Source: Hydrococcus rivularis NIES-593
Lineage (GTDB): Bacteria; Cyanobacteriota; Cyanobacteriia; Cyanobacteriales; Microcystaceae
Length of the DNA stretch: 55,221 nucleotides
Direction of reading: 5' to 3'
NCBI RefSeq assembly: GCF_001904635.1
Contig: NZ_MRCB01000013.1
Coordinates: 76,305 to 131,525, forward strand
Below the pieces are notes generated by a model. The model searched no databases. It was not told where the DNA came from and saw nothing but the letters and a program-made list of their open reading frames with translations. This document shows positions 1 through 55,221 of this stretch, piece after piece (positions within the stretch are counted from its first letter, which is position 1; every line of letters begins with the position of its first letter). Made by a program: the position numbers and the translations under genes.

Positions 1-60
1 CCTCTCCCTATTTGGGAGGGGGGAGAAGAATGTCGATCGCAAAAACCTGAAAATTGGTAT
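1..60. repeat. Dispersed intergenic repeat, copy 1
   Basis: The first 60 bases, read on the minus strand, match 47281-47340 at about 58 of 60 positions. The element contains a short hairpin (CTCTCCC, AT-rich loop, GGGAGAG) and a CGATCG core. It lies in a non-coding spacer and continues to the window edge, so its full length here is unknown. It is seen directly as a repeat; its origin is unknown. Confidence 0.8.
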
Positions 61-176
61 AAGGTACTCCGCGTCCGCTACGCGATCGCACTACTGAGTA
101 TTGTTGTTATTCAACCAGATTTGATATAGATGGAGTGCGATCGCATTATTGGCAAGCTTCGCTAAAATTGTCTGGC

Positions 177-599
177 TTATACTTTTAAGCGCAGGTATTC
201 GACTTTAATACAAGCATCCATAATTATATTAAGTCCTGCCCCGATCGCTTTTCGTGCCGCGGCTGCATCGCTAACTCCCAATTGTGCCCAAACGGTTTTT
301 GCTCTAATGGCGATCGCTTCATCAACGATCTCGCTCAAATGTTCCGAACGGCGGAAAACACTGACGATATCCACAGATTCGGGAATTTCTTTTAGGGTTG
401 GATAGCTTGGTTGTCCTTCAATTTCTGCCATGGCTGGATTGACGGGATAAACTCGATAGCCAACCGATCGCAAAAATTGAGCTATTTGATAGCTAGTGCG
501 GTGGGGTTTGTCGGAATGACCGACGACAGCAATGACTTTGGCATTGGTTAATATGTCGCGGATAGTGCTGTCATTAGAGTTGGAGCGAACAGTAGTCAT
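177..599 (-). CDS. CoA-binding domain protein (YccU family)
   Basis: A 140-residue protein that is one Rossmann-like CoA-binding domain. The N-terminal segment around residues 14-30 has the nucleotide-binding strand and turn (AKVIAVVGHSDKPHR), followed by a helix, the strand YRVYPVNP near residue 50, and the family sequence VWAQLGV near residue 105. Length and motifs match stand-alone YccU/succinyl-CoA-synthetase-like CoA-binding proteins. The substrate and physiological role of the family are not established. It sits downstream of the 2TM/DUF3181 pair on the same strand but is separated by about 180 bases containing a strong hairpin, so it probably has its own promoter. Identification is firm at family level only. 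Confidence 0.88.
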   Translation of the reverse strand: MTTVRSNSNDSTIRDILTNAKVIAVVGHSDKPHRTSYQIAQFLRSVGYRVYPVNPAMAEIEGQPSYPTLKEIPESVDIVSVFRRSEHLSEIVDEAIAIRAKTVWAQLGVSDAAAARKAIGAGLNIIMDACIKVEYLRLKV

Positions 600-620
600 A
601 AGGGTATCGGGCTAAAGAGA

Positions 621-663
621 AAAGCTCTTGGGAGTCTGGCCGTGTTTCGACCCCAAGAGCTTT
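621..663 (-). terminator. Perfect 12-bp hairpin, possible terminator
   Basis: AAAGCTCTTGGG at 621-632 pairs perfectly with CCCAAGAGCTTT at 652-663 around a 19-base loop. Read on the minus strand it lies about 115 bases after the DUF3181 stop and is followed by a broken T-rich run (TTTTCTCTTT). A terminator between DUF3181 and the CoA-binding gene is the likely role, but the U-run is weak, so a leader structure of the CoA-binding gene is also possible. Confidence 0.5.
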
Positions 664-778
664 ACCTTTCGTTCTTACTCCTCACACACAAGTCTATTAT
701 GGTCGATTTTCTTATCTTTAGATCGATGTGAGTGACAATTTTAAAAGCGTCACTCAAACAGGATCGGGTACGGACAAG

Positions 779-1087
779 TTAAAGATTCTTTTGATATTCT
801 TCTAGCAGGTCAATCAAATTGACTTGACACTGCATCGGTAAAAGCTCTTCTAATGGAACTTCCAATCTGCCGCTACCTAATTTGACGGGAATGCTGCGGA
901 GGATTTTTACCACCGCATCTTCGCTGACTGACTTATCTTCCAGGAGAGGATAAACTTTTTCGGCAACGACGGTATGGAGATGAGCATCAGACAGATAGAG
1001 GTGCCACTTGGCGACATCGATATAGATATTTTCGCCAATTTCAGCAGCAAGAGCTTCAATTGCTTGAGTCGTCTTAGAGTTAGCCAT
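779..1087 (-). CDS. DUF3181 family protein
   Basis: A small acidic protein of 102 residues from the start chosen here (MANSKTTQAIEALAAEIG). The frame is open further upstream to 1126, but the ATG at 1087 overlaps the stop of the upstream 2TM gene by 8 bases, a usual arrangement for coupled genes, and it begins at the conserved part of the family. The sequence resembles the cyanobacterial DUF3181 family, of unknown function: helical N-terminus, then a segment IYIDVAKWHLYLSDAHLH and a C-terminal leucine-rich helix. There is no signal peptide or membrane segment, so a cytoplasmic location is inferred. Confidence 0.8.
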   Translation of the reverse strand: MANSKTTQAIEALAAEIGENIYIDVAKWHLYLSDAHLHTVVAEKVYPLLEDKSVSEDAVVKILRSIPVKLGSGRLEVPLEELLPMQCQVNLIDLLEEYQKNL

Positions 1088-1337
1088 TGGTTTTAGATTC
1101 GACAGAATAATCTGCGATCGCTGCAATGTAAATTAGATGCAATAATAAAACGATTGCCCAGATGCCTGTAAACCAAACTATCCAAGACCAGGTGGCGTGT
1201 TTGACATTGTGGACGAACCACAAGCCAGAATTACAAGCCAGAAAAATTGCTACGTGAACGGCAAAGTTCATGCGGTCGTCTAAGCGCCGATAGGCAGGAT
1301 CTGTGCGATCGGGTTTACGAGGCCAGCGAGGGGGCAT
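1080..1337 (-). CDS. 2TM domain-containing protein
   Basis: An 85-residue membrane protein. A charged N-terminus rich in Arg, Pro and Asp (residues 1-22) is followed by two hydrophobic segments, about residues 24-43 and 50-73, separated by HNVKHATWSW. This layout and the DDRMNFAVHVAIFL stretch match the 2TM domain family, whose function is unknown. Its stop codon overlaps the start of DUF3181, so the two are almost certainly co-transcribed and translationally coupled. Whether the two products interact is not shown. Confidence 0.82.
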   Translation of the reverse strand: MPPRWPRKPDRTDPAYRRLDDRMNFAVHVAIFLACNSGLWFVHNVKHATWSWIVWFTGIWAIVLLLHLIYIAAIADYSVESKTNG

Positions 1338-1494
1338 AGGTCGATGGAGTGAGAATAAATTTGTTATAAGTTCTCCTTCTTTAATTGTAAACGAAGCTAA
1401 TGAATTGAAACTCCGCTTATTAGCTAGTCGTGGCAGAAGCTCTGTGCCATAACGAAGTTTGGTGGCACGACGGCACTCAACATGTCGGATCGAT

Positions 1495-1518
1495 AAAAAA
1501 CCACGGTTTTCACCGTGG
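1495..1518 (-). terminator. Rho-independent terminator of the sigma factor gene
   Basis: On the minus strand, just after the sigma factor stop, a perfect 7-bp stem (CCACGGT / ACCGTGG) closed by a GAAA tetraloop runs straight into six T residues. This is a textbook intrinsic terminator. Confidence 0.9.
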
Positions 1519-1527
1519 GCGAATCGT

Positions 1528-2751
1528 TTAGCTTAAAGCCTCAAAATAATCCCGAACTTGGTTTCGGCGTTTTGGCTGCCGTAACTTTTGCAGGGCTTTG
1601 GCTTCAATTTGCCGCACTCGTTCGCGAGAGAGATCGAGGGCGCGACCGATATCTGCTAGAGAATAGCTCGTGCCATCTTGGAAACCATAGCGCATTTGAA
1701 TAACTTCTCTCTCCCGCGTCGTCAGGTCGGCGAGAAGATGTTGTAAGTCTTTGCGCAAGGATTCGCTAACTAAATTATCTTCAGGAGAAGAATCTTCGGT
1801 TTCGAGTAAATCGACCAGTTCGGTGTCTTTGTCCTTGCCAACTTTGACCTCTAGAGAAACCGAACGAGGCACGCGCATCAACATGTCTCGAACTTGACCC
1901 GATGTCATCTCTAGTTGCTTGGCAATTTCTTCTGCCGTAGCAGGACGACCTTTTTCTTGAGTGATTTGACGCTGAACTTTTTTGATTTTGTTGAGTTTTT
2001 CTGTAATATGGACGGGAAGGCGAATGATGCGACTTTGGGTTGCGATCGCTCTAGTAATTCCTTGGCGGATCCACCAATAGGCGTAGGTGCTGAACCGATA
2101 GCCTTTGGTAGGATCGAATTTTTCTACTGCTCGCTCTAGTCCCAGCGTTCCTTCTTGAATCAGATCGAGCAATTCTAAGCCGCGATTTTGATATTTCTTG
2201 GCTACAGAAACCACTAGCCGCAGGTTAGCTTCGATCATGTGTTCTTTGGCCCGGATTCCGGCTTTCTGAATCCTGTCAAGCTCTTGAACGTCCATGCCAG
2301 CGATTTCTGCCCAGTGACGCTTTCCTTCTATCAGCGCTTGTTTTAGTTCAAAAACATTCATCTTGACAGCCGCCGCCCAGCGTTCCAGAGACGGGCGAAG
2401 GCCCAATTGAGATACCAGGCGATCGTGGGTATCGACAATTTCAACAAAACGCGCGATCGCCGCATTGCCATTTTTAGCTGCTTTAGTTCGCAGGTTGATT
2501 AACTGGACGTAACGTTGAACCTGTTGTGCTTTAGCAACTTCTTCTTCTTTTCCCAGTAGAGGGACTCTACCAATATCTTGAAGGTATAATCGGACTAAAT
2601 CGGTTGTAGTCCGACTGCGACTTTTTTCAACCCCGTTCGTGTCATCTAGTTCGAGTTCGCTCAGCTCGTCTGCCGTTTCATTTCCCCGCCAACGTTCGGC
2701 AGATAAATTTGAATAGTCTTCCGTATCAATGTAAGAAAAAATAGCTGACAT
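1528..2751 (-). CDS. sigC: RNA polymerase sigma factor, RpoD family group 2 (SigC-like)
   Basis: A 407-residue sigma-70 factor. Region 1.2 ([18 protein letters not shown], about residues 48-66) is followed by region 2, from about 170 ([20 protein letters not shown]), with the [19 protein letters not shown] core and the [14 protein letters not shown] helix that recognises the -10 element. Region 3 follows ([16 protein letters not shown]), and region 4 ([14 protein letters not shown], then the [20 protein letters not shown] helix-turn-helix) ends near residue 395. It lacks the long N-terminal region 1.1 of a housekeeping factor, so it is group 2. The length of about 400 and the N-terminal sequence fit SigC better than SigB, SigD or SigE, but the letter is inferred. 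A terminator follows it and neighbours are independent. Confidence 0.88.
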
Positions 2752-2998
2752 AGTGGTTTCTCAACAACGAAGGTAGTCACAATAGAAAGCTTCCGAATCA
2801 CCGGACTACTTATAGAATTCCCAAGTTCGGGTCTGAGATAAACACTGCCGAGAATTTTTTAAGGTTTCGGTTAGGGTTATTGAGATTTGGCTGAATTTAC
2901 ATCAACTCGGCGGCAGCAATCGATCCGGAAGCCATAACTAAAATATGGGCTAGGTCAAACTACATCGTCGTTGAGAACTATTCCAGAAAGATGCTTAA

Positions 2999-3889
2999 TT
3001 ATTTTTTGTCGCTGGTCACTACCCTCGGATAGCGTGCCATCAATTCTTTCACTTGTTCTGCGTGGTAGGAACTACGAGTCAGAGGAGAGGAGACGACTTG
3101 TAGGAAGCCAATCGACTCGCCATACTCCTTCCAAGCATCAAACTGGGCAGGAGTAATAAATTCTCGAACACCTAAGTGTTTTTGAGAGGGTTGGAGATAT
3201 TGTCCGATGGTGAGAATATCGCAATCGACGGCGCGTAAATCTCGCATGACTTGTGTGACTTCAGCGTCAGTTTCTCCGAGTCCCACCATAATTCCAGATT
3301 TGGTATAAATCCAGGGAGCCAATTCGCGGGTGCGTTTGAGCAGTTCGAGCGATCGCTCGTATTTGCCTTGGGGACGTACCTGCCGATACAAGCGGGGAAT
3401 GGTTTCGGTATTGTGGTTGAGAACTTCTGGCTTAGCTTGCAAAATGAGTGCTAACGCTTCCCAATTGCCGCATAAATCGGGAATTAAAACTTCAATCGTC
3501 GTCTGTGGGGAAAGGTTGCGAACCTCCTCAATACAGCGCACGAACTGAGTGGCACCGCCGTCGGGTAAGTCGTCCCGGTTGACAGAGGTAATGACTACGT
3601 GATTGAGTTTTAAACGCCGTACCGCCTCAGCCAATCGCAGGGGTTCGGTAGGATCGAGGGGTTTGGGTTTTTTCTCAAAATCGATATCGCAATAAGGACA
3701 AGCGCGAGTGCAGGCGGGCCCCATGATTAAAAAAGTCGCCGTCCCGGCGTTAAAGCATTCTCCGATATTTGGGCAAGACGCTTCTTCGCAGACGGTATTG
3801 AGTGCTAAATCCCGCAGAATTTCTTTGACGCTGCCGACACGTTGCCATTGAGGGGCTTTTACTCTCAGCCATTCGGGTTTGACGGTCAC
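2999..3889 (-). CDS. lipA: Lipoyl synthase
   Basis: A 296-residue radical SAM enzyme that inserts two sulfur atoms into octanoyl groups on lipoyl-dependent proteins. The auxiliary cluster Cys motif is seen at C34, C39 and C45 ([12 protein letters not shown]). The radical SAM motif CxxxCxxC is at C60, C64 and C67 (CTRACPYC). The SAM-binding and sulfur-insertion core follows ([34 protein letters not shown]), and the C-terminal RSSYHAEQ serine motif is present. Length is normal. It stands alone, between the sigma factor and a tRNA gene. Many cyanobacteria carry two lipA copies; only one is in view. Confidence 0.96.
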
Positions 3890-3980
3890 GCCCAGCTTGC
3901 TCCTTTTAGCGATCGGTTATCAGTTATCAGTGTAACAGTTACTCGATTTTGGATTTTGGTTCGTGATAGGATTAAAAAAG

Positions 3981-4054
3981 CGGGATGTAGCGCAGCTTGG
4001 TAGCGCACTTCGTTCGGGACGAAGGGGCCGCTGGTTCGAATCCAGTCATCCCGA
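3981..4054 (+). tRNA. tRNA-Pro (anticodon CGG)
   Basis: A complete cloverleaf. The acceptor CGGGATG (3981-3987) pairs with CATCCCG (4047-4053), and A4054 is the discriminator base. The D arm is GCGCAGCTTGGTAGCGC. The anticodon stem is CTTCG/CGAAG with loop TTCGGGA, placing CGG at 4015-4017. The T arm carries TTCGAAT between CTGG and CCAG. The CCA end is not encoded, so it must be added after transcription. Confidence 0.96.
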
Positions 4055-4156
4055 TTTGTATGAGTTAAAAAAATCTTGCTCGATTGGGTACTAATATTGC
4101 CCAGACAGACATAAACTTTAGTTGAAAGGTATGATAGGCAGTCGCGAGGTTGTTTT

Positions 4157-5446
4157 GTGAAAAGAGTTTTAGCAATTATTCTCGGAGGTGGCGCGGGGAC
4201 TCGCCTTTATCCGCTGACTAAACTACGGGCAAAACCAGCAGTCCCACTGGCAGGCAAATATCGCCTGATCGACATCCCCGTTAGTAACTGTATCAATTCC
4301 GAAATTGTCAAAATCTACGTTTTAACTCAATTCAATTCGGCTTCTCTCAATCGTCACCTGAGCCGTACTTATTCTTTCTCCGGTTTCAGTGAAGGATTTG
4401 TGGAAGTTTTAGCGGCTCAACAAACGGCGGAAAATCCTCGCTGGTTTCAGGGAACTGCCGACGCAGTGCGTCAGTATATCTGGCTCATGAAAGAGTGGGA
4501 TGTAGACGAGTACCTGATCTTGTCGGGCGATCATCTCTATCGCATGGATTATAGCCTGTTTATCCAACGGCATCGGGAGACGAATGCCGATATTACTCTC
4601 TCCGTCGTCCCAATCGGGGAAAAAACAGCATCTAGCTTTGGTTTGATGAAAATTGACGATAGCGGCAGGGTGATTGATTTTTGTGAAAAACCCAAAGGCG
4701 AAGCACTCAAACAGATGCGGGTAGATACTACCGTTCTGGGATTGTCTTCGCAACAGGCAAAGGAAAATCCTTATATTGCCTCAATGGGCATTTACGTTTT
4801 CAAGAAAGACGTTCTAGAAAAGCTCCTAGAAGCTAACCCAGATTATACAGATTTCGGAAAGGAAATCATTCCAGCGTCAGCCAAAGACTATAACATTCAG
4901 GCTTACCTATTTAAGGGCTATTGGGAAGACATAGGAACCATCGAAGCGTTTTATGAGGCAAATTTAGCACTGACTCAGCAACCTCAACCGACTTTTAGCT
5001 TCTATGATGAAAAGGCTCCTATTTACACTCGCGCCCGTTATTTACCCCCGTCTAAGATGCTCGATTGTACCATCACCGAATCGATGATTAGTGAAGGTTG
5101 CATTCTTAAGGAATGCCGGATTCATCATTCTGTTCTGGGCATTCGCACCCGCGTAGAGAAAGACTGCGTTATCGAAGATAGCTTACTGATGGGGTGTGAT
5201 TTCTACGAACCGTTTGCCGAGAGGCAATCTAACCTCGAAAATGGTAAGGTATCTGTGGGGATCGGCGCTGGAACGACAATTCGCCGCGCGATCGTGGATA
5301 AAAATGCCCGCATCGGTCACAAGGTTCAAATTGTCAATAAAGACAGAGTAGAAGAAGCCGAGCGCGAAAAGGAAGGTTTTTACATCCGTAACGGAATTGT
5401 AGTCGTGCTGAAAAATGCGACGATTCCTGATGGAACCGTAATTTAG
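4157..5446 (+). CDS. glgC: Glucose-1-phosphate adenylyltransferase (ADP-glucose pyrophosphorylase)
   Basis: A 429-residue enzyme making ADP-glucose from glucose-1-phosphate and ATP, the committed step of glycogen synthesis. The start is GTG at 4157, which gives the conserved N-terminus [21 protein letters not shown]. The nucleotidyltransferase signature [12 protein letters not shown], the [20 protein letters not shown] segment and the sugar-phosphate site [21 protein letters not shown] are all present. The second half is a left-handed beta-helix used for allosteric control (3-phosphoglycerate activation is known for the family). It follows tRNA-Pro by about 100 bases and ends at a strong terminator, so it is a single-gene unit. 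Confidence 0.97.
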
Positions 5447-5453
5447 CAAGTCA

Positions 5454-5488
5454 GGGACAAGGAAATTTTTTCTTTGTCCCGCTTTTTT
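5454..5488 (+). terminator. Rho-independent terminator after glgC
   Basis: GGGACAAGGAAA and TTTCTTTGTCCC form a 12-bp stem with one G-T wobble, followed by GC and six T residues. It lies just past the glgC stop and between convergent genes. Confidence 0.9.
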
Positions 5489-5512
5489 AAATTATGAAAA
5501 ATCCTGCCCCTA

Positions 5513-5857
5513 TTAATGATCTGAAGAAGATGACAATTTTTCTTTGAAACTTTGTATCGTTAACTGAATAGCCAAAAGAATCAAACCCAAAGCAACAAAA
5601 CCAAAAATAAACGTTCCCAAAGAAGCAACTCCCACTACCAAAGTTCGAACAGCCGCCGAAATTCTAATTACAAGTTGACTCGTAGAAGTAATCGGTTTAG
5701 TCGCAAAAGTATGAGCGATAGAATAAGTAAGAAAATACATCGCGATTGCCAACGATCCAGAAAGACCTGAACCCAACAAACACCGTAAAGGAGTCACTTT
5801 TTGCTCGTTAGCTTCAACTGATAAATCGTTTTTTTGTTCTGGAGTCGAATGAGTCAT
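5513..5857 (-). CDS. DUF3082 family membrane protein
   Basis: A 114-residue membrane protein with a polar N-terminus (about residues 1-24) and hydrophobic segments near 27-50 and 66-103, ending in a charged Ser-rich tail. The sequence matches the cyanobacterial DUF3082 family (LRCLLGSGLSGSLAIAMYFLT), also conserved in plants, with no assigned function. It lies 40 bases downstream of ispE on the same strand, and the order ispE-DUF3082 suggests one transcript from rsmA. Confidence 0.82.
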   Translation of the reverse strand: MTHSTPEQKNDLSVEANEQKVTPLRCLLGSGLSGSLAIAMYFLTYSIAHTFATKPITSTSQLVIRISAAVRTLVVGVASLGTFIFGFVALGLILLAIQLTIQSFKEKLSSSSDH

Positions 5858-5897
5858 AATTCTCTGCGCCTTTGCGCCTGGAGCGTGAGTTTTTGAT

Positions 5898-6851
5898 TTA
5901 CTTACTAAAAGAAGTTACCTCAATTCCTGCACTTGACAACTGCGCGACCCAAAATTCTAAATCTGGATCGGGAATAGTTTCTCTGACCTTTACTCTAACA
6001 ATCTCTGCCCGATCGCTCGACTCGCACAGCGCAAATACAGTTGGTCCCGAACCCGACATCATCGTTCCCAGACATCCTACCTCTTGGAAAGCTTCGCGCA
6101 ATTGTGCTACTTGAGGAAATGCAGGTAAAACAACTTTTTCTAGATCGTTGTATAGTAGTTTCCCTATACTAGCGCCATCTTTATGGGCGATCGCACTGAC
6201 TAGCGAACCCGAATGCACCTGGGCGGTGCGAGATTTCACGCCTTCAGAGTCCGAGATATAGGAACTGCCAAATTTCTGCTTATAGGTTTTATATGCCCAT
6301 GCGGTCGATATAGACAAACTGCGGTATTTTGCCAAGACCACCCAGAGATTATCTAAATCGACGATTGGATCTAATTGTTCTCCTCTTCCTGTTGCGATCG
6401 CAGTTCCTCCAGATATGCAAAAAGGTACGTCCGATCCCAATTTTGCCCCTAGAGTTTGCAATTCGGGTACGGTAAGTCCGAGTTCCCACATGAGATTGAT
6501 TCCTACCAAAACTGCAGCCCCATTGGTAGAACCACCTGCTAAACCTGCCGCTACGGGAATTTTTTTGTCGATAAAAATATCTACTCCACCATAATTGGCT
6601 GCAATTTTCGGAAATTCCCCTCGCATTACCTCCACCGCGCGATAGGCAAGATTGCTGGCATCTAAAGGAACTTGCGGATTATTGCAATGGAGACGGATTT
6701 GTTCGGTTCCGTTAGGACGTAGTTCGATTTTATCCACTAAGTCAATGCTTTGGAGAATCATCACCAGTTCGTGATATCCATCGGGGCGATCTCCAAGAAT
6801 TTCTAGATGCAAGTTAATTTTGGCTGGGGCAATTAAGGTATACGAATGCAT
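5898..6851 (-). CDS. ispE: 4-diphosphocytidyl-2-C-methyl-D-erythritol kinase
   Basis: A 317-residue GHMP-family kinase of the non-mevalonate (MEP) isoprenoid pathway, phosphorylating the 2-hydroxyl of CDP-methylerythritol. The N-terminal APAKINLHLEILGDRPDGYHEL motif binds substrate. The ATP-binding glycine-rich loop PVAAGLAGGSTNGAA lies near residues 95-110, and the C-terminal MSGSGPTVFAL motif is intact. It is read downstream of rsmA with 37 bases between, the order seen in many bacteria, and upstream of DUF3082. Confidence 0.96.
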   Translation of the reverse strand: MHSYTLIAPAKINLHLEILGDRPDGYHELVMILQSIDLVDKIELRPNGTEQIRLHCNNPQVPLDASNLAYRAVEVMRGEFPKIAANYGGVDIFIDKKIPVAAGLAGGSTNGAAVLVGINLMWELGLTVPELQTLGAKLGSDVPFCISGGTAIATGRGEQLDPIVDLDNLWVVLAKYRSLSISTAWAYKTYKQKFGSSYISDSEGVKSRTAQVHSGSLVSAIAHKDGASIGKLLYNDLEKVVLPAFPQVAQLREAFQEVGCLGTMMSGSGPTVFALCESSDRAEIVRVKVRETIPDPDLEFWVAQLSSAGIEVTSFSK

Positions 6852-6888
6852 TGGTACGATGATTGACAGGATTAACGGAATAACTTTA

Positions 6889-7722
6889 TCAATTGGATAA
6901 ACAATTACTGAGATTTATCCATTCCTCTAAGCTTAACTCTTCGGCGCGACTTTGAGGATTAATATTTAATTGTGTAAAAACTCGATTCAAGCGATCGCTT
7001 TCAATCATCGATTTCAAATTATTCCGCAGCATTTTTCTTTTATTGGCAAAGCCCACCCTAACTAAAGTTTGTAAATATTGAGGATTTTTAGCTGGATTCT
7101 CATTGACTTTAGGTTGCAATCGAATCACGGTAGAATCGACTTTAGGGGGCGGATAAAAATCTCTAGCGGGAACGTCACAAATCAGTTCGCAGTTGGCTAA
7201 ATATTGAACTTGTACGGATAGGGCACCATAAGCTTTTGTACCCGGTTTAGCTGTCAATCTTTCTGCAACTTCTTTTTGTAGTAATAAAACGATTAGTTCA
7301 TAATTTTTTGTAGTAGGATTTGCAATGGTTCCTAAAAGTTTTTCTAGAATTGGTCCCGTGATATTATAGGGGATATTAGCGACAACTTTATTCGGGTTTT
7401 GAAACCTAGGAAAATCAACAAGAGAAGACTCTATGTCTAGAGATAGAATATCTCCTTGTAAAAGTAAAAAGTTTTCTACTTTACCCAAACTTTTTACTAA
7501 CTTTTTGCATAGATCTCTGTCTATCTCTACAGCCACAACCGATTGGACTTTCGGTAGGAGGCGGCGAGTGAGAATTCCCGTTCCAGGACCAATTTCTAGA
7601 ATGCGATCGTTTTTTTTTAATCGTGCGGCTTCTATAATATTCTTGAGTGCCGTTTCGCTACGCAACCAGTGCTGGGCAAATCGTTTTCGAGGTCGAGCAG
7701 TTAGTTCTATGTTAGAGGACAT
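6889..7722 (-). CDS. rsmA: 16S rRNA dimethyladenosine transferase
   Basis: A 277-residue KsgA/RsmA enzyme that dimethylates the two adjacent adenines in the 3' hairpin of 16S rRNA. The family N-terminus PRKRFAQHWL, the SAM-binding motif ILEIGPGTGILT (about residues 42-53), the acidic loop VAVEIDRDL and the catalytic motif NIPYNITGPI (near residue 116) are all visible, followed by the C-terminal helical domain. It heads the run rsmA-ispE-DUF3082. Its start codon lies about 15 bases from the end of an IS4 transposase remnant, so its promoter must lie in insertion sequence DNA or within the remnant. Confidence 0.95.
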   Translation of the reverse strand: MSSNIELTARPRKRFAQHWLRSETALKNIIEAARLKKNDRILEIGPGTGILTRRLLPKVQSVVAVEIDRDLCKKLVKSLGKVENFLLLQGDILSLDIESSLVDFPRFQNPNKVVANIPYNITGPILEKLLGTIANPTTKNYELIVLLLQKEVAERLTAKPGTKAYGALSVQVQYLANCELICDVPARDFYPPPKVDSTVIRLQPKVNENPAKNPQYLQTLVRVGFANKRKMLRNNLKSMIESDRLNRVFTQLNINPQSRAEELSLEEWINLSNCLSN

Positions 7723-7736
7723 CCCATCATTTTACT

Positions 7737-7967
7737 GACTCACAGCGTTTAAGTAAACTGTTAGCTTTGATGAGTTTGGCTTTATGTTGGGCTATTAAAA
7801 CCGGAGATTGGTTATCGTCTCATCGTCTTCTCAAGGTTAAGAAACATGGACGACAGCAAGCTAGCGTTTTTCGTTATGGCTTTGATTATCTTCGCTCTAT
7901 TTTCACTGATTTGGATTTGAAATCCGACGACTTTCTCTACTCTTTGCAATTTTTGTCCTGTACTTAG
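7737..7967 (+). pseudogene. IS4-family transposase, C-terminal remnant
   Basis: Reading the open frame from 7737 gives about 76 residues (DSQRLSKLLALMSLALCWAIKTGDWL, then KKHGRQQASVFRYGFDYLRSIF and the end LYSLQFLSCT). This resembles the C-terminal end of cyanobacterial IS4-type transposases, downstream of the catalytic DDE domain. Nothing of the catalytic part is present: the next bases upstream belong to rsmA on the other strand. It is therefore a dead fragment of an old insertion, not a functional gene. Family assignment is from sequence memory; the end of the IS was not delimited. Confidence 0.7.
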
Positions 7968-8010
7968 TGAAAATCTTTTAAATCTAATTGCCTTCTTAGA
8001 ATTAAGAGTA

Positions 8011-8721
8011 ATGATAAAAGCGATCGAGCGTGCTACTTGGTGGATCTTAATAACCGGGATATTATTCCCCTGCTTGGTTTTAGCTACCGAACCAATCATA
8101 AACGAACCGTACGCCCTTAAAAAAACTTTCAAGTCTCAGTTTTTAGAGAAAAATTCTAAATTCATTAGATATCATATTAGGATTAGATTACCCCAGAAAA
8201 AATTGCCATCTGTTAGAGAAATTAATTTAGAAAACATTGAATACATTTCTTCGGCGACCGAACCTCCCCATCCGACAATTCAAGCAGCAATTAGACAGGC
8301 GATTGGCAACCCTTCTGAAAGAATTCGTTATTATTATAATTTAGTCGATCTCAACAGAGATCGTCGCTCAGAGGTAATTGTTTATGCAGTTGGTTCGTCA
8401 ATCTGTGGTAGTGGAGGCTGTACCTTATATGTTTTAGAATCTCGTGGAGTAACTTATTCTTTAATTGCCAAAATTCCAACGACAACCAATCCAATTATTA
8501 TCTCAGATGAAAAAACAAATGGATGGAACGATTTAATTATTTTGACCGAGGGAGGTAGTCTGCCTCCAAATTATTGGCGAATTCGCTTTGATGGAAATAT
8601 CTATGTGGATAATCGTCATACAGCCGAATCAGAGATCCCCGATCGCACTACAATTACAGGCAAAGCTGTTATCGCCAATACAATCGATCCAAAAACGGGA
8701 ATTGTATTAGAAAATCATTAA
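8011..8721 (+). CDS. Secreted protein of unknown function with a DLNxDxxxE motif
   Basis: A 236-residue protein. The N-terminus has a basic start, a hydrophobic core (WWILITGILFPCLVLA) and a likely signal peptidase site near residue 26, so export is inferred. The C-terminal half has DLNRDRRSEVIVYAVG followed by SSICGSGGCTLYVLE, an acidic calcium-loop-like motif and a Cys pair (CGSGGC) seen in a loose family of bacterial exported proteins of unknown role. I do not recognise an enzyme. It is AT-rich relative to its neighbours and follows the IS4 remnant, so recent acquisition is possible. The next gene starts 25 bases downstream on the same strand. Confidence 0.7.
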   Translation: MIKAIERATWWILITGILFPCLVLATEPIINEPYALKKTFKSQFLEKNSKFIRYHIRIRLPQKKLPSVREINLENIEYISSATEPPHPTIQAAIRQAIGNPSERIRYYYNLVDLNRDRRSEVIVYAVGSSICGSGGCTLYVLESRGVTYSLIAKIPTTTNPIIISDEKTNGWNDLIILTEGGSLPPNYWRIRFDGNIYVDNRHTAESEIPDRTTITGKAVIANTIDPKTGIVLENH

Positions 8722-8746
8722 TATTTAATCCAAAATCTCAAATAAA

Positions 8747-9493
8747 ATGGCTTCATTTTTATTCATCACTGACTTAGACAATACCTTAGTAGGCGACGAC
8801 ATTGCCCTGCAAACCCTCAATCAAAAACTCAGCCAACATCGCCAGGAATATAGTACAAAAATCGTGTATGCGACTGGGCGATCGCTTTATCTTTATCAAC
8901 AAATTGCCAAAGAGAAATCCCTCTTGCCTCCAGATGCATTAATTACCTCTGTCGGGACTGAAATTTACTTGAACCCCAATGAGAGAAAATTTGACTGGGA
9001 GTGGGCAGAAATATTATCTCAAGGATGGGATCGAGACGAAATTTGCGCGATCGCGAGTCATTTTAGCGACTTAGTACCTCAACCGCGATCGGAACAAAAT
9101 GCCTTCAAAGTCAGTTACTATATTACCGAACAAGCTGCTGCTGAAGTACTCCCCAGATTAGAATCAACCTTGTCGCAGCATGGTTTACAAACCAAATTAA
9201 TCTACAGTGCCAGTCAGGATCTCGATATTTTACCCAGTAGAGGAGACAAAGGACTTGCCGTACAATTTCTGCGACAAAAACTAGAAATTGATGCGCAACA
9301 AACCGTCGTCTGTGGCGATTCTGGCAACGATATCGCCCTATTTCGAGGAGAAGAACGAGGCATTATCGTCGGTAATGCCAAACCAGAATTGCGGCAATGG
9401 TATCAAGAAAACCAAACCGATTATCGATATTTTGCCCAAGCTTACTATGCCAACGGCATTCTAGAAGGTCTACAATACTTTAACTTTCTCTAA
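8747..9493 (+). CDS. spp: Sucrose-phosphate phosphatase
   Basis: A 248-residue HAD-superfamily phosphatase releasing sucrose from sucrose-6-phosphate. HAD motif I is FITDLDNTLVGDD (residues 6-18), with the nucleophile and general acid Asp. Motif II is YATGRS. The cap domain includes GTEIYL and KVSYYI. Motifs III/IV are the Lys-bearing RGDKGLAV and CGDSGNDIALF near residue 190. The sequence ends right after the HAD fold, the short form usual in cyanobacteria; plant enzymes have an extra C-terminal domain. Sucrose is a compatible solute in cyanobacteria. No sucrose-phosphate synthase is in the window. Confidence 0.92.
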   Translation: MASFLFITDLDNTLVGDDIALQTLNQKLSQHRQEYSTKIVYATGRSLYLYQQIAKEKSLLPPDALITSVGTEIYLNPNERKFDWEWAEILSQGWDRDEICAIASHFSDLVPQPRSEQNAFKVSYYITEQAAAEVLPRLESTLSQHGLQTKLIYSASQDLDILPSRGDKGLAVQFLRQKLEIDAQQTVVCGDSGNDIALFRGEERGIIVGNAKPELRQWYQENQTDYRYFAQAYYANGILEGLQYFNFL

Positions 9494-9521
9494 TCCTTCT
9501 TCCTCTGCGTCTCTGCGCGAC

Positions 9522-9562
9522 GGCACTCTATATGCGCCCGCAGGTGGCGCATATAGAGTGCC
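9522..9562. repeat. Perfect 17-bp inverted repeat upstream of ruvA
   Basis: The arms 9522-9538 (GGCACTCTATATGCGCC) and 9546-9562 are exact reverse complements around the 7-base loop CGCAGGT. It ends about 20 bases before the ruvA start. There is no T-run on either strand, so it is more like a dispersed palindromic repeat or a leader structure than an intrinsic terminator. Confidence 0.85.
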
Positions 9563-9582
9563 TCCTCTGGGTGAGATAAAAC

Positions 9583-10221
9583 ATGATTAACTACCTCAAA
9601 GGCAAGACAATTGAAATTCTCAAAAACACCAACAATCGCATCATTCTCATTCTAGAAGTCAATCAAATTGGTTACGAAATCCAAATCCCTTCTCGCCTCG
9701 CCCGCAAATTATCTGCCGATAATTCAGAACTCATTCAAATTTTTACGCACCTACAAATCCAGGAAGATCGACAGATTCTTTATGGTTTTTCTTCAGCAGC
9801 AGAACGAGATTTATTTCGGCAATTAATTAGCGTCAGTGGCATTGGTACGCAACTCGCGATCGCGCTAATCGATACTCTAGGATTAGAAGAATTAGTTCAA
9901 GCAATTGTTACGGGAAATACCAAAACTTTAGCCAAAACTCCTGGCGTAGGCGCAAAAACTGCCGAACGAATTGCCCTAGAACTCAAAACCAAATTAGCCC
10001 AATGGCGACAAGTAGTCGGCGCAACCGTCTCTAGTGCATCTGCCATTCCTCGTGCTGAAATTCTCGAAGATGTCGAGATGACCTTATTAGCTTTGGGCTA
10101 TACCAACGAGGAAATTAACCAAGCATTATCTGCTTTGAGTAAAGACAATCAAATGTTGAAAAATCCTCATGTAGAAGAATGGATTAGAAGCGCGATCGCT
10201 ATTTTGAGTACCGATAAGTAG
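9583..10221 (+). CDS. ruvA: Holliday junction branch migration protein RuvA
   Basis: A 212-residue subunit that binds Holliday junctions as a tetramer and loads RuvB. The N-terminal OB-fold (MINYLKGKTIEIL to about residue 65) is followed by two helix-hairpin-helix motifs (LISVSGIGTQLAIALID and LAKTPGVGAKTAERIALELKTKL, about residues 73-130). A variable linker and the C-terminal RuvB-binding three-helix domain (VEMTLLALGYTNEEINQAL) end the protein. Length and order are normal. A perfect hairpin precedes the start. It converges with sir. Confidence 0.96.
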   Translation: MINYLKGKTIEILKNTNNRIILILEVNQIGYEIQIPSRLARKLSADNSELIQIFTHLQIQEDRQILYGFSSAAERDLFRQLISVSGIGTQLAIALIDTLGLEELVQAIVTGNTKTLAKTPGVGAKTAERIALELKTKLAQWRQVVGATVSSASAIPRAEILEDVEMTLLALGYTNEEINQALSALSKDNQMLKNPHVEEWIRSAIAILSTDK

Positions 10222-10270
10222 GGCATGGTATTATCATGCTCCCTGGTTGAGTGACAAAACTCAGATCGCC

Positions 10271-10405
10271 CTCACCCTAACCCCCCTCCTGTTCCGGGAG
10301 AGGGGCTTTCAACTTAAAACTTTTGCCTGAGTCCCTAAACTTTTGCCTGAGTCCCTTTGCCTCTTGTGGGAGAAGGGATTTAGGGATGAGGGAACAAAGA
10401 TTTGT
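10271..10405. repeat. Intergenic repeat with a 20-bp tandem duplication
   Basis: The spacer between the convergent genes ruvA and sir contains C-rich and G-rich blocks able to pair (CCCCTCC / GGGAGAGGGG around 10283-10305), of the kind dispersed in cyanobacterial spacers. It is followed by an exact 20-base direct duplication, 10317-10336 and 10337-10356. The hairpin may terminate ruvA; no coding is seen. Confidence 0.65.
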
Positions 10406-10432
10406 TAGTCAACCAGTCCATGCCCCTCCTGG

Positions 10433-12358
10433 TTAACGATCGCCTAAATACGCTTCCAGTGCCTCGGCGACGATTTGATTCATCGGTTTTTCTTGCTTGA
10501 TCGAAGCTTCTTTAAGACGGGCAAACAATTCGTCGCGGACGCTGACTCGATTCTGATTTTTGCGAATTCTGCGAGACTTACTTAACTTTGCATAACTCCC
10601 TAATTCGTAGGAGGCAGAAAATTCCCGCAATGCCTCAAAACCGACGCGATGACAAAACTCGCCAAAACTTTCTTTCGATCGCTTATTTTGTTTGAAGTAA
10701 ACAAAAATTGGCTCAAAAAAGCCTTCCAAATTAGAAATATGCAATTTATCTTCATAAGCTTGCGCCAATCTAGTTTGATCGGGCGTTCCGCCCAGCCACA
10801 CTTGATAGACATCGGGGGCTATACCGACAAACCCTAATTCTGCCATGTAAGGTCTAGCGCAGCCATTGGGACATCCCGTCATGCGGATGACAAAGTGTTC
10901 CTTAGCTAGTCCCAGTTTATCGAGCAATGCGCGAATGCGATCGATTGCCCCAGGAAGCGCCCGTTCTGATTCCGCGATCGCGAGTCCGCAGGTAGGCAGC
11001 GCGGGACAAGCCATAGAATAGCGTACCAAAGGATCGATTTCTTTGGGATCGGTGATAATGCCGTGCTGGTGTAGAGTGTCTTCAATCGCCGATTTCTGCG
11101 ATGGTTCGATTTCGTAGAGAATGACGTTATGGTTGGGAGTTAGACGAATCGGCAGGTTAAATTGCTCGACAATTTTGCGCAGGGCGGTTTTTAATTGGAA
11201 GCTACCTTCATCTTTAATGCGACCATTTTCGACGGAAATCCCCAGAAATAGCTTGCCATCTCCCTGTTCGTGCCAGCCTAGGTAATCTTGATATTTCCAG
11301 TTTGGTAGAGGTTTGAAGGGAGCTAATTTTTTCCCAAAATATTCCTCTACCTTGGCGCGGAATTTCTCTACGCCCCAATCGTGCAGGAGATATTTCATTC
11401 TGGCATGACGACGATTGGCGCGATCGCCATAATCCCTCTGCGTGGCAACAATTGCTTTCATCAAGTCGTAGACATCTTCCTTGTCTACGTATCCGATGGG
11501 ATCTGCCATGCGAGGAAATGTCTCTTCTTTATTGTGAGTGCGACCTAACCCTCCGCCTGCTAGGACATTAAAGCCTTCGAGTTCTCCTTTTCTATTCGTA
11601 ATAACAACCAAACAAACGTCATTGGTGTAGAGATCGACTGAATTATCCCCAGGTACTGTAACGCAACATTTGAACTTACGGGGCATATAGCGATCGCCAT
11701 AAATCGGTTCTTCCTTATCGGGGAAAATCGTACCGTTGACATTACGCCCTCTTGCTGCCTTGACTTCTGGGGCTTCTTCGGCACTGATGACCTTTTCTCC
11801 ATCAAGCCAAATTTCGTAATAAGCGCCCGTCTGGGGAGCTAATAAATCGGCGACATTATTAGCATATTCCCAAGCATACTGATATTCTGGGCGGTTTTTG
11901 TAGGGGGCGGGCGGTGCCATAACGTTGCGATTGAGGTCGCCACAAGCGCCTAAAGTCGATCCCATATTGCGCACGATCGCGGATAGGGCTGCCTTAAGAT
12001 TTTTCTTGAGAATGCCGTGAAGCTGAAATCCCTGACGAGTCGTAACTCGTAGCGTATGGTTGCCGTATTCGTCCGCGAGGCGATCTAGGGTAAGATATAG
12101 CCGTGCTGGAATAAAGCCTCCCGGACTTCTGGTGCGCAGCATGAATTGATAGTCTTTTTCCTGCCCTTTAACCCGGTTATCGCGATTATCTTGTTGATAG
12201 GAGCCATGAAACTTGAGAATTTGAACGGCATCTTCGCCAAAGTGAGTCGTATCTTCTAGCAGTTGAGTCGCCAAAGGTTCGCGTAAAAAATTACTGCGCT
12301 CTTTAATTCCTTCTACCTTAGAAAGTTTTTGCGTTGACGAAACTGGAGTATTAACCAT
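10433..12358 (-). CDS. sir: Ferredoxin-sulfite reductase with a C-terminal ribbon-helix-helix-like extension
   Basis: A 641-residue enzyme reducing sulfite to sulfide with six electrons from ferredoxin, for sulfur assimilation. Two nitrite/sulfite reductase repeats are visible. The cysteines holding the 4Fe-4S cluster and siroheme are at C451, C457, C496 and C500 ([26 protein letters not shown]). [14 protein letters not shown] is the conserved siroheme/sulfite-binding Arg region. The catalytic part ends near residue 590. Residues about 604-637 ([16 protein letters not shown], then [13 protein letters not shown]) look like a ribbon-helix-helix DNA-binding unit. Upstream is a 350-base spacer shared with the divergent cryptochrome gene. 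Confidence 0.95.
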
Positions 12359-12711
12359 TGGAATAAATACTGAATTATAGCTATTAGCGGATCGAGATTT
12401 TAGCCACTGCTTCTATCTTAACCGTTAGCGATCGCCATCAAGTCTTTAAAAATTGTGACATAAATCTATCTTTTATATCTACGACGGAGACGGAAATAAT
12501 CCCAGTACTAATCGATGATTGATCGGGCACGCGATTCTTGCGTATAAAGAAGACTATTTTCTATATCGCGGCGATGAAATTTAAATCGGTCAAAATCCAA
12601 AAATTTAGAGAGTTATTAGCCATCGAGCCAAGCAAGATAAACCAATTTCAAACAAGCTAGACTATATATTAAGTTCTGTAAATAGAAACAATCTATCTCT
12701 TAACTATAAAC
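12359..12711. promoter_or_regulatory. Divergent promoter spacer between sir and the DASH cryptochrome
   Basis: This 353-base AT-rich spacer separates two genes transcribed away from each other, so it must hold both promoters. I see no convincing NtcA palindrome (GTA-N8-TAC), no strong -35/-10 pair and no open frame. One HIP1 octamer lies near 12430. Confidence 0.45.
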
Positions 12712-14178
12712 ATGACTAGCCAACGAATTTTAATCTGGTATAGAAACGATCTGCGCATACACGATAACAAACTAATCTATCAAGCACTAAAAGAAAAAGC
12801 TCAAATAATACCAGTGTATTGCTTTGACAAAAGACAATTTAGACAAACCCATTTTGGCTTTCCAAAAACAGGGAAATTTCGCGCACAATTTTTGCGAGAG
12901 AGCGTTGCCGATTTGCGAAATTCTCTACAAAAACTCGGCAGTAATTTAATTGTACGTCTAGGATTCCCAGAAAAAATTATACCCGATCTCGCTCAAGAAC
13001 TAAATATCGATGCCGTTTACTATCACGAGGAAGTTACATTCGAAGAATTAGCCGTCGAAAAATCGCTCAAAAAAGCTTTATCTCAAATAGGAGTAAAAGT
13101 CAATAGCTTCTGGGGCGCTACGCTTTATCATCCCGATAATCTACCTTTTAAAATACACCAAATACCCGAACTTTTTACTAACTTTCGCAAACAACTCGAA
13201 AAAAAATCTACAATCGATCCAACCTTACCATCTCCGCAAAAATTACCTCCACTACCAGAAGTAGATCCAGGAGAAATTCCCCAGCTATTGGACTTAGGAA
13301 TTGAGGAACCTATATCTGACGAACGATCTGTTCTGAGGTTTCAAGGAGGAGAAACAAAAGGATTGGCACGGCTACATAATTATTTTTGGGAAAAAGATCG
13401 TCTCAGAGTTTATAAAGAAACTCGTAATGGCATGCTAGGTTCAGATTATTCATCGAAGTTTTCTCCTTGGCTAGCTTTAGGCTGTTTATCTCCTCGCCTG
13501 ATTTACGAACAAGTGCAAAAATATGAGTCAGAAAGAATTAAAAATGATTCCACTTATTGGTTAGTTTTTGAATTGCTGTGGCGAGATTTTTTTAGATTTA
13601 TTTGTGCCAAGCATGGCAATAAAATCTTTCATGAATCTGGCTTGCAAGGAATAGATATCCCTTGGAAAGAAGACTGGAAAAGATTTCAACTGTGGCAGAA
13701 AGGAAAGACAGGTTATCCCCTAGTTGATGCTAACATGCGAGAATTAGCAGCAACGGGATTTATGTCGAACCGAGGCAGACAAAATGTTGCTAGTTTCTTG
13801 ACAAAAAATTTAGGAATTAATTGGCAGATGGGTGCAGAATGGTTTGAGTCTTTATTAATTGACTATGATGTATGCAGTAATTATGGAAATTGGAATTATA
13901 CGGCTGGCGTAGGAAATGATGCCCGTGGGTTTCGATATTTTAATATTCCCAAACAGTCTAAAGATTACGATCCTAAAGGAGATTATCTGAGACATTGGTT
14001 GTCAGAATTAGCTTCTCTTCCAGGCGAGAAAATTCACGAACCTTGGAAATTATCCCAGGAAGAACAAAAGCATTTTGGAGTCAGGCTGGGAGTAGATTAT
14101 CCGCGTCCAGTAGTCGATTTTTTCCAGTCAGTTAAAAACAATGAACAAATTTATCAAGCTGCTGTATATCGCAGGTAA
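12712..14178 (+). CDS. DASH-type cryptochrome (single-stranded DNA photolyase family)
   Basis: A 488-residue FAD protein of the photolyase/cryptochrome superfamily. The N-terminal antenna domain (RILIWYRNDLRIHDN, then PVYCFDKR near residue 37) has the DASH-typical FGFPKTGKFRAQFL segment, and YYHEEVTFEE near 105 is also typical of DASH proteins. The FAD domain has WLALGCLSPR, LLWRDFFRF, the GKTGYPLVDANMRELAATGFMSNRGRQ stretch and YDVCSNYGNWNYTAG. DASH proteins repair cyclobutane dimers in single-stranded DNA in vitro and bind a folate antenna; a signalling role is debated. It is probably monocistronic, with repeats downstream. Confidence 0.92.
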   Translation: MTSQRILIWYRNDLRIHDNKLIYQALKEKAQIIPVYCFDKRQFRQTHFGFPKTGKFRAQFLRESVADLRNSLQKLGSNLIVRLGFPEKIIPDLAQELNIDAVYYHEEVTFEELAVEKSLKKALSQIGVKVNSFWGATLYHPDNLPFKIHQIPELFTNFRKQLEKKSTIDPTLPSPQKLPPLPEVDPGEIPQLLDLGIEEPISDERSVLRFQGGETKGLARLHNYFWEKDRLRVYKETRNGMLGSDYSSKFSPWLALGCLSPRLIYEQVQKYESERIKNDSTYWLVFELLWRDFFRFICAKHGNKIFHESGLQGIDIPWKEDWKRFQLWQKGKTGYPLVDANMRELAATGFMSNRGRQNVASFLTKNLGINWQMGAEWFESLLIDYDVCSNYGNWNYTAGVGNDARGFRYFNIPKQSKDYDPKGDYLRHWLSELASLPGEKIHEPWKLSQEEQKHFGVRLGVDYPRPVVDFFQSVKNNEQIYQAAVYRR

Positions 14179-14292
14179 TATCATTTTTCAATTCATCAGA
14201 TACAAATCCAGTTTTGTAGAAGCATGAGTATGCTCCTAAAAATTGAATGTGTCATGTTATTTTTGTTTAAAATTAGTATAAGCCAAGCCAGC

Positions 14293-14462
14293 TGAGATCT
14301 TGCACTCTTTACAACAGATGCCTGGAAATCAATTTCCAGGCTTACATATTAAGTCCATTAAAATGGACTGAAACACTTCTCTATTCGTCTTTAGACGGCT
14401 TAAAGTATAAGGCAACGATAGAACATTGCTGACAGAGTATTGAGAATGATGCAAGATCTCGG
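14293..14462. mobile_element. Three-hairpin inverted-end element, copy A
   Basis: A 165-170 base element bounded by GAGATCTTGCA (start) and TGCAAGATCTC (end). Three internal hairpins are visible: GCCTGGAAA / TTTCCAGGC (14320-14341), AGTCCATT / AATGGACT (14352-14369) and CGTC / GACG (14386-14397). The same ordered architecture recurs in copies B and C with different stem sequences. No open frame. I interpret it as a MITE-like non-autonomous element or a structured RNA repeat. Confidence 0.7.
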
Positions 14463-14481
14463 TTTAAACCGAGATCTTGCA
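14450..14481. repeat. 32-bp perfect palindrome joining copies A and B
   Basis: TGCAAGATCTCGGTTT is followed directly by its exact reverse complement, with no spacer. It is formed by the right end of copy A meeting the left end of copy B back to back. Confidence 0.9.
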
Positions 14482-14644
14482 CCTTTTGCATCAACGCCTA
14501 GAACTTCAGTTCTAGGCTCAAAGCTCAACTCGATTAAAATCGACTGAAATTCCTATCGGGTCTTTTTTATAAGACTTTTCGCTTGCACGAGAAATTCATT
14601 ACAACAACAGTTGTTGAGAATGGTGCAAGATCTTAGTTTAAACG
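14466..14644. mobile_element. Three-hairpin inverted-end element, copy B
   Basis: Left end GAGATCTTGCACC (14471 on), right end GGTGCAAGATCTTAG (ends near 14636). Hairpins: GCCTAGAAC / GTTCTAGGC (14496-14517), TCGATT / AATCGA (around 14530-14543), and GTCTT / AAGAC (around 14560-14575). Copy C (45126-45298) is about 80-90 percent similar to this copy. Non-coding. Confidence 0.72.
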
Positions 14645-14706
14645 GGGTTTAGCATTTTAGACAGAGAATTTATTCTCTGTCTACTTCTAGACTGACTACC
14701 ATAAGT

Positions 14707-16296
14707 TTAAAAATAAAGAAATCTCAACGACCAACTACTAATTCCCAAAACTAATAAAACTACCGTCAACCAATCTCCCCATTTTACGTACAAAGTTTGG
14801 GTTTGTCGCCGATAAATTGTATCGACATGAAGTTCATAAGTATTAATTCTAGAAATCCATAAAGTTTTGCCGCGAGGATCGACAACAGCAGAATAACCCG
14901 TATTCGTAGCTCTCGCTGCCCATCTGTCAGTTTCAATTGCTCGCATAACATCTAAAGCATGGTGTTGAGCGGGCATCGCTTTGCTATAATGAGCATTATT
15001 AGAAGCAGTAATGATAAACTCCCCTCCTCGTGACGCTTGGCGGCGAAAATGTTCTCCATAAGCTGAATCGTAGCAGATTCCTACAATTGCTCGTCCAAAG
15101 GGAGTATCAAATATCTGGTTTGGATTTCCTGCAATTTGTTGGTCGTCTAGAGGCGACAATCGCTTAATTACGCCGCCAATAATTTCTCTAAAAGGAATAT
15201 ATTCTCCAAAAGGTACTAAATTTACCTTGTGATAGCGGCTAAAAATGTCGCCCTTACCAGTAATGGTATATAGAGTATTAACGTAACCAAGTTCCTTGCC
15301 TGCAAACGCTCCTACCCAAGCAACAACGCCTTTTTCTTGAATAGTCGAGATAAGAGGACTACGCATCAAGTCGCTTGGAAAAAAAGGCAAAGCGCCTTCA
15401 GGCGTTAAGACTGCATCAACGCCTCGATCTGCTAAAATTTTGTAGCCGTTAGTGTAACCTTCAATGGCTTTACGAAACCCCTCAGCATAAAGCTTGATTT
15501 CATTCGGGATATTTCCTTGAATAATTCCAACTTTTATCCCTGTTTTGCTAGACTTCTCAACTGGTTGATTGTAAAGATAAAAGCCATATAAATGCAAGAT
15601 AAAACAGAGAGTTATAGGTAAAATTAGCAGAGGAAACTTGTCTCGTTGACTTTTTTTATTAGTAAAAATTAATGCCTCGGCAATCGATCCATTAATCGCT
15701 ACAATTAAAGCTGTAATCGTTGACGAGCCTGAAAATTGACCGAGTTGCAAAATTGCTAAATTGTAAGGACTTTGGGTATAAGATAAAGAACTCCACCACA
15801 AAGAACCCTGACTCCAAATCGATTCCAAACCACACCAAATAGCTGTTCCTATTAAAACTCGCAACAGAGCATCGATCGGAGTAAAATTATCTTTAAATCT
15901 TTTGAGTTTTAATTTCTCAAAAAAGGTCATTCCTAACGACCAAGCAACTACTAAAGCTGCTCCCCAAAAAGTAATAAATAACCAACAGAAAATCGCGATC
16001 GCTAAACTAGCTAACCAAGGAACTCCCATCCAAGTCATTGGATGGACACCAGTAATCCAAAATAAAGCTAAGCCATGATAGCCAAATCCCCAAGCAAGGG
16101 GAATCAGAACTTTTGAGTCGAAAAAAGGAGCTAGAAATGCTTTTTGGTTTAAAAACTTTAACTCAGTTTTTTGACTTTTAATCGTTAATATCCAAAGCGG
16201 TATTAAAGCAACCCACGCCAAATAAAAAGCGTTTGTAGGTGCGGGGGTAAGCCCCATTAATATTCCACCAAAGAGAGCAAATATAATTTGTCTCAT
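14707..16296 (-). CDS. lnt: Apolipoprotein N-acyltransferase
   Basis: A 529-residue inner-membrane enzyme that adds the third acyl chain to lipoproteins. The first roughly 240 residues hold six or seven hydrophobic segments (from LFGGILMGLTPAPTN onward). A carbon-nitrogen hydrolase domain follows from about 255 (IKVGIIQGNI). The catalytic triad is seen as Glu in LTPEGALPFF, Lys in YHKVNLVPFGEYIPF and Cys in VGICYDSAYGE. A C-terminal membrane segment closes the protein (LTVVLLVLGISSWSL). It is preceded on its strand, about 90 bases away, by the HAD/UbiA pair. Confidence 0.95.
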   Translation of the reverse strand: MRQIIFALFGGILMGLTPAPTNAFYLAWVALIPLWILTIKSQKTELKFLNQKAFLAPFFDSKVLIPLAWGFGYHGLALFWITGVHPMTWMGVPWLASLAIAIFCWLFITFWGAALVVAWSLGMTFFEKLKLKRFKDNFTPIDALLRVLIGTAIWCGLESIWSQGSLWWSSLSYTQSPYNLAILQLGQFSGSSTITALIVAINGSIAEALIFTNKKSQRDKFPLLILPITLCFILHLYGFYLYNQPVEKSSKTGIKVGIIQGNIPNEIKLYAEGFRKAIEGYTNGYKILADRGVDAVLTPEGALPFFPSDLMRSPLISTIQEKGVVAWVGAFAGKELGYVNTLYTITGKGDIFSRYHKVNLVPFGEYIPFREIIGGVIKRLSPLDDQQIAGNPNQIFDTPFGRAIVGICYDSAYGEHFRRQASRGGEFIITASNNAHYSKAMPAQHHALDVMRAIETDRWAARATNTGYSAVVDPRGKTLWISRINTYELHVDTIYRRQTQTLYVKWGDWLTVVLLVLGISSWSLRFLYF

Positions 16297-16388
16297 GCTC
16301 TAATTAAAAGTTACTTGTCCGAATTCAATGCATGTAACCAATCTAACCTGTGACGAAAGACAGATGACGAAGGACAAATGACTAAAAG

Positions 16389-16958
16389 TCAATCTAATTC
16401 CCAAAGTTCGCGATCGCAAGGATAGGGGATCTGTACCCATTTTCCAAACAGTTTTTCCCACCAACGCGGAGGATGGGGAAGACTAGCAACTTGAATGCAG
16501 GAGCAACCCGAAAAAAATGCTCCCATGACATCAGTATGCAAACTATCGCCGATGACTATAACTTGACTCGATTGAAGCTGCATTCGTTTTAGTGCCTTTC
16601 TAAAAGCAAAGGGCCATGGCTTGTGGGCAGGATTAATCGCTGGAATATCTAGGCGTTTAGACCAATAAAGCACTCGATGTTTTCGCTTGCCATTAGAGAG
16701 GATAAAGAACTCAAATCCTTGCGCTTTCGCTGTTTCGATCCAGGTTTCTGCATGGGGAGATAGATAGCGATCGTCTTCCGAAACCACGGTATTGTCTAGA
16801 TCGAGAATGATTCCCTCGATTCCTGCCATCTGGAGGGCTTCGATCTCGATGGCAGCTAAGGTAGGAACTCGTCGGCGAAAATTAATTCTTTCGAGAGTTT
16901 TTTGGCGACGACCGAGAGACTGAAGGGCGACAGTAAATAAAGAAAGTATTTTTAACAT
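16389..16958 (-). CDS. YqeG family HAD IIIA-type phosphatase
   Basis: A 189-residue HAD phosphatase. Motif I is GIILDLDNTVVSEDD (about residues 50-64) with both Asp residues, motif II is FILSNGKR, and motif IV is VIVIGDSLHTDVMGAF near residue 137. These match the YqeG/PGP1-like family, which includes phosphatidylglycerophosphate phosphatases in plants and yeast. That activity is a reasonable hypothesis here, relevant to thylakoid phosphatidylglycerol, but it is inferred. It begins 3 bases after the stop of the upstream UbiA-type gene, so the two are co-transcribed. Confidence 0.88.
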   Translation of the reverse strand: MLKILSLFTVALQSLGRRQKTLERINFRRRVPTLAAIEIEALQMAGIEGIILDLDNTVVSEDDRYLSPHAETWIETAKAQGFEFFILSNGKRKHRVLYWSKRLDIPAINPAHKPWPFAFRKALKRMQLQSSQVIVIGDSLHTDVMGAFFSGCSCIQVASLPHPPRWWEKLFGKWVQIPYPCDRELWELD

Positions 16959-16961
16959 CCG

Positions 16962-17894
16962 TTACTCGATTATTCCCTGTTGTTTGAGCAGCAAAATAAC
17001 GAACACAGCAATAACCCAAATAATAACAGTAAAGAAAATCGGCTTGTCAGTTAATAAGACTTCTTCCGGTCGTTCGCTTCGTCCTCCTTTTTCCAATCCG
17101 GTATCGTTTCTGCGAGCAATTTCTTCCGGATCGCTAATCAGTTGATAGCGAAAAATTCCGTAGATTACAAAGGGTAAGGTCAATAACATCCAAGGAGTCG
17201 AAGCACCCTTAAGCTGAGGACCCGCACTCCAAAGCGCGTAGGAAATCACCGCTCCCGTGGTAACCACGCTCTCCATGCGGTTTAAGAGTGGAAGAGAGTA
17301 GCGTCTGAGAACCGATCGCATTTTACCGCCTTGAGGCGCTAGCATTTTGACCAGTCGCAACTCGGCTTTTCGCTTTTCGATTCCTAAAAAGAGCGCTAAC
17401 ATCGCCGTACAGAGCAAAAACCAAGGAGATAGGACGATATTGGTTGCAGCTGCTCCGGCATAAGCTCTCAGGACAAATCCTGTCGCGATCGCAATGATAT
17501 CCAGAATGACAGTGCGCTTGAGTCGCAGATTGTAGGCGACTTGTAGCAGAGCGTAACTGAGAAGGGTAAGACCTAAATAGTGCGATCGCCACCAGCCAAT
17601 TGTTAAAGCCCCTACCAACAGAACTGCTGCCATACCAATAGCGACGGGAATGCTGACTAACCCGGATGCAATCGGGCGCTTACACTTAACTGGATGGCGG
17701 CGATCCGATTCGACATCGGCGATGTCGTTAATTAAGTAAAAACTGCTAGAAGTACAGCAAAATAAGACAAATGCCAGTAAACTCCCCAAAAATGTTTGCC
17801 CGTTAATACTAAAAGCAAACAGAGGGGCAGCGAAAACAATTAGATTTTTGCTCCACTGCCGCGGTCTTAAGGCGACTAGATGAGGAATGTTCAA
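16962..17894 (-). CDS. UbiA-family prenyltransferase, decaprenyl-phosphate phosphoribosyltransferase-like
   Basis: A 310-residue integral membrane protein with about eight or nine hydrophobic segments. The first aspartate-rich motif is NDIADVESDRRHPVKCKRPIASG (about residues 56-78). It resembles the DPPR-synthase branch of UbiA proteins, including the N-terminal LRPRQWSKNLIVFAAP. In actinobacteria that enzyme links phosphoribose to decaprenyl phosphate for arabinan synthesis; the cyanobacterial substrate is not established. The downstream gene, 3 bases away, is a HAD phosphatase, and a phosphatase partner for a phosphoribosyl-lipid product is suggestive but unproven. Confidence 0.85.
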   Translation of the reverse strand: MNIPHLVALRPRQWSKNLIVFAAPLFAFSINGQTFLGSLLAFVLFCCTSSSFYLINDIADVESDRRHPVKCKRPIASGLVSIPVAIGMAAVLLVGALTIGWWRSHYLGLTLLSYALLQVAYNLRLKRTVILDIIAIATGFVLRAYAGAAATNIVLSPWFLLCTAMLALFLGIEKRKAELRLVKMLAPQGGKMRSVLRRYSLPLLNRMESVVTTGAVISYALWSAGPQLKGASTPWMLLTLPFVIYGIFRYQLISDPEEIARRNDTGLEKGGRSERPEEVLLTDKPIFFTVIIWVIAVFVILLLKQQGIIE

Positions 17895-18300
17895 GGAGTT
17901 TAACCTGTCAGCGCTTACGCTTGTATCGTCTCAAAATTCGATTTTGATGGCAAGGGCAAATTTGACAGCTCCCGACACATAGAAGGTGCGGGATTCTTTC
18001 CCCGATTGAGTAATCGATACAAGTCTTATCCATCAATCTTCTTAACGATGGAGAAGCAGGGATAGACTTAGTGATCGCTTCTCAATTAAACTAATCAAAT
18101 TTTGAGTCTTGTGAGAAATTTTGCGAGATATTGACTTGGTCGCACTTAGGACTCTACCAAAAACCCCAGATCCCTTACTGAAATTATTTGACCATCGATT
18201 CCAATATCAACGCTTTTCATCGAACTGGACGCAATTAAAGCGATCGCCATTGAAAATCCAATAGCATATATATAGAGAGTTGTTTTTATGATAATTATCT
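17895..18300. other. Spacer with a probable insertion-element remnant
   Basis: No gene is seen in these 406 bases between the divergent UbiA-like gene and yidD. The stretch 17962-18002 contains an imperfect hairpin (TCCCGACAC ... GGTGCGGGA) like those at the right ends of cyanobacterial IS200/IS605-type elements. No TnpA or TnpB reading frame remains. An AT-rich block (near 18265-18290) just before yidD is the likely promoter region. Confidence 0.4.
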
Positions 18301-18549
18301 ATGAAAATCCCGGTCATATGGCTGATTAAAGGTTACAGACTCTTTATTTCCCCTCTCTTTCCTCCGACTTGTCGCTTTCATCCCACTTGCTCTCAATATG
18401 CCCTAGAAGCCGTGGAAAGATTTGGAGCATTGCGAGGGAGTTGGCTAGCGATTAAACGCATTCTGCGCTGTCATCCCCTGCATCCCGGCGGTTACGATCC
18501 CGTTCCACCCCTACCGTTCAAGAAATCAAAATCATGTCGCTGCCCTTGA
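18301..18549 (+). CDS. yidD: Membrane protein insertion efficiency factor YidD
   Basis: An 82-residue membrane-associated protein that assists YidC-dependent insertion. The amphipathic N-terminus [32 protein letters not shown] and the [12 protein letters not shown] tail are the family hallmarks, with conserved cysteines at CRFHPTC and LRCHP. It is read with nadK 50 bases downstream. The usual rnpA-yidC neighbourhood is absent here. Confidence 0.95.
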
Positions 18550-18599
18550 GAGAGGATGAGATTTCTCGCTAAACTAGAGAGCAGTTGAGAACAGCGATC

Positions 18600-19520
18600 G
18601 TGGAGCTTAAACAGGTCATTATTGCCCATAAAGCCGGAGATCCCCAAAGCCAAGCTTGGGCAGAAAAATGCGCTCGACAGCTAGAAGCCCGTCACTGTAA
18701 AGTTTTGATGGGACCTAGCGGATTTAAGGACAATCCCTATCCAGTTTTTCTCGCCTCTGCCACTTCTAAAATCGATCTAGCACTTATATTAGGAGGAGAT
18801 GGGACGGTACTGACGGCAGCACGACATCTCGCCCAAGAAGGTATCCCGATTTTGGCAGTCAACGTGGGAGGACATCTGGGATTTCTGACAGAACCTTTTG
18901 AAGAATTTCAAAACACCGAGCAAATTTGGGAACGCCTAGAATCGGATCGCTATGCCGTGCAGGAACGAATGATGTTGGAGGCGCGTCTGTTTGAAGGAAG
19001 TCGGATCGATCCTCAACCCGTAAGCGATCGCTTTTTTTGCCTCAACGAAATGTGCGTCAAACCCGCCAGTATCGATCGCATGCCTACCTCAATTTTAGAG
19101 ATGGAAGTCGATGGAGAAATCGTCGATCAATATCAAGGAGACGGGTTATTGGTCTCAACCCCTACGGGTTCTACTTGTTATACGGCTTCTGCTAACGGTC
19201 CCATTATCCATCCCGGTATGAGTGCGATCGCAGTTACTCCCATCTGTCCGCTTAGCCTTTCTAGCCGTCCCATCGTTATCCCAGCTGGTTCTGTCGTTAG
19301 TATTTGGCCCCTGGGAGATTACGAACTCAACACCAAACTCTGGACTGATGGAACGCTAGCAACCTCAATTTGGCCGGGACAGTGGGTTAACGTCAGCATG
19401 GCAAAACGATTTGCTAAGTTTATTATCCTACGAGAAAGTTATTCTTTCTATCAAACCCTACGGGAAAAGTTGCAATGGGCAGGCGCAAGAATCCGCTATA
19501 GCAACAATCATCGCAATTAG
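18600..19520 (+). CDS. nadK: NAD kinase
   Basis: About 306 residues; phosphorylates NAD to NADP with ATP. The GGDGT motif (LALILGGDGTVLTAARHL, near residue 65), the VNVGGHLGFLTE segment and the glycine-rich QGDGLLVSTPTGSTCYTASANG loop are all intact. A longer frame opens at a TTG at 18585. I prefer the GTG at 18600 because it gives the N-terminus ELKQVIIAHKAG expected of cyanobacterial NadK. Cyanobacteria usually have two NAD kinases; this one is of the longer type with the extended N-terminus. Confidence 0.94.
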   Translation: MELKQVIIAHKAGDPQSQAWAEKCARQLEARHCKVLMGPSGFKDNPYPVFLASATSKIDLALILGGDGTVLTAARHLAQEGIPILAVNVGGHLGFLTEPFEEFQNTEQIWERLESDRYAVQERMMLEARLFEGSRIDPQPVSDRFFCLNEMCVKPASIDRMPTSILEMEVDGEIVDQYQGDGLLVSTPTGSTCYTASANGPIIHPGMSAIAVTPICPLSLSSRPIVIPAGSVVSIWPLGDYELNTKLWTDGTLATSIWPGQWVNVSMAKRFAKFIILRESYSFYQTLREKLQWAGARIRYSNNHRN

Positions 19521-19605
19521 CAGCGATCGCACTTGATGAGATCTTGGGATAATATTAATTTGGTTAATGTTGAAATTGTATATACATAGTATATACATAA
19601 TAGTA

Positions 19606-19625
19606 GTGCGAGCGTCCCGCTCGCA
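19606..19625. repeat. Short palindromic repeat
   Basis: TGCGAGCG and CGCTCGCA flank a 3-base loop in the nadK-obgE spacer. It is one of the common GC-rich dispersed hairpins of cyanobacterial spacers. The ends of nadK and obgE converge on this spacer, so a transcription-end role is possible. Confidence 0.6.
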
Positions 19626-19719
19626 TATAGTCCCGAAAAGCGCTTTTTATTCCGGCTTGCACTACGTATAATTCCGATACAAACGGATTTAATATAAAGG
19701 CGCGATCGCAAAAGTCTAG

Positions 19720-20736
19720 CTACCCGTCCAAATGTACTAATTCTGAATCCTTCTCCAAACTTGCCCAGACTGCATTCAACAGCCCATCGAGTCCGATGCG
19801 AGCTGCGGCTGAAATAATAAAAATAGGATCTGAAGTTAACCGAGTCAGTTGACCTTTGACAGTATTTGCTATCTCCTCGTCAACCGCATCCGCTTTGTTG
19901 AGAGCGATAATCTGAGGACGATTGACTAAACCCCTTCCGTAAGCTTCTAACTCCTGTTGAATGGTTTGGTAGTCAGCGATGGGATCGGCAGCCGTCAAAT
20001 CGACCAAATGCAACAGCAGACGCGTGCGCTCGATATGGCGCAGAAACTCGTGACCCAAACCTACACCCTCATGGGCACCAGCAATTAGCCCCGGAATATC
20101 GGCAAAGACAGTACCATCTCCGGTTGGTTTGCGCACCACTCCCAAATTGGGGACGAGGGTAGTAAAAGGATAATCGGCAATTTTCGGATGCGCTGAAGAA
20201 AGGGCAGCAATGAGGGTAGACTTTCCCGCATTGGGCAAGCCGATAATACCTACCTCTGCCAATAATTTCAGTTCCAGACGCAACCGCCTGCGCTCTCCTG
20301 GTAGTCCGGGTAAAGCATATTCGGGAGCGCGATTTTGATTGCTCAAAAAATGCTTGTTACCCAACCCGCCTTTGCCACCCTTGGCAGCACAGAACTGTTG
20401 TCCGTTCTCGACTAAATCGGCTAGCAGTTCGTCGGTATCGGCATCGTAGACAACCGTGCCGCAGGGAACTTCAATAATGCGATCGCGTCCGTCTGCTCCA
20501 GTACAATTATTAGGACCGCCGCGCTTGCCATTTTCTGCTCTAAAGTGGCTGGCATACTTAAAATCTAGCAGCGTTTGCAGGCGATCGGTTGCCACCAAAA
20601 TAACCGAACCGCCGCGCCCTCCATTGCCTCCAGATGGTCCTCCTGCTGGTACGTACTTTTCTCGGCGAAAGGCAACAATGCCGTCGCCACCTTTTCCAGC
20701 TTCTACTTCAATTTCTGCTAGATCGATAAATTGCAT
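19720..20736 (-). CDS. obgE: GTPase Obg/CgtA
   Basis: A 338-residue ribosome-associated GTPase. The glycine-rich OBG fold fills residues 1-158 ([31 protein letters not shown]). The G domain follows with G1 [10 protein letters not shown]2 [13 protein letters not shown]3 [12 protein letters not shown] and G4 NKAD, ending with G5 SAA. The C-terminal OCT domain is absent, as is common in shorter Obg proteins. It acts in late 50S assembly. The upstream gene on the same strand starts about 90 bases away. Confidence 0.96.
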
Positions 20737-20829
20737 ATCAGTTGTTAGAGGTTAGTTCTATTAGTGAATTAGTTATTAGTTGTCTTTGCATCCCCCATAA
20801 CCAACAACTAATAACAACTACTCACAAGT

Positions 20830-21531
20830 CTAGATATATTCTGAAACATCTTCTTTACATTCATCCGCCAGATAGGACAAGGCGCGGAATCGCAAACCGA
20901 CCAACTGTTCGTAGAGGGGATTGAGCTTGCAAAGCGGGGGGATGTGGACGATTTTGCGACCAAATAGCGTGATATCTCGCTCGAACGGACATTGAGGCGG
21001 AACCATCTTACAGATAAAGCGAGCTAACCGAGGATCGTGAATTTCCATCCTGTCAAGCCAGTCCTTAATAGGATATAGCACGTCGGGATGAGGATGGGGA
21101 GGACTAACTAAAGCAGAAGCCAATTGCTCGTCCGTCGCTGAAGCCGGAGTTTCGATGGGCTTGCAAATCGTGTGCTCCAGAGCTTGTAAGGCTTTGACCC
21201 TAAGTCCGAACGCATCGCTAAATTGATGTAATAGTTCGGCTTCAGAGGTCGAATAAACGCCATCGGCTATGGCAACGAGAACGGCTGTTCTTAAGAAGTT
21301 TTCTGCAATTGTTTCGTCTCCTCCTAAAATTTCGGCTAATTCTTTTGGCTCGATAGATTTGTACAAAACCGATCCGTCAGCATCAGAAAAAGCTAATTCT
21401 TTAGTCAGCTCAGCAATCAACTCTTGTTCTTCTTGATCGTAGTGCCCGTCCGTCCAGGCGATGGTTAGCAAACCTCTCAGCCATGCGGCGATTTGTTCGT
21501 TGGTATAAGGCGATCGAGTAACGCTAATCAT
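20830..21531 (-). CDS. TerB-like / Mo-dependent nitrogenase C-terminal domain fusion protein
   Basis: A 233-residue protein. Residues 1-125 are an all-helical TerB-like domain (LLTIAWTDGHYDQEEQELIAEL, AVLVAIADGVYSTSEAELL) with the acidic residues that bind metal in that fold. Residues about 150-230 match the domain named for the C-terminus of some Mo-nitrogenases (CPFERDITLFGRKIVHIPPLCKLNPLYEQLVGLRFRALSYLADEC). The family is common in cyanobacteria, including ones that do not fix nitrogen, and its role is unknown. No nif gene is in the window, so the name should not be read as function. Confidence 0.85.
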   Translation of the reverse strand: MISVTRSPYTNEQIAAWLRGLLTIAWTDGHYDQEEQELIAELTKELAFSDADGSVLYKSIEPKELAEILGGDETIAENFLRTAVLVAIADGVYSTSEAELLHQFSDAFGLRVKALQALEHTICKPIETPASATDEQLASALVSPPHPHPDVLYPIKDWLDRMEIHDPRLARFICKMVPPQCPFERDITLFGRKIVHIPPLCKLNPLYEQLVGLRFRALSYLADECKEDVSEYI

Positions 21532-21638
21532 GACAAATAATAAAAATAGTTGACAGTATGGATTCCTCCGATTTCGATTTTATCCTTAGCTTTGCGTTAC
21601 GCGCAGTGAGGCTCGATTAGGGTTTTCCATACTTCGAG

Positions 21639-22244
21639 CTATGGCTCTACAATTACAGGCGTTCCGATTTGCACCAGAGCGAATAAAGCGATGATGTCTC
21701 GATTTCTCATGCGAACGCAGCCGTGAGAAACTGCTCGTCCTATCAGGTGTTCGGCAGGCGTGCCGTGAAAGCCAATAAAATTTTTTCCGTCCGTCCAAAA
21801 ACCGATCCATCTTTCTCCTAAAGGATTATCCGGCCCTGGCGGAACGATCTTTCCATTCCACGGATGCTCCCAAGCAGGATTTTCTACCTTTTGAATGACC
21901 TGAAAATTCCCAGTGGGAGTTTCCCACCCTTTTTTGCCAACAGCAACTGGATAACTTTCCTGGATCTCGTCGCCTTGATAAAGATAAACCCGACGCTCTC
22001 GCAATTTAAGAACCAAACGAGTGTCGAGGGAATGAATAAAAGGATTGGTAAAAGGATTAAAAGGATTGATAAAAGGGTCACTAGAAAAGTTAGTAGTCGT
22101 CGCTAGAGCGTTAAGATTTCTAGATACGGGCGCGTTCGGGATTTCAGAGGCAGTCGCCTGCCGTTGGGCATCTAATAAAGGAATTGCCGTTCCGACGCAG
22201 AGCAGCCCCAAAATTGGGTAAAGAAATTTGGTGGTGAGGAACAT
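21639..22244 (-). CDS. L,D-transpeptidase (ErfK/YbiS family), exported
   Basis: A 201-residue protein with an N-terminal signal sequence (FLYPILGLLCVGTAIPLLDA, cleavage likely near residue 30) and one YkuD catalytic domain from about residue 75 (TRLVLKLRERRVYLYQGDE). The catalytic motif is seen as HGTPAEHLIGRAVSHGCVRM, with the active-site Cys in SHGCVRM. The enzyme cross-links peptidoglycan or anchors envelope proteins in the periplasm. No peptidoglycan-binding domain is attached. Single gene, with its own spacer upstream. Confidence 0.93.
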   Translation of the reverse strand: MFLTTKFLYPILGLLCVGTAIPLLDAQRQATASEIPNAPVSRNLNALATTTNFSSDPFINPFNPFTNPFIHSLDTRLVLKLRERRVYLYQGDEIQESYPVAVGKKGWETPTGNFQVIQKVENPAWEHPWNGKIVPPGPDNPLGERWIGFWTDGKNFIGFHGTPAEHLIGRAVSHGCVRMRNRDIIALFALVQIGTPVIVEP

Positions 22245-22471
22245 TTCTTTTGTAGTTGCGCCTATTTAGATTTCTTCTTAAATTTTGCCTACTATTTTGG
22301 AAAAGTTTTCCTTCTTTCGGAATATTTTCAGCCTTTAGTCCGGACTCGGTTTAAACTTGACTGCCTAAGATTTTTCAATCCTTAGTTTCTCTAACAATAG
22401 ATAGAGGTCATAGAAGAATCTTCAGTCGAATATAAAACAAGAAACTTAACTAAAAAAGTTCGGAGAAGACG

Positions 22472-23173
22472 ATGGCTATCTATAAAAACCTAAAAGCAAT
22501 CACCTCAACTACGCTTTCTCTATTCTTGTGTGCGATTGCTATTGCTCCAGCTAGTGCTCAGTACTCCCCTCGGCAGAGTCAGCAGCCAACCCAACAAAGA
22601 ATGATGCAGCAACAAGAACAACAGATAGGTCGCATTAGAAGCGTTTCTAGCACTGCCTCTACTTCTACAGTTGTTGTTGCGCTAGAAGATGGCACCACTC
22701 AAACCTATCAAGTCTCGAATGCGAATCCCGATCTTGGACAAGCTAGACTCAAAACCAATGATTACGTGCTGATACGTGATGAACGGATTGTTGGAGTAGC
22801 AGACAGAGGTACGATTACAAATATGACGGGATCGACGGCTGAGGTCGAACTAGAAAACGGACAGACCAGAGAGATCGAAGTCTCGCGAGCCGACATGGGA
22901 ACAATGAATCTGACCCAAGGCTCTGAAGTGTATGTCGTTAACGACCAAATCGTGGCACCAGCTAGTTCTACGACGAGCCAAACGGGGGAAACGACAACCA
23001 CTCCTGGCACTCCTGGCACGACCGACGAGACCACGACTCCTGATACAACCACTCCTGGCACCACAACGACTCCTGGTACGACCGACGAGACGACCACTGA
23101 CGACGTAGACACTGACATGCAAGAGACTCAAACGCCAGAAGAAACTGAAGAACCCGTTAGAGGAATGTGGTAA
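22472..23173 (+). CDS. Exported protein with two beta-type repeats and a Thr/Pro-rich tail
   Basis: A 233-residue protein with a clear signal peptide (TLSLFLCAIAIAPASAQ, cleavage near residue 30), then a Gln-rich stretch. Two similar segments follow, IGRIRSVSS...VVVALEDGTTQTYQVS (about 56-88) and RGTITNMTGSTAEVELENGQTREIEVS (about 110-136). Each ends in a short strand pair (YVLIRDERIVGVA; EVYVVNDQIVAP). The tail (about 168-225) is a tandem-like TTPGT/TDETTTP repeat, then acidic, ending GMW. A GGAGAAG ribosome site precedes the ATG. I recognise no function; a surface or periplasmic protein is inferred. Confidence 0.75.
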   Translation: MAIYKNLKAITSTTLSLFLCAIAIAPASAQYSPRQSQQPTQQRMMQQQEQQIGRIRSVSSTASTSTVVVALEDGTTQTYQVSNANPDLGQARLKTNDYVLIRDERIVGVADRGTITNMTGSTAEVELENGQTREIEVSRADMGTMNLTQGSEVYVVNDQIVAPASSTTSQTGETTTTPGTPGTTDETTTPDTTTPGTTTTPGTTDETTTDDVDTDMQETQTPEETEEPVRGMW

Positions 23174-23239
23174 ATTCAACCGTTTGCCTTTGGATAAGGT
23201 AAGGATACGCCAATCTAGTTTGAAAGAAGAAAAAATTTA

Positions 23240-23398
23240 TAGTCGTCCCTGGAAAAAGATCCAAATGATTTAAACGCAAGGGGTTTGAGGGGCAGAAACT
23301 AAGGTAAAATTGCCAAAAAAGAACCAAAGTCGATAAAATCTGGTAAATCTCCTCTTCTTCAAACTCAAACCTAAATCTAGGGTTTTCAGGGACGACTA
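23240..23398. mobile_element. MITE with TA flanks abutting the DUF2993 start
   Basis: GTCGTCCCTGGAAAA at 23242-23256 and TTTTCAGGGACGAC at 23383-23396 are inverted ends differing by one base. The 155-bp element is flanked by TA on both sides (23240-23241 and 23397-23398), the target duplication of IS630/Tc1-mariner transposons. There is no open frame inside. The right end lies only 8 bases before the ATG of the next gene. Confidence 0.75.
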
Positions 23399-23404
23399 AT
23401 TAGC

Positions 23405-24217
23405 ATGGAATTAATAACAATAATACTTTCTAGCTTACTGGCTGCGATTTCTCCAGTTGGCTTAATTATTGACAGCGTAGTTGAAAACACCTTACGTTCT
23501 CAAGTCGAGGATGTCGAGCAGTTAGATGTTCGCATCGATAGCACGCCTGGCTATCAAGTGCTGCAAGGGAAAGTCGATCGCGTTCGCATTGCTAGTCGAG
23601 ACGTTCGACCGATTCGGGATCTCAGAATTGCAGTTGCAGAACTAGAAACCGACCCCATCGATGTAGATCTACAACGCCTTCAGAATGAAGGAGAAAAGGC
23701 GCTGTCACAGGTACTGCGCCAACCCTTCCGAGGAGCGGTTCGGCTCGCCATTAGCGAAAGCGATCTCAACCAAGCTTTAGAATCTCCCAATATCAAATCT
23801 CGACTAGAAGGGGTAATGAATAGCTTTGTGGAAGAGGCTAGCGAAGCTTCGGCATCATCTTTTAAAATATTAAAAGCCAGAGCAGACTTTTTGGGGAGCA
23901 ATCGCCTTGGCTTAAGGCTGCAATTGCAGCAATCCCAGACGCGCAAAGATGTCTCGGAGCCACCAGAGCCAGTCGAAATTAAGCTAGAGGTAGGACTTAA
24001 TGTGGTAGCAGGGCGATCGCTACAACTGAACGATCCCAAAGGAATGGTTAACGGCAGACGTTTATCGACTAGACTCTTGAGAGGATTGGCTGAAGGATTG
24101 AGCGAAGAATTAGATTTGCGTCGATTAGAAAACAGGGGAATCACTGCTAGAGTGTTACACTTAAACGTCACAGACGAGGAAATGCAGATTGCAGCATTTA
24201 TCCGAGTGGAGCCATAA
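23405..24217 (+). CDS. DUF2993 domain-containing protein
   Basis: A 270-residue protein with a hydrophobic N-terminus (ELITIILSSLLAAISPVGLIID) that may anchor it. The DUF2993 domain follows (VDVRIDSTPGYQVLQGKVDRVRIASRDV, then GAVRLAISESDLNQALESPN). Related proteins are periplasmic or lipid-binding, such as LmeA of mycobacteria; function here is unknown. The ATG sits 6 bases after the TA flanking a MITE, and no good ribosome site lies between, so the element probably supplies or has replaced the leader. The coding sequence itself is intact. Confidence 0.85.
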   Translation: MELITIILSSLLAAISPVGLIIDSVVENTLRSQVEDVEQLDVRIDSTPGYQVLQGKVDRVRIASRDVRPIRDLRIAVAELETDPIDVDLQRLQNEGEKALSQVLRQPFRGAVRLAISESDLNQALESPNIKSRLEGVMNSFVEEASEASASSFKILKARADFLGSNRLGLRLQLQQSQTRKDVSEPPEPVEIKLEVGLNVVAGRSLQLNDPKGMVNGRRLSTRLLRGLAEGLSEELDLRRLENRGITARVLHLNVTDEEMQIAAFIRVEP

Positions 24218-24439
24218 ACAGAGACCAGTTATTTGATTTTGGAGTTTAGATTGTGGATTTTGGATTGGTGAGAGTTAATAGTGAGTGGTTAATGGTTAGT
24301 TTTCTTCCCATTCCCCAGTCTCCCTTATCTCCCTGCACTCCCCGTTTCCCAGTTGCCAGCCGATGAAAGATAGACAGGAACAGTAGACTGGATATAGAGG
24401 GTCAATGAGTTTAGTCTAGCTGTATCAAAGAGGAGTTCT

Positions 24440-25072
24440 ATGCAAGATCGACCCAAAAAACCTAAAAACAATCGATTATCTCTGGGAGTTATCGCAGGAA
24501 TTACCATAGCAGCGCTAGCTATCGGTGGCGGAGCCTCTTGGTTGGCTTATCGGACTCTAACTGCCTCAAAAACGCCATCCGAACCAACGGTAACCCAATC
24601 CAAACCAACGACCGCTCCGCCAGACCAATCTCCAATCCAAGAAGAGGGAGCGCAAGTTTATTGGCTTGCCGATAGTGGGGGACGCTTAAAGTTGCTGCCG
24701 ACTAAAGTAGCCGTTCAAAAATCTGCAAGCGAGCAGGAAAGGCTGGAAACGGCTTTTAAGGAATTATTAGCTGGACCTAAAAAGTCATCTGAGACTACGG
24801 CAATTCCTGAAGGCACGAAATTGCTAGATTTGACCGTAGAAAAAGATGGCGTTCATCTTAACTTATCTCAAGAATTTACGACGGGTGGCGGCAGTGCTTC
24901 GATGATGGGACGCTTAGGGCAGATTGTATATACGGCAACGAGTGTAGACCCCAACACTCAGGTTTGGATTGATGTAGAAGGAAAACCGCTCGAACTGTTG
25001 GGTGAAGGAGAAGGATTGATGGTAGAACAACCCATGACTCGTAAAATTTTTGAAACGGATTTCGAGCTTTAG
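24440..25072 (+). CDS. GerMN domain-containing protein
   Basis: A 210-residue protein. A short basic cytoplasmic start is followed by one membrane segment (LGVIAGITIAALAIGGGASWLAY, about residues 12-35), then a Pro/Thr/Gln linker to about residue 65. The GerMN domain fills the rest: VYWLADSGGRLKLLPTKVAV, LETAFKELLAGP, GTKLLDLTVEKDGVHLNLSQEF and GQIVYTATSVDPNTQVWIDVEGKPL. GerMN domains occur in sporulation protein GerM and in cyanobacterial envelope proteins; their ligand is unknown. It converges with accB with only 7 bases between the stops. Confidence 0.9.
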   Translation: MQDRPKKPKNNRLSLGVIAGITIAALAIGGGASWLAYRTLTASKTPSEPTVTQSKPTTAPPDQSPIQEEGAQVYWLADSGGRLKLLPTKVAVQKSASEQERLETAFKELLAGPKKSSETTAIPEGTKLLDLTVEKDGVHLNLSQEFTTGGGSASMMGRLGQIVYTATSVDPNTQVWIDVEGKPLELLGEGEGLMVEQPMTRKIFETDFEL

Positions 25073-25079
25073 GAACGAC

Positions 25080-25580
25080 TCAATCGGGATTGAGCCACAT
25101 TAAAGTTTGACCGTATTCTACGGGTTCGCCGTTAGCCACGACGATCTCCATTATTTGTCCCGAAACTTCTGCTTCAATTTCGTTCATGAGCTTCATAGCC
25201 TCGATGATACAGACCGTTTGTCCCTGACGGATGCGATCGCCCACTTCTACAAACGGCGGTTCGTCAGGGGCGGGTGCTCGATAAAAGGTGCCCACCATAG
25301 GAGAAGTAATTGCTACCCATTTTGCGTCTGCGGGGGAAGGTGCAGAAACCTCTTGGGGTTCGCTGACAGGAGCGACGGGCACCGCAGACGGTTGAGAAAC
25401 TGGGGAAACGCCACTCGGCGGTGCCGCTTCCACGGTAGCTGCTACAGTTTGAGTTGGTATTACTGGAGCGCTCTTACGTACCGTTAGTTCAAAATCTTCG
25501 CTTTTTAGCGTTAACTCGGTAATATCGGTTTGAGCGATCGCCCTTAACAACTCCCGAAGTTCGTTGAAATTTATTGACAC
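25080..25580 (-). CDS. accB: Acetyl-CoA carboxylase biotin carboxyl carrier protein
   Basis: A 166-residue subunit carrying biotin between the carboxylase and transferase halves of acetyl-CoA carboxylase, first step of fatty acid synthesis. N-terminal helix ([24 protein letters not shown]), a Pro/Ala-rich flexible linker (about 35-85), then the biotinyl domain with the attachment Lys in [13 protein letters not shown]. The [10 protein letters not shown] segment marks the bacterial and plastid type. It follows efp by about 95 bases; the efp-accB order is widely conserved in cyanobacteria. Confidence 0.97.
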
Positions 25581-25676
25581 AAATCGTGCATCCCATATAA
25601 CAATTAGGCGTTAGTTGTCCGCGCTAAGAACTCGACGACAACTAACAACAAAAGATAAAGCCAAGCGTTCGCTCGT

Positions 25677-26234
25677 TCACTCTCTACCCAGATAGGAACC
25701 ATCGCGGGTATCTACCTTAATCCGTTCGCCGACAGAAATAAACAAGGGAACCATTACCTGAGCGCCCGTCTCGACGATCGCGGGTTTTGATCCGCCTGTA
25801 GCCGTATCCCCTTTCACGCCCGGATCGGTTTCGATTACTTCGAGGATGACTGAAGTAGGAAGTTCGACTTCCAATACTTGCCCGTTCCAGAGTAAGATAT
25901 TGACTTCCATCCCTTCTTTGAGGAACTTAGTGCGATCGCCAAGTTGCTCTGGTCTCAGATGAGCCTCTTCAAACGTTTCCATATCCATAAAGACGTATTG
26001 ATCGGCTTCTTTATAGGTATGCTGCATTGTTCGCTTTTCTATCGTTGCTTGTGGAACGGTCTCGCCTGCTCGGAAAGTCCGCTCGACCACGTTCCCAGTC
26101 TGTACGTTTTTGAGTTTGGTACGCACGAAGGCAGAGCCTTTACCCGGTTTGACGTGAAGAAATTCTACAACTCGCCAGACAGATCCGTCTAATTCGATAG
26201 TTACACCACTGCGAAAATCGTTGCTCGAAATCAT
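25677..26234 (-). CDS. efp: Translation elongation factor P
   Basis: A 185-residue factor that relieves ribosome stalling at polyproline. The N-terminal KOW-like domain ([41 protein letters not shown]) has the loop PGKGSAF with its tip Lys, then two OB domains with [11 protein letters not shown] and the C-terminal [14 protein letters not shown] signature. Length is normal. It precedes accB in a likely operon. No EpmA or other modification gene is visible nearby. Confidence 0.97.
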
Positions 26235-26315
26235 GAAGTGCTTTTAAAGCCTAAAAATATCGACATTTTATTTTACTAGAGAATGGGAGATGGTTAGGCT
26301 AGAAAATTTGCACTC

Positions 26316-27308
26316 TCAACTGCGCCAGCGCAGTACCCGTTCTTTAACTGGGTTGCTAAAGGGACGACCTTCAGAGATAGCTATTAACATCAAGGGTGGA
26401 TCGTACTGCAAGCCAATCTGCTGCTTGATAACTATCTGTCGATCCTGATTTAAAAACGCTTGAATAAATGGCAGCAGGAGGGGTTTTAGTAGGGCAAACC
26501 AAGGTAGAGTTGTATAAAACAGCGTTGTCACTTCCGTCTCTATTTCAGTAATCGGAGTAATGGCGGTTAAATTGCAAACCGTATTATTGTCAGTAATGAC
26601 TTGTTCGATGCGAATGCCAGGTAGCTGAAAGGAAATCGCTACTTCTGGATTTTTGCCGATGAGATTATAGAAAAAGGTCGAGCGTTCCAGTCGATGTCGC
26701 TTCATGGTGAAACCGTAGGGAGAAGGAGAGAAGGCTTTTACTTCCTCGGACAGAACTGCATCGCTACGCCACCACCAAGCGCGATGGACAAACGGTACGT
26801 GGGCTGGATCCATTAAGCCGACAACGGCTCGATCGACAAAGCAGGGGAAACGCTGTACTTCCATTGCCTGGTAGGAGCGATCGCCAAATTCGGGAACCTG
26901 CGGAATCTCGATTTCTGGCTCGCTTACAGCGGCGCGATCGCCGCGTGACATATAAATCCAGATGTTGCCCTGAATTTCGCGCACTGGATATTGTTTGACC
27001 CGAAAGCGACTCAAATCAAGCTTTTGGTCGTCAGTTAGAGAGGGAATGGCACTACATTGTCCGCCAGCGTCAAAACGCCAACCGTGATAGGCGCACTCCA
27101 CCTCTTTTCCGTCGAACCGTCCGCAACTGAGGGGAACGGCTCGGTGAGGGCAGATATCGCGCAGGGCAAAAACCCGACCCGTATTAGTACGTCCAAACAG
27201 AATAGGTTCGTTTAGTAACGTCTTAGCAACTATCCGACCGGGTTTGAGCCGATCGCTGGGAAGGGCATAATACCAAATGTTACGTAAGAAAAAATTTGAC
27301 TTATCCAT
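26316..27308 (-). CDS. Rieske [2Fe-2S] oxygenase, alpha subunit type (PAO/CAO-like)
   Basis: 330 residues from the Met chosen at 27308 (MDKSNFFLRNIWYYAL), which has a GGTGAG site; the frame continues upstream to 27377. The Rieske cluster motif CPHRAVPLSCGRF...CAYHGW is near residues 50-72. The non-heme iron region is recognisable as VVGLMDPAHVPFVH near 165-180. The C-terminus is hydrophobic (LLKPLLLPFIQAF), compatible with membrane contact. It resembles the pheophorbide a oxygenase/Tic55 group of cyanobacterial and plant oxygenases, whose substrates vary; none can be assigned here. Confidence 0.88.
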   Translation of the reverse strand: MDKSNFFLRNIWYYALPSDRLKPGRIVAKTLLNEPILFGRTNTGRVFALRDICPHRAVPLSCGRFDGKEVECAYHGWRFDAGGQCSAIPSLTDDQKLDLSRFRVKQYPVREIQGNIWIYMSRGDRAAVSEPEIEIPQVPEFGDRSYQAMEVQRFPCFVDRAVVGLMDPAHVPFVHRAWWWRSDAVLSEEVKAFSPSPYGFTMKRHRLERSTFFYNLIGKNPEVAISFQLPGIRIEQVITDNNTVCNLTAITPITEIETEVTTLFYTTLPWFALLKPLLLPFIQAFLNQDRQIVIKQQIGLQYDPPLMLIAISEGRPFSNPVKERVLRWRS

Positions 27309-27443
27309 TCTCACCAGAATTAAAGAGCGCGATCGAGCAGATCGCGCGAAGTTAGAGGTTGGATTGGGTATTGACAAGAGAGAGCTAAAACCCTACAAAG
27401 TATCTTTGGAGCGGTGTGGTAGTTTATGTAACTATTAAGATAA

Positions 27444-28586
27444 ATGAAACCAATAAAAATTCTCTGGTTGCGTTGGTGCCGACATTTGTTGAAGACCAGT
27501 CTAGTTGCTCTACTTTTGGTTAGCCTGTCAGTTAGTTTAAGCGGAGCCGGATGGAATTGGGAACCTGCTAACTCGGTACTAATTGCTGCTTTAGCGCAAG
27601 GAAATGCAATTACCGACCCTTACGCAATTTTGCGATATTCTTTGCCGATCGACAACCAAGCAGTTCGGCAACTCCAAGACGCGATCGAAGATATTTCCAA
27701 TCATTTGCGAGGAAAACGTTGGGGACCGATTGAGAAAGATGTAAAAGTTGCTACCAAAATCTTATCTTCTAAAGAAAGCGATTTATTAGCTAGCGTTCCC
27801 GACGATCGCAAACCTAGAGCCGAAGCTGCGATCGCACAGATAAAAGAGGAGATCGCTCAACTGCAAGATGCGGTCAAAGCCCAAGATAAAAACCAAGTTT
27901 GGAGCAAGCGACGAGAATTGCTCGCCCGGATTGGACAATTAGAAGAGTTGATGGTACAAGGGTTTCCCTTTGAGGTGCCTGCCAAATACGCTAACTTGCC
28001 TCAGCTTAAGGGTCGTGCCACAGTAGAAATGGAAACGACTAAAGGACTCTTGACGATCGTCGTTGACGGTTATAGCGCTCCTGTCAACGGTGGAAACTTC
28101 GTCGATTTAGTGAATCGGGGATTCTATGATGGCTTGCCTTTCATATCCTTGGAAGATGACTTTGTCGTGCAAACGGGCGATCCCCCTGGTCCTGAAGCCG
28201 GTTTTATCGATCCAAAAACGAAGCAATATCGAGCCATTCCGCTAGAAGTTTTAGTTAAAGGAGAAAAAGAGCCAATTTATGGCATTACTTTAGAAGATGC
28301 GGGAATTTATCTTCCCGATCTAGCGCTTCCTTTTAATGCCTATGGAGCAGTTGCTCTGGCTCGTCCGAGTGACGATCCCAATGGCGGTTCTTCTCAGTTC
28401 TTTTTCTTTAAATTTGACAATGAATTAACGCCTCCCGGCTTTAACCTGATGGATGGACGCTATTCAGTATTTGGTTATGTAGTCGAAGGCAAAGAAGTTC
28501 TCGAACAACTAACCGACAAAGACAAGATTATTGCCGCTAAAGTGGTAGATGGACTAGACAATTTGGTACAACCACAAGCGAGTTAA
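27444..28586 (+). CDS. Lumenal peptidylprolyl isomerase, CYP38/TLP40-like
   Basis: A 380-residue protein. It has a signal or Tat-less export sequence (LVALLLVSLSVSLSGA, about 19-36), then a long helical N-terminal domain (AILRYSLPIDNQAVRQLQDAIEDISNHLRGKRWG to about 180), then a cyclophilin-type domain (VEMETTKGLLTIVVDGYSAPVNGGNFVDLVNRGFYDGLPF). The active-site Arg/Phe pattern is altered from canonical cyclophilins, as in plant CYP38, which has little isomerase activity and helps photosystem II assembly. Architecture and length fit that group well. It stands alone between the divergent oxygenase and the DUF6888 pair. Confidence 0.9.
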   Translation: MKPIKILWLRWCRHLLKTSLVALLLVSLSVSLSGAGWNWEPANSVLIAALAQGNAITDPYAILRYSLPIDNQAVRQLQDAIEDISNHLRGKRWGPIEKDVKVATKILSSKESDLLASVPDDRKPRAEAAIAQIKEEIAQLQDAVKAQDKNQVWSKRRELLARIGQLEELMVQGFPFEVPAKYANLPQLKGRATVEMETTKGLLTIVVDGYSAPVNGGNFVDLVNRGFYDGLPFISLEDDFVVQTGDPPGPEAGFIDPKTKQYRAIPLEVLVKGEKEPIYGITLEDAGIYLPDLALPFNAYGAVALARPSDDPNGGSSQFFFFKFDNELTPPGFNLMDGRYSVFGYVVEGKEVLEQLTDKDKIIAAKVVDGLDNLVQPQAS

Positions 28587-28591
28587 AGGTT

Positions 28592-28637
28592 GGGGAGGGG
28601 AAATTAGGAACAATAGACAACTCCTATTTCCCCCCCA
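28592..28637 (+). terminator. Imperfect G/C-rich hairpin after the cyclophilin gene
   Basis: GGGGAGGGGAAATTAGGA can pair, with two small bulges, with TCCTATTTCCCCCCC. It lies just after the stop codon but lacks a T-run, so transcription termination is only a guess. Confidence 0.4.
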
Positions 28638-28829
28638 TTCACTCGCTCGATCGCAACTTAAAAAGTTAATGAAGCAACCCAGACAACAAGAGGAGAGAAA
28701 TCAGGTATAGAATAGTGCTACAGCACCCAAGAAAACGCTTAATGCTAGATTTAATTGGAAAATTTATTGCTTTGAGCTTGCTCAAACTACAATTGTTGGG
28801 CAAGCTTTGCTGTTGCTGGTTGGAGAGTA

Positions 28830-29018
28830 ATGCCAACTTTAGAACAAATGAGTGCTTGCATGCGAGTTTGCCAAACGCTGTCCAATTTCTATGTAGACAT
28901 CCACTTATTTCGCTACGACGCAAAGCGAGAGGAAATCTACATTCTGGCTGGCGACACCTTGGGTATCACCATTTTTCCGAGTGGAGATTGGGAGTTTGAC
29001 GAAGATGAGCAAACCTGA
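28830..29018 (+). CDS. DUF6888 family small protein
   Basis: A 62-residue cytoplasmic protein (MPTLEQMSACMRVCQTLSNFYVDIHLFRY, then IYILAGDTLGITIFPSGDWEF). A GGAGAG site lies 4 bases before the ATG. The pattern of a Cys-bearing N-terminal helix followed by strands and an acidic end matches a small cyanobacterial family I know as DUF6888. It overlaps the next gene by 14 bases, so the two form a tight pair. Two-gene overlapping pairs of this size are often toxin-antitoxin or regulatory modules, but no toxin fold is recognised. Confidence 0.75.
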   Translation: MPTLEQMSACMRVCQTLSNFYVDIHLFRYDAKREEIYILAGDTLGITIFPSGDWEFDEDEQT

Positions 29019-29223
29019 CTACCAACAAATGAACCGAAAAGCACTTAGAGATTATGTACTCACACACCGTGAGGATGATGAAGCTTTACGTGTATATATG
29101 GACAGGCTGCGAACCGAACCAGACGTTAAGCGATCTAAGGGTGGGTTGAATGAAGAAGACCTTGCTCGGCTCGAACAGGTTATTAAGGCAGCTAACGATC
29201 GCACATCGGGAAAGCATTCATAA
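29005..29223 (+). CDS. DUF6887 family small protein
   Basis: 72 residues from the ATG at 29005 (MSKPDYQQMNRKALRDYVLTHREDDEALRVYMDRL). An upstream in-frame start at 28981 exists, but the internal one begins at the conserved family sequence. The N-terminal half is a charged amphipathic helix region typical of the DUF6887 family; the C-terminus is Lys/Glu-rich. It overlaps the end of DUF6888 by 14 bases and is very likely translated by coupling. The function is unknown; an antitoxin-like or adaptor role is speculation based on size and pairing. Confidence 0.72.
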   Translation: MSKPDYQQMNRKALRDYVLTHREDDEALRVYMDRLRTEPDVKRSKGGLNEEDLARLEQVIKAANDRTSGKHS

Positions 29224-29292
29224 TCTCAGCAAACGACAGTGACAAGCTCGATATGCAGCAGTCAGTCAAGCGATCGCTTTCCATCACTAACT

Positions 29293-29325
29293 AAAAAAAT
29301 CCCCCAGCTAAGCTAGGGGAGTGAG
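29293..29325 (-). terminator. Terminator read on the minus strand
   Basis: On the minus strand, CTCCCCTAGC, a TTA loop and GCTGGGGG form a hairpin with one mismatch, followed directly by seven T residues. It is placed to terminate the small membrane protein gene about 130 bases upstream on that strand. Confidence 0.65.
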
Positions 29326-29457
29326 GTTAAGTAGAAGTGGATAAGCGAAGTAAGGATCTGACTTTAAATTGCTCCAGTTACGAAGTCGCTCTGCTAGTGG
29401 CGAGAACATGGACTTTTCTTATCGAGAATCATTGACAAAACCCCCTATTTTTCCTAC

Positions 29458-29661
29458 TCACTCGCTCGATCGCGCGGTCTTCTTGTGAATGAAAGGGTTG
29501 GCAATCGCTGCCATCACGCATAGCCATGCAAACGGAACCAGAAATGCGATCGCGCTCGCGAACACAGATGGAAATAAGCTGTCACTGTAGATGAGTGCAA
29601 ACCGATCCGGTTGGCTCATCTTGTCAAGTAAGGCTGCTATAGTCAATACTGGTATAGACAT
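29458..29661 (-). CDS. Small membrane protein of unknown function
   Basis: A 67-residue product. Support for translation comes from a strong ribosome site (AAGGAGAAATGAA before the ATG) and a terminator downstream. The N-terminal third is weakly hydrophobic (VLTIAALLDKM), then a polar stretch. One clear membrane segment lies about residues 32-55 (FASAIAFLVPFAWLCVMAAIA), and the end is basic (HKKTARSSE). I do not recognise a family. Topology with the basic tail in the cytoplasm is inferred. Confidence 0.55.
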   Translation of the reverse strand: MSIPVLTIAALLDKMSQPDRFALIYSDSLFPSVFASAIAFLVPFAWLCVMAAIANPFIHKKTARSSE

Positions 29662-29930
29662 TTCATTTCTCCTTTTTTCATGGTTAAAATTTCTAATCGT
29701 ACTAGCTACGGAGAACGCTAATTATTTAGGCGTACTATACCCGTAGGTTATCCAATAAAAACACTTGCCCGCATCAGCTAAATGTCATATCCCAACTATT
29801 ACCTTTGTCACTATCGCTAAGGCATCAAGATTTAAGGTAAATAAATCAATTTCACCACTAACCTAGAACTCGCATAAAAACCTCTAAGTTCAGGTATAGG
29901 TTAATCCAAAATCGTCAATCCTTTCATCGA

Positions 29931-30932
29931 GTGTCTCATCCCACAAAAACCGTTAAAGATATTGGCGAACAAGGGCTTTTGCAAAGGCTACAAAACTTTT
30001 GCCCGCCCGGTATGGTGGGAGACGATGCAGCGGTACTGGAGATAGAATCCGGCTACTCTATGGTAGTCACGACCGATATGCTGGTGGATGGAGTACATTT
30101 TAGCGATCGCACGACTTCTCCAGAAGATGTGGGTTGGCGTGCGGCAGCGGCTAATTTATCCGACTTAGCGGCGATGGGGGCTTCTCCCATCGGAATTACG
30201 CTGGCTTTGGGTCTGCCAGGAGAGGTTGCGATAAGCTGGGTAGAAGCTCTCTATCACGGACTCTACGATTGCCTGCAACGATATCAAACCCCAATTGTAG
30301 GAGGAGATATCTGCTGCTCTTCAGTCATTACCGTCTCGATTACCGCCTTTGGTCGGGTTTTACCCCAGCGAGTCATCCGTCGTTTTAATGCTAAAGCAGG
30401 CGACGCGATCGTGGCGACAGGATTTCACGGTTGCTCGCGAGCAGGATTAGAATTACTCCTACATCCAGAAAGCGGCCAAAATTTGGCAGAAACTGCCAAA
30501 AATACCTTAATTCAGGCACACCAAAGGCCACAACCGAGACTTGACATTTTAGACCATCTGTGGGCGATAGTAGGAGATCGGTCCGTCGCCGGGATGGACA
30601 GTAGCGATGGGTTAGCCGATGCAGTCGTGCAGATTTGCCGTTGCAGTGGCGTTGGCGCTCGTATCGAGCGGCAGGCAATTCCTATCTCGCCTGCTTTGCA
30701 GCAGTTTGTTTCGCCAGAGCAAGCTTTAGAATGGATCTTGTATGGCGGAGAAGATTTTGAGTTGGTTTTGTGTCTTTCGCCCCAGTCAGCCCAAGACTTA
30801 GTAAACCACTTGGGATCGGCAGCAGCTATTATTGGCATGATTACTAGCGAACCAACTGTCGAGCTAATCGATCGCAGTGGCAATTATGCCCCGCGACAGC
30901 TAACCTTATCAGAAGGCTTTCAGCATTTCTAA
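29931..30932 (+). CDS. thiL: Thiamine-monophosphate kinase
   Basis: A 333-residue PurM/SelD-fold kinase making thiamine diphosphate from thiamine monophosphate. Start GTG at 29931. Motifs in order: GEQGLLQRL, GDDAAVLE with the metal-binding aspartates, TTDMLVDGVHF near residue 50, AAANLSDLAAMGASP, and the C-terminal MDSSDGLADAVVQIC and YGGEDFELVL. All metal- and ATP-binding motifs appear intact. No other thiamine gene is adjacent and no TPP riboswitch was seen upstream. Confidence 0.95.
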   Translation: MSHPTKTVKDIGEQGLLQRLQNFCPPGMVGDDAAVLEIESGYSMVVTTDMLVDGVHFSDRTTSPEDVGWRAAAANLSDLAAMGASPIGITLALGLPGEVAISWVEALYHGLYDCLQRYQTPIVGGDICCSSVITVSITAFGRVLPQRVIRRFNAKAGDAIVATGFHGCSRAGLELLLHPESGQNLAETAKNTLIQAHQRPQPRLDILDHLWAIVGDRSVAGMDSSDGLADAVVQICRCSGVGARIERQAIPISPALQQFVSPEQALEWILYGGEDFELVLCLSPQSAQDLVNHLGSAAAIIGMITSEPTVELIDRSGNYAPRQLTLSEGFQHF

Positions 30933-31155
30933 GACAATTCGGCGTTCGCAATAGCAATCGAAATTATCAATTGTTGAAATAGTAATTTTTAATGAGTCGA
31001 TCGGGTCATTGCGATCGAGGAAAATTTAACGATACTTTTATAATGATTAAAAGAGAGGTGCTGCCGTTCTGGTATCTTAAAAGCTTTTTCAAGCTGCCAG
31101 TTTTAGCAACCAAAGCACCTTACCAATTTTTTGATGAGGGGACATTTGCTGTAGT

Positions 31156-32340
31156 ATGGCAAGAATTGAAACCAGAACCGAACCCATGGTACTTAACATG
31201 GGTCCCCACCATCCCTCAATGCACGGCGTACTTCGCTTGATCGTCACCCTCGATGGGGAAGACGTAATCGACTGCGAACCCGTCATCGGTTATCTCCATC
31301 GAGGGATGGAAAAAATTGCCGAAAATCGCACAAACGTCATGTACGTCCCTTACGTAAGCCGATGGGACTACGCGGCGGGGATGTTTAACGAGGCAATTAC
31401 CGTTAATGCGCCAGAAAAATTAGCTGACATTCAAGTTCCCAAACGCGCCCAGTATATCCGCGTCATCATGTTGGAACTCAACCGCATTGCCAATCATCTG
31501 CTGTGGTTGGGACCATTCTTGGCTGACGTAGGCGCTCAAACTCCTTTTTTCTACATCTTCCGCGAACGGGAGATGATTTACGACCTCTGGGAAGCGGCAA
31601 GCGGTTATCGGATGGTCAATAACAACTACTTCCGCATCGGTGGCGTGGCAGTAGATTTACCCTACGGTTGGGTTGATAAGTGCGAAGATTTCTGCAACTA
31701 CTTCGAACCGAAAGTCGATGAGTACGAGAAGCTAATCACCAATAACCCGATTTTCCGTCGCCGCGTCGAAGGCGTAGGAACGATTAGCCGCGAAGAGGCA
31801 ATTAACTGGGGACTTTCCGGTCCCATGTTACGGGCTTCCGGGGTGAAGTGGGATTTACGTAAGGTTGACCACTACGAGTGCTACGACGACTTTGACTGGG
31901 AAGTTCAGTGGGAAACGGCTGGCGATTGTTACGCCCGCTATCTGGTACGGATTCGGGAAATGCGGGAGTCGGTTAAAATTCTCCGTCAGGCGCTTAAAGG
32001 ACTTCCCGGCGGTCCTTACGAAAATCTGGAAGCGAAGCGGATGATGGAAGGGAAAAAGTCCCAGTGGAATGATTTCGATTACCAGTACATCGCCAAAAAA
32101 GTCGCACCGACTTTTAAAATTCCCAAGGGCGAACATTACGTCCGCCTCGAAAGCGGTAAAGGGGAATTAGGGATCTTTATTATTGGCAACGATGATGTTT
32201 TCCCCTGGCGTTGGAAAATTCGCGCCGCCGATTTTAATAACCTGCAAATCTTGCCTCACATTCTTAAAGGAGTCAAGGTTGCCGATATCGTTGCCATTCT
32301 TGGCAGTATCGATATTATTATGGGTTCGGTGGATAGATAA
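31156..32340 (+). CDS. ndhH: NAD(P)H-quinone oxidoreductase subunit H
   Basis: A 394-residue, 49-kDa-type subunit of the photosynthetic NDH-1 complex, in the stromal/cytoplasmic arm at the quinone site. The N-terminal [18 protein letters not shown] and [16 protein letters not shown] are near-invariant. The NiFe-hydrogenase-like fold continues through [16 protein letters not shown] and ends [15 protein letters not shown]-1 oxidises ferredoxin and supports cyclic electron flow, respiration and CO2 uptake. A hairpin follows the stop. As usual in cyanobacteria, ndhH is apart from the other ndh clusters. Confidence 0.98.
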
Positions 32341-32391
32341 TCGGTGATTGGTGAGTGGGTAGAATTTATCCTATTTTTTAGTAAATGACTT

Positions 32392-32424
32392 GTAAGGGCG
32401 AACGGTTGTTCGCCCTTACTTTTC
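32392..32424 (+). terminator. 12-bp perfect hairpin after ndhH
   Basis: GTAAGGGCGAAC, the loop GGTT and GTTCGCCCTTAC form a perfect stem, followed by TTTTC. It resembles a dispersed cyanobacterial palindrome that often sits after genes. A terminator role for ndhH is likely. Confidence 0.7.
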
Positions 32425-32542
32425 TTATCCCAAGCTCGCGTTAGAATAGCGTGAGGTTTAATGCTGTAACCAAGTCCAGTTAGCGATGCCAATAAAAAAT
32501 AGACAAACATCCTCAACCGAAAAGCCAGTAGGAGGCAGCAAT

Positions 32543-33205
32543 ATGAATACTTTTCTATCGAGCGTTGCAGTTCTAGTGTCTGTAATCGCGTTAGGAGGTA
32601 CGGGCTTTGCGCTTGTTCAAATGTTTCAATTACAGCAGAGCTTTCGTGAACTCAGCACCTCTGTGCAAAATTCACTTATTGCTTCTGAACCACCACAGTC
32701 TCCGCAAACAGCTAGCTCACCTACCGTTCCGATGACCGAATCTAGCCAGCAGGCGAACACTGAAATTCAGCCTGGTCAATTTGTGCAATACGCCTTTAAA
32801 AATAGGGCACAAGTTGAACTATTGTCGGTCAAGCGGATTCAAAATCCAGATAACGGGCAGCGAAATGTGGTGAATGTCCAAATGCGGGTTCGTAACCTTG
32901 GAGGTAGAAACGGTACAATTGTGCCGAAGCTGACAATCGCGCGAAATCCTGAAACCAGTGAACGTTACGAATCCTACGATAGAGTGGTTGACAAGGCGTC
33001 ATTCGAACAGGCTCTGAGGGACGGTACGGAGATAGACCGTTCAGGCAGAATCGATCGTGCGACCACATACATTTCTCTGGGTCTTGTGAAAAAAGGATCA
33101 TCTGCTGATGGTTATGTCTGGCTGCTCATCCCTGAAGAGGTTCAAACGATCGATCTGATAGTACCAGAGACGGCAATATTCGAGAAAGTACCTATTTCAG
33201 AATAA
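32543..33205 (+). CDS. Membrane-anchored extracytoplasmic protein, unknown function
   Basis: 220 residues from the ATG at 32543, preceded by GGAGG at the right distance; the frame is open further up to 32486. One N-terminal membrane segment (VAVLVSVIALGGTGFALVQMF, about residues 8-30), a Ser/Pro/Gln linker, then a beta-rich domain from about 85 (GQFVQYAFKNRAQVELLSVKRIQNP; VNVQMRVRNLGGRNGTIVPKLTIAR; GLVKKGSSADGYVWLLIPEE). This resembles the immunoglobulin-like DUF4352 type of exported domain, but the match is weak. No partner is evident in the context. Confidence 0.65.
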   Translation: MNTFLSSVAVLVSVIALGGTGFALVQMFQLQQSFRELSTSVQNSLIASEPPQSPQTASSPTVPMTESSQQANTEIQPGQFVQYAFKNRAQVELLSVKRIQNPDNGQRNVVNVQMRVRNLGGRNGTIVPKLTIARNPETSERYESYDRVVDKASFEQALRDGTEIDRSGRIDRATTYISLGLVKKGSSADGYVWLLIPEEVQTIDLIVPETAIFEKVPISE

Positions 33206-33247
33206 GGTCAAGCTTCGGTATTCGATCGATAGTTTAACTAAGGTGAT

Positions 33248-34231
33248 TTACTGCTCGCTTGCTTGAACGGCTTCAATGAGCGATCGCACCTCAAGCGTTC
33301 CTTCTGATGGTTCAAAAGTGGCTGGAAACTTGCCTTTCGCTAGCATCCGCAATCCCAAGGGCACAAGGCTCATTAGTCCCCGCAAATCGCGAAAATAATT
33401 TCCTACTACATATAAACCAAATTTGCGCTCGTCAATCCAACCACCTTGCTTGACTAAATCGATCAATACTTTGCGGTGGCGAATCGAACGGCTGGCTTGG
33501 GCATTTTTACGCTCTAAGATTTCCTGCTTGATTTCGCCAATTCTATCCATCGGGGCAACATCCATCGGACAGACGGCATTGCACATATAGCAGCGCGTGC
33601 AGCCCCAAACTCCTTGGGTGCCCTGGTTGTATTTCTCCAAGCGAGCTTCCGTGGTATCGTCGCGGGAGTCATCCACCAGGCGCTGGGCTTTGGCTAGGGC
33701 GTGGGGACCGACAAAAGAGGGATCGACCGTGCGGGCATTACACTCAGAATAGCAAGCGCCGCACAAGATACAATTGCCCGATGCATCGAGACGCGATCGC
33801 TCCTCTGGCGTTTGCAAGAATTCCCGTTCTGGAATTTGTCGGGCACTGGTGCTGACGTAGGGATCGACGGCTTCTAAATTATCCCAGAAGCTTGTCATAT
33901 CTACGACCAAATCTTTCATTACAGGCATGTTGCCCATTGGCGCTACGATAATTTCTGGGATCTGAGTATCCGCTCCGTGGGAAAAGCGAGCAAGTTCGCT
34001 GCCAACATTTTCTTTACACGCCAAGGCAGAGCGACCGTTAATTCTCATCGCACAGCTACCGCAAATGGTGTTGCGGCAATTTTTCCGAAAAGCGAGAGTT
34101 CCATCGAGTTCCCACTTAATGCGATTGAGACAGTCTAAAATTGTATTTCCTGGCTCTACTTCTAAGGTATAAGTCTGAAAACTTGGTGTGCTGTTGGGCT
34201 GCTGTCGAAAAATTTTAAAACTGACTTGCAT
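33248..34231 (-). CDS. sdhB: Succinate dehydrogenase/fumarate reductase iron-sulfur subunit
   Basis: A 327-residue subunit passing electrons from the flavoprotein to quinone. 2Fe-2S motif: CRNTICGSCAMRING with a later Cys (SALACK), about residues 52-72. 4Fe-4S motif: CILCGACYSEC near 153. 3Fe-4S region: CTRCYMCNAVCPMDVAPMDR near 210. The C-terminus extends about 70 residues beyond the clusters, as in cyanobacterial SdhB. No sdhA is adjacent; in cyanobacteria the subunits are usually scattered. In these organisms SDH is a main feeder of the thylakoid plastoquinone pool. Confidence 0.95.
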   Translation of the reverse strand: MQVSFKIFRQQPNSTPSFQTYTLEVEPGNTILDCLNRIKWELDGTLAFRKNCRNTICGSCAMRINGRSALACKENVGSELARFSHGADTQIPEIIVAPMGNMPVMKDLVVDMTSFWDNLEAVDPYVSTSARQIPEREFLQTPEERSRLDASGNCILCGACYSECNARTVDPSFVGPHALAKAQRLVDDSRDDTTEARLEKYNQGTQGVWGCTRCYMCNAVCPMDVAPMDRIGEIKQEILERKNAQASRSIRHRKVLIDLVKQGGWIDERKFGLYVVGNYFRDLRGLMSLVPLGLRMLAKGKFPATFEPSEGTLEVRSLIEAVQASEQ

Positions 34232-34693
34232 GGTTTCAATCGTTCGAGCGTTTGTTATTTAAAAAAATCTTTAGATCTTGGGAAAAATAACTCCTTATGT
34301 CGATCTCGCTGCTTCAAGCTTACCAAAACTTTAAGCTGCTTCCAGGAATCATCTAAGTAGTCTTTAGCGGATGGTATATTGGCTCAACTCGTTTTTCGAG
34401 CCAACCTCCGAGACTACCTCAATTCTACTTTATTCTTTTATTCTTTTTGTTTTGTTAGCAGATTGACTGAATTTCTCAATCGTTTTGCACTTAAATCCCT
34501 ATTAAGGGGTTTTCAGACTATAGACATATCCTGTATTCAGTCTTCCTCTAACCATTCTAGTCTTAAATTTATAATTCTTGAAAATTTTCTTGTCAAAGTT
34601 TAAGCAGATAACGTCATATTTTTGATAAGATGAATCTTAACAACAAAAACACAAAAGACAATTAGTAGAAAAAAAAGGAACATTGAGAGAATT
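34232..34693. promoter_or_regulatory. Long divergent leader between sdhB and cyAbrB
   Basis: A 462-base AT-rich spacer between divergent genes, with no believable coding. A 7-bp inverted repeat, TTGGCTC / GAGCCAA, spans about 34379-34404. Near 34622-34629 GATAAGAT could serve as a -10 element for the regulator gene, but no clear -35 is paired with it. cyAbrB proteins are often autoregulated, so binding sites here are plausible but unseen. Confidence 0.4.
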
Positions 34694-35098
34694 ATGAGTG
34701 AAACCGCGACTGCCCCCTTAACAGGAAAAGCACTGCTTCAAAAAGTAAAAGAGTTATCCCATCTACCTCGGCGAGAAACAGCAAAGCGCTGCGGCTATTA
34801 CTCTATTAAAGACGGACAAGTTCGCGTTAATTTAACAGATTTTTATGACGCAGTTTTAGCAGCGAAAGGCGTTCCTCTAGAACCAGGCGGAGCAAAAGAT
34901 GGGCGCGGACGCGAACCTACCTATCGCGTTAGCGTTCACAAAAATGGTCAAATTGTCATTGGTTCGACTTATACCGAACAGATGGGATTAAAACCGGGCG
35001 ATGAGTTTGTTATCAAACTCGGATACAAACACATTCACCTCAAACAAATTGAAGACGAGTCGGAAGTTGAAGACTCCGAAGAAGCTTTAACCGCGTAA
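34694..35098 (+). CDS. AbrB-like transcriptional regulator, cyAbrB family
   Basis: A 134-residue DNA-binding protein. N-terminal segment LTGKALLQKVKELSHLPRRETAKRCGYYSIKDGQVRVNLTDFYDAVLAAKG is the cyAbrB-specific part. The AbrB-like domain lies at the C-terminus (YRVSVHKNGQIVIGSTYTEQMGLKPGDEFVIKLG), reversed from Bacillus AbrB. The tail is acidic. Cyanobacteria carry two paralogues, cyAbrB1 and cyAbrB2, controlling carbon and nitrogen responses. The N-terminal sequence fits cyAbrB1 (CalA-like) slightly better, but I cannot separate them securely. Confidence 0.9.
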   Translation: MSETATAPLTGKALLQKVKELSHLPRRETAKRCGYYSIKDGQVRVNLTDFYDAVLAAKGVPLEPGGAKDGRGREPTYRVSVHKNGQIVIGSTYTEQMGLKPGDEFVIKLGYKHIHLKQIEDESEVEDSEEALTA

Positions 35099-35343
35099 TC
35101 GATTGGCAGCAAAAACATCGATCGAAACCGCGATCGAGGTAACTGGCGCAATAAGAAATAAAGCGCGTTTGCGATTAAATTTCCATCAAAATCTGCTATT
35201 CAAGCGAGCAGACAAGCATGAAGGGTCTATTAAAAGGGCGATCGTATTTTCTAGACTCGCCTTAGCAGACGCAAACCGATCGAATTAAGCGAGTCAGAGC
35301 GTCTTGAGTAAATTCCTGAAAATTTTAAGATTAGGGAAAATTT

Positions 35344-36195
35344 TTGGATCTTCAACCGAATCTGAATCTATTTTTTGAGTGGCTGCGAGGAGCAAACTCT
35401 TTACTTAAGATAGGCGTCTTTTTTTTAATTTGGGCGATCGCGTGGTTGCCGATAGCAATTCCGATTGCATGGCAATTTAATTGGCATCCAACTAAACCTC
35501 TAAAGCAAGCTTTAAAACTTGCTTTGTTGGCACCGCTATACGCGATCGCTCCCCTTATTGTTTGGGGTGCTGCCACAATTGAAAAGTCTTCTTTTGCTGA
35601 GTATGGATTAACTTGGCAACCCAAATTTTTTCTATCTACAGTAGCGGGATTGAGCTTAGGAATTGGGGGATTAATCGTCGTTTTTACGGTCGAGCGATCG
35701 CTCGGTTGGCTGCAATGGCAAACGGAAAATTTGCCCCGCCTTCGCTCGGTTATTTTTCCCCTACTTGCATTGGCATTGTGGATAAGTATTACAGAAGAAT
35801 TAATTTTTCGCGGCTTTTTGCTCGACGAACTGCAACAAAACTACACGATTGCAGTAGCCGCAATCGTATCTAGCACGATTTTTGCTCTATTACATTTAAT
35901 TTGGGAGCGGGCGCAGACAATTCCTCAACTACCTGGGTTATGGCTGATGGGCACGATTCTCGTGGGTGCGAGATTAGTCGATGATGGAAGCTTGGGATTA
36001 GCCTGCGGATTGCACGCTGGTTGGATTTGGGGGCTATCGTCTCTCGATTCCGCGCAATTGCTCTCCTATACAGGTAAAGGCAACCCTTGGATAACTGGGA
36101 TCGGAGGGCAACCCCTAGCGGGAATCGCCGGAATTTTGTGTTTATTCGGAACGGGAGCTATCCTGAGTGTAGGATTTCTCAAATTCTTCTACTGA
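35344..36195 (+). CDS. CPBP family intramembrane glutamic endopeptidase
   Basis: A 283-residue membrane protein with about seven or eight hydrophobic segments. The CPBP/Abi motif 1 is SITEELIFRGFLLDEL near residues 145-160. Motif 2 (TIFALLHLIWE) and motif 3 (GLACGLHAGWIWGL) contribute the catalytic His residues. The start is TTG at 35344; no better start is seen, and the N-terminus is uncertain. Bacterial family members process membrane substrates or protect against bacteriocins; the cyanobacterial substrate is unknown. The next gene begins 16 bases downstream, so the two may share a transcript. Confidence 0.88.
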   Translation: MDLQPNLNLFFEWLRGANSLLKIGVFFLIWAIAWLPIAIPIAWQFNWHPTKPLKQALKLALLAPLYAIAPLIVWGAATIEKSSFAEYGLTWQPKFFLSTVAGLSLGIGGLIVVFTVERSLGWLQWQTENLPRLRSVIFPLLALALWISITEELIFRGFLLDELQQNYTIAVAAIVSSTIFALLHLIWERAQTIPQLPGLWLMGTILVGARLVDDGSLGLACGLHAGWIWGLSSLDSAQLLSYTGKGNPWITGIGGQPLAGIAGILCLFGTGAILSVGFLKFFY

Positions 36196-36211
36196 GATTG
36201 CTAGATTAGCC

Positions 36212-36931
36212 ATGTCGCTCAAACTATCTTTCTTAACAATTCTGACAGCCGCGATCGCGTTGATTACAGTTATTGGCGAGAGGTCGAGCGATGCGCAAGC
36301 GAGCGCTTTTATCTGCACGGAAGACAAGAGCGGGATACCGACCACCTTTGCCCAAACATCAAGCGGTTCGGTTCCTATCTTCAGGTGGGTATCGGGATAT
36401 TTCAGTCAAGCAGGTTATCCTCCCATGCGACGCTGTCAAGAAGTAACGGAACGCATGATGAGTTTCAAAGCGCAGGGAAGACTAAGTCATCTTACTAGCG
36501 GCAGAGTTAAAAACCAACCCGTAATTTGTGCCGGAACGAGCTGCGAGGCGAGCGGAGGGAATATTTTATTTACCCTCAGACCCAATCAAAATGCGAATCA
36601 AATCTTGCAAGAGATAGCCGCAAATCGCCAAGGTGCGAGCGGACCTTTGGCTCAGTTAATGGGAGGAAACGAAACGGCAAATAGCACTGCTACAGCCACA
36701 AGAAGACCCAGTAACGTCATGACGCGCAATCAAGATGGCTCTATAACCTTCGATCTCGATCGCTACCTCAACGAAGTTTCCGCACCGGAACCTAACTATT
36801 CCGAAAAACCGTTTGAACTCCCTTCTTCTCAAAGAACGGGTAACTCTCCGACCTTTCCCCCGACAACGCAGCCGAACAATTCTCAAAAACCGCTAGAACT
36901 TCCTTCCAATAATGAAGGAAGCAGGTGGTAA
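36212..36931 (+). CDS. COP23 domain-containing exported protein
   Basis: A 239-residue protein with a signal peptide (FLTILTAAIALITVIG, cleavage near residue 29). The COP23 domain spans about 33-140: FICTEDKSGIPTTFAQTSSGSVPIFRWVSGYFSQAGYPPMRRCQEV, then LTSGRVKNQPVICAGTSCEASGGNILFTLRP, with four Cys likely forming disulfides. The domain is named for the circadian oscillating polypeptide of a unicellular cyanobacterium; function is unknown. The tail holds two copies of a KP(F/L)ELPS motif (about 190-235) and is otherwise disordered. It follows the CPBP protease gene by 16 bases. Confidence 0.88.
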   Translation: MSLKLSFLTILTAAIALITVIGERSSDAQASAFICTEDKSGIPTTFAQTSSGSVPIFRWVSGYFSQAGYPPMRRCQEVTERMMSFKAQGRLSHLTSGRVKNQPVICAGTSCEASGGNILFTLRPNQNANQILQEIAANRQGASGPLAQLMGGNETANSTATATRRPSNVMTRNQDGSITFDLDRYLNEVSAPEPNYSEKPFELPSSQRTGNSPTFPPTTQPNNSQKPLELPSNNEGSRW

Positions 36932-37003
36932 TAGCACAAAGCGATAACCTTGCAGTAGTTAATTGCGAATTGCGAACTGGTAATTGCGAATTGCTTTGAC
37001 TCT

Positions 37004-37831
37004 CTATTCGCGATCGCGCAGTATGGGGGCTTCTTGCTGGGGAGGAAGCAAGGGATTGCCCTCATTGCATTGAGCTGGTTCGGATCGCTTCAGCATCGAG
37101 AGGTTGCTCTGGCGAGTTACGCCGTAGCGACCGAGCGCTGCTTCTAACCAAGCCGTGTCAAAAGCAGGCGTTGCCACGCCTTCCATTCCCCAACGCCAGC
37201 CGATATAGATAGCGCGATTGGAAAAGACGACGGCTGGAACTCTCTCTTCAGTTACCCAAATAGCCGCAGCTTCGCTGTCAGCCTTTGTCGGGATGAGAGT
37301 GCCGCCAACAAGGTCGCCAGACATAGCTTGCGGTTGAGTCGGCACTAGCTGACCGCCTACAACTTCTAGAGCAATGGGAAAGGAATTAGAAAATCCCCAA
37401 TAAGCGCCAAAAAGCGATCGCAATTGTTTGCGAACTTCCGGTAGCGAGAGATTACCTGTCGGCCCGGTAACGATGACGCGCCCGCCTCTAGCCATCCAGA
37501 CTTCTAAAGCGCTCGCTTGCGCCCAATCGAGGCTGTCTACATTGGGCAGCAGCAGAACGCGAACGCCCCCTAAATCGGTTTCATTTCGCCATTTGGATGC
37601 ATCGACAATGCAGTAGTCTACGCCCGTTGCTTGTAGCCGTTTAGTAATTTCTTGCCATTGCGCCGCATTTTCTTGGGCTTTGACGACTCCCAATCGGGCG
37701 GTGACGGCGGTTGCTGGAGAGATGAATAGGGCAAAGGGACAAAGATAGGAGATAAGCGCTATAAAATTGCGTTTTTTGAGGATATTTAGACTAAAAACCT
37801 CTTTTTTTAGCCTCGAAACACTTTTTAACAC
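37004..37831 (-). CDS. Exported protein, amidotransferase-like domain alone (GHL10-associated)
   Basis: A 275-residue protein with a long basic N-terminus and a signal sequence (FIALISYLCPFALFISPATA, about 23-42). The rest (ARLGVVKAQENAAQWQEITKRLQATGVDYCIVDAS, VRVLLLPNVDSLDWAQASALEVWMARGGRVIVTGPTGNL, AIYIGWRWGMEG) looks like the class I glutamine-amidotransferase-like domain that precedes the glycosyl-hydrolase-like GHL10 domain in larger cyanobacterial proteins. Here it ends naturally after about 230 domain residues, with no hydrolase part in the next 70 bases or on the same strand downstream. Either a free-standing form or a C-terminally shortened one. Confidence 0.6.
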   Translation of the reverse strand: MLKSVSRLKKEVFSLNILKKRNFIALISYLCPFALFISPATAVTARLGVVKAQENAAQWQEITKRLQATGVDYCIVDASKWRNETDLGGVRVLLLPNVDSLDWAQASALEVWMARGGRVIVTGPTGNLSLPEVRKQLRSLFGAYWGFSNSFPIALEVVGGQLVPTQPQAMSGDLVGGTLIPTKADSEAAAIWVTEERVPAVVFSNRAIYIGWRWGMEGVATPAFDTAWLEAALGRYGVTRQSNLSMLKRSEPAQCNEGNPLLPPQQEAPILRDRE

Positions 37832-37903
37832 GAGTCGTCTCCTTATCCTTTATTCTTAGGGCGCTAGGCATGAGTAATAGATTAATGCAAATCGATTCCA
37901 TCT

Positions 37904-40834
37904 TCAAACTGGGAACCGTTTCATCATCGAGACTGCGACTTTGGCTTGTTTTTTTAAAGCGGCAGGAATGCCTGGAATTTGGGGAATCTGCCACAGTAGA
38001 TCGATGGTTCGACGCAGGAGTCTGACGATATCTCCCTCATCTAGACTGGTATTATCGCAAAGTTCGTTCCAATCTACTCCCAATACCCACTGTTCTATCA
38101 AACCCATCAACTGGGTATCCAACCAAACGGGGATAGCAATATCGTATCGGGCTTGCGCCTGGTATAGCTGTCGTCGAATTTCCCGCAAGCCGATTTCTTG
38201 CGACCCGGTTTTGCGAAAGGCTTCTAACACGGCTTGGGACGGCGGATAATTCGTCCAAGTATCGGGGCGCAGCGGTTCGGTAATCAAAGCACTGATGGCA
38301 GCAGCCAATTGATGGGGTTCGAGGCGATCGAGCGCTCCCGACATCAAGGCCAAACCGAGCCAAAGTTCGTTTTCGCCTCGAATGGTTGCGGCTGCTCGTC
38401 CCAGAGGAGTCGGCACCAGCCCATCGAGTGCTCTAAATTCTCGCAAAATTTCAATTAGATTGAGAAAATCTTGCCAATAATAGGATTTATGTGCCTGTTG
38501 CTTCTGATATTTTGCGTGACTTCTGTAGAGTTGTTCTCGTATTGTGAGGCGGCGTTGATGCAGTTTGAGTAGGCGAGTGGGATTTTTTTGCTGTTGCAGA
38601 GGATGATTATCCAGATTGGCTTGAGAGCGATCGATTCGCTCCTGCTGGGCAATGACTTCGGGAGCAATTGCTGCCGTCGCATCAAGCCGAGTAATTTGCT
38701 GAGCGATCGCGGCAGTTTTCTCGTCTCCTTTATGCCAGGGACCGCAGTGGTGATGGGAAGTCCCTTCTAGAAGCGCGTCTAACCCCGGTACGGATAATTG
38801 CGCTCCTTGTGACAAGCTATCGGGCAGCATGTCGGTAATATCAGCCAGCGTGACGATATACCAGCGATTATCTTCTCCCAAACATACGAGATCGGGAGCT
38901 TGTCCCGAACCGGGGATTTTAGCGACAAAAACCGCAGACAAGGGAGAAGCCACCTTGACGTGTTTTCCTTTAAGGGCAAGCAAGCTACCCGGGGAAAGTT
39001 CTGCCAGTCGAGAGGCGATTTCATGCTTTTTGTTAGCTTCTGCTTGCTGCTGAAGGATTTTTAAGAGCCTCTCTTCTTCTTTGAGACGTTCTTTGAGTTT
39101 GGCATAGCTGGCAAAGTCGCGATCGTCGAGTCCGGCTAGTTCTACGTCGATTTTTGCCAGTTCTGTGGTCAATTCGGCGATCGCCTTTTTTTCCGGAGCC
39201 AGTTTCGACTGCACTAGATATTCGGCAAAGCTGCGCTCTAGTAATTCTTTGGCTTCCTCTAGAGTATGTTTTTGCAGTAAATTCAAAACCATGCCATAGG
39301 AAGGCGTAAAGCAACTCTTGAGCGGTTCGGCTTTGGCTGTTGCTAGATAAGCAGCTTCTTTTGCTCCTTCAAAGGGAGTCTGTACCGTCACCACATAGCC
39401 TACCTCATCTTTCCCTCGCCGTCCGGCTCTCCCGGCGAGTTGTAAAAACTCAGAAGGAGTCAACATGCTGTGTCCGTCGTCCGTGCGCCTGCTGAGGGCA
39501 GAAATAACGGTAGTTCGGGCGGGCATATTGATTCCTGCCGAAAGGGTAGCGGTAGCAAAAACGACTTTGACCAACCCCTGCTCGAATAACTGTTCGACTA
39601 ATTCCTTCCAGACGGGAAGAATTCCGGCATGATGAGCAGCAATACCGCGCGTTAGAGGTTCTAGCTGATCGAAGCGAATGAAATGGGACTGTTCTGCCAT
39701 AAAATCCCATAGTTTGACTTGTTCTTGGGGATTTTCACTTAAAAAATCCAGCAAGTTTGAGGTGGCATCGGGATTGTTGGCGAGAAAATCGAGTAGCTTT
39801 TTATGCAAGATAGGCGTTTCTTGAGCCAAAAATGCCAGCAGTCGTTCTTGTAAGTCGGGATTTTCAGACAAAAAGAAGACCAGCAGCCTGTGGATAATGG
39901 CTTTGGCTTCCGATTCATTAACGAGTACCAAATCTTCGAGTTCCCTGACCGCTTGGTCGCACCCTCGGCGGCTAAAGATTGCATAGATTGCTGGCAGTAA
40001 ATCCCGTTCGACTAGCTGTTCGACCACACTCAGGATACTGGGACAGTCTTCTCGTCTGCGCCGCCGCTTTTCTTCTCTGGGAGACTTCGATTTGAGGCTG
40101 GGATTGATGGCAGTTTGCTTGGAATTGAGAAGGGGATATAACTTCTCTTTGGTGGAGAAGAAAAATCGCAAGGGAACGGGACGGTAGTCGGAGTCAATTA
40201 ACGCGCAGTGATAAATAACTTGCTTTCCATTTTCCTTGGATCGAGCCGCGAGGCGCACTCGCTCGATCCAGTCCGTCAGTTCTTCTGGATTGCCAATGGT
40301 AGCGGAGAGGGCAACTAACTGGATAGTAGGAGGACAATAGATAATCGATTCTTCCCAAACCGTTCCCCGTCCGCGATCGCTGATATAGTGGCATTCATCT
40401 AAAACTACGCTTTCTACATTTTCTAGCGATGTCCCCACCTGTCCGATGGGAGTTTCGTAGAGGATATTACGGAAAATCTCCGTGGTCATGATCGCGATCG
40501 GGGCATTGGGATTATAGACTACATCTCCGGTGATCAAACCGACCTTTTCGGTTGCCTCCCCGTCTCCCCAACTGCCAAATCGCTCTTGAAAATCTCGAAA
40601 CTTTTGATTGGAAAGCGCTTTTAGTGGCGTGGTGTAAAAGACTCGCTTGCCCCGCGACAGAGCGCGGTAGATGGCGTATTCTCCGATTAAGGTTTTACCC
40701 GAACCAGTGGGAGCGCAAACGACAACAGACTTCCCGGCATCGAGAGCCGCGATCGCTTTTTGTTGGAAATCATCCAGCTTAAATGGAAATAGTTCTTTAA
40801 GATTTAACTTGGGATTGCTTAGACGTTCTTTCAC
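37904..40834 (-). CDS. Ski2/Mtr4-like DEAD/DEAH RNA helicase with repeat insertion
   Basis: A 976-residue superfamily 2 helicase. Motif I is APTGSGKT (about residues 41-48), motif Ia TTPLKALSNQK, motif II DECH in VVLDECHYISD, motif III SAT in LVALSATIGN, motifs V/VI VVFATATLSAGINMPARTTV and LQLAGRAGRRG. The C-terminal third has the DSHCT helical domain (LNLIEILREFRALDGLVPTPLGRAAATIRGENEL). Between motif III and motif V, about residues 305-380, is a run of leucine-rich units (LLxFLxxNPxxxxxL) not typical of the family. RNA unwinding for decay or processing is inferred from relatives. Confidence 0.92.
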   Translation of the reverse strand: MKERLSNPKLNLKELFPFKLDDFQQKAIAALDAGKSVVVCAPTGSGKTLIGEYAIYRALSRGKRVFYTTPLKALSNQKFRDFQERFGSWGDGEATEKVGLITGDVVYNPNAPIAIMTTEIFRNILYETPIGQVGTSLENVESVVLDECHYISDRGRGTVWEESIIYCPPTIQLVALSATIGNPEELTDWIERVRLAARSKENGKQVIYHCALIDSDYRPVPLRFFFSTKEKLYPLLNSKQTAINPSLKSKSPREEKRRRRREDCPSILSVVEQLVERDLLPAIYAIFSRRGCDQAVRELEDLVLVNESEAKAIIHRLLVFFLSENPDLQERLLAFLAQETPILHKKLLDFLANNPDATSNLLDFLSENPQEQVKLWDFMAEQSHFIRFDQLEPLTRGIAAHHAGILPVWKELVEQLFEQGLVKVVFATATLSAGINMPARTTVISALSRRTDDGHSMLTPSEFLQLAGRAGRRGKDEVGYVVTVQTPFEGAKEAAYLATAKAEPLKSCFTPSYGMVLNLLQKHTLEEAKELLERSFAEYLVQSKLAPEKKAIAELTTELAKIDVELAGLDDRDFASYAKLKERLKEEERLLKILQQQAEANKKHEIASRLAELSPGSLLALKGKHVKVASPLSAVFVAKIPGSGQAPDLVCLGEDNRWYIVTLADITDMLPDSLSQGAQLSVPGLDALLEGTSHHHCGPWHKGDEKTAAIAQQITRLDATAAIAPEVIAQQERIDRSQANLDNHPLQQQKNPTRLLKLHQRRLTIREQLYRSHAKYQKQQAHKSYYWQDFLNLIEILREFRALDGLVPTPLGRAAATIRGENELWLGLALMSGALDRLEPHQLAAAISALITEPLRPDTWTNYPPSQAVLEAFRKTGSQEIGLREIRRQLYQAQARYDIAIPVWLDTQLMGLIEQWVLGVDWNELCDNTSLDEGDIVRLLRRTIDLLWQIPQIPGIPAALKKQAKVAVSMMKRFPV

Positions 40835-41405
40835 TAATGGTTTTTCTTATCTAACTCCTAAACACAAGGGTAAGTTTACATGTACTGGCTATATTGTAAG
40901 CGACTCTCAGCAAGGATGGGTTAATTTAACTCATCTCCCATACTTTAGTTGGGGGATGAAAGTGTCATTGGTCAGGATAATTCGTAATTCGTAATTCGCA
41001 ATTGTTATTGGTCATTGGTTATTAGCCATTGGGGGAAAGGGGAAAGGGCAAAGAACAAGTGACAAAGAACAAAATACTATTTCTAGGTATAAATTAATTA
41101 ATGCAAATTTAAGACTACATATTTTCTTAAAACTAAATGCTGCTCAACTTTTGCCTAAAGGCTCGAATAGGTGAGTTTTTGACTTAGCCTATTTAATTTA
41201 ATCTTTATTTTATAAATAAAATCTTCTCTTTACTACCAAAACAAAATAAACTGAAATTTTACAATCATCGCAATTTGTGTATAAGGAACATTAGGAAAGT
41301 CTAGAAACGTCTGTAAAAATCAAAGAAGCAACTTTATTCGCTATTGCGCTTGCGCTCGGTCGAGTCAAAATTTTTCTGGATTTATCTGGTAGGACACACG
41401 TATTA
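40835..41405. other. 571-base spacer without a gene
   Basis: Between the divergent helicase and cyclase genes. It holds stretches of the low-complexity GTAATTCGTAATTCGCAATTG type common in these spacers (about 40979-41002), and a CATCTCCCA / TGGGGGATG inverted repeat at about 40932-40958 of the kind found at the ends of IS605-like elements. The AT-rich last 250 bases are the probable promoter region of the cyclase. No ORF with a believable start is seen. Confidence 0.5.
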
Positions 41406-42395
41406 ATGAAAGCGTTTAATCCCCAAGACTTCCATATTCTTATTGTAGATGGCACTAGCGATAATGATAATCTTCAGCCGACGATCGCCAGGTTGGCAGA
41501 AACGGGATACGGCATATCTTTTGTGGCTAACGAACAGAAAGCGCTAGAGGCAATTAAACAGCTCCAACCAGATTTAATTCTTCTCAATCTCACCAAGCAG
41601 GGTGCAAACGTGCTAGAAATAGGCAAAACCCTACATGCCCATTCTGAGTATGCTCGAATTCCTAAGCTTTTTCTGACCGCTAATCGGGAACAAGAGGCAT
41701 TGCTCGAAACGCTCGATAGCGGCATGGTCGATTCCTTGAGCCAAGCATCCAACGAGTTAGAAGTACTCGCTTGCATTAGAACCCATTTGAAATTAAAACG
41801 GAATTGGGAGCAATTGCAGAAAGCTTATTCGGAATTGGAAAAATTAGTCAACACCGATCCTTTAACAGGCGTGGCGAATCGTCGCGCTCTGATAGCGTTT
41901 GGAGAAAGAGAATTCAACCGCGCCAAGCGATATGCCCATCCTTTTTCCGTTTTGGCGATCGATATCGATCGCTTCAAACAAATCAACGACACCTACGGGC
42001 ACGATATCGGCGATCGCGTTTTGATTGCTATGTCAAGATCGATTACGCAATACCTTCGCCAAGTTGATTGTTTTGGGCGATTTGGCGGAGAAGAATTTTT
42101 AGTCTTTTTGCCGGAAACAGAAGAACTTCAAGCGGCAAAAGTTGCCGAACGTATCCGCAAAAGAATCGCCAAAATCTCCCTCCAAGTTGCCGAACAAACC
42201 GTGACCATAACTGTCAGTATCGGCATAGCGACTTATCAACCCGGCGACGGAACGCTCGATGCCATTATAAAACGCGCCGATCGCTCTCTCTATAGCGCTA
42301 AAGAACAAGGACGCAATCGAGTAGGGATTAGCGTTCCCGTCGTCTTATCTTCTTGTAGCTGTCAATCGAAGTCGGAATTAAGAAGTATTTCTTAA
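41406..42395 (+). CDS. Diguanylate cyclase with degenerate receiver domain
   Basis: A 329-residue protein. Residues 8-128 have a CheY-like fold (FHILIVDGTSDN; PDLILLNLTKQG; IPKLFLTANRE), but Asn61 stands where the phosphoacceptor Asp should be, the acidic pair is reduced to D15, and the conserved Lys is replaced. A coiled linker (NWEQLQKAYSELEKLVNTDPLTGVANRR) leads to a GGDEF domain with GGEEF at 227-231 and DRFKQINDTYGHDIGD. An RxxD inhibitory site (R218-D221) sits exactly five residues before it. It should make cyclic-di-GMP and be product-inhibited. Confidence 0.93.
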   Translation: MKAFNPQDFHILIVDGTSDNDNLQPTIARLAETGYGISFVANEQKALEAIKQLQPDLILLNLTKQGANVLEIGKTLHAHSEYARIPKLFLTANREQEALLETLDSGMVDSLSQASNELEVLACIRTHLKLKRNWEQLQKAYSELEKLVNTDPLTGVANRRALIAFGEREFNRAKRYAHPFSVLAIDIDRFKQINDTYGHDIGDRVLIAMSRSITQYLRQVDCFGRFGGEEFLVFLPETEELQAAKVAERIRKRIAKISLQVAEQTVTITVSIGIATYQPGDGTLDAIIKRADRSLYSAKEQGRNRVGISVPVVLSSCSCQSKSELRSIS

Positions 42396-42447
42396 ATGCA
42401 GACAGGTTGGACATGAGGACGACAGCCAAAAAACGCTTTTCCCACAA

Positions 42448-44922
42448 TCAAACCACAGGTTGGTTCATCTGTCGTCGCACGAGAGCATTTTCTAAAACTT
42501 GCTCGATGCGATCGCACAGGATAAATTCCATCTTTTCCCGTGCGTCTTGCGGCACTTCTGCCAAATCTTTTTCGTTCTGTTTGGGTAAAATGATACGAGT
42601 AATTCCGGCTCGGCGAGCGGCTAACACTTTTTCTCGGACTCCGCCGATGGGTAAAACTTCGCCGCTGAGGTCGATTTCTCCGGTCATAGCAGTATCGGTG
42701 CGAACGGGTTGGTTGGTTAGCAAAGACGCGATCGCAACTACCATCGTCACTCCGGCTGATGGGCCATCTTTGGGAATTGCACCCGCCGGAACGTGGAGAT
42801 GCAAACCGTTGCTCTTGAAGGCGCTAACGTCAATTCCGAGCGCGTCCGCATTAGACCAGATGTAGGAATAAGCCAGTTTAGCCGATTCTTGCATGACTTC
42901 CCCAAGCTGACCCGTTAGGGTCAAATCTTTCCCTTGAGGTAGTAAAACCGCTTCGACAAAGAGGATTTCTCCGCCTTGCACGGTCCAAGCTAAACCCGTC
43001 GCTACCCCCGGTCGGCTGACTTTGCGCTTCTCTTCTCGCCAAAAATGCGGCGGACCGAGCAGTTCTTCGAGTTGTTCGGGATGAACGATAGTCGGCGTGG
43101 TTTCGCCGCTGGCATAGCGGACGGCAACTTTGCGACACAGCGTTCCTAATTGCTGCTCGAGCTTGCGTACCCCGGCTTCGCGGGTGTAAAGTTCGATAAT
43201 TTGACGCAGCGTTTCTGTCGAAAGCTGTACGGCATTCGCTGGCAGTCCTGCCTTTTCGATTTGTCTGGGCAAAAGATATTGCTCGGCGATCGCCAGTTTT
43301 TCCTCTTCAGAATAACCGGACAGTTCGATAATTTCTAGCCGATCGAGCAAGGGTGCAGGCACGCGAGACAAATCGTTAGCCGTACCGATAAAGAGGATTT
43401 GAGACAGGTCGAAGTCCAAATCGAGGTAGAGATCGCGGAAACTGTAGTTTTGTTGCGGGTCGAGAATTTCTAGCAATACCGATGCCGGATCGCCGCGATA
43501 GTCCATCCCGATTTTATCGAGTTCGTCGAGCATGATGACGGGATTTTTGACTCCGGCTCGATGCAATGCCTGTACGATACGACCGGGCATAGCGCCGATG
43601 TAGGTGCGGCGGTGACCGCGCAATTCGGCTTCATCTCGCAACCCGCCGAGACCGATCCGCTCGAAAGGACGACCCAAAGCGCGAGCGATCGACCGACCCA
43701 GACTGGTTTTCCCAGTTCCTGGCGGTCCGACGAAGCAGATTACCGTTCCGACGCTGTAACGCTCGTCGTGTCGTTCTGGCTTTTCCGTCTCTGTGTCCTC
43801 GTTCCGAGCCATTCGTTTGAGCTTGAAGGTGGCTAGGTGTTCGATGATGCGATCTTTGATTTTGGACAGACCGTAGTGGTCGGCATCGAGAACTTCTCTG
43901 GCATTTTGCAAGTCGAGATTGTCTTCAATCGTCTTATTCCACGGCATTTCTAGGAGCCAGTCTAGATAGGTGCGAATGACTCCGCCTTCTGCCGAGGCAC
44001 TGCCGATGCGTTCTAAGCGAGCCAATTCGCGTTTGGCTTGCTTTTCGGCTGGTTCTGGCAAGTTGGCCGTTGCCAGACGCGATCGCAATTCTTCGATCTC
44101 CTGTTTTTCAGAATCGACTTCGCCGAGTTCCTCCTGAATTTTCTTCAGTTGTTGGCGCAGGAAGAATTCTTTCTGCTGCTGGTCGATTTCCTTTTTGGTT
44201 TCGCCGAGGATTTCGCCGCGCAGGCGCAGAACTTCGATTTCTTTTTGCAAGTCTGCTAGCACTTGCCGCAAAAGCAATTCCAGATCGTTTTGCTCTAGCA
44301 AGGTCTGCATTTTGGGGACTTCCTGCTGAAGCAAAATAGCTGTCTGATAGGCTAACTGTGCTGGAGATTCGATATTGAGCAAGACCGTCAGGACTTCTTC
44401 TGGAAAGTTGGGATTGAGGGAGGCTGCTTCTTGCCAGAGGGATTTCAGCGCACTTGTGAGAGCTTGGATTGACTGTTGTTGCGCTCCAGCCGCGATCGCC
44501 GCTTCTACTGTCAGGTTGGGCAAGCGCTCAAATTTAACAATATAAGTCGGCTCCGTCTGCAATAGTTGTTCGATGCGGACTCGCTCTTGACCTTCGATGA
44601 TAAGCTGGATCGGTCCTACGGGCAACCGAAGCATCTTATGGACTACTGCTAAGGTGGCAATTGGGTAGAGTTCTTCCAAGCTCTCAATTTCAGCTTTTTC
44701 TTCCTTTTCTAGCTTTTGAACGGCTTCTGGACGCACGGCAGCAATGATGACTTGTTTTTGCTCCGTCATCATTACCGACTCCGCCACCGATACCGATCGC
44801 GGTCGTCCCGCTACCACTGGCAAAGTCACGCCAGGTAATAGGACAATGTTGCGTAGCGGCAGCAAAAAACCCGTTTCTAATTTTTCTCTCGGTTTAAGCG
44901 CTAGGTGTGGAAGCGGGAACAT
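42448..44922 (-). CDS. lon: ATP-dependent protease Lon
   Basis: An 824-residue LonA-type protease. The N-terminal substrate domain (LPLRNIVLLPGVTLPVVAGRPRSVS) is followed by a long helical region (EILGETKKEIDQQQKEFFLRQQLKKIQEELG) and the AAA+ module with Walker A GPPGTGKT, Walker B VIMLDELDKIG and arginine finger region. The protease domain has the Ser-Lys dyad Ser722 (PKDGPSAGVT) and Lys765, 43 residues apart as in E. coli (679/722). It degrades misfolded and regulatory proteins in the cytoplasm. The upstream spacer contains a three-hairpin element (copy C). Confidence 0.96.
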   Translation of the reverse strand: MFPLPHLALKPREKLETGFLLPLRNIVLLPGVTLPVVAGRPRSVSVAESVMMTEQKQVIIAAVRPEAVQKLEKEEKAEIESLEELYPIATLAVVHKMLRLPVGPIQLIIEGQERVRIEQLLQTEPTYIVKFERLPNLTVEAAIAAGAQQQSIQALTSALKSLWQEAASLNPNFPEEVLTVLLNIESPAQLAYQTAILLQQEVPKMQTLLEQNDLELLLRQVLADLQKEIEVLRLRGEILGETKKEIDQQQKEFFLRQQLKKIQEELGEVDSEKQEIEELRSRLATANLPEPAEKQAKRELARLERIGSASAEGGVIRTYLDWLLEMPWNKTIEDNLDLQNAREVLDADHYGLSKIKDRIIEHLATFKLKRMARNEDTETEKPERHDERYSVGTVICFVGPPGTGKTSLGRSIARALGRPFERIGLGGLRDEAELRGHRRTYIGAMPGRIVQALHRAGVKNPVIMLDELDKIGMDYRGDPASVLLEILDPQQNYSFRDLYLDLDFDLSQILFIGTANDLSRVPAPLLDRLEIIELSGYSEEEKLAIAEQYLLPRQIEKAGLPANAVQLSTETLRQIIELYTREAGVRKLEQQLGTLCRKVAVRYASGETTPTIVHPEQLEELLGPPHFWREEKRKVSRPGVATGLAWTVQGGEILFVEAVLLPQGKDLTLTGQLGEVMQESAKLAYSYIWSNADALGIDVSAFKSNGLHLHVPAGAIPKDGPSAGVTMVVAIASLLTNQPVRTDTAMTGEIDLSGEVLPIGGVREKVLAARRAGITRIILPKQNEKDLAEVPQDAREKMEFILCDRIEQVLENALVRRQMNQPVV

Positions 44923-45125
44923 AATACCTCCTCATCCTGTCGATTCAAGAGTGGTCTTCTTACCTTAATGCTATAAAATCCCTCAGTTGAAGGGGATCGC
45001 TAAACCGTACTCGTTTCTAGTGCATTTTCTTCACTGATTTTTCTATAGGCGATCGTCGCCGCTAAACCTTTGTGCCAGTATTGATGTCATTGTCCCCTCC
45101 CAACATCCGATAAACTTATATCTTG

Positions 45126-45298
45126 TATCTTGCACCTTTGGCATCAACGCCTAGAACTCTAGAACTAGAGTTCTAGGCTCAAAGCTCAACTCGATTAAAA
45201 TCGACTGAAATTCCGATCGGGTCTTCTTGAGAAGACTTTTTTGCTCGGACGGGAAATGAATGACAAGAGCAGTTGTTGATAATAGTGCAAGATCTCAG
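45126..45298. mobile_element. Three-hairpin inverted-end element, copy C
   Basis: Left end TATCTTGCACC, right end AGTGCAAGATCTCAG. The first hairpin is lengthened to 14 bp (GCCTAGAACTCTAG and its exact complement, loop AA, 45149-45178). The second is TCGATT / AATCGA. The third is GTCTTC / GAAGAC around TTGA (45221-45236). Compared with copy B, the third stem gained a C-G pair by paired changes. It lies between lon (upstream of its start) and the 3' end of the next gene on the same strand. Confidence 0.72.
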
Positions 45299-45305
45299 AT
45301 AAAAG

Positions 45306-46310
45306 CTATGCTTCTCGTTTGAGAATCACCATTTTGTTACCAACTACTGGGTTGCGAGCTAGTAGCGTTCCTTGAGAATCGATGATTTCCAATTTGCGAA
45401 AATCTAATTTCCGAGAACGTTCTAGGATAGAATTTGCCAGTTTATCTTGTCTGCCAGGGTTGAGTTGATACCAATCGTCTCCCACAGTTACGAGCAAACG
45501 ACCTGCCAAGAAATTTGCTTCTACCGAACGAACCAATCCTTCTGGATACTGACTGGTAATCGCAGCAACTTGCTCTTGAATCGCTGCAATTAAACTCTGC
45601 TCCGGCGTTAATTCTGGTTCGGGTGGCGGGATGATTTCTACGGGTTCGGGTTTTCCAGGTGCTTTGAGTTCTGGCGGGGTTTTCACCACCTCTGGAGTTT
45701 GGGATGGGGCTTCTGGTGTAGTTTCTGGTGCGGTTTCTGGTGGGGCTTCTCCGATTTTTGCGGACGGTTGAGGCAGCAGCAATACAGAAGTTATCAACAC
45801 GGCTACGATAATTCCTGCGAGAATCCCCGTCAATCCCCAATCTGAGAGCTTCTCTTGTAAGGGTGCTGGCAGCCAAGAACGAATCTTCGCTAAAATGCCA
45901 TCCCACCAGGTTTGCAAGCTGCTAAAACTCGGTAAAATCTTATCTATCCAACTTTCTTCTTCTGATGGTATTGCTTCCTCGATTTCTTGAGAAGCGATCG
46001 CTTCTTGGGCAGGCTTTGTAGGAGCGACTTCTGTGGTTTGGGTGGGGACAGCTTGCGTTGTTTCGGGCGTTGTTACCTCGGTTTTCCCTATCGAAGCCGC
46101 TAATGTCTCGGTACTGGCTAATAGACTTTCTATGGTCGCTTTAGAAGGCAAATTCTCGACCGATTCCGCGCTGAGTTGATTGACAACGCGATCGAGTTGT
46201 TGAATGGTTTTTTGCAACAGTTCGATGATTTCTGCCTGAGAATAGCCATTCTCAGAAGTTTCTGAAGGGGTTGGGGTATTGGGTGTTGACTGTTGCCGTT
46301 CTTGTGACAT
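45306..46310 (-). CDS. Single-pass membrane protein with Pro-rich linker, unknown function
   Basis: 334 residues from the ATG at 46310, chosen because AGGAGGAAAG precedes it; the longer open frame reaching 46529 covers DNA antisense to a methyltransferase remnant and is probably spurious. The N-terminal cytoplasmic part is polar, with a helix EIIELLQKTIQQLDRVVNQLS. One membrane segment lies about residues 155-180 (LAGIIVAVLITSVLLLP). Then a Pro/Glu/Thr linker (PPETAPETTPEAPSQTPE), and a globular end (LIAAIQEQVAAITSQYPEGLVRSVEANFLAGRLLVTVGDDWYQL) from about 245. This C-terminal part recurs in other cyanobacterial proteins; function is unknown. Confidence 0.75.
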   Translation of the reverse strand: MSQERQQSTPNTPTPSETSENGYSQAEIIELLQKTIQQLDRVVNQLSAESVENLPSKATIESLLASTETLAASIGKTEVTTPETTQAVPTQTTEVAPTKPAQEAIASQEIEEAIPSEEESWIDKILPSFSSLQTWWDGILAKIRSWLPAPLQEKLSDWGLTGILAGIIVAVLITSVLLLPQPSAKIGEAPPETAPETTPEAPSQTPEVVKTPPELKAPGKPEPVEIIPPPEPELTPEQSLIAAIQEQVAAITSQYPEGLVRSVEANFLAGRLLVTVGDDWYQLNPGRQDKLANSILERSRKLDFRKLEIIDSQGTLLARNPVVGNKMVILKREA

Positions 46311-46396
46311 TGACTTTCCTCCTAGACAGCCTAGAAGCTGCCGCCCTAGCACCAATCTATCATTTCTCTCAACCTTACCTCGGATAGAGTTGCTAA

Positions 46397-47056
46397 ATCT
46401 TTGCAGATGTATCACTTGCTGGCATCTTTGTCCACAGTATTCGAGTTGCAAAAGCGGGTTATCGCGTTTGCGCGATCGATATCTCAAAAACGATGCTCGA
46501 ACAAGCGAGGTGCCGCGTAAGAGTTGCAAATGTTAGCGATCGCGTAGAATTCCATCAAAAGGATTTGACGCAACTCGACTTCCCAGATAGCTCGTTTCGC
46601 TATGCTTTTTCTTGGGGAGTCATCATCCACATTCGAGAAGCTGAAAAAGCTCTTGACGAGCTGGTCCGTATCGTTGAGCCAGGAGGTAAGCTAGCACTAT
46701 ACTTAACGAACAAGACAGCAGCAGACCACAAAATTGAATCTTTGATGCGTTTTGTACGGCGAAAACCATTGACAGACTTTCACAGTCTCCCCTTTGGCGA
46801 CGGTATTTGGTACGACATGAACAACCATAAGCTTTGGCTGTGGAGATTTGACGCTCAAACAATCGTCAACTATCTCGCAGATAAGGGATTGGTTTTAAAA
46901 CATCGTCGCATAGGGGAACTATCAGAAATTCAGCGACGCTTACAAGGTCTTCCCCGACACCTACTTTTGCGATTGAATAACTTAGCTTATAGCTTAAACA
47001 TTCCTCCATACATAGCTGCAACTTCGCTGTTCGTCTTCGAGAAAAAACGTCGGTAA
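46397..47056 (+). pseudogene. SAM-dependent methyltransferase, 5'-truncated
   Basis: From the in-frame TAA at 46394-46396 the frame is open to 47056 (about 219 codons). The downstream part is a normal class I methyltransferase: AKAGYRVCAIDIS, FHQKDLTQLDFPDSSF, SWGVIIHIREAEKALDELVRIVEPGGKLALYL, then a C-terminal half ending FVFEKKRR. The SAM motif expected as DVGCGTGxF reads DVSLAGIF, and everything before it is missing. The first ATG (46493) is beyond this motif, so a product from it would lack the SAM-binding loop. I infer a decayed gene. It lies antisense to the 5' side of the neighbouring membrane protein gene. Confidence 0.65.
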
Positions 47057-47440
47057 AGCAGTAGCAAGCATTAAAACTCATATAACTTGGCAAAGAGAGC
47101 CAATTTTAAAGTTCCTCTCCCAAGTTTGGGAGAGGCATTTAGGGTGAAGGCAAAGATTGCTGCCAGAAGTTTAATGACAATGGCGCAAAATCTTCGTCTT
47201 TCAAGCTAGCGGAGAGCTTAAAATGAAGATCGGGATTTTTGTGGGTTTCTTGGAAAAACCGTCTATAAAGTTAAGAGGTAATACCAATTTTCAGGTTTTC
47301 GCGATCGACATTCTTCTCCCCTCTCCCAAATAGGGAGAGGGGTTGGGGGTGAGGGCGATCGACTATCTGTGTCATTAATGTAATGAAAAATGGTACAAGA
47401 CCTATCTTTATAATGTCGCTTCAGTTATTGATGTAACTTT
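47057..47440. other. Repeat-rich spacer upstream of the sensor kinase operon
   Basis: Contains a perfect 10-bp hairpin, CCTCTCCCAA / TTGGGAGAGG around GT (47114-47135), without a T-run, and then the dispersed 60-base repeat at 47281-47340. The last 90 bases before the kinase ATG, AT-rich near 47400-47435, must contain the operon promoter; no consensus promoter is obvious. No gene is seen. Confidence 0.5.
47281..47340. repeat. Dispersed intergenic repeat, copy 2
   Basis: Matches the reverse complement of window bases 1-60 at about 58 of 60 positions, so the two copies are inverted with respect to each other. It includes the CTCTCCC / GGGAGAG hairpin. Similar C/G-rich fragments occur at 10271-10305. 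Confidence 0.8.
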
Positions 47441-50400
47441 ATGGAACGATTGCTCGATCGCCTTGCTCTAGAGCAAGTCATTGAACGTTCTCCGCTGACG
47501 ATTTCGCCAGATATTTCCGTCGTCGATGCGATCGCCTTGCTTGCTCGAACTCAAGCCAGTTGCATCCCGGTAGTAGAAGACTCTAAATTAGTTGGGGTAT
47601 TTTCGCCCAAGGATGTGGTTCGCCTCGTCGCTTCTGGAGAGGACTTATCTGGAGTTAGAATCGATCGAGTAATAGAGCAGCCAGTCATAGCGCTAAAACT
47701 ATCCGACTCCGATAATCTCTCTACAGCTTTGTCCCTGCTGCACCAGCAGGGGACTTGCTCTTTACCCGTATTAGACGAAAGAGAGTGCTTTGTAGGACTG
47801 GTGAGTGCCTGCCAACTCTGGGGAATGCTCAGGCAAAAAATAGAGAGGCAGGTAGACGAAGGAACCGACGAGCTTGCCTGGACTAATGCGCTATTGCAAA
47901 AGCGCGAACGACAATTGAAACTTGCCTTGCAAGCTGCTCAACTCGGTTCCTGGGAACTGGATTTAAAAACGGGAGAGCTATCGTCATCGAGCCAATGCAA
48001 AGCCAACTTTGGATTGCCTCCTGAAGCTGACTTGTCCTACGCCAGACTATTTGAACTCATCCATCCCGACGATCGCGATCGCGTGCGAGAATCTCTCAGG
48101 AGGGCGATCGAGCAACAGACAGATTATGAGGCAGAATACCGCAATATCTGGCTCGATGGCAGCATTCATTGGGTCTTAGCCAGAGGTCGCGGCACTTGCG
48201 AAACCGACGGCACTCCGACTTCTATGCTTGGCGTTACCCTCGACATTACGGAACGCAAGCAAACCGAAGAAGCACTGCGCCAAAGTGAGGCTCGGTTGCA
48301 GAAGTTAGCCGCCAACCTACCAGGAGTCATTTATACATTTGTCATCTATCCCGACGGCTCGATGAAATTTGAGTACATTAGCGAAGCGTGCCGGGAAATT
48401 CAAGAAATAGAGCCAGAGGAAGTTCTCAGAAACGCTGCTATTTTGTACGAACAAATTCATCCCGAAGACTTGCAAAAAGTTCTCGCAGCCAATGCCATGA
48501 GCGCCCAAACCTTAGAACCGTTTGCCTGCGAATGGCGCATCATCACTAAATCGGGAAAACTCAAGTGGGTGCGAGCTATTTCTCGACCGGAACGCCGCGA
48601 CAACGGAGAGACAGTTTGGTACGGTACGCTATTAGATATCAGCGATCGCAAGCTAGTCGAGGAACAGTTGCGCCAGAGCGAAGCACGTTTTCAAATACTA
48701 GCTCGCGCTACCAACGATGCCGTCTGGGACTGGAATTTACTAACCGATGAAATCTGGTGGAACGAAGCCGTACAAACGCTCTTTGGTTATTCAAAAGAGC
48801 AAGTCGGCACCGAGGTGAGTTGGCGATACGAAAATATACATCCAGAAGATAGAGAGAGAATCGTTGCTGAAATTCATAACATCATCGATCGCGATCGACA
48901 GTACTGGTCGAACGAATATCGCTTCCGACGCGCCGACGGCTCTTATGCCGACATCTTCGATCGCGGCTATATCGTGCGCGACAATACGGGCAAACCAGTC
49001 CGCATGCTCGGCGCGATGATGGACATCAGCGATCGCAAACGAGCTGAAGAAGCGCTTCGGCAAAGCGAAGCCACTCTCCACAGCTTCTTTGACAGCGCCC
49101 CCACGATGATGGGAATTGTCGAACTGCGAGATAACGACATCGTGCATCTCGTCGATAACGCAGTGACGGCGCAATTGTTTGGCAGAACGCCCGCAGCCAT
49201 GCAAAATCAGTTAGACAGCCAACTAGGCATACCGCAAGAACACATCAGCCTGTGGCTCGATCGCTACCGCGAAGCCAAACGCACTGGAATCCCCGTTCGC
49301 TTCGAGTACTTTCACCCCGTTCCTGGCGGAGTTAAATGGCTATCTGCTATCGTTTCTGCCATTGCAGGCGGTTCTGAAAGCCATCCGAGATTTGCCTATA
49401 TTGCCGAGGACATTACCGAACGCAAAAGGGCAGAAGCAGCCCTGCGAGAGAGCGAAAAGTGCTTTTACAATGCCTTTGAATATGCCGCCATCGGCATGGC
49501 ACTGGTAGCGCTCGACGGTCGCTGGCTCAAAGTGAACCGTGCCTTGTGCGAAATTGTCGGTTACTCGCAAGAGGAATTACTCGCTACTAGCTTTCAGGCG
49601 ATTACCCATCCAGAGGATTTAGAAAGCAGCATCGCTTACATGCGGCAACTTCTGGCAGGCGAGATTAACACCTACCAGATCGAGAAGCGTTACCTTCATC
49701 GACAAGGGCATACTGTTTGGGTTTTGTTAAGCGTGTCCGTCGTGAGGGACGATCGCGGTCAACCTTTATACTTCATCGCGCAGATTCAAGATATCACGGC
49801 TCGCAAGCAAGCAGAAGCCTCGCTTCGGGAGAGCGAAGAACGCTGGCAGTTAGCTATCCGCGGCACTAACGACGGCATTTGGGACTGGAACGTTAAAACC
49901 AATGAAGTCTTTTTTTCGCCTCGCTGGAAGGAAATGCTGGGATACGAAGACGGAGAAATTGCCAACCATCTCGATGAATGGTTAAAACGAGTCCATCCCG
50001 ACGATCTCGGTTGGGTAACTCAAGCTCTTGAAGATCACTTCAATAAGAAAACCCCTTTTTATATCACCGAACATCGCGTCCGGTGCAAAGATGGGACTTA
50101 TAAATGGATTCTCGATCGCGCTCAAGCGTTGTGGGACGAACGAGGTAATGTTGCTCGCATGGCAGGATCTCATACCGATATCACCGAGCGCAAGCAAAGA
50201 GAAGAACTTTTAGAAAACATCGCCCGTGGGATTTCCGCAGAAATTGGCGAAGCCTTCTTCCAGTCATTAGTTAAATATCTCAGCAAAGCCTTAAAGGTTG
50301 AATATGCTTTCATCAGCGAAATCGTCGATCCAGAAAGCAATCTCGCTAGAACGGTTGCAGGCTACGGCGACGGTCGCGCGATCGAGAATTTTGAGTACGA

Positions 50401-51943
50401 TCTGACTAATAATCCCTGTGGAGATGTTATCGGCAAACAGATCTGCGTCTACCCTCAGAACTTGCAGCAGCAATTTCCCCACAACGACATCCTTCAACAA
50501 ATAGGAGCCGAAAGTTATTTAGGCGTTCCTTTATTTGACTCGTCCGGTCGGACTTTAGGTGGAATCTCCATCCTCAGTCGTCAGCCACTGCGCGACGCTC
50601 GATTGATGGAAGAAACGCTGAAAATCTTTGCCGTTCGTGCCGGGTTGGAACTAGAACGCAGACAGGCAGAAGCCGAATTGGTACGCCAAAATCAACGCTC
50701 TCACCTTTTTTCTGAAATTACGCTAAAAATTCGCCAATCCCTGCAACCCGAAGAAATTCTCCAAACCGCAGTTACCGAAGTACAAAAACTGTTGAGTGCC
50801 GATCGCGTTTTGGTTTTTCGGCTGTGGGACGACGGTTCGGGAACGGTCGTGCAAGAAGCCGTCTTGCCAGATTTCTCCGAGATTCTAGGACAACAAATTT
50901 ACGATCCCTGCTTTAGTCGAGATTATCAACAGAAGTATCGTCAGGGAAGGGTAAGCGCGATCGCAGACATTAGAAATGCTGGCATTGAGTCCTGCCACGT
51001 CGAGTTGCTCGAACGATTTGGCGTGAAGGCTAACCTAGTGGTACCGATTCTTCAGCGGGAAAAGTGCTGGGGCTTGCTCATTGCCCACCAATGCGATCGT
51101 CCCCGACAGTGGAGCCGTTTTGAGATCGAGTTGTTACAGTTGTTGGCCAACCAAATTGGCATTGCCCTCGCTCAGGCGCAACTGTTAGAGGGAGAAGTGC
51201 GCCAGCGTCAGGAATTGGCTCGCTCCAATGCCGAATTGCAACAGTTTGCCTACGTGGCTTCCCACGACCTCCAAGAACCCCTGCGGATGGTAACGAGCTA
51301 TTTGCAACTTTTGGCAAAACGATACCAAGGCAAGCTTGATGCTAGAGCCGACGAGTTCATTGCCTATGCCGTGGACGGGTCGAACCGAATGAAAACCCTG
51401 ATCGATGACTTGTTGAGCTATTCTCGCGTCAGCACTCGCGCTCAACCTTTTGAACTCGTGGATTGCAATGTTATTTTGGAGATGGCGATCGCCAATCTCC
51501 AAGTTACTATTAACGAGACTGGCACAGCCATTACCCGCGCTCCCTTACCCCAAGTTATGGCCGATGCGACTCAACTGATGCAGTTATTTCAAAACCTCCT
51601 TAGCAACGCCATCAAATTCCGAACCGAAGGCGTTCCCCCACAAATTCACATCGGAGCAGTTAGAAGGCAGGAAGCAGCATCTTCCCCCGCTTCTTCTTCC
51701 CAAGAATGGCTGTTCTGGGTACGCGATAATGGAATAGGCATCGAGCAACAGTATGCCGATCGCATCTTTGCTATCTTCCAGCGCTTGCACGGTCGAGGCA
51801 AGTATCCGGGAACGGGGATCGGACTGGCAATTTGCACAAAGATCGTCGAGCGGCACGGCGGACGCATTTGGGTAGAGTCAGAATTTGGCAAGGGGGCGAC
51901 TTTTTACTTCACTATTCCAGAGCGAACAGGTAATCTATCGTGA
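47441..51943 (+). CDS. CBS-PAS-GAF hybrid sensor histidine kinase with a DXCF cyanobacteriochrome-type GAF domain
   Basis: A 1500-residue soluble kinase. Domains in order: two CBS units (about 1-130), six PAS domains (about 158-923, each ending DITERK, DISDRK or a close variant), GAF1 (about 923-1072), GAF2 (about 1085-1246), HisKA with His1275 (SHDLQEPLR), and HATPase ([23 protein letters not shown]). GAF2 carries DPCF at 1155-1158 and Cys1185-His1186, 28 residues after Cys1157, within [21 protein letters not shown]. This is the bilin-binding signature of DXCF cyanobacteriochromes, so a light input (blue/green type) is inferred. It overlaps the next gene by 4 bases. Confidence 0.93.
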
Positions 51944-52386
51944 GCGAGCGAGACTTTAATAAACCAATCGAGATCTTGCTAATAGAGGACAATCCTGGCG
52001 ATATCGAGCTAACTAAGATTGCCCTGGAAGATAATAAAATGACCATCAATCTCAGCGTGGTAGAAGATGGCGTAGAGGCACTAAAGTTCTTAAAAAAAGA
52101 GGGGAAATACGCTAATGCACCTCACCCAGACCTAATCTTACTCGATCTCAACCTGCCTAAAAAAGATGGTCGCGAGGTGCTCGCAGAAATGAAAGCCGAT
52201 CCAATCCTCAAACGCATTCCGGTCGTAATTCTCACGACTTCCCAAGCCGAAGAAGATGTCCTGAGAGCCTACAATCTTTGTGCCAACTGCTACATTACCA
52301 AACCCGTTGACTTCGATCGGTTTGTTAAAATCGTGCGCTCTATCGAAAATTTTTGGTTTACTATCGTCAAATTACCGCCAGAGTAG
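51940..52386 (+). CDS. Response regulator, Rcp1-like single receiver
   Basis: A 148-residue CheY-fold protein without output domain. Phosphoacceptor Asp69 ([13 protein letters not shown]), acidic pair ED in [14 protein letters not shown], Thr in [10 protein letters not shown] and Lys in [11 protein letters not shown] are all present. The EDNPGD start and [12 protein letters not shown] end match Rcp1, the partner of phytochrome Cph1. The GTG start overlaps the kinase stop (GTGA), indicating translational coupling. It should be phosphorylated by the upstream kinase and/or relay to the downstream hybrid kinase. Confidence 0.95.
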
Positions 52387-52413
52387 CAACCAGTTATCGG
52401 TAACTAAGGACCA

Positions 52414-55026
52414 ATGACCAATGATCGAATCAAAGTTTTGTTAGTAGAAGACAACCCTGGTGATATTCTGCTGTTGCAGGAATTGTTGCGGGATGTCAGT
52501 TCGACTCAGTTTGAGTTAACGCCTGTCGAGAGTCTGGGCGAAGCCTTTTCGTCCCTTGCTCGCCAGAGCTTTGATGTCGTTCTGTTAGATCTCTCCCTGC
52601 CGGATAGCCAGGGATTAGAAACCTTCGTCAAAATCGATCGCGCCTTTCCAATTCTTCCCATCATCGTGCTAACGGGTTTAGACGATGAAACCATCGCCAT
52701 TCGCGCCATGCAGGAGGGAGCGCAGGATTATTTGGTCAAAGGACAAGTCGATGGAAACTTGTTGGGGAGAGCGATTCGTTATGCGATCGAACGCAAGCAG
52801 GCACAAGAGGAGCTACGGCAGCGGGAACGCCAATTAAGCGCGGTTTTTAATAGCGCTCTTAACGCGATCGTCATTGCCGATGATGAGGGCAGATATATCG
52901 ATGCCAACCCATCTGCCTGCGAGCTGTTTGGGGTTTCTAAAGAAGAGTTGCTCGATGCGAGAATTGCCGATTTTGCCGAGCCGAGGTATGATTTCGCTCG
53001 CGCTTGGCAATCGTTCCGAGAGCAGGGACAGATGGCTGGCGAGTTTCGCCTGCGCCGTCGGGATGGCACGGTTCGGGAGGTAGAATTTGCCGCAACGGCT
53101 AACTTCCTGCCCCACCGACATTTGTCGATTCTGCGAGACATCACCGAAAGCAAAACAGCCGCACTCGCCCTCAAACAGCAGACAGAAACTTTGCAGACGA
53201 TTTTTGACAATATTCCGGTCATGTTGAGCTTCTACGATGCCAACGGTCGGATACAAATGATTAACAAAGCGTTTGAAAAAACGTTGGGTTGGTCGTCAGA
53301 GGAACTTAAAGAGATAGATGTCCTAGCCGAAAGCTATCCCGACCCGGACTATCGCGCCTTAGTGGTAGAATTCATGCAAACTGCCGACGGTAGCTGGAGG
53401 GAGTTTCACACCAGAAATCGCGCGGGGGAAATTCTAGAAACTTCTTGGGCAAACGTTCGCTTGCCGAATGGGTTTAATGTGGGCATTGGCCAAGATATCA
53501 CCGAGCGCAAGCGTGCCGAACAGAAAATCTACGAACAAGCCGCACTTTTAGAGATTACTACCAATGCCATTCTCGTGCGCGATCGCGCTAACCGAATTAT
53601 CTTTTGGAACAAAGGTGCCGAACAACTCTATGGCTGGAGTGCCCAAGAAGCCATCGGGAAAAACGCCACCGACCTACTCTACAAAGAAGCTACGCCCCAA
53701 ATCGACTTAGCCCTACAAACTGTCATCGAGAAAGGTGCGTGGCAGGGCGAATTGCACAAAATCACTAAAGCTGGCAAAGAAGTCATCGTCGAAAGCCGTT
53801 GGACGTTGGTGCGCGACGAAGCCGGACAACCCAAATCAATTTTGACCGTCGATACCGACATTACCGAGAAGAAGTCCTTAGAATCTCAGATTCTGCGCGC
53901 CCAACGTCTAGAAAGCCTCGGTACGCTGGCTAGCGGGATTGCCCACGACCTCAACAACATTCTCACTCCGATTCTGACCACCGCTCAACTCTTGCCGCTC
54001 AAACTGCCCGATTTAGATGAGCGCAGCTTGCAATTGCTGAAATTACTCGAAGGCAGCGCCAAGCGCGGCGCGGATTTGGTCAAACAAATTTTGTCGTTTG
54101 CACGCGGCGTTGAAGGCAAACGTGCCGTAGTACAAGTCGGGCACCTGTTATGGGAAGTGGTCAAGATTGCCAAAAGTACCTTTCCTAAATCTATAGAAAT
54201 CGAAGCCGATATTCCAACCCACGAACTGGGAACGGTTTTGGCAGATGCTACGCACCTGCATCAGGTTTTTATGAACCTAATCGTTAATGCGCGAGATGCT
54301 ATGCTCGATGGCGGCAAGCTAACGATTACTGCTAAAAATGTCGTTATAGACGAAAATTATGCGAAAAAAAATCTTTATGCGAAAGCCGGACGCTATCTCG
54401 CGATCGCGATCGCAGATACGGGGGTGGGAATGTCTCCCGAAGTTCTCGATCGCATTTTTGAACCGTTTTTTACGACTAAAGAAGTCGGAAAAGGAACGGG
54501 ATTGGGTCTGTCAACGACTTTAGGAATTATCAAGGGTTATGGCGGCTTTATTACTGTTCGCAGCCAGGTGGGAGAAGGCAGTGAATTTAGAGTCTATCTG
54601 CCGCAAATTGACGACGTGCAAAAGCTAGCAGAGGCCGAGTCTCAATTGCCCAGAGGACGGGGAGAATTGATTTTAGTAGTAGATGACGAAGCCGCCGTGC
54701 AAGAGATTACGCAAACCTCCCTAGAAGCTCACGGCTACAAGGTCCTTATCGCTGGCGACGGAATCGAAGCGATCGCCCTCTACGCGCGTCATAAAGATGA
54801 AATTAAAGCAGTCCTGATGGATATCATGATGCCGTCGATGGATGGCACGACAGCTATCCGAACCTTGCGCAAGTTCGATCCCCATGTTAAAGTCATTGCT
54901 ACCAGCGGTCTCGTTTCTAATGAAAAGATTATTAAAGCTTCTGGTGCAAACATCCAAGCCTTTTTATCAAAACCCTACACCTTGAAGGATTTATTAAACG
55001 TGCTGCACGAGGTGATTAGTCGTTAA
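52414..55026 (+). CDS. Receiver-PAS-histidine kinase-receiver hybrid
   Basis: An 870-residue hybrid. An N-terminal receiver (VLLVEDNPGDILLLQ; phosphoacceptor Asp59 in LLDLSLPD; Lys in DYLVKGQ) runs to about 125, followed by three PAS domains (about 140-490, joints DITESK, DITERK, DITEKK). HisKA with His511 (SGIAHDLNNILTPI) is followed by HATPase (NLIVNARDAM, DTGVGM, GTGLGLS), and a C-terminal receiver from about 750 with Asp803 (VLMDIMMPSMDG) and FLSKPY. It begins 27 bases after the Rcp1-like gene, so it is the third gene of the operon. The receiver on each side of the kinase suggests multi-step phosphotransfer. Confidence 0.95.
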   Translation: MTNDRIKVLLVEDNPGDILLLQELLRDVSSTQFELTPVESLGEAFSSLARQSFDVVLLDLSLPDSQGLETFVKIDRAFPILPIIVLTGLDDETIAIRAMQEGAQDYLVKGQVDGNLLGRAIRYAIERKQAQEELRQRERQLSAVFNSALNAIVIADDEGRYIDANPSACELFGVSKEELLDARIADFAEPRYDFARAWQSFREQGQMAGEFRLRRRDGTVREVEFAATANFLPHRHLSILRDITESKTAALALKQQTETLQTIFDNIPVMLSFYDANGRIQMINKAFEKTLGWSSEELKEIDVLAESYPDPDYRALVVEFMQTADGSWREFHTRNRAGEILETSWANVRLPNGFNVGIGQDITERKRAEQKIYEQAALLEITTNAILVRDRANRIIFWNKGAEQLYGWSAQEAIGKNATDLLYKEATPQIDLALQTVIEKGAWQGELHKITKAGKEVIVESRWTLVRDEAGQPKSILTVDTDITEKKSLESQILRAQRLESLGTLASGIAHDLNNILTPILTTAQLLPLKLPDLDERSLQLLKLLEGSAKRGADLVKQILSFARGVEGKRAVVQVGHLLWEVVKIAKSTFPKSIEIEADIPTHELGTVLADATHLHQVFMNLIVNARDAMLDGGKLTITAKNVVIDENYAKKNLYAKAGRYLAIAIADTGVGMSPEVLDRIFEPFFTTKEVGKGTGLGLSTTLGIIKGYGGFITVRSQVGEGSEFRVYLPQIDDVQKLAEAESQLPRGRGELILVVDDEAAVQEITQTSLEAHGYKVLIAGDGIEAIALYARHKDEIKAVLMDIMMPSMDGTTAIRTLRKFDPHVKVIATSGLVSNEKIIKASGANIQAFLSKPYTLKDLLNVLHEVISR

Positions 55027-55219
55027 AGCTAACCACTTTTAATATCAAATCCGTTTGATTGCCCATAATATCGGTAGGGGCGGGTTTTATTTTTAAGTTA
55101 TTCTTTTCAAGAAATCTTATTATAAGATGATAATTATCGTTTTGCAGTATTGTAGTAAGTTTCTTACGGTTATCATTAACTCCACTACCTATTTCTTTTA
55201 CTATTTCTACTATCTGATA
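55016..55219 (-). CDS. Possible partial coding region at the window edge
   Basis: On the minus strand a frame is open from the window edge for 67 codons to a stop at 55016-55018, overlapping the end of the hybrid kinase by 11 bases tail to tail. The predicted stretch (IVEIVKEIGSGVN; NYHLIIRFLEKNNLKIK) reads like a helical protein end, but the last 35 codons cross the motif TAGGGGCGGGTTTT and ATCAAATCCGTTTG, both common in spacers. It may be chance openness in AT-rich DNA; the start lies outside the window. Confidence 0.25.
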   Translation of the reverse strand, partial: YQIVEIVKEIGSGVNDNRKKLTTILQNDNYHLIIRFLEKNNLKIKPAPTDIMGNQTDLILKVVSFND

Positions 55220-55221
55220 GC

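Follow-up and report, generated by a model that had tools for sequence, protein, structure and literature searches.

The stretch analysed here (the window) comprises 55,221 nucleotides of Hydrococcus rivularis NIES-593 and carries three consecutive signalling genes on the forward (+) strand. An ORF of 1500 amino acids (47441-51943, +) encodes a sensor histidine kinase with a CBS domain, a weak second CBS stretch, six PAS domains, two GAF domains (GAF1 and GAF2), HisKA and HATPase_c. The stop of the kinase gene overlaps by 4 bases with a gene for a single-domain response regulator of the Rcp1/RcpA kind (51940-52386, +), whose predicted phospho-acceptor is Asp69 (52144-52146). The third gene of the set encodes a hybrid kinase with two REC domains, PAS domains, HisKA and HATPase_c (52414-55026, +).

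At the N-terminus of the sensor kinase, CBS domain 1 (residues 12-64; 47474-47632, +) scored above the Pfam cut-off. A preliminary description of this DNA had counted two CBS domains; the second CBS-like stretch (47696-47809, +) reached 18.9 bits against a cut-off of 24, so that only the first passes Pfam, and PDB matches to CBS proteins extended into the weak second stretch. Six PAS stretches, the number given before, were found by NCBIfam sensory_box and five by Pfam PAS_3 between residues 150 and 925 approximately (47888-50215, +). The last PAS was most similar in the PDB to 3mr0 (7.7e-32), a similarity from which no ligand can be derived. GAF1 (50249-50653, +), found by domain search, and GAF2 (residues 1103-1243; 50747-51169, +), found by Pfam, are followed by HisKA (Pfam, residues 1266-1330; 51236-51430, +), with the predicted phosphorylated His1275 at 51263-51265, and by HATPase_c (residues 1375-1495; 51563-51925, +), which covers profile positions 2-110 and has a 14-residue motif and GTGIGLAI. 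A motif check found the kinase motifs intact in the ORF. The HATPase_c match of the kinase in genome G001 of the same genus (L136 2029-6402) spans only profile positions 2-78 of 111. Two other identities were rejected. Pfam matched no PHY domain after a GAF in the kinase at E 0.001, ruling out a phytochrome, and the protein scored 154 bits against a cut-off of 865 for the NCBIfam scytonemin sensor kinase family.

GAF2 contains the motif DPCF at residues 1155-1158 (50903-50914, +), with Cys1157 at 50909-50911, and Cys1185-His1186 (50993-50998, +), Cys1185 being predicted by alignment to be the canonical bilin cysteine. Both motifs had been reported and were read again in the translated ORF, and the segments ANLVVPI and WGLLIAHQC were likewise found in GAF2. 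The cysteines are 28 positions apart and so enclose 27 residues, not the 28 that had been stated; the interval proposed for the domain (50695-51180) spans the Pfam domain but begins out of frame. When the kinase was shuffled 20000 times, D.CF with a Cys 28 positions further on came up 13 times.

PDB sequence searches placed GAF2 closest to RcaE (8k9o, 1.1e-44; 7ckv, 2.3e-43), followed by 6oap (1.2e-42) and TePixJ (3vv4, 5.1e-32). An AlphaFold model of GAF2 was built from 58 sequences (pLDDT 89.3, pTM 0.86). The top seven chains found with this model by Foldseek belonged to a cyanobacteriochrome-type kinase (6ob8, 6oap and 6oaq; TMq 0.85-0.89) and to RcaE (8k9o), and TePixJ 4fof reached a TMq of 0.83. 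The phytochrome GAF-PHY structure 8w26 ranked eighth with a TMq of 0.92, and fold alone therefore cannot single out cyanobacteriochromes. A midpoint-rooted tree was made from 118 GAFs, and in it the query grouped with three orthologues from its genus (100/96). This group was nested together with RcaE in a clade of 89 rows (100/99); a green/red branch made up 14 of these rows (98/95), and TePixJ and the red/green references fell among the other 29 rows. The query and RcaE were still together in a second midpoint-rooted tree (39 rows, 97/94), in which rows L075 and L114 switched sides. The own_C12 branch was very long in both trees (1.66 and 1.89), so that its placement is unsure. PDB matches, fold search, tree and conserved residues together identify GAF2 as a cyanobacteriochrome domain of the dual-cysteine DXCF kind, and the tree puts it among the cyanobacteriochromes, as had been proposed. 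An extended red/green (XRG) identity was rejected, because GAF2 was not placed with AnPixJg2 and Slr1393g3 in the tree.

The likeness to TePixJ suggested in the preliminary description held for both DXCF cysteines but not for the position in the tree. TePixJ (PDB 3vv4, 4fof, 4glq) shares with GAF2 the GAF fold, DPCF and CH, and Val at the beta-2 site, but is 39-41% identical to it in structural alignments, lies in another part of the tree, and is entered in the PDB as a methyl-accepting chemotaxis protein, whereas the window protein is a histidine kinase. RcaE (PDB 7ckv, 8k9o), the closest solved sequence, belongs to the same clade and is also a histidine kinase, but its row lacks the second cysteine, and the Pro, His and Asn of GAF2 are replaced there by Glu, Leu and Lys. 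The GAF2 query found 25 matching places in the window genome, many with DPCF and CH, and contigs C11, C13, C23 and C66 of this genome carry many more cyanobacteriochrome-type GAFs, several of them in tandem.

A blue/green photocycle by reversible thioether formation is the best prediction for GAF2 from its residues. Alignment gave Pro1156, His1186, Asn1198, Val1136 and Phe1193 as pocket residues, and the photocycle is predicted because the RcaE residues are missing at three tuning positions. The mechanism of DXCF sensors is described in PMC11284453, PMC5240096 and PMC6628166; the pocket residues, taken with the general mechanism in PMC11284453, would favour a blue dark state and a green photoproduct. 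The beta-2 site was mapped onto GAF2 by our own alignment to AnPixJg2. Phe residues at several sites, this one included, characterise twist-trapping sensors according to PMC5240096; Val1136 in GAF2 is the residue of the TePixJ row, and the red/green references have Phe. A teal DXCF identity was rejected, since Val1136 and not Phe occupies this twist-trapping site. It is rather unlikely that GAF2 is a DXCF sensor with a teal, yellow or orange photoproduct, or one that does not form phycoviolobilin. DXCF photoproducts range from teal to orange according to PMC6628166, so that the colour is not readable from sequence alone, and the helix site of GAF2 is Phe1193; the Val at the beta-2 site argues against such a photoproduct. 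Three PF05996 bilin-reductase matches and two haem-oxygenase matches point to a supply of bilin in the genome.

That GAF2 might instead be of the protochromic green/red kind represented by RcaE and CcaS, working with one cysteine and a change in bilin protonation, is highly improbable. RcaE is its closest PDB sequence and the RcaE branch lies within the 89-row clade, but at the three positions that we take to be the protochromic triad GAF2 has Pro1156, His1186 and Asn1198, against Glu, Leu and Lys in the RcaE row. These three residues together with Cys1157 led us to reject an RcaE/CcaS-type identity. The residue after the canonical cysteine also argues against it, being Leu (12) or Met (2) in all 14 rows of the green/red branch and His (50), Tyr (24) or Arg (1) in the other 75 rows of the clade. 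For this position, PMC9415938 gives Leu for RcaE and CcaS, and His for RfpA.

Outside the green/red branch, 70 of the 75 clade rows kept both cysteines and 68 kept a strict D.CF with the canonical Cys. In the remaining five rows the second Cys was missing in four and the canonical Cys in two, one of which lacked both; the dual-cysteine trait is thus not fixed in the clade. As read from these alignments, conservation is a stronger argument for the pair than its frequency in shuffled sequences. We give very little credence to a loss of light function that would leave GAF2 as a dimerisation or relay module, with ligands of the CBS and PAS domains as the true signals, for although a cysteine is gone in some relatives and the front end is large, both cysteines and the scored pocket residues were kept in all four genus rows, with the G001 and G003 copies only 75-76% identical to the query. 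Light may be a minor input beside six PAS domains and the CBS part. The G003 copy (L139, G003:C21) is split into separate ORFs close to the end of a contig, and its match is interrupted by one stop; it represents either a broken gene or an assembly fault. In a neighbouring clade, a GAF of Calothrix elsteri CCALA 953 (L085 7001-7450) retains the second Cys, but Pro replaces the canonical one.

GAF1 was rejected as a second light sensor, as it had no PDB match at E 0.001 and no counterpart of the canonical Cys. It aligned weakly with GAF2 (20% identity, E 0.052); one GAF1 Cys stood beside the DXCF Cys and the canonical Cys was opposite a gap. GAF1-like domains were found in the copies of the genus, in a paralogue on contig C38 and in L174, a locus from another genome of the order (1.6e-23), and of 83 ORFs from other relatives one gave a weak match. 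The paralogue (L137 3797-8893, G000:C38) has a GAF1-like and a GAF2-like domain in a CHASE-PAS-hybrid kinase; its GAF2 is 70% identical to the query and contains DPCF and CH, and Pfam found no CBS in C38.

G001 and G002 share with the window the order DXCF kinase, Rcp1-type response regulator and REC-PAS-kinase-REC hybrid, and each has CBS. The regulator matched PDB entry 5te9 (2e-52) and, nearly over its full length, the phytochrome regulators RcpA (4.2e-45) and Rcp1 (1.9e-42) (PDB 1i3c, 1jlk, 1k68). The difference from these phytochrome systems is the partner kinase, which in the window has a cyanobacteriochrome GAF and no PHY domain. Relatives were taken from 80 named loci, the best 80 of at least 520 when ranked by GAF2 similarity. 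A regulator orthologue (E < 1e-36) directly followed the GAF-bearing ORF at 35 of 77 of these loci; L069, L122 and L124 had too little DNA downstream and were left out of the count. A hybrid match (E < 1e-60) started within 2.5 kb at 40 of the 80, a generous count at this threshold in view of the many paralogues of the hybrid. Taken by themselves, the 16 strongest hybrid matches (E < 1e-249) coincided exactly with a GAF clade of 16 rows close to the query.

The set was also approached from the hybrid. With the window itself set aside, the 20 top-ranking hybrid places in 291 genomes were used, chosen regardless of what lay upstream; four genomes occur twice, and the regions L206, L216 and L221 are short because of contig ends. 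A cyanobacteriochrome-type GAF was present in the fetched DNA at 13 of the 20 places and absent at seven, two of these being cut by contig ends. A regulator at least 62% identical was found at nine of the 20, in nine genomes, and every one of these nine had a cyanobacteriochrome-type GAF (six DPCF/CH, two DDCF/CL and one EEVF/CL). For Nostocales DXCF kinases such as L051-L064, similarity and gene order mark GAF2, HisKA/HATPase, regulator and hybrid as orthologues, but no CBS was found in the first 200 residues at these 14 loci and the GAF1 query had no match in their ORFs. Judged by similarity and gene order, kinase, regulator and hybrid form a recurrent three-gene signalling set, which the preliminary description had missed. 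Pfam found no DNA-binding domain in any of the three proteins. RcaE acts through RcaF and RcaC, according to PMC11480761. One search of open-licence papers for a gene cluster of a cyanobacteriochrome and Rcp1 gave nothing related.

Several GAFs pair a second Cys of the DXCF kind with the Leu and Lys found in green/red sensors. They carry DDCF or DDCL together with Cys-Leu and Lys, occur in L091 (652-1101), L209, L211 and the C12 gene of the window genome (L140 2653-4983, G000:C12), and grouped beside the RcaE type (15 rows, 87/92) at a fork below the starred threshold. One GAF of L174 has DDCF and Cys-Leu. C12 is a GAF-HisKA-HATPase-REC protein, presumably CikA. Judged by their residues, the GAFs that unite DDCF or DDCL with both Cys-Leu and Lys may stand midway between the DXCF and the green/red kinds. 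DPCF/CH, DDCF/CL with Lys, and the EEVF/CL of the RcaE type all precede similar regulators and hybrids.

The arrangement of the kinase had been called unusual. Only within the genus (G000, G001 and G002) did we see the exact order of CBS, six PAS, two GAFs and kinase, and the G001 copy also carries six PAS. Among the best 80 of at least 520 relatives, CBS was counted in the first 200 residues of the 77 ORFs that have their start in the locus, a count that would miss CBS located further on, and was found in three of them (L078, L109 and L128), each with four CBS stretches ahead of one or more cyanobacteriochrome-like GAFs. L171 has CBS, PAS and three such GAFs (DTYF/CH, DPCL/CY and PDTY/CH). 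L174 combines CBS with four sensory_box PAS, with GAFs of which one is GAF1-like, and with a DDCF/CL GAF ahead of the kinase, and this union of CBS, PAS, GAF and DDCF/CL GAF weakens the case for a unique layout. The exact layout was therefore observed in the genus only, yet CBS with a cyanobacteriochrome-type GAF is not unique, as these five loci show. A query made of CBS and PAS1 had matches at E 1e-25 in 52 of 145 genomes of the class; beside the window, four places among the matches listed start at query residue 36 or before. The CBS front end is a lineage-specific addition to the kinase of the recurrent set, and adenylate sensing by the CBS part would be one conceivable role for it. In titles and abstract starts of the open-licence literature, no description of a CBS-bearing cyanobacteriochrome was found.

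The domain family, both cysteines, the kinase motifs and the recurrent gene set are legible in the DNA itself, and the protein with GAF2 is a real photoreceptor kinase of the known dual-cysteine kind that is probably functional. The joint explanation that we consider best, with a probability of about 0.8, is that GAF2 acts as a DXCF blue/green switch that signals through the kinase to the Rcp1-type regulator, with tuning by the front end. For the bilin, the colours, the direction of the signal, the choice of partner and the role of the CBS part, we infer the following course. Cys1185 would hold phycocyanobilin permanently, probably isomerised to phycoviolobilin, and in the dark state Cys1157 would form a second thioether at the bilin C10, giving blue absorption. 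Light would flip the 15,16 double bond, the second thioether would be broken and a green-absorbing form would result. The long C-terminal helix of GAF2 points towards HisKA in this scheme and would alter the phosphorylation of His1275, from which phosphate would pass to Asp69 of the adjoining regulator. The regulator probably feeds the hybrid kinase, and the N-terminal CBS and PAS domains may have a tuning effect on the output, possibly through bound nucleotide.

A broader proposal is possible, if tentative. Kinase, regulator and hybrid could be a fixed chassis on which the GAF colour type changed in evolution, the forms that join DDCF or DDCL to Cys-Leu and Lys being steps from thioether to protochromic switching, and the CBS added in the genus letting energy state gate light.

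The kinase is a confident and easily testable candidate for a dual-cysteine light sensor, and the recurrence of the gene order allows its likely partners to be named. A comparison of kinases from this set whose GAFs differ in colour type would directly test how blue/green sensing shifted to green/red under a constant output. If the CBS part binds a nucleotide, it would open a way to study how a single protein brings light and energy state together.
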